Notes under the pieces: model-generated
Seen by the model: only the letters and a program-made list of their open reading frames with translations
Databases searched by the model: none
What the model was told of the DNA's origin: nothing
Translations under genes and position numbers: made by a program
Part shown: positions 1 through 64,000 of the stretch, piece by piece
Position numbering within the stretch: the stretch's first letter is position 1
Layout of the letters: the number at the start of each line of letters is the position of its first letter
Assembly (NCBI GenBank): GCA_016935315.1
Contig: JAFGRD010000028.1
Location: 62,001-126,000, forward strand
DNA: 64,000 bases
Direction: 5' to 3'
From: Pirellulales bacterium
Lineage (GTDB): Bacteria; Planctomycetota; Planctomycetia; Pirellulales; Thermoguttaceae

Positions 1-1475
1 CGGCCGGCACGCTGAACCCGGGCAAGATCGTCGGCGACGACCCGGACCTGTTGACCCGGCATCTGCGCCCGCGGACGATCGTATCGGAACAGGCGGCGGA
101 AACGCCGTCGGCCGAGGCGGAATCGCCACAACTCCGCGATCTGGTCGAGCTGCAGTTGAATTGGGATGCAACGCGCGTGGCCCCGGCCGCGGCGGAGTGT
201 ACCCGGTGTGGTCAATGCCGCACTCAGTCGCCGGGCCTGCGAATGTGTCCGATCTTCCGCCTCTCGCCGGCCGAAGAGTCGGCGCCGCGGGCGAAGGCGA
301 ACCTGATTGCCGGCGTGTTGACCGGCGGCGTGGAGCTGAGTCGCCTGACCGGCGAGCAGTTCAAGGCCGTGGCCGACCTCTGCGTTCACTGTCACATGTG
401 CCGGCTGGAATGCCCCGCTCGGGTCGACGTGCCTCGATTGATGCGCGAGGGCAAGGGGGCCTACGTGGCGTCGAACGGGCTGCGACCCTCCGACTGGGCG
501 ATGACGCGGCTGGACAAGCTCAGCGCGCTGGGCAGCATGGTCCGCCCCCTGGCGAACTGGGCGATCGGCAACCGTCAGGTGAGGTGGCTGCTGGAGAAGA
601 CGCTGGGGATTGCCCAGGGTCGCAAGCTCCCGCGGCTGGCGTCGCGCAGCTTTCTTCGCCGCGCGGCGCGCCAACGCTTGACCCGCCCGATTCGCCACAG
701 CGGGCGCAAGGTCGCCTACTTCGTCGATATCTACGCCAACTACTTCGATCCGCAACTGGCGGCAGCGCTGGTGGCGGTGCTTCAGCACAACGGCGTGCCT
801 GTCTACGTCCCTCCACAGCAACAGCAGGCCGGCATGCCCTCGATCGCCTGCGGCGCCTTGGATCATGCCCGCCGGCTGGCCCAGCACAACGTGGCGCTGT
901 TTGCCGAACTGGTTCGGCAGGGGTACGACGTGGTGGCCACCGAGCCGTCGGCGGCGTTGTGTCTGGTGCGGGAGTATCCGGATCTGGTCGACGATCCCGA
1001 GGCGATCCTGGTGGCCGAACACAGCAGCGAGGCCTGTAGCTACCTGTGGAAGATGCACATGCAGGGCAAACTGCAACTCGATTTCAAGCCGATCCACGCG
1101 GCACTGGCCTACCACTTGCCCTGTCACCTCAAGGCATTGGAGGTCGGCTCGCCCGGCGAGAACCTCTTGCGGCTGATCCCGGGCGTGCGGTTGGAGCGGA
1201 TCGAAGCGGGGTGTTCCGGCATGGCCGGCACATTCGGCCTGAAACGTGTGAACTACCGGGCCAGTCTTCGTGTGGGCTGGGGCCTGATCTCTCGGCTTCG
1301 CGACCCGGGACTTCAGGCCGGAGCGACCGAGTGCAGCGCGTGCAAGATCCAGATGGAGCAAGGAACGACCAAGCCCACCGTCCACCCGATCAAGCTATTG
1401 GCCTTGGCGTACGGCCTGATGCCCGAGGCGGCCCAGTTGCTCACCACCCCGGGAGAGGAGTTGCTCGTCACGTGA
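1..1475 (+). CDS. FAD-linked oxidase / Fe-S (GlcD-GlcF type) fusion protein, 3' part
   Basis: The gene is open at the left window edge; its frame is open from base 3 (A-G-T-L-N-P-G-K-I-V). That LNPGKIV signature closes the FAD-linked oxidase C-terminal domain of GlcD and D-lactate dehydrogenases, so a flavin domain lies upstream. What follows is a GlcF/GlpC-like iron-sulfur module: CTRCGQC with a downstream CP, then CVHCHMCRLECP, which should bind two 4Fe-4S clusters. Cysteine-rich elements with PCHLK, CSGMAG and CSACK follow, as in heterodisulfide-reductase-type subunits. Likely role: oxidation of a 2-hydroxy acid such as glycolate or D-lactate, with electrons passed to quinone. The TGA stop overlaps the GTG start of moaD, so the two are probably translationally coupled. 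A TTG at 51 could be mistaken for the start, but homology runs through it. The substrate is not resolvable. Confidence 0.85.
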   Translation, partial: AGTLNPGKIVGDDPDLLTRHLRPRTIVSEQAAETPSAEAESPQLRDLVELQLNWDATRVAPAAAECTRCGQCRTQSPGLRMCPIFRLSPAEESAPRAKANLIAGVLTGGVELSRLTGEQFKAVADLCVHCHMCRLECPARVDVPRLMREGKGAYVASNGLRPSDWAMTRLDKLSALGSMVRPLANWAIGNRQVRWLLEKTLGIAQGRKLPRLASRSFLRRAARQRLTRPIRHSGRKVAYFVDIYANYFDPQLAAALVAVLQHNGVPVYVPPQQQQAGMPSIACGALDHARRLAQHNVALFAELVRQGYDVVATEPSAALCLVREYPDLVDDPEAILVAEHSSEACSYLWKMHMQGKLQLDFKPIHAALAYHLPCHLKALEVGSPGENLLRLIPGVRLERIEAGCSGMAGTFGLKRVNYRASLRVGWGLISRLRDPGLQAGATECSACKIQMEQGTTKPTVHPIKLLALAYGLMPEAAQLLTTPGEELLVT

Positions 1476-1717
1476 ACGTCCAGGTGCGTTTGTTCGCCGC
1501 GGCCAGGCAGGCCGCCGGTCGCGACCGGCTTGAGCTGGAATTGCCCGACGGGGCCACGATCGGTCAGTTGCGCCGCCGGCTGGGGGAGGAATTGCCCGGT
1601 TTTTCCGGCCTGATAGCGCGGGCGATGTTTGCGGTCGATATGCAGTACGCGCTCGATGCGCAGCAGATCCCTGTCGGCGCCGAGGTGGCGCTGATCCCGC
1701 CGGTCAGCGGCGGTTAG
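1472..1717 (+). CDS. moaD: Molybdopterin synthase small subunit MoaD
   Basis: An 81-residue ubiquitin-fold sulfur carrier. It opens VNVQVRLFAAARQAAG and ends PPVSGG; the C-terminal Gly-Gly is the site that becomes a thiocarboxylate and donates sulfur to precursor Z together with MoaE. The GTG start overlaps the preceding stop as GTGA, which sets the start and suggests coupled translation. Length is normal for the family. The gene is followed, beginning in its stop codon, by a perfect 25-bp inverted repeat and then by moaE and moaA, forming a molybdenum-cofactor cluster on one strand. Confidence 0.9.
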   Translation: MNVQVRLFAAARQAAGRDRLELELPDGATIGQLRRRLGEELPGFSGLIARAMFAVDMQYALDAQQIPVGAEVALIPPVSGG

Positions 1718-1781
1718 GACTCGCAAAAGGAACAAGTTGGACCTGCATAGGAAAGCCCAACTTGTTCCTTTTGCGAGTCCT
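1716..1781. repeat. Perfect 25-bp inverted repeat between moaD and moaE (repeat family 2)
   Basis: The arms at 1716-1740 and 1757-1781 are exact reverse complements over 25 bp, separated by 16 bases. The left arm begins with the last two bases of the moaD stop codon and contains GGACTCGCAAAAGGAAC. As RNA this would be a very stable hairpin, but there is no T tract, so it is not a classical terminator. Related single arms follow the stop codons of the symporter gene (21902-21925) and of the 1088-residue protein gene (40030-40085), so this is a repeated element and not just a local palindrome. Confidence 0.85.
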
Positions 1782-1850
1782 TCGAGCTGGGGAGTTGCAA
1801 ACGAGCGGAAGTCTGCCAATAATCGAACAACCGCACCCGATGTCCCGCCT

Positions 1851-2291
1851 ATGATCCGCCTGACCCACGACCCGATCGACCCGGCAACCGTGATCCAGGC
1901 CGTCTGCGCGTCGGCGGCCGGCGCCGTGGTGCTATTCCTGGGAACCGTTCGGGAGAAGACGGGGCGGCGAATAACCAGCTCGTTGGAATACGAGTGCTAT
2001 GCTGAGATGGCGGAAAAGAAGCTGGCCGAACTGGAGGCGGAGGGCCGTGCACGGTGGCCGTTGGTCGAGTGTATGATCGTCCATCGTCTAGGACATCTGG
2101 AGGTCGGCCAGACGAGCGTGGCCATCGCCGTCAGCTCGGCCCACCGCCGACCTGCCTTCGAGTGCGGCCAATGGCTGATCGACCGCATCAAGGAGGTGGT
2201 CCCCATTTGGAAGAAGGAAAACTACGCCGACGGCACCAGCGATTGGGTCCACGCGGACCCCGGCAACCCGATCCGTGGCGAGGAGATGTGA
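1851..2291 (+). CDS. moaE: Molybdopterin synthase large subunit MoaE
   Basis: 146 residues from an ATG at 1851 (MIRLTHDPID). Upstream in-frame codons run back into the inverted repeat and show no MoaE similarity. MoaE hallmarks are present: the GAVVLFLGTVRE segment, LEYECYAEMAEKKL, and PIWKKENYADG, whose lysines include the active-site residue that contacts the MoaD thiocarboxylate. With MoaD it converts cyclic pyranopterin monophosphate into molybdopterin in the cytoplasm. It lies 133 bp after moaD, with the hairpin between, and 4 bp before the moaA start. Confidence 0.93.
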   Translation: MIRLTHDPIDPATVIQAVCASAAGAVVLFLGTVREKTGRRITSSLEYECYAEMAEKKLAELEAEGRARWPLVECMIVHRLGHLEVGQTSVAIAVSSAHRRPAFECGQWLIDRIKEVVPIWKKENYADGTSDWVHADPGNPIRGEEM

Positions 2292-2295
2292 CCCC

Positions 2296-3297
2296 GTGAG
2301 CTTGGCTGGCCCTCTTGTCGATTTCTGCGGACGCGTCCACACGGATCTGCGCATTTCCGTCACGGACCGCTGCAACATCCGCTGCTATTACTGCATGCCG
2401 CCCGAAGGCGTGCGGTTTCTCTCGCACCACGACATTCTCACCTACGAAGAAATCGAGCGGTTCGTCCTGGTCGCCGCCCGATTGGGCATTCGCAAACTCC
2501 GCATCACCGGGGGCGAACCGCTGGTCCGCAAGGGTGTTCCCCATCTGGTTGAGAAGCTGGTCGGGCTGCACGGTGTGGAGGAAGTGGCCCTGACGACCAA
2601 CGGGATTCTTTTGCGGCGTTTGGCGGGCGACTTGCGCACGGCCGGTTTGAACCGGCTCAACGTGAGCCTCGATACGCTCGATCGGGAGAAGTTCCGTCGG
2701 ATCACCCAATTTGACGAACTCCCGCGCGTGCTCGAAGGAATCGAGGCCGCTCAGAAGGCGGGGTTTGCGGTGATCAAGCTCAACACGTTGGCCATCCGTG
2801 GAATGTGTGAGGATGACGTCGTCCCCTTGGCCCGGTTCGCCCGCGACAACGGCCTGCACCTCCGATTCATCGAGTTCATGCCGGTCGGCGGCCGGAGGGT
2901 TTGGGGCAGCGATCAGGTTCTGCCGGGCGATGAGATTCTCGAGATTCTCTCGCGTGAAATCGGGCCGTTGGATGCCGTGGAAACCGCCGGGCCGTATGCC
3001 CCGGCCACCGAGTACGAGTTTCGCGACGGCGGCGGCCGGATTGGGGTCATCCGTTCGGTCACTGAGCCGTTCTGCGATCAGTGCAACCGCCTGCGGCTGA
3101 CGGCCGACGGGAAGCTGCAGAATTGCCTGTTCTCTCCCGACACTTGGGACGCCCGAGCCGTGCTCCGCAGCGGAGCCACGCAACGCCGGTTGGCCCAACT
3201 GATCCAGATTGCCGTGAGCACGAAGAGGAAGGCGCGAGGTACGGACACCGGAGATTTTGCCCCCGCCGAACGGTCCATGCACCAGATCGGAGGGTGA
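2296..3297 (+). CDS. moaA: GTP 3',8-cyclase MoaA (radical SAM)
   Basis: 333 residues. The GTG at 2296 is preferred because AGGAG at 2281-2285 lies 10 bases upstream; a GTG at 2275 overlaps moaE and has no such support. The radical SAM cluster motif CNIRCYYC is near the N-terminus, followed by the SAM-binding ITGGEPL. The second C-terminal 4Fe-4S site (CDQCNRLRLTADGK, then a further Cys) and the terminal Gly-Gly (HQIGG) needed for GTP cyclisation are intact. It catalyses the first step of molybdenum cofactor synthesis. With moaD and moaE it forms a compact cluster; moaC is not in the window. Confidence 0.95.
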   Translation: MSLAGPLVDFCGRVHTDLRISVTDRCNIRCYYCMPPEGVRFLSHHDILTYEEIERFVLVAARLGIRKLRITGGEPLVRKGVPHLVEKLVGLHGVEEVALTTNGILLRRLAGDLRTAGLNRLNVSLDTLDREKFRRITQFDELPRVLEGIEAAQKAGFAVIKLNTLAIRGMCEDDVVPLARFARDNGLHLRFIEFMPVGGRRVWGSDQVLPGDEILEILSREIGPLDAVETAGPYAPATEYEFRDGGGRIGVIRSVTEPFCDQCNRLRLTADGKLQNCLFSPDTWDARAVLRSGATQRRLAQLIQIAVSTKRKARGTDTGDFAPAERSMHQIGG

Positions 3298-3375
3298 AAC
3301 GCACCCGACGGAGAAGCCCGGCCGGTCGCATCGGTTTCCGGATGTCAGAATTGGGAAACAGAGGTTTGATCAGTG

Positions 3376-3792
3376 ATGAACAACGGCGTCTGGTATCGCG
3401 ACGGGCTGAAGTTCCAGTGCACCGGCTGCGGCGACTGCTGCACGGGTGCCCCGGGCCACGTTTGGGTCAACAAGGCCGAGATCGAGGCCATGGCGGCGGC
3501 CCTGAAGATGGACGTCGAGACATTCGAGCGGCGCTATGTCCGCCAAGTCGGTATCCGCAAGAGCCTGCGGGAGTTTCCCGGCGGCGATTGCGTGCTGTTC
3601 GACGCCGAACGCCGCATTTGCCAACTCTACCAACTCCGCCCACGGCAGTGCCGTACCTGGCCCTTCTGGGCCTCGAATCTGCGTACGCCCGAGGCCTGGG
3701 AGGAGGTCTGCCGCCACTGTCCCGGGGCCAATCGAGGCAAGCTCGTTCCTCTGAGCGAGATCCAGGCACAATTGCGGGTAGTACGCGTCTAG
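3376..3792 (+). CDS. YkgJ/UPF0153-type CxxCxxCC metal-binding protein
   Basis: 138 residues. The N-terminal CTGCGDCC is the signature of the YkgJ family of putative zinc- or iron-chelating proteins, and further cysteines follow (CQLY, RQCRTWPF, CRHC), including the characteristic RPRQCRTWPF segment. The ATG at 3376 directly follows an in-frame GTG; either could be used. It lies 78 bp after moaA on the same strand, but a link to molybdenum cofactor synthesis is not established. The biochemical role of the family is unknown. Confidence 0.85.
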   Translation: MNNGVWYRDGLKFQCTGCGDCCTGAPGHVWVNKAEIEAMAAALKMDVETFERRYVRQVGIRKSLREFPGGDCVLFDAERRICQLYQLRPRQCRTWPFWASNLRTPEAWEEVCRHCPGANRGKLVPLSEIQAQLRVVRV

Positions 3793-4291
3793 GGCGCGGT
3801 GCGTAAGCCGGCTGGTGCTTGAGCCCGTCTTCTTGGTGGTTTGGCGACATTGACTCGTCGGTCTGTTCCGATTTTGCTGAATACAAGGTCTGGCTGAACT
3901 TTTCCGATCAGGAAGCCGATACTGGTTCCAGTCCTGCACACGCGGCGGGGCTGCTGCGCGAATGTCGTATGGCGATCGCGGGGCACGGGTCGCAAGGCGA
4001 TCTCTTCAAGTCCTTTTCAATTAAGGGCTTAGGAGAAACTGGCCCTGGCACGGAGCCGCTCGCGCAGGTTAAGCTCTTTGACAATAGACACTTACGATAA
4101 TTCGGGCGGTTCAAACGGACCGACCGAATGGTGGGTTTCGTGGGGCTGTGATCCGTGAATCCGGCAGCCGGCCGGAACGATTGATCTTGACTCTAGTCGT
4201 TGCGGGGCCTACACTTGGAGCATTACCGGGTTGCTCGGCAACCCGCCCTTCTGCCCCATGCGACGACCTCTTCTCACAGGAGAATCGAGTC
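3793..4291. other. Intergenic region upstream of the HU-like gene
   Basis: About 500 bp without a convincing gene: short frames lack recognisable protein features and good start contexts. The only signal is a promoter-like pair at 4187-4215 ahead of the HU-like gene. No tRNA fold was found. Confidence 0.5.
4187..4215 (+). promoter_or_regulatory. Putative sigma-70-type promoter of the HU-like gene
   Basis: TTGACT at 4187-4192 and TACACT at 4210-4215 are separated by exactly 17 bases. A transcript from about 4222 would carry a leader of roughly 70 bases ending in an AGGAG ribosome-binding site at 4278-4282 before the GTG at 4292. Found by motif reading only. Confidence 0.45.
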
Positions 4292-4696
4292 GTGACCAAG
4301 AAAGAGATCGTTCGGACCATCTCCGAGGAGATCGGACTCACCCAGTTGCAGACCAAGGAGATCGTCCAGAAGACGTTCGACGCGATTGTGGACACCCTGG
4401 TGAAAGACAAGCGGATCGAGTTGCGCAACTTCGGCGTCTTCGAGGTCAAACGGCGAGCGCCGCGAAACGCTCGCAACCCTCGCACCGGGGCGAAAGTCCC
4501 TGTGCCGGCAAAGTTTGTCGTCACTTTCAAGCCGGGCAAGGAGATGGAAGAGCGCGTTCGAGAGCTCGAGCGCCTGGCTGCCGCAGCAGAACGAGCCACT
4601 CGAGCCGAGGTGTCGGCGGGAAAGGCCGCGTCTGAGTCTTATTCCGGAACCCTCGGAGCGTCAACAGGTTACGCCCCCGGAACTGAAAACGCGTAA
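4292..4696 (+). CDS. HU/IHF-family DNA-binding protein
   Basis: 134 residues from a GTG at 4292, set by AGGAG nine bases upstream and by the family-like N-terminus [15 protein letters not shown]. Residues 1-90 follow the HU/IHF fold, with [17 protein letters not shown] as the strand leading to the DNA-binding arm and [11 protein letters not shown] near the end of the domain. It then extends for about 40 residues of Ala/Glu/Arg-rich sequence and a Ser/Gly tail absent from ordinary HU. The role would be nucleoid organisation and DNA bending. The tail may be disordered. Confidence 0.92.
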
Positions 4697-4762
4697 CACC
4701 GCTCTGACGCGCAACTCGGCCGTTGAGGCCTGATCTCCAACTCCGGCCAACGTCTTCTCTTG

Positions 4763-4785
4763 CTCGGAAACCGCTCGTTTCCGAG
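4763..4785 (+). terminator. Stem-loop downstream of the HU-like gene
   Basis: CTCGGAAAC and GTTTCCGAG form a perfect 9-bp stem with a 5-base loop, 66 bases after the HU-like stop codon. There is no run of T after it, so termination is only a possibility. Confidence 0.4.
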
Positions 4786-4919
4786 GCGCCTTAGCGCACG
4801 CCGGATCCACGCGTCCCACCAAATCAACGCAACCTTCGAGGCCGACCCAAGATAGGGCTTCGAAGCGCTCGCGTTTCCGCAAAAGCAAACATTTTTTCGT
4901 TTCACGGAGGAGTTGTCTT

Positions 4920-5138
4920 ATGCGCAGATTCCTGATGACCTTAGCATTGGGCATGCTGGTCGGCACGACGGCCGGGTGTATCATCCCCGCCTATTCCGGC
5001 GATCCCGTCCGCCGAACGCAGCAATTGATCTTCACATCCGAAAACCTGCGTCTCATTCTCGATGAATGGGAGCGGACCTGGATGCTCGATCAGCCAGATC
5101 ATATGACGCCGTACCGTACGCACGGCGGGTTGATCTGA
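4920..5138 (+). CDS. Small exported protein, possible lipoprotein
   Basis: 72 residues with a clear N-terminal secretion signal (MRRFLMTLALGMLVG) followed by TTAGC, a near-lipobox whose -3 residue is not ideal, so lipid attachment is uncertain. The mature part is about 50 residues, with ENLRLILDEWERTWMLDQPD suggesting one amphipathic helix. GGAGG lies just upstream of the ATG. I do not recognise the family. It is a lone gene between the HU-like gene and pyrD on the same strand. Confidence 0.7.
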   Translation: MRRFLMTLALGMLVGTTAGCIIPAYSGDPVRRTQQLIFTSENLRLILDEWERTWMLDQPDHMTPYRTHGGLI

Positions 5139-5410
5139 GTTGGCGGCGTGAAAGGTCTGCGCTGAGAGACGTACATGCCCTGTCCGGAGGTCGTCCGAGC
5201 GGCTGTCGGGCCGGTTGCTGATTTCCGGCAATCGCCCAAATTGACACGAGGAGGGCCGGGCGGCTACACTGGCCCTTTCGAGGTGCTGCGTCGAACCGGC
5301 CCCGCCGGTTCTCGCCGCCTGTTCTCTCGGTTCCGTCGTCAACACCGCCGGGGGTTGACGGCCCCGTATTCGCTTGCCGCCGTAGCCTTCTGTCGGGCGA
5401 TCCGATCACT

Positions 5411-6355
5411 GTGAATCCCGCCGCTGTCAAACAATCGTCGGTCTCGCTGGAAGTCCAACTGGGACGGCTGAGACTGGCCAACCCGATTACCGTGGCCTCG
5501 GGCACATTCGGCTACGCCCGCGAGATGGCCGGGCTGGTCGACATGGCCCGGCTGGGCGGAATCCTGCCGAAGACCATCACCCAGAATCCGCGGGCCGGCA
5601 ATCCGCCGCCGAGGACGATCGAGACGACCGGCGGCATGCTCAACTCGATCGGGCTGGACAACGACGGCGTCGAGGCGTTTCTTAAACGCCAGATGCCCTA
5701 TCTGGCTGGACTGGGACCGGCCGTGATTGTCAGCATCGCGGGCGAGAGCCGGGAGGAATTCACCCGGCTGGCGGCCAGGCTCGACGGCGTTGCCGGCGTG
5801 CGGGCCTTGGAACTGAACGTCTCGTGCCCGAACGTCAGCGGCGGCGTCGATTTCGGCACCGACCCGGCGATGTGCGAAAAGGTGGTCGCGGGGGTCCGCG
5901 ACGCCTGCTCGTTGCCCGTGGTCGCTAAGCTGACCCCCAACGTGACCGACGTGACTTCGATTGCCCGGGCGGCCGAGGCGGGAGGCGCGGACGCCCTATC
6001 GTTGATCAACACCTGCCTGGGCATGGCCATCGACTGGCGGCGCGGGCGGGCGATCCTGGGAAACGTGCTGGGAGGACTCAGCGGGCCGGCAATCAAGCCG
6101 ATTGCACTGCGAGCCGTGTACCAGGTGGCCCAAGCTGTTCGGGTCCCGTTGATGGGCGTCGGCGGCATTGCGACGATCGACGATGCGATGGAGTTCTTCG
6201 TGGCCGGGGCGACAGCCGTCCAGATCGGCACGGCAAACTTCTACAACCCAACCGTATCGATCGGGATCCTCGACGCATTGCCCGCCGCATTGGCCGAACT
6301 CGGGGCTGCCTGTGTCGCCGACGTGGTGGGGACAATCGGAGGCAAGGGGCCGTAG
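5411..6355 (+). CDS. pyrD: Dihydroorotate dehydrogenase, class 1B-like
   Basis: 314 residues from GTG 5411. It is an FMN-dependent TIM barrel that oxidises dihydroorotate to orotate in pyrimidine synthesis. Family signatures are [14 protein letters not shown] at the N-terminus, NSIGLDNDG, and the catalytic loop [12 protein letters not shown], with cysteine (Cys139) as the base, which marks class 1 cytosolic enzymes over serine-type class 2. GVGGI and VQIGTAN near the end bind the FMN phosphate. Class 1B enzymes normally pair with an FeS/FAD subunit PyrK; no pyrK is visible nearby. The 272 bases upstream contain nothing I can name. Confidence 0.93.
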
Positions 6356-6479
6356 GGGCGTTTGCAGATGTCCGGGGGGAGCAGGCGGAACTTGTCGGGC
6401 GATTGGACGGCAGGCCGGTTCCCCCCTTTCGTGTTGTTGGCGATAGACGATACAATGGAGTGGACAGGCACCCAACCTT

Positions 6480-6582
6480 TGTTGACGTCTGCATGGCGAA
6501 TGAGCAAGGCCGACCAACGGGAGGCCGGAGAAACCGGGATCCCGTGGATCGCCCTCGCGCACTGAATGTGCAAATGTCAATA
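6480..6582 (+). mobile_element. 103-bp hairpin element, copy A (full length)
   Basis: An imperfect whole-length palindrome. The left tip is TGTTGACGTCTGCAT, the right tip reads TGTCAATA, and the middle contains CGACCAACGGGAGGCCGG facing CCCGTGGATCGCCC. It lies in the leader of trpS, ending 36 bases before the ATG. Five full copies in the window share the 102-103 bp length and layout. Orientation + is defined as the tip TATTGATGTTTGCAT being on the left. Confidence 0.85.
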
Positions 6583-6618
6583 ACGCTGAACCCCGAACCC
6601 CCAGCCCTACTGCGACGC

Positions 6619-7587
6619 ATGCGTGTTTTATCCGGTATTCAACCGACGGGACGATTTCACTGGGGTAATTACTTCGGTGCGATCCGACAGTACATCGATC
6701 TGCAAGACGAGGCGGAAGACGCCTTCTACTTTATCGCCAACCTGCATGCCTTAACGACGGTTCGCGACGCCAAGGAGCTATGGCAACTCACGATCGACGC
6801 GGCGATCGATCTGCTGGCCTTGGGGCTCGACCCGGATCGGGCCACGCTGTTCATCCAGTCGGACGTGCCCGAAGTCAGCGAGTTGTGCTGGCTGTTGATG
6901 ACCGGCGCGCCGATGGGGCTGCTGGAACGATGCCATGCGTACAAGGACAAGAAGGCGCGCGGGCTGTCGGCCGATACCGGACTGTTTGCCTACCCGGTGT
7001 TGCAGGCGGCCGACATCCTGGCCTACGATTCTGATACGGTTCCGGTCGGCGAGGACCAGGTGCAGCACATCGAGGTGACCCGCGACCTGGCTGCCAGCTT
7101 CAACCACCAATTCGGCGAGACGTTCGTGCTGCCGAAGGCCAAGGTGCTGGAGACCTCCGCACGCGTTCCCGGCACCGACGGCGAGAAGATGTCGAAAAGC
7201 TACGGCAACACGTTGGAGGTGTTCGAGGACCCGAAACATCTGCGGAAGCAGATTATGCGGATCGTGACCGATTCGCGGCCCATGGAAGCGCCCAAGGCCC
7301 CGGAGACCGACCATCTATTCCAGCTTTACTGCCTGTTTGCCGACGACGCCCAGCGCGGGCAGATGGCCGACACGTACCGTCGCGGCGGTTTCGGCTACGG
7401 GGAGGTGAAGAAGGCGCTGAGCGAACTGGCGACGGACTATTTCGTCGAGGCGCGAGAGCGTCGCAGCCAACTCGAGGCCGATCCGCGGCAGGTCCGAGAG
7501 ATCCTCGGCGACGGCGCCGCCAAGGCGCGGAAGAAGGCCGCCGATGTGCTGCTGCGGGCCCAGCGGGCCTGTGGCGTGAAACCCTGA
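6619..7587 (+). CDS. trpS: Tryptophanyl-tRNA synthetase
   Basis: 322 residues from ATG 6619 ([11 protein letters not shown]). The open frame extends upstream only because it reads through the hairpin element, so the inner ATG is chosen by family conservation. Class I synthetase signatures are present: [11 protein letters not shown] in the HIGH position and [10 protein letters not shown] as the KMSKS loop; [13 protein letters not shown] is typical of bacterial TrpRS. It charges tRNA-Trp in the cytoplasm. Hairpin element A sits immediately upstream in its leader, and a membrane-protein gene begins 11 bp after its stop. Confidence 0.95.
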
Positions 7588-7598
7588 AGCACGGCGCG

Positions 7599-8465
7599 AT
7601 GGACCACCAGCGCACCACATGCGACGATCAACCGGCACGCAGCGGCGGACCGTTTGCCTGGGCGAAGCTCGCGTTCTGGCTGCCGGCGTGCCTGGGGTTG
7701 GGCCTCATGACGGCTTGGATGGCCGCGGTGGCAGAAGGCTATTTCGCGCCGTTTCTCATTTTTCCCTTGCTGGTGGGCGTTGGACTGGGCGCCATGGCCG
7801 TCGGCCTGGTGCGTGTAAGCCAGACCGGACACCGGCCGACCGTGCTGCTGGGGACCGTGCTGGCCGTGGCCGCGACGGTCGTGGGCCAGCACTACTTCAG
7901 CTATCGGGCCGTCTGGGAGGCCTACAACGCGAACGCGGCGACCATCGAAAGGGCCCGGCGACTGTTTCCCGATGACTTGCAGGACCGTCTGGCGGCTCCA
8001 CCGCCGAATCTGGTCGCGTTCCTGCGGGAAGAAGCCGCCCGAGGGCGTCCCCTGCCGGGTGGCTACTCGGGACGGGGCAAGGGCGTTTGGGCAAGCTGGG
8101 CGGTCGACGCGTTGTTGGTGCTGGGGGCGACTCTGGCCATGGTGATTCCCGCATTGCGGCAGCCCTATTGCAGTCGGTGCGGAAGCTGGTATCGTGTCAC
8201 GCGCAGCGGTCGAATCGACGTATCGACCGCCCGGCGACTGGCCGAGATCGCCGAGGTCACACCGGTCGAGGAGTCGAGGGTGGCGCGCTATCGGTTGCGC
8301 AACTGCAACGGGGGCTGTGGCCCGACGGAATTCGAGCTATCCTGGGACGAGTCGCCCAAGGGAACGACGCGTGTTCGGAGTTGGCTCGACGTCGACCGCC
8401 GCAACCGAATGACCGAGGTGCTCGATGAGATCGGCGCCGTCGGCCACGAGGAGGGTGTCTGTTGA
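7599..8465 (+). CDS. Membrane protein with C-terminal CxxC pairs, unknown function
   Basis: 288 residues. Three hydrophobic stretches near residues 23-50, 53-72 and 80-98 and another around 168-186 predict about four membrane spans. After the last span a soluble C-terminal part has CSRCGSWY and, some 50 residues later, CNGGCG, a likely zinc-ribbon-like pair. I do not recognise the family. It starts 11 bp after trpS and may be co-transcribed. Its TGA stop (8463-8465) lies inside the tip of hairpin element B, so the element may have cut or reshaped the original C-terminus. Confidence 0.75.
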   Translation: MDHQRTTCDDQPARSGGPFAWAKLAFWLPACLGLGLMTAWMAAVAEGYFAPFLIFPLLVGVGLGAMAVGLVRVSQTGHRPTVLLGTVLAVAATVVGQHYFSYRAVWEAYNANAATIERARRLFPDDLQDRLAAPPPNLVAFLREEAARGRPLPGGYSGRGKGVWASWAVDALLVLGATLAMVIPALRQPYCSRCGSWYRVTRSGRIDVSTARRLAEIAEVTPVEESRVARYRLRNCNGGCGPTEFELSWDESPKGTTRVRSWLDVDRRNRMTEVLDEIGAVGHEEGVC

Positions 8466-8562
8466 CGCTTGCACACGCAATGCGCGGGGGCGATCAACGG
8501 AAACCCTACTTGCCGGACCTTCGGGTGGTCGGCTTTGCTCATTCGCAATGCAGACATCCATA
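8460..8562 (-). mobile_element. 103-bp hairpin element, copy B (full length, inverted relative to A)
   Basis: On the plus strand it begins TGTTGACGCTTGCAC and ends ATGCAGACATCCATA, the reverse orientation of copy A. Its first bases supply the stop codon of the upstream membrane-protein gene. The internal arms are more decayed than in other copies (GCGATCAACGG facing GGGTGGTCGGC). With copy A it frames trpS and the membrane-protein gene as a 2.1-kb unit with inverted ends. Confidence 0.8.
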
Positions 8563-8613
8563 AGCCGCCGGACAACGGTCGGAGGCAATCTTCCGCACTG
8601 CCATACCGCACAA

Positions 8614-8655
8614 TCCACGGACCACTACCCACTATCCACGGACCACTACCCACTG
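8614..8655 (+). repeat. Two 21-bp tandem repeats in the acpS leader
   Basis: TCCACGGACCACTACCCACT followed by A or G occurs twice in direct tandem (8614-8634, 8635-8655), identical at 20 of 21 positions and ending 9 bases before the acpS ATG. The stretch is rich in C and A and leaves no room for a Shine-Dalgarno sequence. hemB has a comparable CA-rich leader at 45811-45850. Confidence 0.8.
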
Positions 8656-8664
8656 CCCCGCCCC

Positions 8665-9066
8665 ATGTCCGACATCCTTGGTATCGGCACCGACATTACC
8701 GAGTGTCTGCGAATCGCCCGGATGATTGAGCGGCACGGCGAGCTGTTCATCAATCGCGTGTATACGCCGGAAGAGATTCGCTACTGCCGGAACCGGGCCC
8801 AGGCGACCCAGCACTTCACCGGCCGTTGGGCGGCCAAGGAGGCGGTGCTCAAGGCGTTGGGCACCGGCTGGCGGCGCGGCATCACCTGGCGCGACGTCGA
8901 GGTCCGCAACGAAGCCAGCGGCAGGCCGGTGGTCGCCGTGCGGGGGGGAGCCAAGGACGTGGTGGAACAACTCGGCATCACCAAGCTTCTGGTGTCGATT
9001 TCCCATTGCCGAACGCACGCGACCGCGTACGCCGTGGCCCTGGGAGAAAGCGATCGTCAAGAGTAG
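8665..9066 (+). CDS. acpS: Holo-[acyl-carrier-protein] synthase
   Basis: 133 residues from ATG 8665 (MSDILGIGTDITECLRI); frames further upstream only translate element B and the tandem repeats. GIGTDI holds the Mg-binding aspartate, and FTGRWAAKEAVLKALGTG is the CoA-binding motif of AcpS-type phosphopantetheinyl transferases. It converts apo-ACP to holo-ACP for fatty-acid synthesis. No Shine-Dalgarno sequence is visible, since two 21-bp CA-rich repeats occupy the leader. It converges with topA, with 28 bp between stops. Confidence 0.93.
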   Translation: MSDILGIGTDITECLRIARMIERHGELFINRVYTPEEIRYCRNRAQATQHFTGRWAAKEAVLKALGTGWRRGITWRDVEVRNEASGRPVVAVRGGAKDVVEQLGITKLLVSISHCRTHATAYAVALGESDRQE

Positions 9067-9094
9067 GGCACCTCAGAGGCTCTGACAAGACCTG

Positions 9095-11830
9095 CTACAC
9101 CTCGGCCTTGGTGGCTTTCTTTTTGGCGGTCTTCTTGGCGGCAGCCTTTTTCTTGGTGGCCTTTTTCTTGCCTGTCTTCTTCTTGCCCGCCTTCTTCTTC
9201 GCGGTGGCCTTTTTGGCCGTGGTCTTCTTGCGCGTTTTTCGGCGGGTGGGACCGCTCTCGGCACGTACTCTCAGTAGTTCCAGGGCGTACTCGAACGAGA
9301 CTTCTTCGATCGTCGTTCCACGCGGCAGCGACGCGTTGGTCGTTCCGTCGGTGACGTACGGTCCGTAGCGCCCGTCCAGCAGCCGGACCGGCTCGTTGGT
9401 AACCGGAGACGGGTCGAAGACCTGGATCGGCTCGACCTTGCGTCGGCCGCCGCGGCCGGCCTTCGGCGCCGCCAACAGCGCCAGGGCCCGTTCCATCGTC
9501 ACGTCCAGCGGCGAGAGGTCGTCGGGTAGGGATCGCGTTTCGTCGCCACACTTGATATACGGCCCGTACCGGCCGTTGGAGGCCACCACCGGCTCGCCCG
9601 TCTCCGGATGGTCGCCCAAGGTCCGCGGGAGCGACAGCAGCTTCAGTGCCGTGGCCAGGTCGATCTCTTCCGCCTCCATGCCCCGAAGCAGCGAGGCGTT
9701 TTGCGGCTTCTCGTCGTCCTCGGCCGTGCCGCGTTGCACGTACGGCCCGAACCGGCCCACCCGGACGAAAACCGGTTTGTGGGTATCGGGGCAAATCCCC
9801 AGGGGCTCGTCGCCGGCGGCCGCCTTGTCGAGCAATTCCAGGGCTTTCTCGACCGTGAGCTCATCGGGCGGCATGCTTTCGGGCAAGCTGGCGCGGCGCT
9901 GGCCCTGCTGGAGAAACGGCCCGTAGCGGCCAACGCGGACATAGATTTCCTCCGCGTCCTCCCCGTCCGGCCTGCCGATGGGCACTTGGCAAACGGCCCG
10001 GGCGTCGATCTCCTCGACCTTGTTCTTCAACTGCTCCTTCAGCCCGGGGTGGCTGTTGCCGAAATAGAACTCTCGCAGGTAGTCGAGGTGGCCCGCCTCG
10101 CCGCGGCTGATGGCGTCCAGGTCGTCCTCCATTTCGGCGGTGAACTGGTAGTCGACCAGATCGGGCAGGTGGACCTCGAGCAACCGCGATACGGCGAAGG
10201 CGGTCCAAGTCGGCACCAGAACGTTGCCGCGTTTGAACTTGAAGACGTAGTCTCGGGCGAGGATGGTGTCGATGATCGACGCATAGGTGCTGGGCCGCCC
10301 AATGCCCATCTCTTCCAGCGCTCGCGTGAGCGAGGCCTCGCTGTAGCGATTGGGCGGCTTCGTGGCGTGGCTCTTCGGTTCCAGCCCGCGACAGTCGAGC
10401 ACCTCGCCGACGGAGACCGAAGGCAGGACGTCGTCCTGGTCGGCCAGCCTGGCTTCCGGATCGTCCGATCCCTCTACGTACACCCGCAGATAGCCGGGAA
10501 AATCGATCGTCCTGCCGCTGACCTGGAACACCGCGCCGTCGACTTCGATCGTGATCGTGATCCGATGCCCCCGCGCATCGGCCATCTGGCTGGCGACGGT
10601 CCGCTTCCAGATCAGATCGTAGAGCTTAAACTGATCGCCGGAGAGTTGCGAGCGAATGGCCTCGGGCAGGTCGAACGGATGGCCTGCCGGACGGATGGCC
10701 TCGTGGGCCTCCTGGGCGTTTTTGACTTTTGTCTGGTAGACGCGAGGTTTCTCGGGCAGATACTGTTTGCCGTATTGCGAGGCCACGAGAACGCGGGCCG
10801 CCTCGACGGCCACGGCCGCCAAGGTGGTCGAGTCGGTCCGCATATAGGTGATGTGGCCCGTCTCGTACAGGCTCTGGGCCACCTGCATCGTGTGCCGCGC
10901 GGTAAACCCGCACTTGCGATTCGCCTCCTGTTGCAGCGTGCTGGTGGTGAACGGCGGATAGGGGCGCGTCGTATACGGCTTGTCCTCCAGGTTCGCGACC
11001 CGGCACTTCCGACCGCGGAGTCTAGCCAGAAGCTCGTTGGCCTGGCCTTCGTCCAACAGCAGCAGGTCGGCGTCCTTCAGTTTGCCCGTGGCGGCGTCGA
11101 AATCGCGGCTGGAGGGGATTCTGCGACCTGCGACCGAAGTCAGCGTTGCCTGGAACTGCCCCCCGTCGGCCTTCGCAAAGGTGCCCAATAGATCCCAATA
11201 GGTGGCCGAGACGAAGGCCATCCGCTGCCGCTCGCGCTCCACGATCAGGCGGACTGCCACGCTCTGCACGCGCCCGGCCGAGAGCCTTGGTCGAATCTTC
11301 CGCCAGAGCAGGGGGGAAACGTCGTAGCCGTATAGCCGGTCAACGATCCGCCGGACCTCCTGGGCACGAACCAGGTGGGCGTCGATCTCGCGAGGCTCGG
11401 CCAAGGCCGCCCGGATGGCCTCTTCCGTAATCTCGTGGAACACCAGCCGCCGGACCGGCACCTTGGGCTTGAGCACTTCACACAGGTGCCAACTGATGGC
11501 CTCGCCTTCGCGGTCCTCGTCGGTCGCCAGATAGAGGTCTTTGGCTTCCTTGACAAGCTCCTTGAGCTTGCGGACCTGCTTGGCTTTCTCGCGCGGGACG
11601 ACGTAGACAGGCTCGAAATTCTGATTGACGTTGACCCCCAGGTAGGCCCATTCTTCCCCCTTGTACTTCTCCGGAACCTCTTTGGCCCCCTGTGGAAGAT
11701 CCCGAATATGGCCGATGCTGGCTTCGATCGTATAGTCGCTGCCAAGGAAGCTGCTGATCGTGCGGGCCTTGGCCGGCGATTCGACGATCACAAGGGATTT
11801 TCCGTTGGCAGCCTTCGGTGTCTTGGCCAT
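9095..11830 (-). CDS. topA: DNA topoisomerase I
   Basis: 911 residues. The Toprim domain is at the N-terminus (VIVESPAKA with Glu17; TDEDREGE at 103-110). The strand-cutting tyrosine is Tyr329 in GHITYMRTDST. Relaxes negatively supercoiled DNA. In place of zinc-ribbon fingers, the C-terminus has four GRYGPY-type repeats (VGRYGPFLQQG, VGRFGPYVQRG, NGRYGPYIKCG, DGRYGPYVTDG) and then a tail of about 50 residues made almost wholly of Lys, Ala, Thr and Arg. That architecture is known from actinobacterial and planctomycete TopA, where the basic tail aids DNA binding and processivity. The start MAKTPKAANGKSLVIVESPAK fits the family. Confidence 0.96.
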   Translation of the reverse strand: MAKTPKAANGKSLVIVESPAKARTISSFLGSDYTIEASIGHIRDLPQGAKEVPEKYKGEEWAYLGVNVNQNFEPVYVVPREKAKQVRKLKELVKEAKDLYLATDEDREGEAISWHLCEVLKPKVPVRRLVFHEITEEAIRAALAEPREIDAHLVRAQEVRRIVDRLYGYDVSPLLWRKIRPRLSAGRVQSVAVRLIVERERQRMAFVSATYWDLLGTFAKADGGQFQATLTSVAGRRIPSSRDFDAATGKLKDADLLLLDEGQANELLARLRGRKCRVANLEDKPYTTRPYPPFTTSTLQQEANRKCGFTARHTMQVAQSLYETGHITYMRTDSTTLAAVAVEAARVLVASQYGKQYLPEKPRVYQTKVKNAQEAHEAIRPAGHPFDLPEAIRSQLSGDQFKLYDLIWKRTVASQMADARGHRITITIEVDGAVFQVSGRTIDFPGYLRVYVEGSDDPEARLADQDDVLPSVSVGEVLDCRGLEPKSHATKPPNRYSEASLTRALEEMGIGRPSTYASIIDTILARDYVFKFKRGNVLVPTWTAFAVSRLLEVHLPDLVDYQFTAEMEDDLDAISRGEAGHLDYLREFYFGNSHPGLKEQLKNKVEEIDARAVCQVPIGRPDGEDAEEIYVRVGRYGPFLQQGQRRASLPESMPPDELTVEKALELLDKAAAGDEPLGICPDTHKPVFVRVGRFGPYVQRGTAEDDEKPQNASLLRGMEAEEIDLATALKLLSLPRTLGDHPETGEPVVASNGRYGPYIKCGDETRSLPDDLSPLDVTMERALALLAAPKAGRGGRRKVEPIQVFDPSPVTNEPVRLLDGRYGPYVTDGTTNASLPRGTTIEEVSFEYALELLRVRAESGPTRRKTRKKTTAKKATAKKKAGKKKTGKKKATKKKAAAKKTAKKKATKAEV

Positions 11831-12097
11831 AACGCTGGTGGAAATATGGGTGTTTTGGGTTGAGGGCGTCAGTATGTATCAGCGATTCGGCCCCCGTTTC
11901 CTAAGTCGACCGGCAGAACGCCTGATCATCGCTGTATTCGACGCGACCCGGCCGGCGAAAGCAGCATGGAATTGTAGCAGGCGTCGCCACGCGTACAATC
12001 GGCGATTTTTCGACGATCAGGCCATCCCTCCGGGTATTGGCCCCTCTTTTAGGGTAGCGGATTTCCTGCAACCGGCCCCTTTGGGGGTATTTTGGGA

Positions 12098-12125
12098 TTG
12101 CATTTACCGCCATCCGCTTTAGAAT
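12098..12125 (+). promoter_or_regulatory. Putative promoter of the PpiD-like gene
   Basis: TTGCAT at 12098-12103 and TAGAAT at 12120-12125 are spaced 16 bases apart. Transcription from about 12132 would give a leader of roughly 100 bases that includes the hairpin at 12180-12201. Confidence 0.42.
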
Positions 12126-12179
12126 TCCTAGATTCGGGACCACCCGGAGCACGCTGAATCATACAACACACTACAGTCC

Positions 12180-12201
12180 GACCCTCCACCTAGGGAGGGT
12201 C
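12180..12201 (+). promoter_or_regulatory. Leader hairpin upstream of the PpiD-like gene
   Basis: GACCCTCC and GGAGGGTC form a perfect 8-bp stem around a 6-base loop, ending 32 bases before the ATG. It could act on mRNA stability or translation, or be a binding site; the sequence does not decide. Confidence 0.45.
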
Positions 12202-12233
12202 AAAGAACACGTCGAAAGAAGGGTGCGCACACA

Positions 12234-14681
12234 ATGGCCAGCCCATTTAAGGTATTCCGAAAGCACCAGAAGGGGTTGATCGCCTTCTTCGGCCTTGCCG
12301 CCATGATCGCTTTTGTTTTTCTCTCCGGGCCGGTGCTCGACACGATCATGTCGCGCGCCAATCGCGACCGAGTTCTGGTGAAGACGACCAGATTCGGGAA
12401 CCTGCGGGCGTCTCAGGTGGCAACGCTCCGGCAGCAACGGCAAAAGGTGCTCTCCTTCCTCAACGACGTGGTGCAGTCGCTGAACCGGTCCGAAGGCGGC
12501 AAGGGCGACGCGGCGCGGGCGGCAATCAGGCAGATTGGCGAGCCGACCGAGCAGGGCGTCGTGACCACCTGGCTGCTGGCCCAGGAGGCCAGCCAACTCG
12601 GCATCGTGATCAGTGATGCGGCCATCAACGCATTTATTGCCGAGGTCACCGAGGATCGGGTCCACTCGACGGAGTTGGTCCGCATTCTGCAGAAGCGATC
12701 GGTGAGCCAGCGACACCTCTTCGAGTTGCTGCGCCACGAGTTGCTGGCGCTGCGACTACAAGGCATGTTTGAGGCCAGCGTGTGGGGCGCCACTCCCGCG
12801 CAGCGCTGGGAGTACTTCAACCGCCTGGAGCGGCAGGCCGCGATCGAGGTGGCCGCGGTTCCCGTGGCCCGATACGTGCACAAGGTAAGCGATCCGGGCG
12901 ACGATGCTCTGCGGAAGTTCTTTGAGAAGTACAAGGGCCAGCTCTACGATCCGGCATCTCCCGAGCCCGGTTTTCGCCAGCCGCATCGGGTGGCAATCCG
13001 CTACTTCCAGGCCGACTACGAGAAGTTCACGGGCGCCGCGCTGATCAGCGACGAAGAGGTGCTCAATCGCTACGAACAGAATAAGGACGAGTATGATCGG
13101 CGATTCGAGGGCTACGAACCGACACCGACAACGCAAGACACGTCGCAGCCCACTGAATCGCAGCCCACTGAGTCGCAAGACCAGCCTTCCGGCGATGCGG
13201 AGGGCCAGACGCCGACAGCGCCGAAACAGGGGCCCGCAGCATCGGAAGAAGACCCGCTGAAGACCGAGACGGGGCCAGAGGCACCAACGCAAGACGTGGA
13301 ATCGAACGAAAAGGAGGCAGCGCCGGCCGATCCAACGCCGGGCGAACCTGGCAACATTGACGGCGCTTCGTCGTCGAGGAGGGCTTCACCGTTTGTCCTG
13401 ACATCGATGCTGCAGGAGAAATCACCCGAGGCAGGTGGGGAACCGGCCGAAGCCGAGACGCCGCCTGTTGCCGACGCGCAAACGCCGACGGCCGAGGAAG
13501 GGACGCCGGCCGCCGAAACAGAAACGCCGCCCGCTGAAACCGAGGTTCCGGCCGGCGAGGCGGAGATGCCGGCGGCCGGACCGGCGGTGCCTGGCCCCGA
13601 GACGGGTGCGGCCGACCAGCCCGCGGATGCCGCGCAGCAGCCGGAGGAAGCGTTGCAGGAACCGGTGGCCGAGCCGCCCAAGCCAGCAGTCGACCAGAAG
13701 GCTCCGCCACAGCCCAAGACTCCCGAAGAGATCCTCAAGGGCCCGATTGGGGACGCGATTCGCCGCGAATTGGCCAACGAGAAGATGGATCAGATCTTCG
13801 GTGCCCTTCAGACGCAACTGAAGAAGTACAACGAATCCCGTATTCTGCACGACGCCGATCCGGAGCAGCATGGGAAGCCCGCGGATTTGGACTGCGATTT
13901 GCTGGCCACGCAGAACGGATTGGTGACCGAGGCGACCGGTTTGATCTCGGAGTTGGACGCCCAGGATCTCGACATCGGCAAGTCGTTTGTGGACTATAGG
14001 ACCAGGTTCCCGGCATACGCATTCCAACGGGACTGGCAGGAATACAGTTCGGCTATGTCCATCTCTCTGGCAGACGATCTCTTGCCAAAGAGCCGTTACC
14101 TGTTCTGGAAGACGGAAGATATTGGTGCGAAGACCCCCGAATTCGAGGACAAGGGCGTCCGCGAACAGGTTCTGGGCGCCTGGAAAATGGTCGAAGCCCG
14201 CAAGTTCGCCGAGGAGGAAGCCGAGCGATTGGCCAAGGAGGCGCGAGCGTCGGGCAAGCCGCTCCAGGAGGCCCTGGCGGATCAGCCGGACGTGACCGTC
14301 ACATCCACGCCCCCGTTCAGTTGGATGACCTACGGCAGCGTGCCGGAGGGTTCGTCGCGGACCGCGCCGAGGCTGAGCGAGGTCGAGGGCGTGGAACTGC
14401 GTGGCCCCGATTTCATGGCCGCCGTATTCGCCCTGAAGACGGGCGAGGTCGGCGTAGCCATGAACCGTCCCCAGACGATCGCCTACGTGATTCGCGTCAC
14501 CTCGACCAGTCCCTCGGAGAATCTCCTGCGAACGAAGTTCGAGAGCGACCGCTACGGCACCTACATGGTCCTGGCCGGCGAAGACCAGAACCGGATCTTC
14601 CGGCAGTGGCTGGAGGAAATCCGGTTGGCCGCCGGCCTGGAGTGGATCGAGCCGCCGGTAACGAACGTGGAAGACGAGTAG
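12234..14681 (+). CDS. PpiD/SurA-like membrane-anchored periplasmic protein with long low-complexity insert
   Basis: 815 residues. A short basic N-terminus and one hydrophobic span (about 14-32) anchor it in the inner membrane with the bulk outside, as in PpiD. Residues 45-290 have the helical character of SurA/PpiD N-terminal chaperone domains (QEASQLGIVISDAAINAFI resembles their helices). Residues about 295-500 are Pro/Glu/Thr/Ala/Gln-rich and surely disordered. The C-terminal part (about 500-815) is again structured, ending in a QWLEEIR helix. I see no clear parvulin active-site domain, so isomerase activity is doubtful; chaperone or assembly roles are more likely. AAGGG precedes the ATG. 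It converges with glgB. Confidence 0.65.
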   Translation: MASPFKVFRKHQKGLIAFFGLAAMIAFVFLSGPVLDTIMSRANRDRVLVKTTRFGNLRASQVATLRQQRQKVLSFLNDVVQSLNRSEGGKGDAARAAIRQIGEPTEQGVVTTWLLAQEASQLGIVISDAAINAFIAEVTEDRVHSTELVRILQKRSVSQRHLFELLRHELLALRLQGMFEASVWGATPAQRWEYFNRLERQAAIEVAAVPVARYVHKVSDPGDDALRKFFEKYKGQLYDPASPEPGFRQPHRVAIRYFQADYEKFTGAALISDEEVLNRYEQNKDEYDRRFEGYEPTPTTQDTSQPTESQPTESQDQPSGDAEGQTPTAPKQGPAASEEDPLKTETGPEAPTQDVESNEKEAAPADPTPGEPGNIDGASSSRRASPFVLTSMLQEKSPEAGGEPAEAETPPVADAQTPTAEEGTPAAETETPPAETEVPAGEAEMPAAGPAVPGPETGAADQPADAAQQPEEALQEPVAEPPKPAVDQKAPPQPKTPEEILKGPIGDAIRRELANEKMDQIFGALQTQLKKYNESRILHDADPEQHGKPADLDCDLLATQNGLVTEATGLISELDAQDLDIGKSFVDYRTRFPAYAFQRDWQEYSSAMSISLADDLLPKSRYLFWKTEDIGAKTPEFEDKGVREQVLGAWKMVEARKFAEEEAERLAKEARASGKPLQEALADQPDVTVTSTPPFSWMTYGSVPEGSSRTAPRLSEVEGVELRGPDFMAAVFALKTGEVGVAMNRPQTIAYVIRVTSTSPSENLLRTKFESDRYGTYMVLAGEDQNRIFRQWLEEIRLAAGLEWIEPPVTNVEDE

Positions 14682-14730
14682 CCGGTAGCCCCACGCCGTG
14701 GCCGGCAACCTTCGTCGCGTGAGACGGCGT

Positions 14731-16944
14731 CTATCGCTGGGGCTTCAAGACGACGGTGGCCAGCGGTGGAAGGGCGACTTCGATCGAGGCCGGTCGCCCA
14801 TGGCTCTCGCTCGGCTCGGCCAGCAGCCCCGGACCGTTGCCCATGTTGCTGCCGCCGTAGTAGGCCGAATCGCTGTTGAACACCTCTTCGTACCAGCAGC
14901 ACTCCGGCACGCCCAGGCGGTGATCGATGCGTGGGACCGGCGTGAAGTTGCAGCAAACGACCACGAAATCGTCCGGGTCCTTGGCCCGCCGGATGTAGCT
15001 GAAGGTCGAGTCTTCGTAGTTGTGGCAGTCGATCCACTCGAATCCGCGCCCGTCGAAATCGAGTTGGTGCAGCGCTTTCTCGCGGCGGTAGAGGCGATTC
15101 AGGTCGGCCACGCATTTGTTGAGCCCCTGGTGCGTTTCCCACTGCATCAGGTCCCACTGCAGACTGTTGTCGTAGTCCCATTCGTTCCATTGGGCGAAGT
15201 CGCTGCCCATAAACAACAGCTTCTTGCCCGGGTGGGTCCACATGTAGCTGTACAGTAGCCGCAAGTTGGCGAATTTTTGCCAGAGGTCGCCCGGCACCTG
15301 ACTTGCCAGCGCCCCCTTCATATGGACCACTTCATCGTGCGAGAGCGGCAGGACGAAGTTTTCATGGAAGGCATAGATCAGGCTGAAGGTCAGCTCGTCG
15401 TGGTGGTACTTGCGGTGGATCGGCTCATGGTGGATGTAGCGGAGCGTGTCGTTCATCCAGCCCATGTTCCACTTCAAGCTGAAACCCAGCCCGCCCAGGT
15501 GGGTCGGCCGGGAAACACCCGGCCAGGCGGTCGATTCCTCGGCCACCGTGAGCACGCCGGGGAATTGCAGGTGGGCCTGCTCGTTGAGTTGCTTCAGGAA
15601 CGAGATCGCGTGGAGGTTCTCCCGGCCGCCGAACTCGTTGGGAATCCAGTCGTCGTCCTTGCGGCTGTAGTCCAAATAGAGCATCGAGGCGACCGCGTCC
15701 ACGCGCAACCCGTCGATGTGGTACTTGTCGAACCAGAACAGCGCGTTGGAGGTCAGGTAGTTGCGGACTTCATGGCGTCCGTAGTTGAAGATGTGGGTAC
15801 CCCAGTCGCGGTGGTCGCCTTGACGAGGATCGGCGTGCTCGTACAGCGCGGTCCCGTCGAATCGCCGCAGCCCGTGCCCGTCCCGCGGAAAATGGGCCGG
15901 CACCCAGTCGATCACCACGCCAATGTCGTTCTGATGGCAATGATCGACGAAGTACATGAAGTCGTGTGGCGTGCCGTAGCGGCTGGTGGCGGCGTAGTAG
16001 CCCACCGTCTGGTATCCCCAACTGGCCGAGAGCGGGTGCTCGCTGACCGGCAGCAACTCGATATGCGTGTAACCCATCTCCTGGCAATACTCGACCAACT
16101 GATGGGCCAGCTCGCGGTACGTCAGCCAGCGGTTCCGGTCGTCGTCGGGCCGCCTCCAACTCCCGAGATGGACTTCGTAGAACGAAAGCGGCTGCTGCAG
16201 CCAGTTCGTTTCGCGGCGTCTCTCCAGCCATGTCGAGTCGTGCCACTGGAAGCGATCCAAATCGACCACTTTCGACGCGGTCCGGGGAGGCACTTCGGCG
16301 CCGAATCCGAACGGATCGGCCTTCTCGAACAACTCGTTGTGGCGTCGGATGCGGAACTTGTACAGCGTCCCTTCGCCCAGCCCCGGTACGAACAGCTCCC
16401 AGAAGCCGCTGGGGATGTGCTTGCGCATCGGGTGGCGTCGGCCGTCCCAGGCGTTGAAGTCGCCCACCACGCTCACAGCCGTGGCATTGGGCGCCCAGAC
16501 CGCGAAGCACACACCGTCGACACCGTCGACCGTTCGCAGGTGCGCGCCCAGCCGCTCGTAGCACCGCCAATGCGTCCCCTCGTTGAGCAGGTGGAGATCA
16601 TAGTCGGTCAGCAGGTGCGGAAACGAGTAGGGATCATACATGGTGGTCTTCTTCCCGCCCTGGTCGGCCGCCCGAATCATGTAACGCGGCGGCCCATCTC
16701 CATTCGGGTGAGGGCAAATGGCTTCAAACAGACCCGCCGGGTGGATACGCCGCATCGGCCGCACCGCCTGGGTGTCGGCCGGATCGACCACCCAGGCTTG
16801 CTGCGAATCGGGCAAGTAGGCTCGCACGGCCAACGCCCGGCGACCCGAATCGGTCACCTCGTGCGGCCCCAGCAGCTCGAATGGATTCTCGTGTCTTCCT
16901 TCAACTAGTTGCCTGACATGCTTCAGACCTGCGGTCGTGCGCAC
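14731..16944 (-). CDS. glgB: 1,4-alpha-glucan branching enzyme
   Basis: 737 residues, normal for GlgB with an extra N-terminal CBM48-like domain (about 1-120) before the second CBM48 (about 135-225, [19 protein letters not shown]). The GH13 barrel carries the nucleophile Asp416 in [13 protein letters not shown], the acid/base Glu469 in [10 protein letters not shown] and the transition-state Asp537 in LSHDEVVH. It makes alpha-1,6 branches in glycogen. It ends with an all-beta domain ([13 protein letters not shown]). No other glycogen genes are adjacent; an RNase H-like gene lies 107 bp upstream on the same strand. Confidence 0.96.
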
Positions 16945-17051
16945 TCACACCTCCTTGCAAAGCTCATCCCGCTTACGACTACCCGGCCCTGCGCCCGCCT
17001 GCTTGTCCAAGCGGGACCGCCCGGGGACCAATCACTGCGTTGTTTCTCAAG

Positions 17052-17666
17052 TCACGCGCCCCAGGCACTGCAAGGGCGAGGCGCCGTAGCTCGCGCCGCG
17101 CGTTGCCGCCATGGTCGTGTCAAACGGCCAATCCACCGGGAGCAAGCCGCCGGCAGCAGCCTCCTGAGATATCCTATCCCATCGGCCGCCGCAAAGCGAA
17201 TCCCGGCTTCTCGGCCCTCTAGTCGGTCGCTGTCGATTTCGGCCGCCGGTGGGCAGACAGGCTGCCCTTGCGGCTGCTCCGGTCGCCGGCTGTGGCAATC
17301 GATCCGGTGGAAGCGCATCGCGCGGTCCAGCCGGCGCCACAGGTCGCCGTTTCGGACCGGAACCATCTCTCCAAAAAATTCCCACCGCCATCCGTTGTCC
17401 CGCCATTGCGGTAGACCGTATTGCATCCCCTGTCGGACGTAAGGACTACAGCCGACCAAGGTCACCTGCGACGGCTGGTCGAGATTCTCCAACGCCCGAA
17501 CCACGGTCAGCAGGGCAAGCCGCGCCCCCTGTACCTCCGGCTCGACGTCTGAGGCCTCGAACTGGTCCGAGCCATCGGCCGATTGCAGCACAAACCGCCA
17601 TCGGCTCGAATCATCGCGGTGATGCGTCTCGGAAAACAACAGGTAATGTGGTGTTGAAGGATTCAT
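17052..17666 (-). CDS. RNase H-like protein lacking catalytic acids
   Basis: 204 residues from ATG 17666 (MNPSTPHYLLFSET); the frame is open further upstream without similarity. Residues 8-125 align by eye with ribonuclease HI: SPYVRQGMQYGLPQWRDNGW and VPVRNGDLWRRLDRAM match the SQYV...W and PVKN.DLW.RLD blocks. Yet the metal-binding acids are missing: the first strand reads FSET for the usual YTDG, ARLALL replaces the MEL glutamate, and GCSPYV replaces TDSQYV. The fold may persist as a nucleic-acid or protein binder. The C-terminal 70 residues are Arg/Ala-rich without recognisable domain. It may be co-transcribed with glgB. Confidence 0.6.
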   Translation of the reverse strand: MNPSTPHYLLFSETHHRDDSSRWRFVLQSADGSDQFEASDVEPEVQGARLALLTVVRALENLDQPSQVTLVGCSPYVRQGMQYGLPQWRDNGWRWEFFGEMVPVRNGDLWRRLDRAMRFHRIDCHSRRPEQPQGQPVCPPAAEIDSDRLEGREAGIRFAAADGIGYLRRLLPAACSRWIGRLTRPWRQRAARATAPRPCSAWGA

Positions 17667-18117
17667 CGTAGGTTTCGAGGAAGTACTGTGGAGAACTTGG
17701 GCAAGACAGAAAAACCGGAAAACCTCAATCGCCTGTGGATAACCGAAAGCCGTCTCCTTCGGCCATGCACGGCTGCCGCTCGGCCAATATCCCGGGTTCG
17801 GCGCTGCCTCGCCTGGCACGGGTCGAGAGCGTTAAGCCGTTACGAAAAAACGATTTGCGTCGTGCTACGCGTTCCCCGCAGGCTATCCATGTTCCCGAAA
17901 AACTCCCTAATCGTCAAGTCGAATTCATGCACGGCAGATTTACTTATCGGCAGATATTGCCCACATCTCTCACATTATCTATTCGCTGCATGTTCTTCAA
18001 CGACCTATCGCATCGGCTTTTGCGGCTCGAGGCAGGTCCGGGCCGAATTGCTGTCGGCTGCACCAGTGCAATCGCCAGAGCAAGCCCTGCGGCGGGTCGA
18101 GAATCGCGGAATCCGGC
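17667..18117. other. Intergenic region between EF-G and the RNase H-like gene
   Basis: About 450 bp, visibly richer in A and T than its surroundings. Possible promoter elements for the minus strand are weak (for example TTGAAG and TAATGT spaced 17 bases). No gene, tRNA or repeat is supported. Confidence 0.45.
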
Positions 18118-20202
<2,085 letters not shown>

Positions 20203-20659
20203 TTTTCTTCAACAGTCATTCGGCCAATTGGGCACACGGCTACCCTCTTCCGACAGGGATTGCTCCGGCAGCCCGTCCAGCCAAGTCTAGTTCGATCAAC
20301 CAGTGGGCATCAGAAGTGGCGGACGCGGAGTCTATGGAAGAGCGCTCGCGAGGTGGTTCCCCACCAGGTTGCCCGGCTCCCCCGGCAAACCTGCGATCCG
20401 GCGATTGGAGGTCTCGGGGAGCCTTTGCGCGGGAGTGGGTCAGCGGGAGGGTGCAGACGGGCCACCCATCCAGTAAACGATATAGTATATCCTCGATCCG
20501 AGGCGGCGACAAGCTGCCGGACACGCCGCTGGGAGGCCCCGGCGCTGGCAACCGCACGCGGCGAAGCCACACCGAAGCCACCGGCGGCCACCGCCAAGGC
20601 CCCCCCGAGAGGTCTCGCCCCCGCCAAAACGTCTCGCCCGCGTCAGATCGTCGCCCGCG
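20203..20659. other. Intergenic region upstream of EF-G
   Basis: About 457 bp between two minus-strand genes. A TATACT-like hexamer read on the minus strand near 20480 could belong to a promoter for EF-G, but no good -35 box is spaced from it. Short overlapping frames here lack protein character. Confidence 0.4.
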
Positions 20660-21826
20660 TCAATCGTAGAACCCGTATTCGTAGGCCGCGTCGAACAGGG
20701 CCACGATGTTTTCCGGGGGCACACCGGCCTGGATGTTGTGGACATTGTTGAAGACGTAGCCCCCGCCGGGCTTCCAAACGGCCAGATTGCGGCGGACGTG
20801 CTCCCGAACGCTCTGGGGCGTGGCCGTCGGCAGCACGTGCTGTGCATCGATCCCCCCACCCCAGAAAACGAGCCGGTCGCCGAATTGGGCCTTCAGCTCG
20901 GACGGGTCCATCTTCTCGGCGCTGATCTGGACGGGGTTCAGGGCGTGAATGCCGTTGTCCAGCAGATCGGGGATATACTCCAGGCAGGAACCGCAGGTGT
21001 GGTACCAGATTCTCGCGTCGGTCCGCGAGCGGATGTATTGCACCAACTGCTTCTGGCGGGGCTTGACCACCTCGCGGTAGAACGAGGGACGAAACAGCGG
21101 TCCCGTCTGGCCGGCCAGGTCGTCGCCGATCATGATCACGTCGACCAGGTCGCCCACCTCGTCGAGGAACACGCGAAACCAGTCGAGCCAGAATTGCAGC
21201 GTCCGATCGAGCAAGGCCTCGCAGAACTCCGGCTGCGTGAGCATGTCGATGAACCACTGCGGCAGCCCACGCATGTACCAGCAGGTCTCGTAGACCACGC
21301 CCGCGATGCCGCTGACCACGGCGTACGGGGTCTCGTTCCTCAGTTGCAGCGCCCGGTTGCGGAGCCCCTGGAAACGTCCCGAATCGTCGCCCCGGGGAAA
21401 CGGATACTCGGCAAGCTCTTCGAGGCTGCTGTGGGCCAGGGGGTGATGGGAGACGTCCATGTAGTAGGGCCGGTCGTCGGGCATCGACCAGGTGACGCCG
21501 AACTCGTCGGTCAGGTCGTGCCACAGACGGCCGTCCCGCTCGCGGGCGACGATCGTGCCGTCGAAACCGGCGGCAGCCCCGGCGGCAATATAGCGGGTAT
21601 CGACGTGGAACCGCTGAAGCAGTTGCTCGCACGGCCGGGCGAGTTGCTGGACGGCGTCCATAGTTTCCAGCTCGGCCTCGATCCCCAGGTGCGCCAGCAG
21701 CGCCTGGTAGGGGAACTTGTGGATGCCCGTCTGGTTGCCGCCCAGGTCGATCGGCACGCGGTCGGGCGTCTGGTGGTCGAGGGCTTTGAGCATCCGCTGG
21801 CGAGCGGTCATGGTCTCTCGGTGCAT
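20660..21826 (-). CDS. Uroporphyrinogen-decarboxylase-fold (URO-D/MtaA-like) protein
   Basis: 388 residues from ATG 21826, chosen because AGGAGG (21840-21835) is spaced 8 bases upstream; the longer frame only reads into the half hairpin element. MTARQRMLKALDHQTPDRVPIDLGG is the standard opening of URO-D superfamily proteins of the methyltransferase-like branch. WYHTCGSC carries the His-x-Cys metal-ligand motif of MtaA/MtbA-type cobalamin methyltransferases, and FWGGGIDAQHVLP is also typical. In such loci these proteins usually serve catabolism, not haem synthesis. It lies last in a minus-strand run with a GH2 glycosidase and a sodium symporter. The substrate is unknown; a methyl- or decarboxylation step is only family inference. 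Confidence 0.8.
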   Translation of the reverse strand: MHRETMTARQRMLKALDHQTPDRVPIDLGGNQTGIHKFPYQALLAHLGIEAELETMDAVQQLARPCEQLLQRFHVDTRYIAAGAAAGFDGTIVARERDGRLWHDLTDEFGVTWSMPDDRPYYMDVSHHPLAHSSLEELAEYPFPRGDDSGRFQGLRNRALQLRNETPYAVVSGIAGVVYETCWYMRGLPQWFIDMLTQPEFCEALLDRTLQFWLDWFRVFLDEVGDLVDVIMIGDDLAGQTGPLFRPSFYREVVKPRQKQLVQYIRSRTDARIWYHTCGSCLEYIPDLLDNGIHALNPVQISAEKMDPSELKAQFGDRLVFWGGGIDAQHVLPTATPQSVREHVRRNLAVWKPGGGYVFNNVHNIQAGVPPENIVALFDAAYEYGFYD

Positions 21827-21840
21827 GGCGGCTGCCTCCT

Positions 21841-21873
21841 TATTGATGTTTGCATCGTGAATGATCCAGGCCG
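21841..21873 (+). mobile_element. Left-half copy of the hairpin element (copy C)
   Basis: TATTGATGTTTGCATCGTGAATGATCCAGGCCG matches the left half of the element up to the start of its inner arm, then similarity stops. The outer tip directly abuts the AGGAGG ribosome-binding site (21835-21840) of the URO-D-like gene. About 30 bases further right lies a repeat-family-2 arm. Confidence 0.75.
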
Positions 21874-21901
21874 CTGCGCGTCCTTGCACTTTCATGTATG
21901 T

Positions 21902-21925
21902 CCAACATGCTCTTTTGCGAGTCCT
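21902..21925 (-). repeat. Single arm of repeat family 2 after the symporter stop codon
   Basis: Read on the minus strand, the symporter's TAA stop runs straight into GGACTCGCAAAAG, the same sequence that follows the moaD stop, continuing with diverged bases (AGCATGTTGG). No matching second arm is present. Confidence 0.7.
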
Positions 21926-23694
21926 TACCAGAAGATGACGACGAACAGGGCGACGCCGGCAATGACCAGCGTTCCCAGTGTGGCCGCCGGCTTGGAGTTT
22001 GCCAGGGCCATCTCCGGGCGGTCGGGAAGTCGTTTGGGCTCTTTCAACGGCGCCGCCAGCGTGATGGCCAGCATCGCCGCGCAGAGAATCAGAAACGTCA
22101 GCAGCACTTGAATCAGGAAATGGATGGCGGGGAAGCCGGCGTCGTCAAGCGGCGTGAAATGCTGGAACAAGCCGTAGATGATCGGTCCGCCGACCAGCGC
22201 CACCACGCCGGCGGCGCCGGGCGCTCGGGGGACCAGCAGCGCGATCACGAACGCGGCCACCACGCCCGGCCAGATGTAGCCCTGGAACTGCTGGATGAAC
22301 TGAAAAACGCCGCCGTAGCGCGGATCGTCGAGCGTCGGTGCGGCCAGGCAGGCGGCCACGACGAACAGCAGCGTCATCAGGCGCCCCAGCCATACCAGGT
22401 TGGTCTGCGACGCTCGGGGATTCAGCAGCCGCCGGTAGACGTCCATGGTGAAGATGGTCGACGCGGAGTTGAGCATGGATGCCAAGGAGCTGATCACGGC
22501 GCCGGCGATGGCGGCGAAGAGGAAGCCGCGCAAGCCCGGTGGCAACAGCCGCTTGATCAGCATCGGAAACGCCGCGTCGTACTTCCGCCCGACCAGCGGC
22601 TCGTCGCGGGCAGCGACACCGCGGTCGCCGGCCAGCGCGTCGATGCGCCGGTTGTGCGCGTCGATCTCCGCGAGCCGGTCGCCGTGGCGGGCCTTCCATT
22701 GCTCGTCCGGCCGGAATCGGACCAACTCGTCGGCGACCTGACCGGCCGGGGCCGCCAGGTGTTTCTCCAACAGCCGGGCGTTCTGCTTGTCTGCCTCGGC
22801 GTCGAGGGCCTCGGGAAAGGCCTGCTGGGCCATGATGCCCGGCATGACGATGGCAAACGGGACCAGCAGCCAGAGCGCGCCGGCGAATACCATGCCCATC
22901 TGTCCATGGTGGAGGGTCTTCGCCGCGAGGTTTCGCTGGACGATGAACTGGTTCAGCCCGCAGTAGTAGATGATGACGATCCACATGCCGCCGCCCACGC
23001 CCGTCCAGGGCAAGGTGGGGTCGCTGGCCGGCAGGATCATGTGCAGCCTCTCGGCGTTGGTCTCGGTGAACGCTTCCCACCCGCCGACCGAGTGCAGCCC
23101 GAGCGCGAAGATCAGCATGCCGCCGGCCAGCAGTGCCAGGCCCTGGACCAGGTCGGCCCAGGCCACGGCCTTCAGTCCTCCCCAGGTCGTGTAGACGGCC
23201 GCCACGGCTCCGATGCCCCAGACTCCCCAGCTCAGGTTCACGTCGAAGATGGTCCGCAGCGTCAGGCCGCCGGAGTAGAGCACGGCGGTCAGCAGCACGA
23301 CGACGTAGACGACAACGGTCAACAGCGCCATGATCACGCGCGCGGCGGAGTTGTAGCGATATTCGAGAAACTCGGGCATGGTGTAGATGCCCGCTCGAAG
23401 GAACCTGGGCAGGAAGGTGAAGGCGATGATCACGATGCCCACCGAGCCGGTCAGCTGCCAGGCGCTGACGGCCAGTCCCACGGTGCCGGCCCCCTGCCCG
23501 GCCATCCCGACCATTTGCTCCGTGGAGATATTGGCCGCCACAATCGACAGGCCGATCAGGGGCCACGTCAAACCGCGACCGGCCAGGAAGTAGTCTTCGC
23601 TGGTTTTCTCGCGACGGCTCTTGCACACGGCGAGCCCCACGACCGCCACGAAGAAGGCCAGGAAGAAAGCGATGTCGAGCGGATTGAGCACCAT
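21925..23694 (-). CDS. Sodium/solute symporter (SSS family, SGLT-like)
   Basis: 589 residues from ATG 23694 (MVLNPLDIAFFLAFF); a long upstream extension of the frame lies inside the glycosidase gene and is non-membrane in character. About 13-14 hydrophobic spans follow the LeuT-fold layout. EDYFLAGRGLTWPLIGLSIVAANIS near the N-terminus is the SSS hallmark, and SSLASMLNSASTIFTMDVY includes the Na2-site serines. A soluble insert (about residues 280-360) is polar and rich in Ala, Asp and Arg. It probably imports the sugar released by the GH2 enzyme, whose gene ends 26 bp upstream on the same strand. Confidence 0.9.
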   Translation of the reverse strand: MVLNPLDIAFFLAFFVAVVGLAVCKSRREKTSEDYFLAGRGLTWPLIGLSIVAANISTEQMVGMAGQGAGTVGLAVSAWQLTGSVGIVIIAFTFLPRFLRAGIYTMPEFLEYRYNSAARVIMALLTVVVYVVVLLTAVLYSGGLTLRTIFDVNLSWGVWGIGAVAAVYTTWGGLKAVAWADLVQGLALLAGGMLIFALGLHSVGGWEAFTETNAERLHMILPASDPTLPWTGVGGGMWIVIIYYCGLNQFIVQRNLAAKTLHHGQMGMVFAGALWLLVPFAIVMPGIMAQQAFPEALDAEADKQNARLLEKHLAAPAGQVADELVRFRPDEQWKARHGDRLAEIDAHNRRIDALAGDRGVAARDEPLVGRKYDAAFPMLIKRLLPPGLRGFLFAAIAGAVISSLASMLNSASTIFTMDVYRRLLNPRASQTNLVWLGRLMTLLFVVAACLAAPTLDDPRYGGVFQFIQQFQGYIWPGVVAAFVIALLVPRAPGAAGVVALVGGPIIYGLFQHFTPLDDAGFPAIHFLIQVLLTFLILCAAMLAITLAAPLKEPKRLPDRPEMALANSKPAATLGTLVIAGVALFVVIFW

Positions 23695-23720
23695 GGGATC
23701 ATCCTCAGGTCCTGCTTGCG

Positions 23721-26700
23721 TCACTGCGGGCAATCCGGCTCGTCGAGAACGACGTCCAGCTCCGCCACGGCGGCCCAGGGGTTGCCGTTGATTTCGCTGT
23801 GGGCAACCAGTTTCACCAACCGCCCGGCCACGGCCCGGTCGAACCGCACTGTTTGCCGCTGCGGGCTGTCGGGCCATGTTCCCGCGGCAATTGGCTTGCC
23901 CCACTTCTTGCCGTCGGGGCTGGTGTAGATCTCGTATTGTGCAATGCGGCCGTTGGCCATGTCCTGCCGCGGCAGATAGGTGATGCCGGCCAAGGCAACC
24001 GGTGTTCCCAGGTCGAGCACAAGCTGATGAGGATGTGGGCTCGGCTGCGGTTGCCACGCCGTGTGCCAGAGGGTCTGCGGGTTGCCGTCGATGGCAAGCC
24101 CGGCTTCATAGCCGGGCTGGGTGCTGTCGGAAGAAGCAGTCGCCCCAAGCCGTTCCAGCGTGGTCGCGGGGCGAAATAGACGGCCAATCGCGTCGACGTC
24201 AACCTCCGTCTGCGGATGGAACTCGTCGCCGGCCATGTAACGCAGCAGGCTATGCCGCAACTGCCGAGCGACGGGCCGATTGTCGAGGTCCGTGTCGAGG
24301 TCGATCGAGCAGGCCAGGAGACTGCCGCCGTGCACCCTGGCCTCGAACACCAGACCCAGCCGGCGATTGCTGAACCAGGTGTCGATCGGTTGGACAATGG
24401 GCCGGAGCTTCGGAGGCATCTCGTCGAGCACCATTGCGCCGCTGCGGCTGATCAGCTCCCACCACTGCCAGTTGCTGTGGTAGTCGGTGGGGAAGGTAGC
24501 CAGGGCCGGGTGTGTGGGCTCGCAGAGGATGCCCAGCGTGTGCGGGGCCTGGCCGCCGGTCCACGCCGTGTTCCAGAAGATCGACGAGAAGCCGATCTCC
24601 ACGCCGCCGGCGACCCGCTGGGGGTCCGGCAGCAAGAGAACCTTGCCACCGGCCTTCAGCCGCTGCCGCGACGCTTGGTCCAGCACGGCGGTCACGTGCA
24701 CGTCCGCCAGAGCAGGAGCGGGGCCAGCTTTCGGATAGACCCACAGGTCCCAGTCGTTCTCGAACGGCGTCCCGTCGATTCCCACCACCAGCCGCAGTTT
24801 CTGCGGCCGTTTCGCGGTGTCGAGAGGGAAGTCGAGGCGACCGATCGTGTTGAGTCGTCCCGTCGCGATGGTCTGGCCGGCCCATCGGCCGCCGCAGATC
24901 GCCCGGCCGGCCGCGTCGAGAACTTTCCAGGTGACATCGGCGTCGGTCAGATCGGCGGGGCCGAAATGGGCCACTTCCACCAGGGCCGTGCCATGCTCCG
25001 CCACAGTGAAGATCCGTTTGGGCAGCCGTGCCAGCGGTACGGTCGCGTTGCAGAAGCGTCGAAACTGCCCGGGCGAGACATAGGGCTTGTCGTCCCAGAA
25101 CGGGTCGAGCACGCCGACCAGCGCCGTCCCCTGGCCGGGAAAGTCGTGCAGGTCGAGCAGTTGGAACCCGCCGAAGCCCGGCGTCCGCAAGGCCGACTCG
25201 ATCTCCTCCTTGTAGCAGAGCGTCTGTAGCTTGCCCGAGGCCATCAGGAAGTCGCGGGCCTGGTCGCCCATGTGGTTTTCGCTGAGCGTGTCGCGGAAGA
25301 TCTCGAAGTTCTTGGCCTTCAGCACGCCGGTGTACTTGGAGATTTCGTCGAAGTTCGGGTAGACGCACCATTGGCCGATTTCGTGGGAGACGACCGGCAC
25401 CTCGTACTGAGCGGCGAAGGAGCGATAGTCGGTGGTCGTTTCCGGCGGGCGGGCGTTGATGCGGCTGCGCAGCCCCGCGCCCCATGCCTGGATGCGCGGC
25501 CCGGGCGTGTTGTGATACTGGTTTTCCGGGATCACCGGCCAGCCGGCGGCGCTGGTATACAGCCGCCGTGGGTCGATCCGTTTGCAGTGATTGACGAAAT
25601 CGCCCAGCCATCGATTCTGGTTGCGGCCTGCCGGCTCGTTGCCGTAGGCCAAGAGCATCAGCGAGGGGTGGTTGCCGTAGGCGCGGAGGATGCTCTCTGC
25701 CTCGGCGTACAACCAGGCGTCGATTGGCTTTCCGTCACCCACGGCCGATCCCTGGTTGGCCCACGCCGCGCACTCCACCTGGAAGTAGAAACCGGCCTCG
25801 TCGGCGGCAACGAACGCGGCCTCGGGCGGGCAGTGCGAATGGAACCGCATGTGGTTCAGACCGTGCGCCCGGCAGACCGCGATGATCCGCTTCCAGGGCG
25901 CGACGTCGGTTGGCGGATACCCGGTCAACGGAAAAATGCAACACTCCAACGTGCCGCGCAGAAAGAGCGGCCGGCCGTTGAGCACGAACTGCGTGCCCCG
26001 CGTCGTCAAATGCCGCATGCCGAACGCCACGGTTCGCCGGTCGGCATGGTGCATCTCGCGGGTGTTGGCGTCGAGCTCGACGCTCAGGCGATACAAGGCC
26101 GGGTGGAACTCGTCCCACAACTGGACGCCGTCGCCCATCGGGTAATCGAACTCGACGGTGGCCTGGTCCGCGGCCTCGAACCGCAGGGGAACCTGCTTTG
26201 GTGCCACCCGGTGTGGCGGAGCCGTATTGAAGCCCTCCGCGCGAACCGTCAGCGTGCCGTCTCCACCGCCGAAGGTCCGATTGCCGAGGACCACCCGGAC
26301 CTTGGCCGACTTGTCCGCGACGTTCGGGTAGACCTGGACGTCGTCGATCCAGACGCGATCGGTGGCCCGCAACTCGATGCGCCCGATCACGCCGTTCCAG
26401 TCGGTTTGGGTGTGGTCCGAGACACTGTGGGCGTTGACCCCCACGCCGATCTTCAGGCGGTTGTCCACGCGGAGGGTCAACGTGTGGTCCCGGCGGTTCT
26501 CGGCGCCGGGCACCAGGGCGCCGGTCAGGTCGTACTCGTGCGGCGTGCTCAGGCTGCTGCGCGACCCGATCGGCTTGCCGTTGACCCAAACGGTGGTGTC
26601 CCAATGGCAGCGCTGCAGATGCAGCGTGATGCGTTTGCCCTGCCATGGGCCGGGGACCGTCACGGTGCGCTGATACCAGGCCGGCCCCACGTAATGCCTC

Positions 26701-27092
26701 TGCGGCTGAAGCCAGAAGGGGACTTTCACGTTGCCCGGCCGGCGGTATCTCTCGTACGCCGGGTCGGTGAACCACGAGCGGTCGACGATGCCGCCGACCC
26801 AGTTGGTGTCGACCGATACCTCCTCGCCGAAGCCTTGTTCCTGGAGCGAGCCGGGCAGCTCGATTTGCCGGGGCAATTGCTGGTCGAACCACTTGCCCTC
26901 GACGCCGGCGTCGCCCGGATCGAGGCGGAACTGCCACGGGCCCGACAGATCGAGCCGCTCGCCCGCCACGGCCGACGTCGTCGCCGTCGCCGTCGCAAGC
27001 AGGAGCACCATCAGCAACCGCGGTATGCCGGCCGGTCCGGCGTTCCGCCTGGTTCCTTCGCCCAGCAGGCCCGTTAGCGGAGATACTCCCAT
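23721..27092 (-). CDS. Secreted glycoside hydrolase family 2 enzyme with C-terminal F5/8-type domain
   Basis: 1123 residues. GGAGGG precedes the ATG at 27092; a hydrophobic signal follows (PRLLMVLLLATATATTSAVAG). GH2 layout: sugar-binding sandwich (about 45-230), immunoglobulin-like domain (240-370), then the TIM barrel with Glu486 in YGNEPAG as acid/base and Glu571 in SHEIGQW as nucleophile. An uncharacterised beta-rich region follows, and residues about 1000-1120 form a discoidin-like carbohydrate-binding domain (AIDGNPQTLWHT...LVLDLG...ITYLPRQ). Likely releases galactosyl, glucuronyl or related sugars outside the cytoplasm; specificity cannot be read. First gene of a unit with the symporter and URO-D-like genes. 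Confidence 0.9.
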   Translation of the reverse strand: MGVSPLTGLLGEGTRRNAGPAGIPRLLMVLLLATATATTSAVAGERLDLSGPWQFRLDPGDAGVEGKWFDQQLPRQIELPGSLQEQGFGEEVSVDTNWVGGIVDRSWFTDPAYERYRRPGNVKVPFWLQPQRHYVGPAWYQRTVTVPGPWQGKRITLHLQRCHWDTTVWVNGKPIGSRSSLSTPHEYDLTGALVPGAENRRDHTLTLRVDNRLKIGVGVNAHSVSDHTQTDWNGVIGRIELRATDRVWIDDVQVYPNVADKSAKVRVVLGNRTFGGGDGTLTVRAEGFNTAPPHRVAPKQVPLRFEAADQATVEFDYPMGDGVQLWDEFHPALYRLSVELDANTREMHHADRRTVAFGMRHLTTRGTQFVLNGRPLFLRGTLECCIFPLTGYPPTDVAPWKRIIAVCRAHGLNHMRFHSHCPPEAAFVAADEAGFYFQVECAAWANQGSAVGDGKPIDAWLYAEAESILRAYGNHPSLMLLAYGNEPAGRNQNRWLGDFVNHCKRIDPRRLYTSAAGWPVIPENQYHNTPGPRIQAWGAGLRSRINARPPETTTDYRSFAAQYEVPVVSHEIGQWCVYPNFDEISKYTGVLKAKNFEIFRDTLSENHMGDQARDFLMASGKLQTLCYKEEIESALRTPGFGGFQLLDLHDFPGQGTALVGVLDPFWDDKPYVSPGQFRRFCNATVPLARLPKRIFTVAEHGTALVEVAHFGPADLTDADVTWKVLDAAGRAICGGRWAGQTIATGRLNTIGRLDFPLDTAKRPQKLRLVVGIDGTPFENDWDLWVYPKAGPAPALADVHVTAVLDQASRQRLKAGGKVLLLPDPQRVAGGVEIGFSSIFWNTAWTGGQAPHTLGILCEPTHPALATFPTDYHSNWQWWELISRSGAMVLDEMPPKLRPIVQPIDTWFSNRRLGLVFEARVHGGSLLACSIDLDTDLDNRPVARQLRHSLLRYMAGDEFHPQTEVDVDAIGRLFRPATTLERLGATASSDSTQPGYEAGLAIDGNPQTLWHTAWQPQPSPHPHQLVLDLGTPVALAGITYLPRQDMANGRIAQYEIYTSPDGKKWGKPIAAGTWPDSPQRQTVRFDRAVAGRLVKLVAHSEINGNPWAAVAELDVVLDEPDCPQ

Positions 27093-27382
27093 GGTTGTTC
27101 CCTCCGTCAGCAGTGGTGATCGTTCCTACAGAGCGAAAGCCGGCGGCGCCACACTTCTGTCGTCCTGCAGATGGTCTGCCGTCGTGCAGGTGGATCTGAC
27201 TGGCCGTCGCCCTTTTCGGCCGGGGGCCATCGGTCCCCAGGGCCCATCCGCGTGATACCGTTTTGAGCCGACTTTTGCAAGAGTCGAGGCTGCAGAAAAC
27301 GGCGGTCGCTTCCCGCGCAACAGCCACAGCGCGAAGCCGCGCGTATTCCTGAGAAACCACGGACCGTACGTCCCGGACCGGG

Positions 27383-28696
27383 CTAATCGTTGACGTAGGT
27401 TTCCAGGAACCGCGCCAGGCGGTGGAAGTCGGAACCGGGTTCGATGTAGCGGACCACGGTGACCAAGGTGGCCGGATCGACGAGCTGGTTGAACGGCACG
27501 TAGTTCAGATCGAGCTGCCCGGACACCGACACCATAACACCGTCGAGCCGCTTCTCGACCAGTGCCCGGTACGCCCCGACGCCGAGTTGGCTTCCCAGCA
27601 TCACGTCGAAGGCCTGCGGGCGCGCACAACGGCTTTCGTAGCCGAGCTGCAGGCCGGTGATCTTCCGCTTCCTGCCCGTCTGGCTCGTGTATTCCTTGCT
27701 GACCAGATCGGAGAAAAGGCGGCTGAGGTTCAGCTTGGAGATCGCGATGTGGCCGTGCTCGTCCCGGGGGACGCCTTCGATATGCTGGTAGGGCAAGTAT
27801 TCGGCCAACCCTTCGGCCAAGACGAGCACGCCGTATTGTTTCCCTTCGGCTTCCTCGCGCACCCGCATGGTGGCCACGATCCGCTTGACCACCTCGTCCA
27901 GATCCATCACGCGGCGGATGTGCTTCTTGCCGCTTTTTGGATCGATCGTCTCCTCGCTCGCTTCGTACTTGCCGGTGATGTCCTCCACGCTGATCACCAG
28001 GCTGGCCTCTCCGGCGATGGCGGCCCCATAGGCGAGCCAGCCGGCGCTGCGACCCATCGTCTCGGCGACAAAGTAACTCCGGGCGGCCTCGGCGTCGGCC
28101 AGCAGGTTGCGGATCTCGCCAGCCAGGGTTTCCACCGCGGTGAAGTAGCCGAACGTGAAGTCGATCCCCATGTAGTCGTTGTCGATCGTCTTCGGCAGGT
28201 GGACCACCGGAATGCGGTGGCTTCCCTCGGGCAGTTGCTCCTGGAAGAGCTTGAACTTGTTGGCCGTCTTCAGCGTGTCGTCGCCGCCGATGGAGATCAG
28301 CGCGTCGACGCCCAAGGAGACCAGGGCCTCGTGGACCGTCTTCAGCGGCTTGGTGCGCTGGGGATCCTTCAAGTGTTCCGGATCGGAGACCTCTTTGCCG
28401 GGATTGGCCCGGGCCGTGCCGATCAAGATGCCCTGGCTGTTGCGGGTGCGCTTCAGCACGTTGTGGGTGATTCGGATATAGTCGCGACCCTCGGCCATCG
28501 AGTAGTCCGGGCTGAACTCCATCAGGTGGGAGTAACCGTGCAACACGCCGAGCACGTCGATGTTGTTGCGCAGAAACGAGACCGCGGCAGTCGAGATCAC
28601 CGCATTAGCGGCTGGGGCGGGCCCCCCGGCGAAGAGGATGGCAACCCGGTGGATGCTCGATTCCGTTTGAGGTGGCCTGGACAAGGTCGTACTCAT
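27383..28696 (-). CDS. pfkA: 6-phosphofructokinase, PPi-dependent type
   Basis: 437 residues. PfkA-family motifs: LFAGGPAPAANAV in the phosphate-binding loop, ISIGGDDTL at 135-142 and LPKTIDNDYMGIDFTFGY at 167-184, plus the MGRSAGW fructose-6-phosphate motif. The second Asp of GGDD, where ATP enzymes have Gly, and PKTIDND are the established marks of pyrophosphate-dependent enzymes, so it likely uses PPi and works reversibly. The protein is longer than ATP-type PfkA, as PPi-PFKs often are. It sits 107 bp downstream of accC on the same strand, with a possible own promoter in the gap. Confidence 0.92.
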   Translation of the reverse strand: MSTTLSRPPQTESSIHRVAILFAGGPAPAANAVISTAAVSFLRNNIDVLGVLHGYSHLMEFSPDYSMAEGRDYIRITHNVLKRTRNSQGILIGTARANPGKEVSDPEHLKDPQRTKPLKTVHEALVSLGVDALISIGGDDTLKTANKFKLFQEQLPEGSHRIPVVHLPKTIDNDYMGIDFTFGYFTAVETLAGEIRNLLADAEAARSYFVAETMGRSAGWLAYGAAIAGEASLVISVEDITGKYEASEETIDPKSGKKHIRRVMDLDEVVKRIVATMRVREEAEGKQYGVLVLAEGLAEYLPYQHIEGVPRDEHGHIAISKLNLSRLFSDLVSKEYTSQTGRKRKITGLQLGYESRCARPQAFDVMLGSQLGVGAYRALVEKRLDGVMVSVSGQLDLNYVPFNQLVDPATLVTVVRYIEPGSDFHRLARFLETYVND

Positions 28697-28751
28697 GAAT
28701 CACTCCAATCTGTTCACTCGCGGTTCGTGATTACCCGTCGGTGCTCGGCCT

Positions 28752-28777
28752 TTTGCGGTCGCAAACCTTCTATTATA
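28752..28777 (-). promoter_or_regulatory. Putative -10 box and inverted repeat upstream of the phosphofructokinase gene
   Basis: On the minus strand a perfect TATAAT (28777-28772) lies about 75 bases before the start codon. Just downstream, at the expected transcription start, is TTTGCG-N2-CGCAAA (28765-28752), an inverted repeat suited to a regulator. No convincing -35 box is seen. Confidence 0.4.
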
Positions 28778-28803
28778 ACCATAGGACGAAACCGGGACAG
28801 GTC

Positions 28804-30147
28804 CTAGCTGGGCCAGGTCCGCTCGATGAAAGTCGTATCGACGCCGCCTTCCGAAAAGGCGGGGTGGTCGAGGATCTTTTGGTGCAGAGGGACCGTTGTC
28901 TTGACCCCCTCGATCCGCAGTTCGGCCAGGGCCCGCTTCATACAGTCGATCGCTTCCCGCCGGGTCGGCTGGTGCACGATCAGCTTGGCGATCATCGAGT
29001 CGTAGTAGGGCGAAACGGCGTAGCCGGCGTGGACGTGCGAGTCGAAACGGACTCCCAGTCCCCCGGGAATGATCATCCGCTCGATGACGCCGGGCGAGGG
29101 GCGGAAGTTCTTGCCCGGGTCCTCGGCGTTGATCCGGCACTCGATCGCCGCCCCGTCTTGGCGAATGTCTTCCTGCTTGAAGGGCAACGGCTCGCCCGCC
29201 GCGACCCGAATCTGCGCTTTGATCAAGTCGATCCCGGTGATCATTTCCGTCACGGGGTGCTCCACTTGGATTCGGGCGTTGAGCTCGATGAAGTAGAAGT
29301 GCCCTCGGGGGTCGACGATGAACTCTACCGTGCCGGCGTTGGTGTAGTTGACGGCCTTGACCAGGCGGACCGCTGCCTCGCACATTGCGGACCGGGTTTT
29401 CCTGTCCAGGTGCGGGGCCGGGCTCTCCTCGATCAGCTTCTGGTGACGCCGCTGCATCGTACAATCGCGTTCCCACAGGTGAACAACGTTTCCATCCAGG
29501 TCGGCCAGCACCTGCACCTCGACGTGCCGCGGGTGCTCGACGTATTTTTCCAGATAGATGTCGGCGTTGCCGAACGCCGCCTCGGCCTCCGCCTGGGCTT
29601 GCTGCAGGGCCGATTTCAGCGCCAGGTCGTTCAAGGCCACCCGCATCCCCCGACCACCCCCACCCGCCGCCGCCTTGATCAACACCGGGAAGCCGAGCTC
29701 GTGCGCCAGTGAAACCGCCTGGGCTTCGCTGCCGACGAGTCCCTCGCTGCCGGGCACGGTGGGCACTTTCGATTCGGCGGCCAGCCGCCGGGCGGCGTTC
29801 TTGTCGCCCACCAGCGACATCGCTAAATGGGAGGGACCGATGAACTCAATGTTGCAGCTTCGGCAAACGTCGGCAAAATGGGCGTTTTCGGCCAGGAATC
29901 CGTAGCCCGGGTGAATCGCCTGAACGTTGCCGATCTCCGCCGCGCTGATCACGCGGTCGATCTTCAAATAGCTGTCGGCGGCCTTGGCCGGCCCCACGCA
30001 AATCGCCTCGTCGGCCAGCTCCAGGTAGGCGGCGCCGCGATCGGCCTCGCTGAAAATGGCCACCGTCTCGACGCCCAATTCACGGCAGGCACGGAGTATC
30101 CGCAGGGCGATCTCACCACGATTGGCAACCAGAATCCGCTTGAACAT
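28804..30147 (-). CDS. accC: Acetyl-CoA carboxylase, biotin carboxylase subunit
   Basis: 447 residues, the normal AccC length. It opens [20 protein letters not shown]; the ATP-grasp glycine-rich loop is [13 protein letters not shown], and the catalytic region holds [16 protein letters not shown], which binds ATP-Mg and orients the carboxylation arginine. It carboxylates the biotin on AccB with ATP and bicarbonate for malonyl-CoA synthesis. Its start is 3 bp after the accB stop, so the two are tightly coupled. Confidence 0.97.
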
Positions 30148-30150
30148 CGA

Positions 30151-30654
30151 TCACTCCCGTGTGTCCACCTTGAACACGGGCTGCCCAAACTCCACCGGCT
30201 CCCCGTTTTCGACCAAAACCGCAACGATCTTGCCCGACACCTCGGCCGGAATCTGGTTGAACACCTTCATGGCTTCCACGATGCACACGGTCGTCTCCGG
30301 CCCCACATGGTCGCCGACCTTGACGTACGGCGGGGAGTCGGGATCGGGAGAGGCATAGAACGTGCCGACCATCGGGCTGCGGATCAGGACCGCGTGGTCC
30401 GCTTCCGCAGTCGTCTGGGGCGCGGGCGCCGCGGGCTGCGAGACGTTCGGCGGCGCCGAAGTGGACGCCGGGGCCAGCAGGTTCGGCGACCCCTCGATCC
30501 CGATCGCCGCACCGGGCCTACCCCGCCGCAGTTGGATTCGCGTCTCACCCTGCCGCAGGTCGACCTCGTTGAGATCGTATTCCTGCATCAGCTCGACCAG
30601 GCGCCGAATCTCTTGTACGTCGAAAACGTCTTGCTTCGGGGAAGAACCGGCCAT
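30151..30654 (-). CDS. accB: Acetyl-CoA carboxylase biotin carboxyl carrier protein
   Basis: 167 residues from ATG 30654 ([16 protein letters not shown]), supported by GGAG eight bases upstream; longer in-frame sequence has no similarity. N-terminal helix [18 protein letters not shown], an Ala/Pro-rich linker (about 60-85), then the biotinyl domain with [11 protein letters not shown], Lys130 being the biotin site. It lies between the Xaa-Pro peptidase gene and accC, a common peptidase-accB-accC order, though efp is missing here. Confidence 0.96.
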
Positions 30655-30721
30655 GCCGAGTCTCCAGTCGTTAGTGGGTCGGCCACCCGCTGCCGGCGCG
30701 AGGACTGTCCGTCCACCCGGC

Positions 30722-31813
30722 TCAACAGAGGATCGCACTCTCCCATTGCTTGGGGACGCTGGTCAGCACCTCATGTCCCTTTCGGGTGACCAGCACGTCA
30801 TCTTCAATTCGCACTCCGCCCCAGCCCGGCAGATAAATCCCCGGCTCGACGGTAATCACCATACCCGGCTTCAACACCGTCTCGCTCTTGGCCGCCAGCC
30901 GCGGGGCCTCGTGGATCTCCAGCCCCACTCCGTGCCCCAACCCGTGTCCGAAGCGACGACCGTAACCGGCGTTGGCGATCGTCTCCCGGGCGATCTTGTC
31001 GATGTCTTTGGCCAGGGCACCGGGGCGAATAGCGGCAATCGCCCGGGTCTGTGCCTTCAGCACAACTCCATATATACGTTCGAGTTTCGGCGAGATTTTA
31101 CCGGTGACCAACACCCGCGTCAAGTCGCTCTTGTAAAGCCCCTCGTCGGCACCCCAGTCGATCAGCACGAAGTCGCTCTCCCGAATCTGTCTGTCGGTGG
31201 GCACCGCGTGTGGCAGGGCGGCTCTCGGGCCCACCCCCACGATCGAGGCAAATCCGCGGTACCTGGCACCAAATAGCCGCATCTGGTGCTCCAATTCGAC
31301 GGCCACCTGCTTCTCGGACATCTCCGGCCGCAGCGTCGCGCGAATCACCCCAAACGCCTTCTCCGCGCACCAGACTGCCCGGCGAATCCGGGCGATCTCG
31401 TGCTTGTCCTTGATTTGCCGCAAGTTCTCCACCAGGCCGGAGGTGGCCACGATTTCCATTCTCGGCAGCTCCGCGGCAATCTTGTTGCGCAGCGAAACGG
31501 TCATCGAATCCGCCTCGATCGCCAGACGGCCGATTTTCGACGATTTCAGGACCTTGGCGACGGCCTGGATCATGGTGACTCGGTGGGAGCGAATGTGCAG
31601 ATCCAGACCGGGGCACTCCTCGCCCAGTTGGGTGGTGTAGCGGGAGTCGCTCAACACCCGTTCACCGCGGCGAGCCACCAGCAGGTAGCTGTCGTCGCCC
31701 GTGAACCCGGTCAGATAGGTCACGTTCGTGAAGTTGGTGACCAACAGGGCATCCGCGCCGGCTCTGTTGATCGCTTTGCGAAGTCGGTCGCGTCGCGTCG
31801 CATGACGGTCCAT
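30722..31813 (-). CDS. M24 family Xaa-Pro peptidase
   Basis: 363 residues from ATG 31813 ([15 protein letters not shown]), with GGAG eight bases upstream. An N-terminal creatinase-like domain (about 1-125) precedes the pita-bread metallopeptidase domain. Metal ligands are visible: DWGADEG and SDLTR aspartates, the histidine in [14 protein letters not shown], the Glu of VEPGIY and the Glu of RIEDDV. It should remove residues before proline in cytoplasmic peptides (PepQ or aminopeptidase P type; not resolved). It is first in a run with accB (67 bp) and accC, and diverges from larB. Confidence 0.92.
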
Positions 31814-31923
31814 GGTGGCTGCTCCGAAGGGATCGGGAGCCCTCATTACAGCAAGCCATCGGCCGGTTGACAAGCCCCACTCCAGAGGACGGCCGGTTCC
31901 ACGCGGCTGGTCGCGTGGTTACT

Positions 31924-32742
31924 ATGGAAAAGATGCACACCGATATGCTTCAATCCCTGGCCCATCGCCTGCTGTCCGGCGAGTTGTCGATCGAACAGTT
32001 CGTCGAGCAGGCGGCCCGAATCGGCCGGCCCACGATTGCCGACGTCGGCGAGGCCCAGGTCGATCTGGACCGGTACCGCCGATGTGGCTTTCCGGAGGTC
32101 GTCTTCGCCCAGGGCAAGACGGTCGCGGCCATGGAAAAGATCTTCCAGGCCTTGATCCATCACGGGGCCGACGTGCTGGCCACCCGGGTATCGGTCGAAC
32201 AGGCCACCGAGTTGAAGATCAAGTTTCCCCACGGGCAGTACAACCGGGTTGCGCGCACGTTTCGCATCTCGCTGGCGGCCGAGCCGGCCGGCGGCGACGG
32301 CCGGTCCATCACGCCCGGCAGAGTCACGGTGGTCACCGCCGGCACCAGCGATCTGCCGGTGGCCGAGGAGGCCCGCGAAACGGCGCTGTGGACCGGGGCC
32401 GAGGTAAATCTGATTCAAGACGTGGGCGTGGCGGGTCCGCATCGTCTGAGGGCCAACCTGGAACACTTCGACGGCGCCGATGCGGTGGTCGTGGTCGCCG
32501 GCATGGAAGGGGCCTTGCCCAGCGTGGTTGGCGGATACGTGGCCTGCCCGGTAATCGCCGTGCCGACGAGCGTCGGCTACGGGGCCAGTTTCGGCGGCGT
32601 GGCCGCACTGCTGGGCATGCTCAACAGTTGCGCGTCGAACGTGACCGTGGTCAATATCGACGCCGGGTTCAAGGGGGGATACGTTGCCGGGCTGATTGCC
32701 CGAAACGCCGCCCGCGCAAGGAGCGATCGAGTTGCCCGATAG
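31924..32742 (+). CDS. larB: Pyridinium-3,5-biscarboxylic acid mononucleotide synthase LarB
   Basis: 272 residues from ATG 31924 (MEKMHTDMLQ; ATG 31933 also possible). The C-terminal half resembles PurE-type AIR carboxylases, as LarB does: VVTAGTSDLPVAEEA, VVVVAGMEGALPSVVGGYV, VIAVPTSVGYGASFGG and the terminal VVNIDAGFKGGYVAG. LarB carboxylates and cleaves nicotinic acid adenine dinucleotide, the first step to the nickel-pincer cofactor of lactate racemase and related enzymes. larC, larE and a racemase are not in the window. It diverges from the peptidase gene, and nnrD follows 60 bp downstream. Confidence 0.93.
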   Translation: MEKMHTDMLQSLAHRLLSGELSIEQFVEQAARIGRPTIADVGEAQVDLDRYRRCGFPEVVFAQGKTVAAMEKIFQALIHHGADVLATRVSVEQATELKIKFPHGQYNRVARTFRISLAAEPAGGDGRSITPGRVTVVTAGTSDLPVAEEARETALWTGAEVNLIQDVGVAGPHRLRANLEHFDGADAVVVVAGMEGALPSVVGGYVACPVIAVPTSVGYGASFGGVAALLGMLNSCASNVTVVNIDAGFKGGYVAGLIARNAARARSDRVAR

Positions 32743-32802
32743 CGGCCTGTCAAGAGGCAAGTTGGGTAGACGCGAAATCAGGAACGACTCAGGAGCACGC
32801 TC

Positions 32803-33681
32803 ATGGACGGACGAACCGACCTGCCGCTGCCTCGGCTTGCCGAACGTGCCGCGGAGGCGCACAAAGGTGACTTTGGTTTGGCATTGATCGTGGGCGGTTC
32901 GCGGGGCATGACCGGCGCGGTGGCCCTGGCCGGGATGGCCGCCCTTCGAGGCGGCGCCGGACTGGTCCGACTGGCCGTGCCGGACGTCTGCCTGGAAACG
33001 GTCGCCGTGCTCGAGCCTTCCTACATGACTGTTCCGCTGCCCCACGACGACGCCGGGCGGATCGCCGCCGCGGCCCACGAAAGGCTGGTCGAGCTGGCCG
33101 AGGCGGCCACGGCCATCGGCCTGGGGCCGGGGCTGGGACGATCCGCCGAGCTGGACAAGCTGGTCGGTCGGCTCTATACGGACCTTGCCAAGCCGATGGT
33201 TGTCGATGCCGACGCGCTGAATGCGCTGGCCACGCAGCCGGACCTGCTGGCCCGGCCGGGCGGCCCCCGAATCTTGACCCCGCACCCCGGCGAGTTCGCC
33301 CGGCTGATCGGTGAACGTCTGGCCGCCGATCAGCGGGAATCGGTGGCCGTCGAGCTGGCGGCCCGCTGCGGTGTGGTGGTGGTGTTGAAGGGGCATGGGA
33401 CATTGATCACCGACGGCAAGCGACAGGCGAGGAACACGACGGGCAACCCGGGCATGGCCACCGGCGGCACGGGCGACGTGCTGACGGGGCTGATCACGGC
33501 CTTGGCCTGCCAGGACCTCACGCTCTTTGACGCCGCCCACCTCGGTGTGCACCTGCACGGCCTGGCCGGCGACATCGCGGCCGCCGAGGTGGGCGAGATC
33601 TCGCTGATTGCCAGCGATCTGGCGCAGTTCCTGCCCGATGCGTTCGCGGAGTACGAGGCGTCCGACGATCTCGATGATTGA
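32803..33681 (+). CDS. nnrD: ADP-dependent NAD(P)H-hydrate dehydratase
   Basis: 292 residues; AGGAG precedes ATG 32803. A ribokinase-like fold: KGDFGLALIVGGSRGMTGAV, then GLGPGLGR, VVDADALNAL, ILTPHPGEFARL, VLKGHGTLI and NPGMATGGTGDVLTG with the catalytic Asp. It repairs the hydrated form of NAD(P)H. Only the dehydratase half is present; the epimerase half (NnrE), fused to it in many bacteria, is absent here. Its neighbour larB also acts on a nicotinate dinucleotide. Confidence 0.95.
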   Translation: MDGRTDLPLPRLAERAAEAHKGDFGLALIVGGSRGMTGAVALAGMAALRGGAGLVRLAVPDVCLETVAVLEPSYMTVPLPHDDAGRIAAAAHERLVELAEAATAIGLGPGLGRSAELDKLVGRLYTDLAKPMVVDADALNALATQPDLLARPGGPRILTPHPGEFARLIGERLAADQRESVAVELAARCGVVVVLKGHGTLITDGKRQARNTTGNPGMATGGTGDVLTGLITALACQDLTLFDAAHLGVHLHGLAGDIAAAEVGEISLIASDLAQFLPDAFAEYEASDDLDD

Positions 33682-33712
33682 TCCGAAGCCGCGGCAAGTG
33701 ACAGAAAGGCGG

Positions 33713-34576
33713 ATGATCTTGAGAAGGCATCTTTTCCGGCGGCTTGCTCTGGTGGGATTGCTCTTGGCGGTCGCCAGCCTCGGCGCGTGCCAGGGGCTGC
33801 TCGGCACGACGGCGACCGCACAGACGGCGTCGTCTCCGCACGCACCGTCAGGCCTCAAGGCGGAACGGGCACTGCCCAGCCGCTACCCCTACAACGTCAA
33901 AGACATCTTGCGGTATTGCCGACCGGAGAAGGGTTTCTGGGTCGATCTGGGTGCCGGACGCGGGCAAGTGACCATTCCGCTGATCGAAGCCACGGGCAAT
34001 CCCGTGGTGATGATCGACCCCGACGTCGAGGCGATGCAGAAGGGGCTGGCCGAAGCCCGCGAAAAGGGATTGCAGGCCAAGCTGACGGCCATCGTCGGCC
34101 GGGCCGAGCAGTTGCCCCTGCCCGACGACTCGATCGATCTGCTGGTCAGCCGCGGCTCGATCTTCTTTTGGGACGACCCGGTCCAGGGGCTCAAAGAGGT
34201 CTATCGCGTCTTGCGACCCGGGGGAAAGGCCATGATCGGCGGCGGCGCCGGCAGCGGCTATCCGGCTTGGGCGACCGAGAAGCTGATCGCACAGAGGAAG
34301 TCACGCCTCGACGGCGACGAGGCCCGGAAGTGGCGCCATTTCGTCGCGATCCGCCGGCCCGAGCAAATGACGCAGTGGGCCGAAGCGGCCGGGCTGCCCG
34401 GCTACCGCGTGATGGGCAAAGGGGCCATCTCCGCGGCCGACCCGCGGGTCGGCCAGGGCGTCTGGCTCCTGTTCGAGAAGCCGCCCGAGCCCGGCGACGA
34501 AGAGAAGACACCGAAGGCGCAAGCATCTTCGACAGGTGGCAGTGCCGGCTCGGCGGGTGCCACGGCTGCCCCTTAG
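33713..34576 (+). CDS. Predicted lipoprotein with SAM-methyltransferase fold
   Basis: 287 residues from ATG 33713 (MILRRHLFRRLALVG); an earlier in-frame ATG at 33674 would overlap nnrD. Residues 1-25 form a bacterial lipoprotein signal (LALVGLLLAVASLGAC, lipidated Cys26). The rest is a class I Rossmann methyltransferase: VDLGAGRGQVTIPL (motif I), VVMIDPD (motif II), LPDDSIDLLVSRGSIFFW and YRVLRPGGKAMIGGG, followed by a Pro/Glu/Ser-rich tail. Export is odd because SAM is cytoplasmic. Either the signal stays uncleaved as a membrane anchor or the domain has another task. It starts 31 bp after nnrD. Confidence 0.75.
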   Translation: MILRRHLFRRLALVGLLLAVASLGACQGLLGTTATAQTASSPHAPSGLKAERALPSRYPYNVKDILRYCRPEKGFWVDLGAGRGQVTIPLIEATGNPVVMIDPDVEAMQKGLAEAREKGLQAKLTAIVGRAEQLPLPDDSIDLLVSRGSIFFWDDPVQGLKEVYRVLRPGGKAMIGGGAGSGYPAWATEKLIAQRKSRLDGDEARKWRHFVAIRRPEQMTQWAEAAGLPGYRVMGKGAISAADPRVGQGVWLLFEKPPEPGDEEKTPKAQASSTGGSAGSAGATAAP

Positions 34577-34994
34577 AACTTGAGGGAGGCTAAGGGCGTT
34601 GCAGCAGGTTCTTTGGATTCTGGCTGCGGCTGTCTGTTCAGCGTTGCTTTTTGGGGCTAAGCAGGGAAGCCCCTCATCCCCTCTTTTTCACCCTCAGACA
34701 ACGCCCGTAGAGCCCTTGAAGGAATGGGGGCGAGTCAGAAGCCCCGCCCACCGCGAACGGCAGACGGGGCATAAATGAGAGAGTGAAGCCTTCACTGCCT
34801 AGGCTGCCCGTCGGCGTGCCTTGACCGTGCGACAATACGGCAGTCAGGTTGTGATTAGCCTGCTGACAAACCGAATTAGCCACCTACCAGGGAACCTGCT
34901 GCGGTTTCGTGGTCATTGGCCGAGAAGGCAGTGGGCGGGGCCGGCAGCACCGGGACACAATCCAGGGGCGTCGGGAATCGTGCAGCGATCGGCC
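34577..34994. other. Intergenic region downstream of the methyltransferase gene
   Basis: About 418 bp between convergent genes. Short pyrimidine-rich and G-rich runs are present, but I see no gene, repeat or clear terminator. Confidence 0.45.
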
Positions 34995-36329
34995 CTAGCC
35001 CAGTCCGTACTTGGCCAGTTTGTCGCGGAAGGTGGAGGGCTTCATGCCCAACGCGGCGGCGGCGGCGGTCTTGTTGCCGGCGGCGGTGCGCAGGGCGTTT
35101 TCCAACAGATCCCGCTCCGTCTGCTCCATGGCCGCGCGGAAATCGTTGGCCGGCAGGTTCGGCCGCCCGCCGGCGATGCCGCCCATTTCCGCACCGACCA
35201 GCTCGGCGGTGATCTGGCCTCCGCCGACCAGGAACGCCCGCTCCAGCGCATGGGCCAGCTCGCGGACGTTGCCGGGCCAGTCGTGTTGCAGGAGAATCTC
35301 GACGGCGTCGGGCGCGATCTTGTAGGGGCGCCCCTCGGCGATCCTTTGCAGGAGGTATTCCACCAGCAGGGGCACGTCGTCGCGGCGCTCGCGGAGCGGG
35401 GGAATGTTGATTCGCAACACGTCGAGCCGGTAGTAGAGGTCCTCGCGAAAGGTGCCTTCGGCGATCTTCTCCAGCAGGTTCCGCTTGGTCGAAGCGATGA
35501 TCCGCACGTTGGCCTTGATCATCTCGGTGGCCCCCACCCGCTCGAAGACCTTTTCTTCGATGGCACGCAACAGCTTCGATTGTTGCTCCAGCGGGATGTC
35601 GTCAACGTCGTCGAGATAGAGGGTGCCGCCTTCGGCCAGCTCGAACCGCCCCTGGCGTTTCTGCTCGGCTCCGGTGAACGAGCCCCTCTCGTGCCCGTAG
35701 AGTTCGCTCTCGATCAACTGGGGCGGAAACAGGGTGCAGCCGACCTTGACGTAGGGGAAATCGCGGCGGTGGCAGTTGCGGTGGATGATGGTGGAGACGA
35801 GGTCCTTGCCGACGCCCGTCTCGCCGTGCAGCAGCACGTTGGCGTCGGTTCGGGCGCAGATTTCGACCATCCGCTTCACCTGGCCCATGGCGGTCGAGCG
35901 GCCGACGATCGACTGGTCGATGCGCCGGCCCGGGAGCTCGTCCAACGGCGGCGCCTTGTCCGGCGTTTCCAGCGATTGCTCGATTCGCTTCAACAAGGGG
36001 AAGAGATCTTCGTTGCGGAAGGGCTTGGTGACGAAGTCGAAGGCACCGAGCTTGACGGCCTCGACGGCCACGGGAATGCTCCCGTAGGCGGTCATCATGA
36101 TCACACCCATCGCGGCGTGCGGCCCCTGCTTGATCCGTTTCAACAGCTCGATGCCGTCGAGCCTGGGCATTTTCAGGTCGGTCACGACCACGTCGAACCG
36201 CCCGTTGTTGAGGATCTCCAAAGCCTCCTGGCCGTCGCCGGCGCCGACCACTTCGTGGCCCTGGGCGACCAGGTCATCGGCCAAGGTAACGCGTTTGATC
36301 TTCTCGTCGTCAACGACCAGGATTCTCAT
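34995..36329 (-). CDS. NtrC-family sigma-54-dependent response regulator
   Basis: 444 residues. Receiver domain with phospho-acceptor Asp51 (VVVTDLKMPRLDG), AAA+ domain with GETGVGKD Walker A, GSFTGA (the sigma-54 contact loop, Ser where Ala is usual) and LYLDDVDDIP Walker B, then a Fis-type helix-turn-helix (NKTAAAAALGMKPSTFRDKL). It should activate sigma-54 promoters when phosphorylated. It follows the histidine kinase gene by 22 bp on the same strand, so the two form a pair. Targets are unknown. Confidence 0.95.
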   Translation of the reverse strand: MRILVVDDEKIKRVTLADDLVAQGHEVVGAGDGQEALEILNNGRFDVVVTDLKMPRLDGIELLKRIKQGPHAAMGVIMMTAYGSIPVAVEAVKLGAFDFVTKPFRNEDLFPLLKRIEQSLETPDKAPPLDELPGRRIDQSIVGRSTAMGQVKRMVEICARTDANVLLHGETGVGKDLVSTIIHRNCHRRDFPYVKVGCTLFPPQLIESELYGHERGSFTGAEQKRQGRFELAEGGTLYLDDVDDIPLEQQSKLLRAIEEKVFERVGATEMIKANVRIIASTKRNLLEKIAEGTFREDLYYRLDVLRINIPPLRERRDDVPLLVEYLLQRIAEGRPYKIAPDAVEILLQHDWPGNVRELAHALERAFLVGGGQITAELVGAEMGGIAGGRPNLPANDFRAAMEQTERDLLENALRTAAGNKTAAAAALGMKPSTFRDKLAKYGLG

Positions 36330-36351
36330 AGTTGCTCGTGGATATGGAGTC

Positions 36352-37662
36352 CTACGGCTCCCACTTCTTGCCGGTCGCGGTCTCGGTTTCGGCCGGGTGG
36401 AGCAGGACGGTGAACGTGGTTCCCTGTTGCAGCACGCTGCGGACGTCGATGCGCCCGCCCATTTCGGAGATCAGCATCCGGCACAGCCCCAGTCCCAGTC
36501 CCGTGCCCCCCGACTCGCCGCGGGTCGTGTAGAAGGGTTCGAAGATCTTCTCCAATTGGGTTCGAGGGATCCCCACGCCCGTGTCGCTGACGTCGATCGC
36601 CACCAGGCCCGTCGGGTCGGCGTCTCGGCGGCCCAGCACGTGGGTGCGCAGCGTGAGCGTTCCGCCGTCGGGCATGGCGGCCAGGGCGTTGGTGCAGAGG
36701 TTGAAGAGGACTTCCTGCAGCGTGTAGGGGTCGCCCCGCACGGCCGGGACCTCTCCCAGCTCGGTCTCGATCCGGATGTCGGCCCCGTGGCCCGTTCCCA
36801 GCACTTGCAGCGTGGCCTCGACGGCCTGGTTCACCTCGGTGTCCTGCAGCGTGATGCCGCGGGGCCGGGCGAACGCCTGCACCCGCTTGGCCGTTCGCTC
36901 GATCCGCTCCAGGGCTTCGGTCATCAGGTAGACGTACTCGGTCAGGTGGGGATCGTCTTTGACCCGATGGGCAATCCGCCGCAGGCAGTTCTGCACGCCG
37001 TCCAGCGGATTGGCGATCTGGTGGGCAATGCCGGCCACCAACTGCCCGATGCCCAGCATCTTCTCCTTCTGGCGAAGCTCGATGTGGGCCCGGTCGACGT
37101 AGCGCCGGATCGACACGGTGAAATAGACCGTGATCCACAACGTGCTGGCAAACGCCACGAACACGCCGCACAGGTATTGTCCATCCAGCGGCCGCAGCCC
37201 GGGCGGGTCGGTGGGAAACCGCATCGGGAAGACCGGGATCTTGTCCAACGACTCCAGCAACATCACGCCCCCGACCAGCGCCACGGCCATGCCCGCAATC
37301 AGGTACGGAATCGACCCCGGCAGGTACATGCTGGCGATGATCATATGGAAAACGAAGAAGAAGAGAAACGGGTTGCGGGAGAGATCGGCCAGGTAGAGCA
37401 GGAGTGTCAGGGCGACCAGGTCCACGGTGATTTGCAGGAAGATGTTCCGCTCGACGTCCTTTTTTCCGGCCGCCCAGCCCCGCTGGTTCAGTAAGAATAG
37501 CAGGTTGTAGCCCACCATGGCACAGGCCACGCCGTACATGGCAGCCGGGTACTGGACGATACCCAGCACGGCCGAGGTGAACCAGATTACCACGAAGACG
37601 GCCGCGCAGGCCAGCCATCGCACGGCAACCAACCATCGGGCACCTTCGGGGGGGAGTTTCAT
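36352..37662 (-). CDS. Membrane histidine kinase, NtrB-like
   Basis: 436 residues. The N-terminal 185 residues hold about six hydrophobic spans with very short loops, so the sensor is probably intramembrane. A helix leads to the H box AGIAHQIANPLDG (His214), then the N box NLCTNALAAMPDGG, DTGVGIP and GTGLGLGLC. It would phosphorylate Asp51 of the adjacent regulator. Hairpin element D lies about 120 bp upstream of its start. Confidence 0.94.
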   Translation of the reverse strand: MKLPPEGARWLVAVRWLACAAVFVVIWFTSAVLGIVQYPAAMYGVACAMVGYNLLFLLNQRGWAAGKKDVERNIFLQITVDLVALTLLLYLADLSRNPFLFFFVFHMIIASMYLPGSIPYLIAGMAVALVGGVMLLESLDKIPVFPMRFPTDPPGLRPLDGQYLCGVFVAFASTLWITVYFTVSIRRYVDRAHIELRQKEKMLGIGQLVAGIAHQIANPLDGVQNCLRRIAHRVKDDPHLTEYVYLMTEALERIERTAKRVQAFARPRGITLQDTEVNQAVEATLQVLGTGHGADIRIETELGEVPAVRGDPYTLQEVLFNLCTNALAAMPDGGTLTLRTHVLGRRDADPTGLVAIDVSDTGVGIPRTQLEKIFEPFYTTRGESGGTGLGLGLCRMLISEMGGRIDVRSVLQQGTTFTVLLHPAETETATGKKWEP

Positions 37663-38134
37663 AGTCAGCAGCTACGGCCTCGGATTCCGACGCGTTTTAT
37701 TGACGCCTTTGACTGAGACTTATACGCACGGTGCCCGCGTTCTTGCGATCGCCGAAATAGTGCCGGGGGATTGGGGATGATTGATGTTTGCATGGTGAAT
37801 GATCCAGGCCGGCCAACGGGAGGCCGGACAAGTCGGGCTCCCGTTGGTCGCCCTCGCGCATTGAGTGTGCAAGCGTCGACAGGCACCTCGACTTTCCCCA
37901 CCCCTATCGTACCGAGATTTTGGCAGGGCAGCAATTGTCGGCGGGCGGCCGGGAGAGACACTCGGACGGTTCATCGACGTGTGCACAGTCGATGCGCAAG
38001 GATCGATAAACCGCGGACAACGGCCGTGATTGACAAAACGGCGCCGCTGAGGGACGATAGTTGAGTCGCGGCCGGTTCTGTCGCACCCGTCCAGTTGGAA
38101 CGAATAAGCCGATTCGAAGGAAAGGGAGCCCACG
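37663..38134. other. Divergent intergenic region with hairpin element D
   Basis: About 470 bp between the histidine kinase and the aldo/keto reductase genes. Its main content is hairpin element copy D (37780-37881). A stray TATTGACGC at 37698-37706 resembles an element tip but is too short to call. No promoter stood out. Confidence 0.5.
37780..37881 (+). mobile_element. 102-bp hairpin element, copy D (full length)
   Basis: The left tip ATTGATGTTTGCATGGTGAA and right tip GTGTGCAAGCGTCGACA mirror each other, and the inner arms CGACCAACGGGAG-like (here GGCCAACGGGAG) and CTCCCGTTGGTCG pair almost perfectly around GCCGGACAAGTCGGG. One of the best-preserved copies. It lies between divergent genes. 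Confidence 0.88.
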
Positions 38135-39376
38135 ATGTCCATACACGACGACTTCCCCCTGAACCGACGGCGCTTCCTGGAAGCAGGTTCCGCCCTGGCG
38201 GTCACGGCCGCAACGCGAGGCGCCGCGGCCGCGGCTGAAGGAGGCCGGGCAGCCTCGGGCATGAAATACCGTCGGTTCGGCGCCACGGAACTGAAGGTCT
38301 CGGAGATCGGGCTCGGTTGCGCCAGCGGCCTGCGATCCCGGCAACTGGGGCCGTATCTGTTCAACCGCTATCGCGAGCAGCTTCCCGAAATCGTCGACAA
38401 GCTGTTCGACTTGGGCGGCAACTTCGTGGCCACCTCGCAAAGCTACCACGACACCGAGGAGATCCTCGGCCGGGCGCTGAAAGGTCGCCGGCAAGACGCC
38501 ATCATCTTCACCGCCACCGGCAAGAGCGAGCCCAAGGACGTGATCGCCGCCTGCGAGCAGAGCCTGAAGCACTTCCAAACCGACTGCATCGACTGCTACT
38601 TCGCTCACGGCGGCTGGCGCGACGGGTTCCACGAAGCCGCTCTGAAGCTCAAGCAACAGGGGAAGATCCGCTTCCACGGAATGAGTTGCCACATACCGGC
38701 GGAGCATCGCACGCGGGTCGAGGCCGGATTGGTCGACTTCGTCTTCCAGCCGTACAACTACATGGCCTTGGCAAAATGGACCGAGAAGATCGATCGGGAC
38801 GGCGCCGAGGAACTCTTCCAGTTGTGCAAAGAGAAGGACGTCGGCGTGATTGTGATGAAACCCATGACCGGGCATTACGTCCCCAGTTGGGCCAAGGAGA
38901 CTTCCGACCCCAAGGTACTGCGGCTGATGCAGGAGCTGAAGCAGTTCGGCACCAAGAACCTCTACCAGGCCTTCCTGATGTGGATCTTGAAGAACCCGAA
39001 CGTCGGCTGCACGGCCATCGGCATGAACACGCCCCAAGACGTGATCGAGGACTGCGAGGCCGTCGGCCTGGAGTTCACCCAGCTACACCACCGTCTGCTG
39101 GAGCACTACGCGGCGGCCGTCACCGGCGATTACTGCCGCATGTGCGAGACATGCGTGCCTTCCTGCCCTCAGGGAATCCGCATTCCCGACATCCTCCGCT
39201 TCCGCATGTACTACCGCAATTACGGCCATCGCGAGGACGCCCGGGAGCTGTACGCGGCCTTGCCCGAACATCAGCGGGCGACCGCCTGCACCGCTTGCGG
39301 CATCTGTCAGCAAACTTGCCCCAACGGGCTGGCGATTGTCGAGAAGCTCCAGCAGGCCCATGGGTTGCTGGCGTGA
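38135..39376 (+). CDS. Tat-exported aldo/keto reductase-like protein with two 4Fe-4S motifs
   Basis: 413 residues. The N-terminus has a twin-arginine signal (NRRRFLEAGSALAVTAATRG), so it is exported folded. Residues about 44-330 follow the aldo/keto reductase barrel (FGATELKVSEIGLGCASG, EEILGRALKG, MKPMTGH). The C-terminus has CRMCETCVPSCPQG and CTACGICQQTCPNG, predicting two 4Fe-4S clusters. Of the usual catalytic Asp-Tyr-Lys-His, the Asp position reads Ala (NFVATSQSY) and the Lys position Thr (IIFTATGK), while Tyr and His (CYFAHGG) remain, so activity may differ from NADPH reductases. A PQQ-propeller relic follows 78 bp downstream. Confidence 0.88.
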   Translation: MSIHDDFPLNRRRFLEAGSALAVTAATRGAAAAAEGGRAASGMKYRRFGATELKVSEIGLGCASGLRSRQLGPYLFNRYREQLPEIVDKLFDLGGNFVATSQSYHDTEEILGRALKGRRQDAIIFTATGKSEPKDVIAACEQSLKHFQTDCIDCYFAHGGWRDGFHEAALKLKQQGKIRFHGMSCHIPAEHRTRVEAGLVDFVFQPYNYMALAKWTEKIDRDGAEELFQLCKEKDVGVIVMKPMTGHYVPSWAKETSDPKVLRLMQELKQFGTKNLYQAFLMWILKNPNVGCTAIGMNTPQDVIEDCEAVGLEFTQLHHRLLEHYAAAVTGDYCRMCETCVPSCPQGIRIPDILRFRMYYRNYGHREDARELYAALPEHQRATACTACGICQQTCPNGLAIVEKLQQAHGLLA

Positions 39377-39454
39377 GGCAGCAGCCCGGGCGCGTAGCGC
39401 CACCGATGTCTCGGGGAAACCGAATCTGCGTCTTGCAGAGGAAAGAGTGAGCCC

Positions 39455-40006
39455 ATGTCTGCCTCATGGAATCGAGCCGTCGCCCAAGCGTATCTATTGT
39501 GCGTTGTGCTGCCGGCGGCTATCTGGTCGCGACCGACAAAGACCTGAACGAGACCCACGATGTCTTTCCTTGCCTCGACGCCGACAGCGGGCGGCAGCTC
39601 TGGAAGCTCAGCTATCCGGCGGCCGGCGAGGTGGATTTCACCAACTCGGCCCGCGCCAATCCGGTGGCCGGTCGTCCTCGACTCGGTCGTCGTGGGAAGC
39701 TGTGAACGACTGATCTGTCTGGACCTGGACGATGGCCTCGATATGCTCTGGGACGTCGATGAGGGGCCTTTCGATGCCTATTGCAGTTTCATCGCGGGCG
39801 GAGGGCGCGTCCTGGCCGTGACGCAGGGCGGCCAGCTCTGCCTGTTCAAGGCCGCCAAGAACGGGTTTGCCTGTATCGCCACGCTCGATCTTTTCGACGA
39901 CCTGCCCGATACCGAGCGCGACGTCTGGTCGCATCTCGCGCTGGTCGGCAACCGGCTCTATGTCCGCAACATGCTGGGGGTCTACTGCTTCCTGATGCAT
40001 TACTGA
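39455..40006 (+). pseudogene. PQQ-like beta-propeller relic with two frameshifts
   Basis: An ATG at 39455 opens a signal-peptide-like stretch (AYLLCVVLPAAIWS), which hits a stop at 39545. A second frame carries ATDKDLNETHDVF and CLDADSGRQLWKLSYPAAG, and from about 39665 the first frame resumes with PVVLDSVVVGSCERLICLDL and ends GNRLYVRNMLGVYCFLMHY. Joined, these read as blades of a PQQ/BamB-type propeller (D-x-GRQLW repeats). The two shifts compensate each other. At under 200 codons it is far shorter than a full propeller, so it is probably decayed or deleted internally. Its TGA stop lies in a 23-bp miniature of the hairpin element. Confidence 0.6.
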
Positions 40007-40023
40007 TGTTTGCACCGTCAATA
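40001..40023 (+). mobile_element. Miniature of the hairpin element (tips joined)
   Basis: TACTGATGTTTGCA runs directly into CCGTCAATA: the left and right element tips without the 80-bp middle. Its TGA supplies the stop codon of the propeller relic, and a repeat-family-2 pair follows at 40030. Probably an internal deletion derivative. Confidence 0.65.
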
Positions 40024-40029
40024 AGGAAG

Positions 40030-40085
40030 AATACCCAACTTGTTCTTTAGCGGGTCCCGAGCGGTGAGTTGGGCTTCTGCGAGTT
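40030..40085 (-). repeat. Two directly repeated arms of repeat family 2 after the 1088-residue protein gene
   Basis: Read on the minus strand, the stop of the long membrane-protein gene is followed by GAACTCGCAGAAG and, about 20 bases later, by GGACCCGCTAAAGAACAAG; both match the moaD-linked arm GGACTCGCAAAAGGAAC with a few changes. Here the arms are direct repeats, not an inverted pair. Confidence 0.6.
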
Positions 40086-40086
40086 C

Positions 40087-43000
40087 TCAGAACAGCCCAA
40101 GCACTTGCTCCAGTACCAGCAATCCCCCGACGCCGCCGAACGGCACGGCGAGGGCTCCCAGCAGCGGGTCTCTCGTGATCGGGCAGAACGCACCTTGCTC
40201 TTCGTTGCTGACCTCCGCAATGATCTGCTCGATTTGCCTGCTGCGTTTGGTGGTCTGGTCCGTGGTGGCCTCCGCCAGACGGTCGTTCAGACGCCCCAGG
40301 ACGGCCTGCCGGGCCTTGCCGGCTTGCAGGCGTAATATGATCGCGCACAGGACGGCCCCGGAGAGGTTTAAGGTCACCAATACCAACAAGGGCCACGACA
40401 GACCCCAACCGTCGAAGACCGGATGCCTCGACAGGATCAGCAGGAGCACCACGATGCACGGGGAATACATCAGCTTTCCGACCACGGCGGTGCGCGCGGC
40501 GATCAGGCGGATGCCCAGCAACTCGCTCAGGTCGTCCTCGTCGGCCGCCTTCCGCCGCTCGCGAACGGCCCGGATGCCCTCGGGCGGCCAGGAGGGCGTC
40601 GTGCCGGCGAGCTTCCTGAGGAGCTTCTCGCAAATCCGCGTGGCGTCGAGCACAAAAAAGACCAGCGTGATCATCACCAGGACCGCCCCTATGGTTACCC
40701 CAAACGCAGTTCCATGGGAGAGGTCGCCGCGGGACGGCACATGAGGAAAATCGGTGAGCAGGAACAGCGAAACGCCGAACAGGAGGTACGCGGCCGTAAA
40801 CACTGCGATCCGCGCGCCACGGCACCACCACCACTCCTTCCGCAGACACTGCCGGTAGAGCCGCTTCGCCGGCAGCACCGCTTTCTTTCTCGGCCAATGC
40901 AACACGCGGGTCCTACGCCAGAAGACCATCAGCCACGGCACCCACAGCCAGCCATGACGCCGCTGTGTTCGCGTCCACACGCGAGGCTTCCGCCACCTTT
41001 CAAACTTTTGTTTGGGAATCCCGAAATAGTCCCGGCAGATCTCACGGTCTTTCCTCTTCAGCCGCTGCGCGCCTTGGTAGAACAGCATCAAGCCAAAAAC
41101 GCCTGCGGCGAAGCGCAGCAGCGTCGAGGGCCAAACGCTGATTCCCCCGAACAGCAGAAACGGCTCGCCACCGATCCCGACGTGATCGTAGATCGCCAGG
41201 GCTACCAACACCATGGCGGCCAGCACCACGACGAGGAAGAACCATTCCTCCAGCGTCGGTTTGCCCCGGAGAAACTTTGGGATCCAATCGGGCCGATAGG
41301 GCTTGGCCGGTCGCCAAACAAACCGCACGGCGCACCACGCCAACTTGCCGGCCGCCTTGCCAGCCGCCACCGTCACGGCGTGGACCGGCCGGACGTGGGC
41401 CGACAGACACACGCCGATGCCGAAGGTCGCGAGGACACACAAGAGGACCCGACCCAGGAGAAGAAGCCAGGGCCGCTCCTGCGGGCTGATCGGGTGGATT
41501 GCGGTGCTGAGAGAAAGCTGCGGGGGCGGGCCCGTTTCGGGGCTTCCGTCGCGGCCTTCGACTTGCGAGCTCTGGCTGCGGTCTTCGACGCCCGAAAGCC
41601 CTCCCGTGCGGGTGAGCTGATAGGGCCCTTGCCTGCCGATCTCGAAGACCAGCGGACGCAGACACCGCCGGGCGTCGCTGCACGTTCTGCCGGCATCGCC
41701 GTTGGTGCACCACGGGTCCCAGCGCGACTCCCCCGGCAAGGCCCGGAGTGCCCTGGGATCCTCCAGCGCCAACAACGTGGCGAGGAAGGTGGCGGTCTGG
41801 TAGCTGTCGCGGAAGGGCAGCACGTCGCGCTGCAGCCGCTCGTGAAGCCGAAGGCCGAAATGCGAGGCAACCAGGAGGTTCTGCGTATAGGGGTACTCTG
41901 GGGCGTGGGCGAAGCCGGCCTCCAGATCGGTGGTGAAGAACCACGCACACGGGAAGTGTCCGGCCAGCGCGCGCAGGATGAGCAGCTTATCGTAGAGGTC
42001 GGTGCCCAACACGCCGATGGCCGTAATTTTGCCTCCGTTCTGGCGATGGAGCTCATCCGAGAGCTCGATGATCTCCTGCCGCAGGCGTCGAAGATAATCG
42101 AGCTGGCTCCGGCCTTTCGGCGCGTCGCGGCTGGACGTCTCCGGTCCGCCCTCGGCGGGACCATCGGAAGGGGCGCCGCCGGGCAACATCCCATCGATGC
42201 CGCGGAGGTACTGGAAAACGTGCAAGTTGCGTGGGAAAGAGGTCCTCTGTCGAAACGTCTCCGGCAGCGCACGGCCGTAAAGTGTATCCCGCTCCGTGAG
42301 CAACACGATGTTCCGCTCGGGGTTCTTCGGTGTCGGAAACGCGCGCCGCAGCTTCAGCTCGTCGCACAACGCACCAACCAACTGCCGATCAGTGCCGACG
42401 GCGCGGATCAGCGTGATGCCGCACGGCAGAACGCCCTCGACCAGATCCAGTGGTCGGCGGCCGTCTTTCTTGGGGGCCAGGATCTCGGGCGAAATCGTGG
42501 CCCGCGGTGAGAAGAGCTTCGCCGTCTGGCGGGCGACCTGTTCCGAGTCGATGCGCTCCCAGATGTCGGACTCGTCGGCCATCTGTAGCAGCGTGTCGGA
42601 GGCGGTCGGCCCCAGGATGCTCAGGCGAATGTGTTGCAGGCAGTCGCCCGGGAACAAGCGACACATGATCTGGACGATGGCGTTCACCGGGCGGTCGCCC
42701 AACTGTGCCTCGTTGAGCCAACACAGCAGCACGCCGCCGAAGGGCTCAGCCTGTGTGTTCGAGTGTTCGTTCGCGTCCCGATCGGCGTTCCAGATAGGAT
42801 CGGGACGGTAGAGCTTGACCGGCACGAGGATCGCATCCGTGATCGGCTGCCGCATGACGGCGAAATCGGTCGTGACCTCCAACTTCACGTAGCTCATTCG
42901 CGTCCCGAGCGAGAGTCTGTAGCGACACGCCCCCAGCGCGGCCAGGACGGCGTAGCGGGTCCGCATCCGCTGTTCCTTGTCTTCGGCATAGGGCCCGCCC

Positions 43001-43353
43001 GGCACCAGGATCGGCATGAAGAGCAACTGGCCGTTGCCCTGTGACGTGGTCGCGTCGACGATCTGGTTGAAATCTCCCCGAAAGACGGGGCACTTGTCGG
43101 ACGAGGGATCGCGGTACACGGCTTCCAGCGGATCTTCCCACAACCTCGCGAAGACGGCGCCGATTTCCCGCGTCGACCGCGGCGGTGGCTCGTTGGGTGC
43201 CAACTCGTCGCGTTGCGGGGTCGCCTTGGGGCGCGCGGTCCTCAAAGGCGCTTCGTAGGTCATGTAGGCGTAGCAGGCCAGCAAGGCCACGAACAGACTG
43301 GGCCAGAGCAGGCCCGACTGCGGCTTGGCATTGGATTCGCGGCGTTCGTCCAC
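40087..43353 (-). CDS. Large uncharacterised membrane protein with extracytoplasmic domain
   Basis: 1088 residues from GTG 43353 behind GAGAGGG. One span near the N-terminus (about 15-32) is followed by some 590 extracytoplasmic residues, then about seven more spans from 628 to the C-terminus with basic cytoplasmic loops. The outer domain contains alternating strand-helix segments such as ITAIGVLGTDLYDKLLILRAL and PCAWFFTTDLEAGFAHAPEY followed by NLLVASHFG, which look like a Rossmann or periplasmic-binding-type fold. Other well-ordered segments are LLTERDTLYGRALPETF and FQYLRGIDGMLPGG. I do not recognise a named family. It could be a receptor or a transport-like protein. It diverges from a Ser/Thr kinase gene 500 bp away. 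Three 15-bp tandem repeats sit in its leader. Confidence 0.75.
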   Translation of the reverse strand: MDERRESNAKPQSGLLWPSLFVALLACYAYMTYEAPLRTARPKATPQRDELAPNEPPPRSTREIGAVFARLWEDPLEAVYRDPSSDKCPVFRGDFNQIVDATTSQGNGQLLFMPILVPGGPYAEDKEQRMRTRYAVLAALGACRYRLSLGTRMSYVKLEVTTDFAVMRQPITDAILVPVKLYRPDPIWNADRDANEHSNTQAEPFGGVLLCWLNEAQLGDRPVNAIVQIMCRLFPGDCLQHIRLSILGPTASDTLLQMADESDIWERIDSEQVARQTAKLFSPRATISPEILAPKKDGRRPLDLVEGVLPCGITLIRAVGTDRQLVGALCDELKLRRAFPTPKNPERNIVLLTERDTLYGRALPETFRQRTSFPRNLHVFQYLRGIDGMLPGGAPSDGPAEGGPETSSRDAPKGRSQLDYLRRLRQEIIELSDELHRQNGGKITAIGVLGTDLYDKLLILRALAGHFPCAWFFTTDLEAGFAHAPEYPYTQNLLVASHFGLRLHERLQRDVLPFRDSYQTATFLATLLALEDPRALRALPGESRWDPWCTNGDAGRTCSDARRCLRPLVFEIGRQGPYQLTRTGGLSGVEDRSQSSQVEGRDGSPETGPPPQLSLSTAIHPISPQERPWLLLLGRVLLCVLATFGIGVCLSAHVRPVHAVTVAAGKAAGKLAWCAVRFVWRPAKPYRPDWIPKFLRGKPTLEEWFFLVVVLAAMVLVALAIYDHVGIGGEPFLLFGGISVWPSTLLRFAAGVFGLMLFYQGAQRLKRKDREICRDYFGIPKQKFERWRKPRVWTRTQRRHGWLWVPWLMVFWRRTRVLHWPRKKAVLPAKRLYRQCLRKEWWWCRGARIAVFTAAYLLFGVSLFLLTDFPHVPSRGDLSHGTAFGVTIGAVLVMITLVFFVLDATRICEKLLRKLAGTTPSWPPEGIRAVRERRKAADEDDLSELLGIRLIAARTAVVGKLMYSPCIVVLLLILSRHPVFDGWGLSWPLLVLVTLNLSGAVLCAIILRLQAGKARQAVLGRLNDRLAEATTDQTTKRSRQIEQIIAEVSNEEQGAFCPITRDPLLGALAVPFGGVGGLLVLEQVLGLF

Positions 43354-43365
43354 CGTTCCCTCTCA

Positions 43366-43410
43366 GTCAGCAGGGGCTCGGTCAGCAGGGGCTCGGTCAG
43401 CAGGGGACAG
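43366..43410 (-). repeat. Three 15-bp tandem repeats in the leader of the 1088-residue protein gene
   Basis: GTCAGCAGGGGCTCG occurs at 43366-43380 and 43381-43395 exactly, and at 43396-43410 with the last bases changed. The array ends about 12 bases before the GTG start on the minus strand, just upstream of the ribosome-binding site, so it lies in the mRNA leader or promoter. Confidence 0.8.
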
Positions 43411-43509
43411 CCTGGCCGCAGGGAACTGTCTCTTTCGTGGTGCCTCCGCAGCGCTCCGCTGCACCCTCGTCAGACATCTTCAGGGGCCTGCTTGCTTCGA
43501 CAGAGAGTC

Positions 43510-43612
43510 TATTGACGCTTGCACACTCAATGCGCGAGGGCGACCAACGGGAGCCCAACATCTCCGGTCTGCCGTTGGTCGGCCTTGATCATTCACAATG
43601 CAAACATCGACA
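43510..43612 (-). mobile_element. 103-bp hairpin element, copy E (full length, inverted)
   Basis: On the plus strand it begins TATTGACGCTTGCACACTCA and ends ATGCAAACATCGACA, with CGACCAACGGGAG and GCCGTTGGTCGGCC as inner arms. It is inverted relative to copy D; between D and E lie the aldo/keto reductase, the propeller relic and the 1088-residue protein genes. The rest of the 500-bp gap (43354-43855) holds the 15-bp repeats and nothing else I can name. Confidence 0.85.
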
Positions 43613-43855
43613 GATGCTTATAGCACCTCCTCGGTCCAACGCAATACCCCGCTTAGGTGGATTTCGTGGCGGTCGCGCGCTGACCAACGGGACCTCGGCC
43701 CAATGGTGACGGATGGGCGGCGAGCGACGACCCTCCAGGCAGCACCCGGTCCCGATTCGGCGAAGGATAGCTGCAACGGGGTCTGCCGATGGGCCATGGT
43801 CTTGGTGGCGAAAGAGAGTTAGGATGAAAGGGGTATTCGCATTTGGGACAACGGC

Positions 43856-45742
43856 ATGGGCATCGACCGGCTTGGACCTTATCAGATCGTTGGCACTCTG
43901 GGCCGCGGCGGCATGGGGACCGTCTATCAGGGCGTTGACCGACAGACCGACGCGCCGGCCGCCGTGAAGCTGTTGTCGATTGCGTTGGCGACGGAAGAAG
44001 GATTCCGCAAGCGGTTTGCCGGCGAGATCGAGACCCTGCGGAAGCTGAACCATCCGAACATCGTCCGACTCTACGGCTTCGGCGAACAGGACGGTCTGCT
44101 CTTTTACGCCATGGAACTGGTCGACGGCAGCAGCCTGGAACAAGAACTCGCACGGGGGCGGCGATTCGACTGGCGCGAGGTGACCCAAATCGCCATCGAA
44201 ACCTGCCGGGCGTTAAGGCATGCACACGACCGCGGCGTGATCCATCGCGACATCAAGCCGGGCAACCTCCTGCTGGCGGCCGACGGCCACGTGAAGCTCT
44301 CCGATTTCGGCATCGCCCGGCTGTTCGGCGGCAGCGCCGTTACCCACGCGGGCAACGTGCTGGGGACGGCCGAGTATATGGCGCCGGAACAGGCGGCCGG
44401 ACAGCCGGTGGGCCTCCGAGCCGACCTGTACAGCCTCGGCGGCGTGATGTACGCGCTGTTGGCCGGCCGGCCCATGTTTCGTGCGAAATCGCTGCCCGAC
44501 GTTCTGCACAAGCAGCGGTTCGAGAAACCCGATCGGGTCGGCAGACACGCCCCCGACGTCCCCGCCGTGCTCGAAGAGATCATCGGCCAGTTGCTCGAGA
44601 AGGATCCGGACCGCCGGGTGCCCAACGCGACCATCCTGGGACGCCAACTGGAGGCGATGCAGCACGGCTTGTCGCTGGCGGTCGAAACGGTCGACGCGGA
44701 TCCCGATGTCCTTAGCGGCCCCCGCAGCGCCGCGGTCGCACCGCCGTCGCCGCCGGACTCGTCGGAGGTCGACCAGTCGGCCGTCACACGGGGCATGGGC
44801 GACAGTGGCGAAGGGCAGCCTTCCGTGACCGCCTCGTGGCCGACTCCCCCTGCGCCCGCCGACGAGGAGGTGCCCGACACCAAGCCCACGTCGTCCGGCG
44901 ACGCTCCCGACGGCCCGCAGCCCATCTCGCCCAGCGACGCGCCCCACGACGCGAAACCCACCGAGGAGCCGGAACCGCGCACGCATTTCACTCCGGTTGC
45001 CGCTGAGGAACTGGATCGGCCCGCGGAGGTTCGCCACCACCCGGCATGGATCTCGCCACAGACGTGGGCATTGGCCGCGGGCCTGATCGCGGTGGGTCTG
45101 ACGGTCTGGCATTTTCTCCAGCCGCCTTCGGCCGACGACCTGCATGAAACGATCGCGGCCCATGCGCGCGAGGGAACGATCGAGTCGCTTCTGCAGGCGG
45201 AGGACGAGATCGAAACGTTCCTGCGGTTGCATGCCCGCGACTCCCGCTGCCGCCAGTTGCGCCAGTACGAAACGGAGATCGAATTGTATCGGTTGGAGCA
45301 GAAGTTCCGGTTGCGTGCGAAGGGACTCGCTAGCACCGACCGCATGCTGCCGATCGAACGGGCCTACCTCGAAGCGATCAACTACGTCCGGCTGGACCCC
45401 GAGCGGGCGATGGCCAAGCTGGAGGCGTTGCTCGAGCTGTACAATCACCGGCACGACATGACGGGCCCGACCGGCAAGTGCCTCGAACTGGCCCGTCGCC
45501 GGCTGGCAAGCCTTCGCGAACAGCTCGATCCCGAGATGGCCCAGCATCTGGCGCTGGTGCAAAGCCGCCTCCGCGTGGCCGACGAGCTTCGCCAGAGCGA
45601 GCCGCAGCGCGCCCGGGCGATGTACCGGGCCGTGATCGAGCTTTACCAGGACAAGCCCTGGGCCGCCGACGCCGTTCGCCGCGCCCGGCAGGCCCTGACC
45701 GAGGGGTCAACCCAACAGAAAACGGATCAGATGGATCGCTGA
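43856..45742 (+). CDS. Membrane-anchored Ser/Thr protein kinase (PknB/Hanks type)
   Basis: 628 residues. The kinase domain (about 7-270) is complete: GRGGMG 16-21, Lys38 in AVKLL, HRDIKPGN 130-137, DFG 150-152, MAPEQ in the APE position. A Pro/Ser/Asp-rich linker (about 285-395) leads to one membrane span (about 402-420). The C-terminal 200 residues are helical and charged with TPR-like character (YLEAINYVRLDPERAMAKLEALLELY; AMYRAVIELYQDKPWA) and would lie outside the cytoplasm. It lacks PASTA repeats. It diverges from the 1088-residue membrane protein and precedes hemB. Substrates are unknown. Confidence 0.94.
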   Translation: MGIDRLGPYQIVGTLGRGGMGTVYQGVDRQTDAPAAVKLLSIALATEEGFRKRFAGEIETLRKLNHPNIVRLYGFGEQDGLLFYAMELVDGSSLEQELARGRRFDWREVTQIAIETCRALRHAHDRGVIHRDIKPGNLLLAADGHVKLSDFGIARLFGGSAVTHAGNVLGTAEYMAPEQAAGQPVGLRADLYSLGGVMYALLAGRPMFRAKSLPDVLHKQRFEKPDRVGRHAPDVPAVLEEIIGQLLEKDPDRRVPNATILGRQLEAMQHGLSLAVETVDADPDVLSGPRSAAVAPPSPPDSSEVDQSAVTRGMGDSGEGQPSVTASWPTPPAPADEEVPDTKPTSSGDAPDGPQPISPSDAPHDAKPTEEPEPRTHFTPVAAEELDRPAEVRHHPAWISPQTWALAAGLIAVGLTVWHFLQPPSADDLHETIAAHAREGTIESLLQAEDEIETFLRLHARDSRCRQLRQYETEIELYRLEQKFRLRAKGLASTDRMLPIERAYLEAINYVRLDPERAMAKLEALLELYNHRHDMTGPTGKCLELARRRLASLREQLDPEMAQHLALVQSRLRVADELRQSEPQRARAMYRAVIELYQDKPWAADAVRRARQALTEGSTQQKTDQMDR

Positions 45743-45810
45743 AGCCCGGCAGCCGGCCTGCGAAGAGGCTCGTGTCGGACCGATGGGAAAGACGTCGGAA
45801 GCGTGTGGCC

Positions 45811-45850
45811 ACACTCAACCAACTCAACACTCAACCACCTCAACAACAAC
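45811..45850 (+). promoter_or_regulatory. CA-rich, SD-less leader of hemB
   Basis: The 40 bases before the start are built from CTCAAC/CAAC units (ACTCAACCAACTCAACACTC and onward) with no G at all and so no Shine-Dalgarno sequence. The acpS leader has the same character. Confidence 0.6.
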
Positions 45851-45851
45851 C

Positions 45852-46868
45852 ATGAGCAACGAACGACACGCGGAGATGTCCGCCTTTCCGACCACTCGGC
45901 TGCGCCGACTCCGCTATCTCCCGGCGGTCCGCGAACTGGTCAAGGAGACCAGGCTTTCGCCGGCCGACCTGATCTTGCCTCTGTTTGTGCGGCCGGGCAA
46001 GGGCGTCCGGCAAGAGATCTCGGCCATGCCGGGAAACTACCAGGTTTCGCCCGACCTGCTGGTCGACGAGGTCCGCCGGGTGGCCGACCAGGGCCTCGGC
46101 GGCGTGATTCTCTTCGGCATTCCCGCGGAGAAGGACGCCACCGGCAGCGATGCCGTCAGCGACCGCGGCATCGTGCCGCAGGCCGTCCGCGAAGCCAAGC
46201 GCGCCGTGCCCGAGCTGCTGCTGATCACCGACGTCTGCTTCTGCGAGTATACCGACCACGGCCACTGCGGTGTGTTCAGCGAAGCCACCGGCCGCAAGGA
46301 CGTCGACAACGACGCCACGCTGCGGCTGCTGGCCGAACAGGCGGTGGTCCACGCCCGGGCGGGCGCCGACATGGTGGCCCCCAGCGGCATGATGGACGGC
46401 ATGGTGGGGGCAATCCGCCAGGGCCTGGACGCGGCCGATTTCGCGCACGTGCCGATCATGAGCTACGCGGCCAAGTACGCCAGCGCGTTTTACGGCCCGT
46501 TTCGCGAAGCGGCCGAGTGTGCCCCGAAGTTCGGCGACCGTCGCAGCTACCAAATGGACCCGGCGGCCGCGGCGGAACAGGCGCTGCGCGAGGTCGCGCT
46601 CGACCTGGCCGAAGGGGCCGACCTGGTCATGGTCAAGCCGGCCCTGGCCTACCTGGACATCATCCGTCTCGTGCACGACCGTTGGCCCGGCGTACCGTTG
46701 GCCGCGTACAACGTGTCGGGCGAGTTCAGCATGGTCAAGGCGGCGGCCCAGCGTGGCTGGCTCGACGAGCAGGCGGTCGTTTTGGAGAGCCTCACGGCCA
46801 TCAAGCGGGCCGGCGCCAGCATTATCCTAACCTATTGGGCCAAGGACGTGGTGCGATGGCTGACATAG
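45852..46868 (+). CDS. hemB: Delta-aminolevulinic acid dehydratase (porphobilinogen synthase)
   Basis: 338 residues from ATG 45852; ATG 45876 (MSAFPTTRLRRLRYLP) is an alternative. The two Schiff-base lysines are Lys208 in SYAAKYASAFYGPFRE and Lys262 in MVKPALAYLD. DVCFCEYTDHGHCG (127-140) has the three cysteines of the zinc-dependent class. It condenses two 5-aminolevulinate molecules to porphobilinogen in haem synthesis. A sulfatase gene follows 63 bp downstream, unlikely to be functionally linked. Confidence 0.96.
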   Translation: MSNERHAEMSAFPTTRLRRLRYLPAVRELVKETRLSPADLILPLFVRPGKGVRQEISAMPGNYQVSPDLLVDEVRRVADQGLGGVILFGIPAEKDATGSDAVSDRGIVPQAVREAKRAVPELLLITDVCFCEYTDHGHCGVFSEATGRKDVDNDATLRLLAEQAVVHARAGADMVAPSGMMDGMVGAIRQGLDAADFAHVPIMSYAAKYASAFYGPFREAAECAPKFGDRRSYQMDPAAAAEQALREVALDLAEGADLVMVKPALAYLDIIRLVHDRWPGVPLAAYNVSGEFSMVKAAAQRGWLDEQAVVLESLTAIKRAGASIILTYWAKDVVRWLT

Positions 46869-46931
46869 AAAAGGCCATTTGTTTTCAAGGGTCCATGGAA
46901 CTCATCTGAGATGAACGACAGGGGACTTTCC

Positions 46932-48464
46932 ATGATGGATCATTACCGACGGCAAATTGTGGGCGCCGGGCTGCTGCTGGGAATGCTCGCTTCGCCATCT
47001 TTAGCTGCGGAATCAAGTGGCGATGGGCCGCTGAATGTCATGCTGCTGACGGCGGACGATCTGCACTGCCTGTCGCTCGGCAGCTTCGGCGGCGAAATTG
47101 CAGACTTGACGCCGAATCTGGATCGCCTGGCTTCCGAAGGGATGCGTTTCTACCGGGCGCACGTGAACGCGGCGATCTGCCAGCCCAGCCGCGGCGTATT
47201 GGCCACCGGCCGCTACGGACATAACAGCGGTGTCATGGGCTTTATGCATACCGAGCGTGACATCCCGACGGTCATGCAGATGCTCCGCGATGCCGGCTAC
47301 TTGACGGGCATCTTGGGTAAGGTGGGGCATTCGACCCCCAAGGCCGATTATCGCTGGGATTTCGCCCATGACCAGAACGAACTGGGCGCCGGACGGAACC
47401 CCGAGATCTACTACCAGTACTGCCGCGAGTTCTTCCAGCGGTGCCGCGGCGAAAACAAGCCGTTCTACTTCATGGTCAATTCGCACGATCCGCACCGGCC
47501 CTACCACGTCGCCGGCAAACCGATCCAAGGCGCCGTCGAGCCGTCGCGGACCTATCAGCCCGATCAGGTGCCGGTCCCCGGTTTCGTGCCTGACCTGCCG
47601 GGCGTCCGCCAGGAGTTGAGCTACTACTTGAACTCGGTGCGCCGCTGTGACGACACCTTCGGCAGAGTGCTGCAGGCGTTGCAGGAGTCCGGCTTTGCAG
47701 ATCGGACGCTGGTCATGTTCCTGTCCGACAACGGCATCGCCATCCCCTTTGCCAAGTGCAACGCCTACCTGGCCAGCACGCGCACGCCCTGGATCGTCCG
47801 CTGGCCGGGTGTGGTCCAACCGGGAAGCGAGAATCATGAGCATTTCATTTCCGGAATCGACTTCTTCCCCACGGTGCTGGATGCGCTGCATCTGCCGATC
47901 CCCCGCGGGCTGGACGGCCGCACGTTCCTGCCCCTGTTGCACGGCGAGCCGCAGGTGGGCCGCGACAGCGTGTTCACGCAGATCGACAAGAAAGCGGGAA
48001 ACGCTGCCGTGCCCATGCGCTGCATTCAGGACAGTCGTTTCGGGTACATTTTCAACGCCTGGAGCGATGGCACGTACTGGTACCGGAACAACAACGAGGG
48101 GCTGACGATGAAGGCCATGAACGAAGCGGCCGACGACGATCCGTTCATCGCCGAGCGGGTCCGTATGTTCCGTTACCGCGAACAGGAAGAGTTGTACGAC
48201 TTACAGCAAGATCCGGACTGCCTGCACAATCTGGCTGCCGATTCAGAGTTCCAACGCGTGACTGACAGGATGCGTCGGCAATTGGCCGAGGCAATGGTGA
48301 AGTCGAACGATCCGCTGTTGCCCGCCTTCGAGCATCGCGACTCGCCGGAGCACGTCAAAGCGGTGATGCGGGACGTCTACGGCCCGCACCGGGCGAACGC
48401 CGGCAAGAAACCGGAGAGACGCCCCAGACAGTTGAAGCCGCCCCGGAACAACACAAGAAGTTGA
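46932..48464 (+). CDS. Secreted sulfatase, formylglycine type
   Basis: 510 residues from ATG 46932, preferred over 46911 because AGGGG lies 7 bases upstream. Signal peptide: IVGAGLLLGMLASPSLAAES. The sulfatase signature CQPSRGVLATGRYGH starts at Cys83, the residue converted to formylglycine by a maturation enzyme. Metal ligands include ADD (41-43) and LSDNGIAIPF. Removes sulfate esters from a sugar polymer outside the cytoplasm; N-sulfatase (heparan-type) subfamily is possible but not certain. First of three plus-strand genes with GH127 and a second sulfatase. Confidence 0.93.
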   Translation: MMDHYRRQIVGAGLLLGMLASPSLAAESSGDGPLNVMLLTADDLHCLSLGSFGGEIADLTPNLDRLASEGMRFYRAHVNAAICQPSRGVLATGRYGHNSGVMGFMHTERDIPTVMQMLRDAGYLTGILGKVGHSTPKADYRWDFAHDQNELGAGRNPEIYYQYCREFFQRCRGENKPFYFMVNSHDPHRPYHVAGKPIQGAVEPSRTYQPDQVPVPGFVPDLPGVRQELSYYLNSVRRCDDTFGRVLQALQESGFADRTLVMFLSDNGIAIPFAKCNAYLASTRTPWIVRWPGVVQPGSENHEHFISGIDFFPTVLDALHLPIPRGLDGRTFLPLLHGEPQVGRDSVFTQIDKKAGNAAVPMRCIQDSRFGYIFNAWSDGTYWYRNNNEGLTMKAMNEAADDDPFIAERVRMFRYREQEELYDLQQDPDCLHNLAADSEFQRVTDRMRRQLAEAMVKSNDPLLPAFEHRDSPEHVKAVMRDVYGPHRANAGKKPERRPRQLKPPRNNTRS

Positions 48465-48515
48465 GAAGAAACGACGTCGACATGAACAGAGTGTTCTTTG
48501 GAAGCGACCTCCGCT

Positions 48516-48544
48516 TATTGATGTCGGCATGGCGACCGTCAACA
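48516..48544 (+). mobile_element. 29-bp miniature of the hairpin element
   Basis: TATTGATGTCGGCATGGCGA joins ACCGTCAACA: left tip, a few bases, right tip. It shares the ACCGTCAA junction with the miniature at 40001-40023. It lies between the sulfatase and GH127 genes. Confidence 0.5.
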
Positions 48545-48609
48545 AGACAAGGTTGGCTCGCAATGCGAGTGCTGTTTCGACACACCTGAACCTGCAAGGA
48601 GTTGACTCG

Positions 48610-51279
48610 ATGAGACATTCCATCCTCGCCTTTCATGTCATGATCTTCACGTGGATGTGTCTTTGCCACGTTTGTTCGGCTCGGGACGAAGAAGCTCAGC
48701 CGGTCAATCTCGCGGTGGCGGCGACACCGTCGACATCGTACGTCTCAGGCCACGAAACGCTTGCCGCGATCAACGACGGATTCGATCCGCGCGATTCCAA
48801 TGACAGGCATCACGGCCAGTACGGCAACTGGCCGCGGCGCGGTACGCAGTGGGTGCAGTACGAGTGGCGGCAGCCGATTAGCACGAATAGGATCGACGTC
48901 TACTGGTGGAACGACCGCCAAGGCGTGCGATTCCCAACATCCTGCCGGCTGCTTTACTGGGACGGCGACAAGTTTGCACCGGCAGAAACAACAAGCGGCC
49001 TGACCATCGAGAAGGACAAGTACAGCGCCACGACGTTCGCAGAAATCACAACGACACGCCTGAAACTGGAGATGGACGGGGATGGCGCCTATTCGACGGG
49101 AATCCTCGAGTGGAAGGTCTACGATTCCGGCAACTCTCCGGAGTTTCCACCGCGAGTGACAGCGGGCATCGACCGTGTTGTTGTCGTAGGAGGCAAGACG
49201 CACCTCGACGGTGCGGTTCAACTGCTCTCCCGAAAACGAGGATCCGTCAGCACTCGCTGGTCAAAGGAATCGGGCCCGGGCAATGTCTCCTTCGCTGATC
49301 CGAACAGTCTGTGCACCACGGCAAGCTGCTCGCAGCCCGGCGACTACGTTCTGAAACTGAACGCTACGGCCGGCGATCAAAGCGGCTCGTCAACACAGAA
49401 AGTCTTATGCATCGACCCGCCTCCCGCGGAGCCTCTGTGCATGGTCGACATGTCCAGGTACACAATTGACAACCCGTTGTGGAATGATCGGGCCAAGGCT
49501 CTGATCGTGCACTGGATACCGCACTGCATTCGCAAAATCAACGATCCGGACCTGAGAGAAGGGGGGATCAACAACTTCTTGGAAGCCGCGCAGAAGCTGG
49601 CCGGCGAGCCGCATGAAGCGCATCGCGGCTATGTATTCTCCAACGCCTGGGTCTATAACACGATCGAAGCCATGTGTTTTGCGTTAATGGTGGACCCACG
49701 CGGAGACCCCGAGATCTTGGACGCCCAGCAACAGATGCGGAGCACTCTGGAAGACTGGATTCCCAAGGTGCTGGCCGCACAGGAACCTGATGGATACATT
49801 CAAACGGCATTCACCTTAAGCGACCGCCAGCGATGGTCGCCCCGGCACCGCGGCGATCATGAAGGTTATGTGGCCGGCTATTTTCTCGACGCTGCGGCCG
49901 CGCATTACCAGCAGACGGGCGGTGGCGACAAGCGCCTGTACAATGCAGCGAAAAAGCTGGCTGACTGTTGGGACGAACAGATCGGCCCGTCGCCCAAACA
50001 AGCCTGGTACGACGGACATCAAGCCATGGAGATGGCCCTGTTTCGTTTCGGACGGCTCGTAGGCGATGTGGAAGGCGGCGGGAAAGGGGACAAATACCTG
50101 GCTCTCGGCAAGTTCTTACTTGACTGCCGCAAGGACGGAAGCGAGTACGATCAAAGCCACGTCCCTGTCACTCAACAGTATGAAGCCGTGGGACATGCGG
50201 TACGTGCTTCTTATTCCTACACCGGCATGGCCGACGTTGTGCTGGCAACCGGGGACATCGATTACCAGAGCGCCGTGATGTCACTGTGGAACAGCATCGT
50301 CCATCGCAAGTATTACGTAACGGGCGGGATCGGAAGTGGCGAGACGTCCGAGGGTTTTGGGCCCGACTATTCGCTCCGCCACAACGCCTATTGCGAGTCA
50401 TGCTCCAGTTGCGGCGAAGTCCAATTCCAACATCGACTCTGTTTGATTCACCACGACGCGAAATACGCGGACCTCTACGAGGAGACGCTCTACAACGCGC
50501 TGCTCGGATCGATTGATCTGGCCGGCGAGAAGTTCTACTACCAGAACCCACTTGACGAACGACGCCCGCGATATGAGTGGCACGGCTGTCCTTGCTGTGT
50601 TGGCAATATCCCGCTCACGCTCCTGATGCTGCCCACATGGACGTACGCCCGAGACGACCAGAACGTGTACATCAACTTGTTCATCGGCGGTTCCACTCAG
50701 GTCGGTGACGTGGCGGGCACTCAGGTCGGGCTGACCCAGAGGACGGACTATCCGTGGGGCGGTGACGTGTCGATTACGGTCAATCCGGAATCCGCCCGAA
50801 CGTTCGGCGTACGCATTCGCTCGCCAAGACATAGCGTCAGCGATTTGTACACCTGTTCGCCCGAGTCTGACGGGATTGCCTCCATCTCCGTGAACGGCCA
50901 GACAATCACACCGCCGATCGAGAAGGGGTATGTGGTCGTCCATCGCAAGTGGAAGGCAGGCGATCGCATCGATTTGACGCTTCCCATGAAGGCTCAGCGA
51001 GTGAAAGGCGTCGACAAGATCGAGGCAACGCGCGACCGCGTCGCGCTGCGGCGTGGCCCGCTGATCTACGCCGTCGAGGAAGTGGACCAAGATCCAGACG
51101 CGGTCCTGTCGTCAACGGCCGAGTTGAAAGCCGAGTGGCGTGCAGATCTGCTCCACGGCACCGTTGTCCTGACAAGCGTTTGGAGCGATCAATCCGCTCT
51201 AATGGCAATTCCTTACTACCTGCGCAACAATCGAAAACCCAGCTCTTTGTCACGCGTCTGGATACGCGACGGAGAGTAG
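48610..51279 (+). CDS. Secreted GH127-type beta-L-arabinofuranosidase with N-terminal accessory domains
   Basis: 889 residues from ATG 48610, fixed by AGGAG eight bases upstream; signal peptide LAFHVMIFTWMCLCHVCSA. Residues about 30-172 resemble a discoidin-like domain (AINDGFDPRDS, WVQYEWRQPISTNRIDVYWW), about 183-268 a PKD-like domain, and from about 280 the alpha/alpha barrel. The zinc-thiolate site of GH127 is intact: Glu596 and Cys598 in CESCSSCGE, and Cys662-Cys663 in CPCCVGN, one of which is the nucleophile. It should release L-arabinofuranose from side chains. The codon composition looks less G+C-rich than the housekeeping genes, hinting at transfer. Confidence 0.9.
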   Translation: MRHSILAFHVMIFTWMCLCHVCSARDEEAQPVNLAVAATPSTSYVSGHETLAAINDGFDPRDSNDRHHGQYGNWPRRGTQWVQYEWRQPISTNRIDVYWWNDRQGVRFPTSCRLLYWDGDKFAPAETTSGLTIEKDKYSATTFAEITTTRLKLEMDGDGAYSTGILEWKVYDSGNSPEFPPRVTAGIDRVVVVGGKTHLDGAVQLLSRKRGSVSTRWSKESGPGNVSFADPNSLCTTASCSQPGDYVLKLNATAGDQSGSSTQKVLCIDPPPAEPLCMVDMSRYTIDNPLWNDRAKALIVHWIPHCIRKINDPDLREGGINNFLEAAQKLAGEPHEAHRGYVFSNAWVYNTIEAMCFALMVDPRGDPEILDAQQQMRSTLEDWIPKVLAAQEPDGYIQTAFTLSDRQRWSPRHRGDHEGYVAGYFLDAAAAHYQQTGGGDKRLYNAAKKLADCWDEQIGPSPKQAWYDGHQAMEMALFRFGRLVGDVEGGGKGDKYLALGKFLLDCRKDGSEYDQSHVPVTQQYEAVGHAVRASYSYTGMADVVLATGDIDYQSAVMSLWNSIVHRKYYVTGGIGSGETSEGFGPDYSLRHNAYCESCSSCGEVQFQHRLCLIHHDAKYADLYEETLYNALLGSIDLAGEKFYYQNPLDERRPRYEWHGCPCCVGNIPLTLLMLPTWTYARDDQNVYINLFIGGSTQVGDVAGTQVGLTQRTDYPWGGDVSITVNPESARTFGVRIRSPRHSVSDLYTCSPESDGIASISVNGQTITPPIEKGYVVVHRKWKAGDRIDLTLPMKAQRVKGVDKIEATRDRVALRRGPLIYAVEEVDQDPDAVLSSTAELKAEWRADLLHGTVVLTSVWSDQSALMAIPYYLRNNRKPSSLSRVWIRDGE

Positions 51280-51281
51280 TT

Positions 51282-51299
51282 CGGCCTTTCCCGAGGCCG
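51282..51299 (+). terminator. Short stem-loop after the GH127 gene
   Basis: CGGCCT and AGGCCG form a 6-bp stem with a 6-base loop, two bases after the stop codon. No T tract follows. Weak terminator candidate. Confidence 0.35.
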
Positions 51300-51485
51300 G
51301 TCGGCATCTTCAAAGGAATCGCGCGAGAAACCGACTCTACTGAATCGGTGAAACGCATCGTGAGAAGCCTTCATCGGGGAGAATGGAGAGGAAGAGCATC
51401 TTGCGTGCATCCGCTTCGACTCACGGGCCACATGGGGCGAAAGGCTGATCCTGTCGCCGAGAAAAGCAGGTGGTCGTAGCCGCCC

Positions 51486-51500
51486 TTGCACGCTCAATCC
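51486..51500 (-). repeat. Possible decayed end of the hairpin element
   Basis: CTTGCACGCTCAAT differs from the inverted-orientation element segment CTTGCACACTCAAT at one base of 14, but the outer tip and inner arm are missing. It lies 15 bases before the second sulfatase start. Could be chance. Confidence 0.3.
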
Positions 51501-51514
51501 CCTGGGAGCCAAAC

Positions 51515-53140
51515 ATGCCCCGCCAGATTCGCCGTAAGTCTTCAAGCCTTCGTCGTGCGCATCAGCACGCGCGCTGCGTGGTCGGCCGGGCTGCGTGGGT
51601 CCTGCTGCCGGCGCTCGTTCTTGCGTGTGTCGTGGATGCCGCAGAGACGGATGCCGAAAGGCCGGACGGCTACAATGTCCTGTTCATCGCCGTGGACGAC
51701 ATGCGGCCCGAGTTGGGCTGCTATGGCTTCGAGTACATGCACACACCCAACATCGATCGGCTGGCAAGCCGGGGAACGCTGTTCAACCGGGCTTACTGCC
51801 AGCAGGCAGTCTGCAACCCATCGCGGGCGTCGTTGATGACCGGCCTTCGGCCCGACTCGACCAAAGTGCACGATCTAAGGCGGCATTTCCGTCTGGGTGT
51901 GCCCGATGTGGTCACGGTGGCGCAACACTTCAAGAACCATGGTTATCACTCGCAGGCCATCAGCAAGATCTATCATCGCGGCCTCGACGATCGGCAGTCA
52001 TGGAGTGTGCCCCAAGTGCGACCGAATGCCCCTACCTACATCAGTGACGAGATTCTCGGGCGAATAGCAGAGACGCGCAAGGAACTCGAAAACAAGGGGA
52101 TTCGTACGACACGGTCCCCAGGCAGGAAAGATCCGGCGACTGGGAGCACGTTGGAATTGGGCTCGCGCAAAGGTCCCCGTGTCCACGGCCCCAGTTGGGA
52201 GGCGCCCGACGTGGCCGACAACGTGCTGTGCGACGGCAAGACGGCCGACCGGATCGTCGAGCTGTTACGCCGGTTCAAGGAGGAAGACACGCCGTTCTTT
52301 CTCGGTTGTGGGTTCCTCAAGCCGCATCTCCCGTTTGTCGCTCCGAAGCGGTACTTCGATCTCTATCCCATCGAGAGCATCAAGCTGCCCGACAATCGCT
52401 TCCATCCCAAGAACGCTCCGCAGTTGGCCCTGCACCAGTCGGGCGAGTTTCGTGCGTATAGCGATGTCCCGGCCGAGGGGCCGTTCCCCGAACCGCTGTT
52501 GCGCGATACGCTGCGGGCCTATCGGGCGTGCGTGAGCTACGTTGATGCTCAGGTGGGACGCATCCTGGCCGAGCTGGACCGGCTGGGGCTCCGCAACAAC
52601 ACGGTGGTCGTTCTCTGGGGCGACCACGGCTGGCACCTGGGCGAGCAGGACCTCTGGGGCAAGATGACGAACTTCGAGATCGCCACGCGCGTGCCGATGA
52701 TCATCAGCGCACCGGGTCAGTCGAACACGGGCGCGAGGACCGATGGGCTGACGGAATTCGTCGACATCTACCCGACGTTGTGCGAATTGTGCGGACTGCC
52801 GGTGCCCGACCGCCTGGAGGGCACGAGTCTCGTGCCGCTGATGAACGATCCGGGGCAGAAGTGGAAGGCGGCGGCCTTCAGCCAGTATCCTCGTCCTGGC
52901 CATTACCCCGCAGAGGACCATATCCGGCAGATGGGCTACAGCATGCGGACCGACCGCTACCGGTACACCGAATGGCGGGATCACAAGACCGGCGAGGTGC
53001 TTGCCCGCGAGCTGTACGATTACGAGACCGACCCGCAGGGCAACGACAACGTCGCGGGGGAGGCGGGATACGCCACGCTGGTCGAGCGGCTCGGCCGGCA
53101 GCTCGCCGCGGGCTGGCGCGGGGCGCTGCCTCGGGAATAA
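51515..53140 (+). CDS. Secreted sulfatase, iduronate-2-sulfatase-like
   Basis: 541 residues from ATG 51515, with GGAG seven bases upstream. A basic N-terminus and hydrophobic stretch (VLLPALVLACVVDAAE) form the export signal. The active site is CNPSRASLMTG, with Cys100 the formylglycine precursor. IAVDDMRPELGCYG and WGDHGWHLGEQDLWGK are typical of the iduronate-2-sulfatase-like branch; YETDPQGNDNVA near the end is a common sulfatase tail. It should desulfate a polysaccharide or oligosaccharide outside the cytoplasm. It converges with the esterase-like gene, 41 bp between stops. Confidence 0.94.
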   Translation: MPRQIRRKSSSLRRAHQHARCVVGRAAWVLLPALVLACVVDAAETDAERPDGYNVLFIAVDDMRPELGCYGFEYMHTPNIDRLASRGTLFNRAYCQQAVCNPSRASLMTGLRPDSTKVHDLRRHFRLGVPDVVTVAQHFKNHGYHSQAISKIYHRGLDDRQSWSVPQVRPNAPTYISDEILGRIAETRKELENKGIRTTRSPGRKDPATGSTLELGSRKGPRVHGPSWEAPDVADNVLCDGKTADRIVELLRRFKEEDTPFFLGCGFLKPHLPFVAPKRYFDLYPIESIKLPDNRFHPKNAPQLALHQSGEFRAYSDVPAEGPFPEPLLRDTLRAYRACVSYVDAQVGRILAELDRLGLRNNTVVVLWGDHGWHLGEQDLWGKMTNFEIATRVPMIISAPGQSNTGARTDGLTEFVDIYPTLCELCGLPVPDRLEGTSLVPLMNDPGQKWKAAAFSQYPRPGHYPAEDHIRQMGYSMRTDRYRYTEWRDHKTGEVLARELYDYETDPQGNDNVAGEAGYATLVERLGRQLAAGWRGALPRE

Positions 53141-53181
53141 CGTGCCGCTGGCTGGCCGTCCCCCGCCGTCGAGCGGCCGCT

Positions 53182-54546
53182 TTATCGCTCCGGCTCGGGC
53201 GGTCCCATCCAACCGGCTTTGCCAGCTTCCCGATCCTTGACGGGCGCGTTGGTCAGTTTGACCGGCAGGCTGGTCACGTAGCCCGGGAATCCCATCGCCG
53301 TGTCGGCCACCTCAATCATATAAGCGTCCGGTTTGCGGCCCGGCACCGACGTTTCATAGTGGTCGTCCTGTTTCCTCATGAGCCACTCGAACCACGTCAA
53401 ATCACGCCATTCGGGGTTGTGCGCGTAGACGAACCACGCTCGAACGAGCTGGATCTTTGCCTTGCTCTGAACCTTGGCACGATAGTAGTTGCGTCCGTCT
53501 CGGTACTCGTGACTCATGTCGATGATCTTGCTGATCGGCCGGCCGTCGAATATGTGGACGACCCACATCATGAAGTCGATGAACTGCACTTCGTGGAAGT
53601 TGTAGTGCCGGTAGTTCGGGATCATCTCGGTCGTCATGGGCTGTGCGAGACGTTCCTGCATCAGGTTGATGTTGAACATGTTGTAGCCGCCTTCATTGGT
53701 GGCCCCGATATAGAAGACAGGCACGTTGACTTGGTCCTGAAAGAAGGCATGGTGGAACGAAAGGTGCCACTGAACCTGGTCCGTACGATAGACGCTCTCG
53801 TTGCCCATGATGATGGGCGAAGCCACACGCGCGTCCATAGCGGCGGCGACCGTGGCGCTACGTCCTCGTTTCGAATGGCCCCCGATGACGGCTTTCACCC
53901 TGTCGACATCGAGCACTTTCTCGAGCACGTCCATCGCCCGGATGTAGATCAGCGCCAACTGGCAGTTCATGTTGTAGACGTTCGTGCCCGTCTTGCGCCG
54001 CATCCTGGTGAGAACGTTCATGTTCTTCCCTTCGATGCCCGAACCGTCGGGATGGACGCCCGGACTACTGAGGACCATCGTCGGATATCCGGTGCGCGTC
54101 GCGATCGGTTCGCCGTACTTTTCGACGTGCGCCGGAAACATGGACCAACCCGGCGAGCCGACGATGACCACCTTGCCCTTGCGTTCGGGCGAGAGATTGA
54201 TGGCATTGTCGGCCGGCATCAGGATTACACACGGATGGCCCCACACACGTCCTTCCAGCCTGAGGCTGTTGAAATGGGCCGTGATCTTGCGGAGCTTCTT
54301 CGAGGGATCGGTGTCGCTCGTGACGATTTCGTCCGAGACGATCTTCAAGTCCGCGGGGACCATGTCCCGTTTGACGTACGCGTAGATCTCTCGTGGTTTC
54401 GGCACGTTGCGCGAGGCATCCTCGAAGTTGAACGGCCGCTGTTCGCCCTGCGGCTCTCCGGCACGGGCCAACGACCCCAAAGTCCATTCAACAGGCAAAA
54501 AAGTGCAACCCGCCAGAACAAACGCCAGGAGTCTTGGATACATCAC
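53182..54546 (-). CDS. Secreted alpha/beta hydrolase, PqaA/esterase-like
   Basis: 454 residues with an N-terminal signal (LLAFVLAGCTFLPVEWTLG). Residues 100-330 form an alpha/beta hydrolase core: KVVIVGSPGWS, then IGGHSKRGRSATVAAAMD with the nucleophile elbow Ser225 in a G-x-S context like PqaA (PhoPQ-activated pathogenicity-related) and glucuronoyl or acetyl esterases. A histidine-rich segment (NYRHYNFHE) and a C-terminal beta sandwich (about 375-440) follow. Likely removes ester groups from the locus substrate. It is the last gene of the minus-strand run; the fragmentary gene at 54607 lies just upstream. Confidence 0.75.
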   Translation of the reverse strand: MMYPRLLAFVLAGCTFLPVEWTLGSLARAGEPQGEQRPFNFEDASRNVPKPREIYAYVKRDMVPADLKIVSDEIVTSDTDPSKKLRKITAHFNSLRLEGRVWGHPCVILMPADNAINLSPERKGKVVIVGSPGWSMFPAHVEKYGEPIATRTGYPTMVLSSPGVHPDGSGIEGKNMNVLTRMRRKTGTNVYNMNCQLALIYIRAMDVLEKVLDVDRVKAVIGGHSKRGRSATVAAAMDARVASPIIMGNESVYRTDQVQWHLSFHHAFFQDQVNVPVFYIGATNEGGYNMFNINLMQERLAQPMTTEMIPNYRHYNFHEVQFIDFMMWVVHIFDGRPISKIIDMSHEYRDGRNYYRAKVQSKAKIQLVRAWFVYAHNPEWRDLTWFEWLMRKQDDHYETSVPGRKPDAYMIEVADTAMGFPGYVTSLPVKLTNAPVKDREAGKAGWMGPPEPER

Positions 54547-54557
54547 TGGGAGTCTCC

Positions 54558-54572
54558 TATTGATGTCTTCTC
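54558..54572 (+). repeat. Possible left tip of a split hairpin element
   Basis: TATTGATGTCTTCTC shares its first nine bases, and YT at the next two, with the element's left tip, in the same orientation as the right half at 55037-55079. Together they would frame the lyase relic. Short, so possibly chance. Confidence 0.35.
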
Positions 54573-54606
54573 AGAAAGTGCAGTCTTCGTTCCATGGGCA
54601 AGAGAA

Positions 54607-55036
54607 TCAGAAGTAGCTGTGGATGTTGTAGGCGTTCTTCTGATGGACGTAAGTCTTCTTGCGGCCTTCGGAATCCGGCTGCGTGAAGATCATGATGGAC
54701 TCGCCGTGGTACGGCTGGTAGAGGGCGAGTTCATCTCGTTCATCGCCGCAGAGGTCGACGGCGAATGCCTGCACCGCAACATGAGACTTGCTCGTTCCCC
54801 AATGGAGCCGACTGCGGACGCGCTCTTCGTATTCCTTAGTGGTCTTCTCCCAGATCGTCTCAGCCGATGCGGAAAGGCAGCAAGCGGGACCGGAATTGCA
54901 TATGCTGATCAATACTGCCGGACCGGGCTTCGTGAAGGGCTGAAAAATCGCCGTGCAATCGGCATGGTTCCGAGCCTGCTTCCGCCAAAGCACCTTTCCG
55001 TCATCGTCCGCCAACGTGGTGCCGAGGATGATCTCA
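54607..55036 (-). pseudogene. 3'-terminal fragment of a lyase-like/FG-GAP propeller gene
   Basis: About 143 codons ending NAYNIHSYF. The segments TLADDDGKVLWRKQ, FAVDLCGDERDELALYQPY and IMIFTQPDSEGRK have the D-x-x-GD-x-RDEL pattern of FG-GAP propeller blades, as at the end of family 11 rhamnogalacturonan lyases. There is no signal peptide or N-terminal part: the coding similarity begins exactly where a half hairpin element ends (55037). An ATG inside the element opens the frame (MREGDGRDEII), but this looks accidental. Most likely a relic cut by, or captured next to, the element. Confidence 0.55.
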
Positions 55037-55079
55037 TCCCGTCCGTCACCCTCGCGCATTGAGAGTGCAGGCGTCAATA
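55037..55079 (+). mobile_element. Right-half copy of the hairpin element (copy F)
   Basis: CACCCTCGCGCATTGAGAGT and GCAGGCGTCAATA reproduce the right half of the element; CCCGTCCG at its left still resembles the inner arm. Similarity ends at the hairpin centre, where the lyase-like relic begins. Confidence 0.75.
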
Positions 55080-55114
55080 ACCTCACGCTATAACCTTACG
55101 CTACCGTGCCCCCG

Positions 55115-58093
55115 TCAATTCAGTCGCGGCGTGACCAGCTCGCCCCGGGCCTGGGCTTCGGCCTCTTCATAGGCCCCAAGGAACTCGGAGTTGCAGTCGA
55201 GCCAGAGGACGATTCGATGGAAGTCTTCCTCGGAGAGATTCACGCCATAGTGTGATTGGTCGAGGTAGTCCTGCAGCCTGGAGGCCCGAGCGCCGAATCG
55301 GCCTGGGGTCGTTCGACTGGCTGTGCTCGCGGGCGATGACCCGAAAAGCCAACTGCTGTGCGCATGGAAGTAGAAACCGTACTTCTCGGCCAGACTGTTA
55401 TAGGACCGGGTATAACAGCATCTCTTATGCTTGTCCCGCGGACAGGGGAGATACTGAATTGCGCCGCTCAAATCGAGTGCCTTCTGCTCCCGGTGACATG
55501 CGGCGCAATTGCGATCCAACACCGGTTGCACGAGGCGGACATAGTTGAATGGGTTGGAGCCTTCCACATCAGGGATGAGTGGCGACGGCCGACGCCGAAG
55601 AGCCAAGGGTGGGTCCGCGGCATGGCTCGGCGTCTTATGCTTGTGCTCGTGGCAGCCCTGACACGTCAGTTGCTCGCCCGGATGGACGTACGTAGCAGTC
55701 CTCATCGACTGGACGGCCATGCCTCGGGAGTCGAGCGCCTGGAAGTAAATCAACTTGCCCGGCGGGACTATGAAGTAAGCACTCCCGTCGCTTTCCACCG
55801 GCACGGTGCCGAGCACAGCCCGGGCGTTGGTCTGTTCGGCCACGCCGATCCGCGGCGTGTTCCGCGAGGGGGTCGACTTGGGCAATATCTGTAGCACCCG
55901 CAAGTGCGTGATTTCAGTCCCTTCCGGCCACGGGAAATCGCTGTCGTAGGCGTTCATCAGCGCGACGGTCGCCGGCCGGTCTCTGCCCGCCTCGCTCATC
56001 GCGGCGGCCGACTGAACCGTCTGTTCAGGCAGCACCGGCGGTACGAGCCGGGGGCGAAGCGGGATGGGACTGACACACAGAATAGCGGGGTCCCGGTAAA
56101 TCAACTCCTTGTTGCCGTCGCGATCGACCCAATAGATGCCGTGATTCTTCGCCTGCCGATCGTATACGCATAGGTAGTCGTCCTCGCCGAGCGGCCAGGG
56201 TGTGCCGTATTGCTCGTTTTCGCGAATCGGACCCTCGGCTTCCGGAAAAGGCACCTCGGGCGTCAGACGCACGATCTGGGAGTTGCAGTTGTCGTCGAGG
56301 TTCCGTGGATCGATCAGCACCAGGGATCCAAAGGCATGCCCGTGGTGCGGAGCCGCCGTGGCGACGTACCGATGCGAGCCGGGTATCGCCCGAATGCTCA
56401 ACTCGGCAAACGGCCGATCTCCACGCCGCACCGGATAATTGCCGTGCGGTGCACGGGGATCTCGGCCATCGGGGTAGCAGGTCCATAGATGGTGAGCAAT
56501 CGTTGTGTTGCGATCGATGTAATCCCAGCGAGTATAGACCAGCATCCCTTCGTTGTTTACGCTCGGATGCCATTCGTTCGTATCGAAGTAACTAATGGGG
56601 AAGATGTCGCCTCCGTCGCGTTGCATGGAGCACAAATTGAAGCTCCTGCATGCCCGAATTCCGCAGCGAACGTACCCCCCGCGCCGCTCGGAGATGAACA
56701 CGATTCGGCCGCCCGGCAAGAAGCAGGGATCGAAGTCATCCCATGGGCCGTCGGTCAACTGCACCAGGTGGTTGCCGTCGGCGTCCACCTGGAAGATGTG
56801 ATAGCAGTCGGTGGGAGTCCACTTCCTGCTGCTCTTCGTCGGTGGCCACACCTCGTCCCACGACTGCATGGCTTGGCGGTTTTCACTGTAAGCGAAGAGG
56901 ATTGTCTTGCCGTCGTACGACAACTCCGGCGAGAGAAACGCTCCCGGCAGGAGCGCCTGGCCCTTGAGGCGACCGTCCTCCACCACGGAGTGTTCCAGCA
57001 GGTTTGCCAGTGCGGGATGCTCGCCGAGAGGATCCGACAACACAAATAGGCCTCCACCGGGCACGGCCGTGAAACCATAGTACTGATCGCACATGTGAGG
57101 CAGGCTGCCCCGGTGGCGTTTGATGAACAACAACCTGTCGAAGTCCAGCAAGGGATTGCAGAAGGCGATGCTGCGGAGCAGTCGTCGGGCCTCGAAGTAG
57201 ACGTGCTTACGGACCTGATTGTGTACGTCGGGCTGGGCCTCCAATGCGGCCAAACGACGGTCGAGTTTCCCGATGTTGGCGACCAGCGGATTGATCCGGT
57301 CGGGATCGGCCCCGGCATGCAATCGGGCTGCCAGAACGCCCGCCCGCTGAATAATGTCCCGGGTATGCGCGAGTCGGAAACCACCGTCTGTCGGCGCTAC
57401 AGGAGGCGGCGTCTGGCCGGCTGTGCCGGGTACCGAATGGCGGCTGACACTTTTCTGATCGGCCGGTTTGCCCAGAGCGATGTTCCGCTCCGGGTCGGCC
57501 GACGAGTAGATCTCGACCTCATCCAGCGCAAGATGGCATTCCCCGCCCACGAAAAGGCGCACGATTCGGGCCGTCACGTTCTTCTCGTCGAAACGGACGA
57601 CCAGCGGCTTGCTCTCCTTCACGCCCAAGAACACCGTGCCGTCGTGCCGGTACACCGTTTCAAACCGGTCGGGGTGTGCATTACCGGCAACCCCGATGCC
57701 GATATGCCGAGTGCGTGGTGCATGATTTCCATCGGTCCGGTTGTAGATCACGACGCGGTCCAGCCGGTAGTCCTTGCCTAAGTCGACCTGCCACCACGGG
57801 TCTCTCTCGCCGACCGCCACGTGAAATCCAAAACGGCCGTTCTTGATCCCGTCGACCGCGCCGGTTGCGTCCTGGACGGTCGTAACCCCCAGGGTGTTCA
57901 CCTTCACCGGTTCGCCAGGCGTGATATTCGCGGCTGCAAACAGCCGATCCCGCGTTATCCAGTCGGCCTCCACCATGGCCTCGATTTCCCGGCCCACATC
58001 CAAGCCCCGCGGCGCCGTGGTTTCTTTGCCCGGAACCGGACATGCGACACTCGCGGTCGCTGCGGCTGCGATCAGAACGGCACGTGCGATCAT
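55115..58093 (-). CDS. Secreted dihaem HzsA-like protein with discoidin-like domain
   Basis: 992 residues from ATG 58093, set by GGGAGG seven bases upstream and a signal peptide (MIARAVLIAAAATASVACP). Residues about 50-205 resemble a discoidin/NPCBM domain (VDGIKNGRFGFHV, WWQVDLGKDYRLDRVVIYNR). The centre (about 320-750) has WD40/PD40-like propeller features (LSPELSYDGKTILFAY, FDPCFLPGGRIVFISERRGGYVRCG), as in the alpha subunit of hydrazine synthase and its many planctomycete homologues. Two c-type haem motifs follow: CQGCH at 811-815 and CAACH at 863-867. As part of a sugar locus it is unlikely to make hydrazine; an oxidoreductase role on the outside is inferred. Confidence 0.8.
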   Translation of the reverse strand: MIARAVLIAAAATASVACPVPGKETTAPRGLDVGREIEAMVEADWITRDRLFAAANITPGEPVKVNTLGVTTVQDATGAVDGIKNGRFGFHVAVGERDPWWQVDLGKDYRLDRVVIYNRTDGNHAPRTRHIGIGVAGNAHPDRFETVYRHDGTVFLGVKESKPLVVRFDEKNVTARIVRLFVGGECHLALDEVEIYSSADPERNIALGKPADQKSVSRHSVPGTAGQTPPPVAPTDGGFRLAHTRDIIQRAGVLAARLHAGADPDRINPLVANIGKLDRRLAALEAQPDVHNQVRKHVYFEARRLLRSIAFCNPLLDFDRLLFIKRHRGSLPHMCDQYYGFTAVPGGGLFVLSDPLGEHPALANLLEHSVVEDGRLKGQALLPGAFLSPELSYDGKTILFAYSENRQAMQSWDEVWPPTKSSRKWTPTDCYHIFQVDADGNHLVQLTDGPWDDFDPCFLPGGRIVFISERRGGYVRCGIRACRSFNLCSMQRDGGDIFPISYFDTNEWHPSVNNEGMLVYTRWDYIDRNTTIAHHLWTCYPDGRDPRAPHGNYPVRRGDRPFAELSIRAIPGSHRYVATAAPHHGHAFGSLVLIDPRNLDDNCNSQIVRLTPEVPFPEAEGPIRENEQYGTPWPLGEDDYLCVYDRQAKNHGIYWVDRDGNKELIYRDPAILCVSPIPLRPRLVPPVLPEQTVQSAAAMSEAGRDRPATVALMNAYDSDFPWPEGTEITHLRVLQILPKSTPSRNTPRIGVAEQTNARAVLGTVPVESDGSAYFIVPPGKLIYFQALDSRGMAVQSMRTATYVHPGEQLTCQGCHEHKHKTPSHAADPPLALRRRPSPLIPDVEGSNPFNYVRLVQPVLDRNCAACHREQKALDLSGAIQYLPCPRDKHKRCCYTRSYNSLAEKYGFYFHAHSSWLFGSSPASTASRTTPGRFGARASRLQDYLDQSHYGVNLSEEDFHRIVLWLDCNSEFLGAYEEAEAQARGELVTPRLN

Positions 58094-58187
58094 TCTCGAC
58101 CTCCCAGATTGGCGACTGTGGTGAACGCGCTGACCGGCATTTGCTATTTGCGTTGAGCCTGAAGATGATCCAGACTCGTGATGGCGA

Positions 58188-61100
58188 TCATCGTAGCTCC
58201 AGGGTTCGCTGCAGTACCGGCTGCAGGCTCTCGATGCGCATCTCGGCCCAGCAGGCCCAGTCGCCCGAGGAATTGTCTTGCTTGCCGACATCGGAAACCA
58301 GTTCGATTCGCACCTTCTGCCCGCCCCACTTCGAGAGGTTGGCCTCGATTGGCAGCCACTCGTGCCGCGACACGGTCCTTTCGGCGACCACGGTCCTCGC
58401 GCCGGAAGCGTCTATGACGGCGAGCTCGTATAGGATCCCGTCGGCGAGGTCGCTACCGTCGGCTTTGCCCACGACAGCGCGGAAAGCGGCGGGCTGGTCC
58501 TTCGGCAGCGTCACCGCGTCATACATCGCAAAGGTGTAACCAACGTGGCCCCGGTAGGGCGGGTGCATGAAGACGGCTTGCTTGGAGGCCCCCCCGCAGG
58601 CGACGGAACGCGAGATGACGTGGCCGAGCGTCGTGCCGAAGTCGTCGGTCTCCCGGCCGCCACGCACACACATTCCGGTGTCGTAGTGCGTCGGCAGCGC
58701 GACCAGAATCAACGGCTTGCATGCCGTTCGCAGCCCCCACTCGATCTTCTGCGTGAGCTGACCGACCCTGAGTGTGATGGCCAGCCGTTCGGCGCTCTCG
58801 CCGGTCGGCGGGCCAAGGTCGAACGTCGCTTCCATCGGCCGATCCGGTATTACTTCCGCCTCTTTGGTTTGGCCGAGCACCTCCACCCGGTACGTTGCCT
58901 GCTGGGCGAGATTGCTGCGCAAGCGGAGGTTCAGATGGGTGCCCACGAGCGTTGGCTCAACGTCTGCCAGCGGCACGACGGTGAAATCGAGCCATTGCCC
59001 CTCCAACACTTGCCAGATCCGCTGCCCGGGCTTAGCGTCAGCCGGAATCTGGACAGTATGCTCTTTGCCGAGCGTGACCGGCACCGTCTCCCCGGCGATG
59101 ACCCGGTCGCGCAGGTCCGGCCGCAAGGCGGGAACAAGCGGCTCGGCGGTCGCGGCGGTCAGCAGATAGCTGAAAGCCCCCTCCACAGGCACGACATAGG
59201 TCAGCCCCCGCGAAACTCGCAACGCTGCTGGCCCGATCTCCCGGCAGCCCTTGTCCATGGCCACAGCCTTTGCCGGGGGCAGCTTGAACCCGCAGTCGGC
59301 GCCTTGATAGGAAATGATCTCCCAGTGCCGCTCGCCGACAACGCGGCAGATACCGATACCATCCGAGGCGGCTTGGTCCTGTCGTGTGAAGTGGCCGCGA
59401 CCATCGATGTAGATGTAGGCGGGCGAGATGCAGTAATCGTAGCGCGGTGTGCCGGGGCCGGAATCCGTACTGGCGACGAAGACGGATCGGTCCTGCGTTT
59501 GCCCGCTGTAGCCATTGGGCGGCAGGTCCCAATCTCCATGCTTCATCCGCTCCGTGCTATTTCCGTTGACCATCGTCACTGTGCCGTTGGCGTACTCCGT
59601 CACGATCTGGTTGCGCCGGAAGGCGCCCGAGGCAACCGCCGTCGAGGTATCCAGCAGCCGCCCCGTCTCGTCCAGGTAGCCGATGCTCTTTACCGGCGAT
59701 AACGTGTAGTTGCCCGCCAATTGCTGGATCAGGTAGTATCCGCGCAGCGTCTTGTCCATGCCGCCGCTGCACAGGAAGCCGGGATGCCCGAAGGCGACCG
59801 TGGCCGCGAGGAAGCGGTCCGTGTAGGCGTCTTTCCCCTCCCGGCCCGCCGCCCGTGGCGTGTGCTTGCTGTAGAACATGCTCTCGGAGCCCATGCCGAA
59901 GTTGCAGTCCAGATCATGCATCTTCCGCAGGTCGAGGTCCACCAGCCACGGGTTGTTGGGAATATCGTAGCCGCGATCCTGCGCGTAATTGCCGTCTGTC
60001 AAGCCGCTGTAGTAGAAGTGATGGTTGCCTTCCGAGTACACTGGGCCTTTCCAGGCGTTCTTCTGGTGCAGCATGATCTCGCCATAGCTGTAGAACGTCG
60101 CCGCAAAGGTCCCCGCGCCGGGCACGCGGCGGTCATAGTCCACCCGGTCCCACGGCGCGACGGCGGTGTGCACATCGCAATACGCGGTACTGAAGCGGAA
60201 CTTCTCTTGGATGATCGGCGCCAGCTTCGCGCAATACTCCACCGCCCGCGCGGGCTTGGGGGCGTAGCAGCGCATCCACGCGCCCTGAAGCTGGTTGTCG
60301 GGGGTACGGCTAATCAGATCGAAACTCCAGAATTCGTTGACCGGCGCGAAGTCGGTGTAATTGTTGTAAGGGCCGTAGACGAACCCGAGCTCGTCCTGCA
60401 TCAGGCGGGCATAGGCGTACTGTCCCTGGTCGCCGCCCTTGCCTGGGGCAGCCTTGGTACGGAAGGTGAAGCTTTCGCCGCCGTCGCGCCAACCCGTTTC
60501 ATGGTCGGTAATCACGCACTGGTGCATCCCGTGGCGCCGGATGTTGGTCCAATATGCCGCGTCGTTCTTGCGGTTCCCTGCTCCATGCGCGCGCCAGACG
60601 TGCGTCCCGGTGATGTGCATGTACGGCGACTTCGGATTGGGCAGCGTGGGCAGAACTTCCTCGTACCGCGGCGACAGCGTGACGAAGAACCGCTCGAAAC
60701 AATCGTTGCGTTTCCCGTCGGTCTTGTGGATGTAGCGCACGCCGCCCTGGTAGCTCGTCCGGCCGTCCTTGACTGCGTTGGCCGAAAAGGGAACGGAGGC
60801 ATTCGAGAGGTACCAGTCGGTGTTACCTGTCAGGAACAGCGGCTTGTCCGCAGAGCCGCTGATGGCCACCGCCGGGCGGTCCGTCGCCTGATCGCCGTAG
60901 TGATAGAAAGGGTTAGTCACGAGGCGCGGGTCGTCGAGCCCCTCAGCGTGTCCATACCGCACCTCCGCCACATTCCCTCCCGGCGAAACGGTGTCGATAA
61001 CGAGCGACTTGTTCCGCAGGCGAAACGTGTACGTCACCTCGGTCGAGACGTTCTCCGCGCTCGCCTTCCACCTGGAGATGACCTTCTGATCCTCCAACCT

Positions 61101-62072
61101 CGTCTCCAACAGGTCGAGCTTCTCAGGCGCCACCGCTTTGCCATCGACCGAGAGCCGCACTCCGCCCTCGACGAGCGGTCGGATCATCGGCCCCTGCCCC
61201 CAGCAGACCGTTACATCCGACCATGTCCCCGTATTTGGCGTCAGTGTGTAGGTAAGCGTCCCGTCGCTGCCGGCGTACTTGAAGACAAAGCAATCGCCGT
61301 CCCGTGTCACGGTGATCCGGAAGTCTTGGACAAGATTGTCGGGGAGGATCGTCTCCGGCCTGGTCGGGAACGGCAGGATATCCGGCCCGGTGTTGGTCCC
61401 ACTGCCCTGGCCGGGAAACATGGCGATCCCGCGATTCGGGCGCGCCTCGAAGGTCAGCGGGGGAAACTGCTCGGTGAAGACCGCCAAGTTGTCGAAAAAC
61501 AGCACACGATCCTCTTTGTTCCGCCCGTTGGCAATGTCCAAGCCCACGAAGCTCGCTCCGTCCTTTACCATCGCGATCTGCTCGGGAGTCAGACGCCGGC
61601 TGCACAGGAACCACTGCTCCCAAGTCACGGTGGTCAGCGGCACGTTCACTGGGCGGCCCTGTGCGTCAAGGAATCTCGCCGTGATCGACACCATCGGCGT
61701 GCTCGCGTCGGGGGCGTACGACCAGTTGTTGCCGTACACCCACAGGCTCACCGCATCGAACGGCTGCGAGATCTTCAGCGGATGAGGCGGTGCAATCCGA
61801 TAAGTCGGTCCGCCGTTGGTGGCGCGGTAGGTGAACTTGGCGACGTACGTGCCCCACAACCGCTGCTCGCGCGTGCGGACGATGCTGGCCGCGGAGTCGG
61901 CGGTCTTCACCGTCCAGCCAGCCATGTCCTCGAAATCCACCAACGGCGGGTGATCGTCCCGCAACCGGTTTGCCCAGTCCATTTCATAGGGCCGCTTGCC
62001 GACCGTCCCATCGGCCCCACAAGCGGCAGCCACGAGTGACAACAGCACGAACAGGCCAATGGGGATTCGCAT
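58188..62072 (-). CDS. Large secreted protein, putative glycoside hydrolase of unrecognised family
   Basis: 1294 residues. The signal MRIPIGLFVLLSLVAAACG could be a lipoprotein type (AAAC is a poor lipobox). Residues about 45-200 look like a carbohydrate-binding sandwich (VDFEDMAGWTV, AVSLWVYGNNW, VLFFDNLAVF). A middle beta-rich part leads into a barrel-like region with many aromatic and acidic residues (NIRRHGMHQCVITDHETGWRD; FRFSTAYCDVHTAVAPWDRVD; GPVYSEGNHHFYYSG), reminiscent of GH101-type or DUF5696-type retaining enzymes. The C-terminal 180 residues resemble an NPCBM domain (FGTTLGHVISRSVACGG; VRIELVSDVG). Catalytic acids were not identified. It starts 12 bp after the GH172 stop. Confidence 0.65.
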   Translation of the reverse strand: MRIPIGLFVLLSLVAAACGADGTVGKRPYEMDWANRLRDDHPPLVDFEDMAGWTVKTADSAASIVRTREQRLWGTYVAKFTYRATNGGPTYRIAPPHPLKISQPFDAVSLWVYGNNWSYAPDASTPMVSITARFLDAQGRPVNVPLTTVTWEQWFLCSRRLTPEQIAMVKDGASFVGLDIANGRNKEDRVLFFDNLAVFTEQFPPLTFEARPNRGIAMFPGQGSGTNTGPDILPFPTRPETILPDNLVQDFRITVTRDGDCFVFKYAGSDGTLTYTLTPNTGTWSDVTVCWGQGPMIRPLVEGGVRLSVDGKAVAPEKLDLLETRLEDQKVISRWKASAENVSTEVTYTFRLRNKSLVIDTVSPGGNVAEVRYGHAEGLDDPRLVTNPFYHYGDQATDRPAVAISGSADKPLFLTGNTDWYLSNASVPFSANAVKDGRTSYQGGVRYIHKTDGKRNDCFERFFVTLSPRYEEVLPTLPNPKSPYMHITGTHVWRAHGAGNRKNDAAYWTNIRRHGMHQCVITDHETGWRDGGESFTFRTKAAPGKGGDQGQYAYARLMQDELGFVYGPYNNYTDFAPVNEFWSFDLISRTPDNQLQGAWMRCYAPKPARAVEYCAKLAPIIQEKFRFSTAYCDVHTAVAPWDRVDYDRRVPGAGTFAATFYSYGEIMLHQKNAWKGPVYSEGNHHFYYSGLTDGNYAQDRGYDIPNNPWLVDLDLRKMHDLDCNFGMGSESMFYSKHTPRAAGREGKDAYTDRFLAATVAFGHPGFLCSGGMDKTLRGYYLIQQLAGNYTLSPVKSIGYLDETGRLLDTSTAVASGAFRRNQIVTEYANGTVTMVNGNSTERMKHGDWDLPPNGYSGQTQDRSVFVASTDSGPGTPRYDYCISPAYIYIDGRGHFTRQDQAASDGIGICRVVGERHWEIISYQGADCGFKLPPAKAVAMDKGCREIGPAALRVSRGLTYVVPVEGAFSYLLTAATAEPLVPALRPDLRDRVIAGETVPVTLGKEHTVQIPADAKPGQRIWQVLEGQWLDFTVVPLADVEPTLVGTHLNLRLRSNLAQQATYRVEVLGQTKEAEVIPDRPMEATFDLGPPTGESAERLAITLRVGQLTQKIEWGLRTACKPLILVALPTHYDTGMCVRGGRETDDFGTTLGHVISRSVACGGASKQAVFMHPPYRGHVGYTFAMYDAVTLPKDQPAAFRAVVGKADGSDLADGILYELAVIDASGARTVVAERTVSRHEWLPIEANLSKWGGQKVRIELVSDVGKQDNSSGDWACWAEMRIESLQPVLQRTLELR

Positions 62073-62084
62073 GAGAACACCTCT

Positions 62085-63689
62085 CTATTCTTCACATTTC
62101 AATACCAAGCAGTCAATCGCCATCTTGTACCCTGTGGACTTAGGGTTCTTTGACTCGACCGCAAACTCGAAGACATTCTCTCCCTGCTTCAAACGCACAT
62201 CGTGAAAGTCAAACCGCTTGGGCGGCCAGATCGGACGTGTCAGGTCATCGGTCTTTTTGAATGTGTCCGCGCAGTCGCCGACAATCCGACCGTTGACACG
62301 CAACTGCACCTTTCCGAAATCCTGGGCCCGAGTGTAGTACAGGGCGACGGTGTAGACGCCCGGCTCCCCGACGGGAATCGCCAGCGAGAACTTGCCTTTG
62401 CCACCCGAGTCGAAGGCAAGCATGTGATCCCCGCTCAGATTGGGCATCTCCCATTGAACGGTTGGCTGGGGACTCCCTTCTGCGCTGCTTTCGTGTGCAA
62501 GAACCTTCAGGGATTCCGCTTCCACCGCGTCTTCAACGTGCCAACGCCCCTTGTGCTCATCCCATGGCTCGTTGGAAATGATCCGTTTGAGCCTCGGCCA
62601 CGCCTTGTGAAGGCTCTTCTGATACCAGAAGCTCACGCTTGAGAAGTAGTCTCGGCCAGTGTTTGGCCAAGGACTGATCCACGGCCAATGCTCAATCTCG
62701 AACTTGAACGACTTTCGGAAGGGGATGGGATCCACGATATGGAACCGATAGACACTCAGACGATCCCCCACCTCTCTTCCCTCCACAACGGGAGCCCCGT
62801 AGTAAGGATTGCTGAAAACACGCAATCCCCATGCATCACAGAAATAGTCCTCGGTGCCCGTGCCCCAGAAGGAAAGCTTGCCGTCCACCGTGATCATATC
62901 GTCGCCCTCGCCGAACCACCCGGGAGTGCGACCTCTTTGCCCCATGACGACGCCGACGAAGTGGCCGTCCCCTTCCATCTGCGCAAGCGTGACCGGCTGG
63001 CCACGCTGCGCGGGATCGGTCTCGATGAAGCGAGCGTGGAAGTAGTTGAGGTCCTCGATAGGGCTGTCATACACTCGGTAGTCGATGTAGAAGTACATCG
63101 GCACGGTTGAGCGCTGGAGGTTCTCTTCGCTGCGTGTCGCGCTGACCGTGATCCGGGCAGACTCATTGAAGGGCATGTACCACCAACAATTGCGTGAGCG
63201 TCCTTCTGACGAAACCTGGATAGGCAGGCTGTTCATCAGAGCGTTGACGCCCATGGCCACGCCGAAGAAATCGCCCCAAGGCGCCTCGATGCTGGGATGG
63301 TCGCTCCCGTCCCAATACGCTCGCAGAATCAGGTCTCGGCCGGTCCCGCGATGAGTCGTCCAGATGTGCGTGATGGCTCCCGGGCCTTCGATTTCGGCCA
63401 ACGTCATTTCGCTTCCGTCCGTGGGGACCCAGACATTGTCGCGAGGCCCCCCCTTGGGCTCGTACGAGCTGACCCGGGACGCCGAGTAATTCTGCGTGGC
63501 GGACAGCGAGACCATCGGGTTCATTGCTCTCATGATCCCCGGCGGTGGCGCGACTGGCTGAGGCTTCGGGGGAGCGGAGAACGGGCTGTCTTCGCTGTAA
63601 GAGCAAACGCCAACCCCCAAGACCATCGCCACAACCAGTAGCGCGAACAATCTTCGGTTGACGATTCTCGACAATCGCATCTTTGTCAT
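62085..63689 (-). CDS. Secreted GH172 (DUF2961) family enzyme
   Basis: 534 residues from ATG 63689, with GGAG nine bases upstream and a signal anchor (RRLFALLVVAMVLGVGVC). DUF2961 features: GPGAITHIWTTH, LRAYWDGSDHPSIEAPWGDFFG, WWYMPFNESARI and GKLSFWGTGTEDYFCDAWG. Glu280 in GTGTEDYF and Glu261 in WFGEGDD are the likely catalytic pair by analogy with GH172 difructose-dianhydride and D-arabinofuranosidase enzymes. An extra C-terminal sandwich (about 400-530: GVYTVALYYTRAQDFGKVQL) probably binds sugar. First gene of the minus-strand unit; hairpin element G lies about 210 bp upstream. Confidence 0.88.
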   Translation of the reverse strand: MTKMRLSRIVNRRLFALLVVAMVLGVGVCSYSEDSPFSAPPKPQPVAPPPGIMRAMNPMVSLSATQNYSASRVSSYEPKGGPRDNVWVPTDGSEMTLAEIEGPGAITHIWTTHRGTGRDLILRAYWDGSDHPSIEAPWGDFFGVAMGVNALMNSLPIQVSSEGRSRNCWWYMPFNESARITVSATRSEENLQRSTVPMYFYIDYRVYDSPIEDLNYFHARFIETDPAQRGQPVTLAQMEGDGHFVGVVMGQRGRTPGWFGEGDDMITVDGKLSFWGTGTEDYFCDAWGLRVFSNPYYGAPVVEGREVGDRLSVYRFHIVDPIPFRKSFKFEIEHWPWISPWPNTGRDYFSSVSFWYQKSLHKAWPRLKRIISNEPWDEHKGRWHVEDAVEAESLKVLAHESSAEGSPQPTVQWEMPNLSGDHMLAFDSGGKGKFSLAIPVGEPGVYTVALYYTRAQDFGKVQLRVNGRIVGDCADTFKKTDDLTRPIWPPKRFDFHDVRLKQGENVFEFAVESKNPKSTGYKMAIDCLVLKCEE

Positions 63690-63897
63690 GAAATGATCTC
63701 CACAATGTCTGAGGCTGTTCTGGTCCAGCGTCCGGTTCGACTTTCGCTTCCGCAACGAGCTGTCATGCTGTGTTGCGGCGTGTTCTCGGCAAAGCTCCCA
63801 GCGACCTTGTACGACCACAGCATCTCAGCCCCCGCCGCCGCTCTTCGGGAGGCAGCTCCTGCCGGATGGCGGGTTGGCAGAATCGTGCAGCCAAGTC
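63690..63897. other. Upstream region of the GH172 unit
   Basis: About 208 bp before the hairpin element. It should hold the promoter of the minus-strand sugar genes, but I could not pick out convincing boxes. Confidence 0.4.
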
Positions 63898-64000
63898 TAT
63901 TGATGTTTGCATTGTGAATGATCCAGGCCGACCAACGGGAGGCCGGACAAGTCTGGCTCCCGTTGGTCGCCCTCGTGCATTGACTGTGCAAGCGTCAATA
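63898..64000 (+). mobile_element. 103-bp hairpin element, copy G (full length, at window edge)
   Basis: The most symmetrical copy: left tip TATTGATGTTTGCATTGTGA, right tip CTGTGCAAGCGTCAATA, inner arms CGACCAACGGGAG and CTCCCGTTGGTCG, a perfect 13-bp pair. It ends exactly at the last base of the window. Several left/right differences are C/T changes that would still pair as G-U in RNA. Confidence 0.9.

Follow-up and report, generated by a model that had tools for sequence, protein, structure and literature searches.

The 1088-aa protein encoded on the minus strand of the window (the whole 64,000-nucleotide stretch of Pirellulales DNA that was analysed) appears, on balance, to be a bacterial inner-membrane chemoreceptor, in which a Venus flytrap domain is joined to a channel with the fold of the insect taste and smell receptors (7TMICs), and its most likely function would be that of a periplasmic ligand-gated ion channel. 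The features concerned are as follows.

40087..43353, minus strand: whole gene of the 1088-aa membrane receptor, with outer ligand-binding domain and multi-span membrane part (ORF, long relatives, AlphaFold2 model)
43261..43305, minus strand: predicted N-terminal membrane span, residues 17–31 (model helix; hydrophobic in 73/73 rows of alignment A2)
41599..43041, minus strand: outer domain with the type-1 periplasmic-binding (Venus flytrap) fold, about residues 105–585 (VIA-align to LivK 3td9)
41350..41472, minus strand: predicted re-entering span, helix 628–668, outside to inside (full-length model; hydrophobic in 73/73 rows)
40093..41253, minus strand: seven-span 7TMIC-like domain S1–S7, residues 701–1087 (VIA-align to insect Gr43a; topology)
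40093..40167, minus strand: S7b, presumed pore-lining, residues 1063–1087 (model position, 2.37 bits, and analogy with the insect GR/OR S7b of PMC11100771)
43511..43608, no strand assigned: copy of a dispersed 98-nt repeat, between the 1088-aa gene and the kinase gene (repeat search in the genome)
43856..45742, plus strand: divergent Ser/Thr kinase, 628 aa (PF00069, E 1.4e-53)

The original prediction of a 1088-residue membrane protein divergent from a Ser/Thr kinase was confirmed, with both ORFs called and the kinase matching PF00069. The 1088-aa ORF starts with GTG, and its full-length AlphaFold2 model reached a pLDDT of 81.9 and a pTM of 0.84. Because its relatives in other genomes are long and, among the listed matches, show an internal stop only in the weak match G250, the ORF is regarded as a gene and not as a chance frame. 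The family is patchy in its distribution, and its full-length members come from five bacterial phyla. Its tree was built with FastTree, and alignments A2 and A4 comprise the window protein and 72 of the 80 named loci (73 rows), with L069, L070, L092, L108, L133, L135, L136 and L142 left out for a contig-end cut, split or truncated frames, or no called family ORF. The statement that the protein belongs to no named family held for the sequence searches, as the window protein matched nothing in Pfam, NCBIfam and PADLOC (E<=1) or among PDB sequences (E<=10), and eight other members gave nothing above the curated Pfam cut-offs, but it did not hold for the outer domain, which could be placed as a flytrap fold. 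Searching the PDB sequences with a profile of the 73 rows returned seven matches, none of them a GR/OR and the best being translocon-associated protein gamma (E 0.018), all taken as chance helix matches. The plasmid search gave one weak partial match, in Methylosinus, covering 13% of the query, and the viral structures searched gave nothing at E<=0.001, the best-looking row being a Catovirus protein with a probability of 0.47. No comparable family appeared by title among the literature matches listed, whose coverage excludes the 2023 tree-of-life 7TMIC survey (Himmel et al.), and the novelty of the flytrap and 7TMIC-like family is provisional.

The outer domain occupies about residues 32–627 of the full-length model, where the alternating strands and helices described earlier are indeed seen, and the model strongly supports assigning about residues 102–585 to the type-1 periplasmic-binding fold of the LivK and AmiC kind. 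The pLDDT over this flytrap domain exceeds 90 in many blocks and lies at 45–75 in some. Structure prediction and fold search gave a confident flytrap match, with LivK 3td9 at a VIA-align Z of 21.3 (305 aligned residues, rmsd 3.7) and a Z range of 16.6–21.3 over the best 50 rows, and all 27 Foldseek matches of the full-length model at E<=1e-3 were flytrap proteins or receptors carrying one. Of the two findings that would have spoken against the original reading, a confident match to a known transporter or enzyme family turned out only as a confident match to a ligand-binding fold, which is neither, and the other, a kinase pairing that is not conserved, was observed. The two-lobed fold is common to the 1088-aa protein, LivK 3td9, AmiC 1pea, the urea-binding UrtA 7s6f and the flytraps of mGlu and plant glutamate-receptor-like proteins, whereas the protein differs from type-1 periplasmic-binding proteins in that its flytrap shares one covalent chain with a multi-span membrane part and has no Pfam profile match. 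The motifs GP..S, S..AT and YG follow the same order in the family as in periplasmic-binding proteins. S252 (GP..S), T286 (S..AT), Y359 (YG) and D476 (the second-lobe acid) are candidate polar ligand-site positions, and these columns are conserved in 70, 72, 71 and 69 of the 73 rows, respectively. An hhalign comparison of the outer domain with a periplasmic-binding template of six rows from five different proteins (L146 = L147, and L150 without a row) fell short of significance (probability 0.7%, E 0.087), although the motifs were in register.

The predicted topology, for which the model and loop composition give good support, comprises nine spans, one N-terminal and eight beyond the outer domain, so that the multi-span nature proposed earlier stood and the count of about eight did not. 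Hydrophobic spans were observed for S1–S6 in 72–73 of the 73 rows and for S7b in 68. The K+R content is 15.5–19.5% in the inner loops and 2.3–9.0% in the short outer loops, and mean loop lengths are 51.5–76.2 residues for three inner and 15.0–20.1 for three outer loops. From these positive-inside counts, the seven-span unit is predicted to start on the inner side and to end, at its C terminus, on the outer side; the short N-terminal segment is more acidic (17.9%) than basic (14.1%) and therefore adds no weight to the argument. Model helices lie at 877–917, 939–961 with 963–974, 987–1031, 1035–1049 and 1063–1072 with 1075–1087, the last pair forming S7b. Judged from the helix limits and spans of the predicted model against the criteria of PMC9998090, TM4–TM6 have long cytosolic projections and TM7 is split into 7a and 7b. 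The highest conservation in the membrane part is that of the S1–S2 (2.76 bits) and S5–S6 (2.55 bits) outer loops, followed by the S5 span (2.39), S7b (2.37) and the turn preceding S7b (2.36), compared with 1.11 bits for S1.

The membrane part probably has the 7TMIC fold, although this is not proven. Modelled alone (pLDDT 80.4, pTM 0.77), separately from the full-length model and with the same family rows, it was matched by VIA-align to insect gustatory receptors in all of rows 1–9, led by 8jm9 Gr43a (Z 11.7, rmsd 5.6, 295 aligned), which spans model residues 73–467, corresponding to protein residues 694–1088; for helical bundles the tool itself advises caution under a Z of about 13, which this value does not reach. 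GR, OR and Orco make up 20 of the first 24 VIA-align rows, their matches ending at residue 462–467 of the 467 in the model, and GR/OR make up 13 of the first 14 Foldseek rows (E 0.065–0.80, query TM-score 0.23–0.34), so that GR/OR of the 7TMIC superfamily are the best fold matches for residues 694–1088. Foldseek gave the membrane model no match at E<=0.001, the best being 0.065, and Gr43a was also matched by the full-length model (Foldseek rank 43, E 0.019, prob 0.98). Membership of the 7TMICs is judged by a Dali Z above 10 to Orco 6C70-A and a TM-score of at least 0.5; Orco was matched here by VIA-align, not Dali, at Z 10.4 (rmsd 5.4, 265 aligned), with designed proteins reaching 10.5. The published TM-scores of PHTF, 0.62–0.63 in PMC9998090, are above those of the membrane model. 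According to PMC11100771, S1 and S3 of BmGr9 are confined to the bilayer, S2, S4, S5, S6 and S7a extend into the cytosol, and S6 has 45 residues; the model helix pattern agrees with this description, including an S6 of 45 residues. The Pfam 7tm_7 profile found no match in the protein's own genome. Seven spans starting from inside, long cytosolic S4–S6 and a split S7 are predicted in common with Gr43a, Gr9, Gr64a, odorant receptors, Orco and PHTF, as is the outside C terminus with the superfamily. In contrast to 7TMICs, whose ligand site lies inside the helix bundle, that of the 1088-aa protein would presumably lie in the added outer flytrap, and the protein is bacterial, carries two extra spans N-terminal of the seven-span unit and has a low TM-score.

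The flytrap might instead stand on an unrelated helical bundle that conducts no ions and passes a conformational signal to cytosolic or membrane partners, to which we assign a minor though appreciable probability. Designed helical proteins, identified by title, score Z 10.1–10.5 in the same VIA-align list, near the GR/OR structures, TM-scores are about 0.3 with no Foldseek E under 0.065, and the inner segments 765–849 and 905–956 could be partner-binding. However, GR/OR structures dominate both match lists, the topology, long S4–S6 and split S7 agree with published 7TMIC criteria, and none of the four designed proteins among VIA-align rows 1–24 matches anything before model residue 158, so that S1 and S2 are not covered. 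A bacterial class C GPCR-like receptor, with a flytrap over a 7TM signalling bundle, is far less credible and highly improbable. Foldseek ranks mGlu, a class C GPCR and sweet-taste receptors first for the full-length model, and both ionotropic glutamate receptors and class C GPCRs hold an outer type-1 flytrap over a membrane signalling part, resembling the present protein in mode of working. However, the full-length class C rows align about 1000 columns at an rmsd of about 31–33 A, which means that flytrap and membrane part do not superpose as one unit, and the predicted eight spans past the flytrap with an outside C terminus differ from the class C topology of seven spans and a cytosolic C terminus. 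The membrane model first meets a GPCR at Foldseek rank 29 (E 2.1, prob 0.09), and its best 50 VIA-align rows contain neither GPCRs nor ionotropic glutamate receptors, an absence compatible with either relationship.

For the flytrap-gated channel, which remains the preferred reading, an N-terminal anchor would hold the type-1 flytrap in the periplasm, where it would shut around a small polar ligand, perhaps of the amino acid, urea or amide type. The chain would then re-enter the membrane and pass into the seven-helix domain with the insect gustatory and odorant receptor channel fold, its first span running from inside to outside, S2, S4, S5 and S6 reaching far into the cytosol, S7 in two parts and the C terminus outside. 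The shut flytrap would push on the conserved outer loops, chiefly S1–S2 and S5–S6, and this pressure would open a pore lined by S7b through which ions flow, in a channel that is probably tetrameric; tetramer, pore, ligand, gating and ion flow are all inferred only. Of the earlier suggestion that membrane protein and kinase jointly sense an external signal, the half concerning the membrane protein is supported, because its modelled outer domain has a small-molecule-binding fold, and the half concerning the kinase pairing is not.

The kinase gene lies 502 bp from the 1088-aa gene and is best regarded as a neighbour, probably not a functional partner; a two-gene sensor module, for which the divergent arrangement in the window would speak, is very doubtful and was rejected. 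When the kinase domain was run by phmmer (E<=1e-3) against the full set of 1253 ORFs called across the window and 88 related loci, the sole matches were the kinase of the window itself and a second one in L122 (Verrucomicrobiaceae), likewise divergent and 708 bp from the family gene. Conservation of the pairing in other genomes was thus not borne out, as a kinase lies close to the family gene in one of the 80 named loci and in no other related locus scanned. A family ORF was called in 78 of the named loci, and 53 of these have 3 kb or more of flank on each side. The dispersed repeat lies between the kinase gene and the 1088-aa gene of the window, and the genes directly next to family members differ from one locus to another. 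The 98-nt repeat has 453 candidate places in the genome, and all 40 that were scored matched at >=94% identity; it is a dispersed high-copy element, and for this reason the element-bordered accessory module proposed earlier is unsupported and was rejected, the bordering repeat itself being real.

The receptor might also trigger neighbouring trypsin, subtilisin, patatin or alpha/beta-hydrolase proteins as a conflict system, which we consider improbable. Same-strand adjacent hydrolases were found in five neighbourhoods, namely a trypsin-subtilase fusion in L079 (= L009), a subtilase followed by trypsin and trypsin-nuclease in L031, a subtilase in L109, a patatin in L076 and an alpha/beta hydrolase in L091. 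However, Peptidase_S8 occurred in 3 of 57 same-strand adjacent genes (57 of 58 genes scanned, the remaining one containing a run of N; 25 of 80 families listed), and the six scanned window neighbours besides the kinase contained no protease or lipase. As a general trait the system was rejected.

It is possible, although tentative, that 7TMIC channels gated by a flytrap form a family that is widespread in bacteria, with the ligand trap of glutamate receptors set on the pore of insect taste and smell receptors. Such a family would occur chiefly among nitrifiers and methanotrophs, with anammox planctomycetes as a probable further group, and would be so diverse that 7TMICs may be old in bacteria and not only late eukaryote imports. 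If true, this would bear on the origin of 7TMICs and add to the ligand-gated channels of bacteria a kind of which little is known, as well as a third flytrap-membrane coupling there, built on the insect taste and smell channel fold, beside glutamate-receptor channels and class C GPCRs. The insect taste and smell channel family would gain a ligand domain that is soluble, its gating could be studied in a tractable bacterial system, and nitrifying bacteria would gain a candidate electrical chemosensor.

The family gene and a Ser/Thr kinase gene were both observed as divergent open reading frames, as originally noted for the 1088-residue protein, and the features concerned are:

40087-43353, minus strand, family gene (1088 codons)
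43856-45742, divergent from the family gene, Ser/Thr kinase (628 aa)
6481-6578, 8452-8558, 37780-37877, 43502-43608 and 63899-63996, window copies of an intergenic, partly self-complementary repeat of about 98-107 nt

The 98-nt repeat is dispersed, with 453 candidate places in the source genome, and scoring 40 of these gave 69 matches (both strands counted). A 148-aa frame at 39560-40006 (plus strand) reads as the end of a beta-propeller protein, shows no convincing Pfam match and is possibly a gene remnant.

The 1088-aa protein had no match in Pfam, NCBIfam, PADLOC or PDB sequences, and its full-length AlphaFold2 model was confident overall (pLDDT 81.9, pTM 0.84). At E<=1e-3 this model drew 27 Foldseek matches, every one a flytrap protein or flytrap-carrying receptor, and residues 102-585 aligned in VIA-align with LivK (Z 21.3), AmiC (Z 19.2) and UrtA (Z 18.3); therefore the outer domain, which the original prediction could not place in a named family, is now assigned with good model support to the type-1 periplasmic-binding (Venus flytrap) fold. 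Across the 73-row family alignment, S252 (70/73), T286 (72/73), Y359 (71/73) and D476 (69/73) are conserved and fall in motifs that bind amino-acid ligands in this fold, which makes them candidate ligand positions as a lead. A profile comparison with periplasmic-binding proteins of the source and related genomes placed the motifs in register at a non-significant score (six rows, five different proteins).

The membrane part exhibits a well-supported predicted topology, in which the chain comes back into the membrane as helix 628-668, followed by seven further spans (S1-S7). In the seven-span unit the three inner loops have mean lengths of 51.5-76.2 residues and a K+R content of 15.5-16.1%, with 19.5% in the inner stretch preceding S1, versus 15.0-20.1 residues and 2.3-9.0% for the three outer loops; the short segment at the N terminus is not basic (14.1% K+R against 17.9% D+E). 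In the full-length model this part has helices of 25 residues for S1 and S3, 37 for S2, 41 for S4 and 45 for S6, with 877-917, 939-961 plus 963-974, 987-1031, 1035-1049 and 1063-1072 plus 1075-1087 in the order S4, S5, S6, S7a, S7b. This pattern fits the published account of BmGr9, in which S1 and S3 only cross the bilayer, S2, S4, S5, S6 and S7a reach into the cytosol, and S6 likewise has 45 residues (PMC11100771). The published definition of 7TMICs, the channel superfamily of insect gustatory (GR) and odorant (OR) receptors, Orco and PHTF, lists seven spans, an N terminus on the inner side, inner loops longer than the outer ones, projecting TM4-TM6, a split TM7 and a Dali Z >10 to Orco (PMC9998090), and the topology items are all found here by prediction. 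In that study PHTF scored 11.8-12.9 by Dali with TM-scores of 0.62-0.63, and negative controls at most 4.0 (PMC9998090).

Modelled alone from 73 rows, the membrane part reached pLDDT 80.4 and pTM 0.77. In VIA-align the top nine rows for this membrane model were all insect gustatory receptors; the best, at Z 11.7, covered 295 residues at 5.6 A and ran from model residue 73 to the final residue, 467 (protein residues 694-1088). Orco scored Z 10.4. GR/OR structures filled 20 of rows 1-24, the other four being titled as designed helical proteins (best Z 10.5), all beginning at model residue 158 or later and thus without S1 and S2. Foldseek gave GR/OR in 13 of its first 14 rows (E 0.065-0.80, query TM 0.23-0.34), with no match at E 0.001 or better; the separately predicted full-length model matched Gr43a at E 0.019. 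When Orco was released in August 2018 as the first structure of a 7TMIC, the AlphaFold2 weights had already been trained, so copying of the fold from training is unlikely. The membrane part is probably a 7TMIC relative, this model-based assignment being the weak step of the whole reading. The best-looking viral match to the membrane model, BFVD A0A1V0SCD1 of the giant virus Catovirus, was weak (prob 0.47, TM 0.28, E 1.0), a candidate at most for a viral 7TMIC.

Conservation within the membrane part is highest in two outer loops, S1-S2 (2.76 bits) and S5-S6 (2.55), together with the S5 span (2.39), S7b (2.37) and the turn preceding it (2.36); the S3-S4 loop is intermediate (2.16), equalled by the cytosolic end of S5, and S1 (1.11) and helix 628-668 (1.13) are the least conserved. 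This pattern is consistent with a flytrap that would push on the outer loops and an S7b that would line a pore, and also with other readings. The protein is most likely a ligand-gated channel; its tetrameric state, pore, ligand and gating are all inferences.

The occurrence of the family is patchy. The window protein as query found matches in 3/60 relatives and 10/296 genomes of the order, leaving 286 without one, and an 8-row family alignment found matches in 18/392 genomes of the phylum (source genome counted each time). In an 84,980-species collection, 174 stretches fit the pattern and 159 encode a relative, the best 80 being the named loci (L064-L143); members in the 73-row alignment share 23-36% identity with the window protein. 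Long members occur in Planctomycetota, Nitrospirota, Pseudomonadota, Verrucomicrobiota and Nitrospinota, a sixth group being a single truncated Desulfobacterales contig.

The proposed pairing with the kinase was not supported, as the 1253 frames of the window and 88 related loci held only the window's own kinase and one in L122 (of the 78 named loci in which a family frame was called, 53 extend at least 3 kb on both sides). That kinase (L122:7589-8896, Verrucomicrobiaceae bin) diverges 708 bp from the family gene and is the sole other such neighbour found. Same-strand adjoining genes are of many kinds, judged by the 25 listed of 80 Pfam families, with Peptidase_S8 in 3 of 57 such genes; since hydrolase neighbours come back in L079 (= L009), L031, L109, L076 and L091, a link to a protease/lipase system is possible in some lineages. 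In planctomycete loci L009:10003-14642 and L031:11570-17162, a trypsin/hydrolase/subtilase fusion or hydrolase-like/subtilase protein adjoins the family members with a further trypsin, and L031 also has a trypsin-nuclease fusion; these clusters resemble conflict systems. Six Nitrospira-type loci (L065, L066, L068, L111, L112, L121) carry a small related gene (269-313 aa) directly downstream on the same strand, one member of which, scanned alone, showed TPR-type-repeat likeness (ST7, E 6.9e-6).

By record title, 45 of the 80 loci (L064-L143) are nitrifier-named, comprising Nitrospira/Nitrospirales/Nitrospirae (23), Nitrosospira, Nitrosovibrio, Nitrosomonas and Nitrosomonadaceae (17) and Nitrotoga, Nitrococcus and Nitrospinaceae/Nitrospinia (5), and 16 are methanotroph-named; the resulting 61/80 is a striking skew towards these ecological groups, in a biased sample, because the units counted are loci rather than genomes and are the 80 best of 159. 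In a 78-row FastTree tree, eight Nitrosospira/Nitrosovibrio rows lie within a 24-row group (support 100) whose other members are 15 rows from Nitrospirota and L121, which carries a Nitrosospira label. This suggests transfer among nitrifiers, though paralogy or mislabelled bins may also account for it. Frames of 817-831 residues with an HZS_alpha domain, expected of anammox bacteria, were observed in five of the seven family-holding genomes of planctomycete genus g193 (G376, G427, G458, G520, G655); the domain is not specific, since the source genome has 29 matches too.

A Dali screen of 47 species reported nothing Orco-like in prokaryotes (PMC9998090), and a review citing Himmel et al. 2023 states that evidence supports eukaryote-to-prokaryote transfer of 7TMICs (PMC11526382). 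Titles and abstracts of the literature searched, Himmel et al. 2023 not among them, held no description of a flytrap joined to a 7TMIC, and the family may already be listed in that work. The reading of a protein that joins a flytrap to a probable 7TMIC is interesting and testable.
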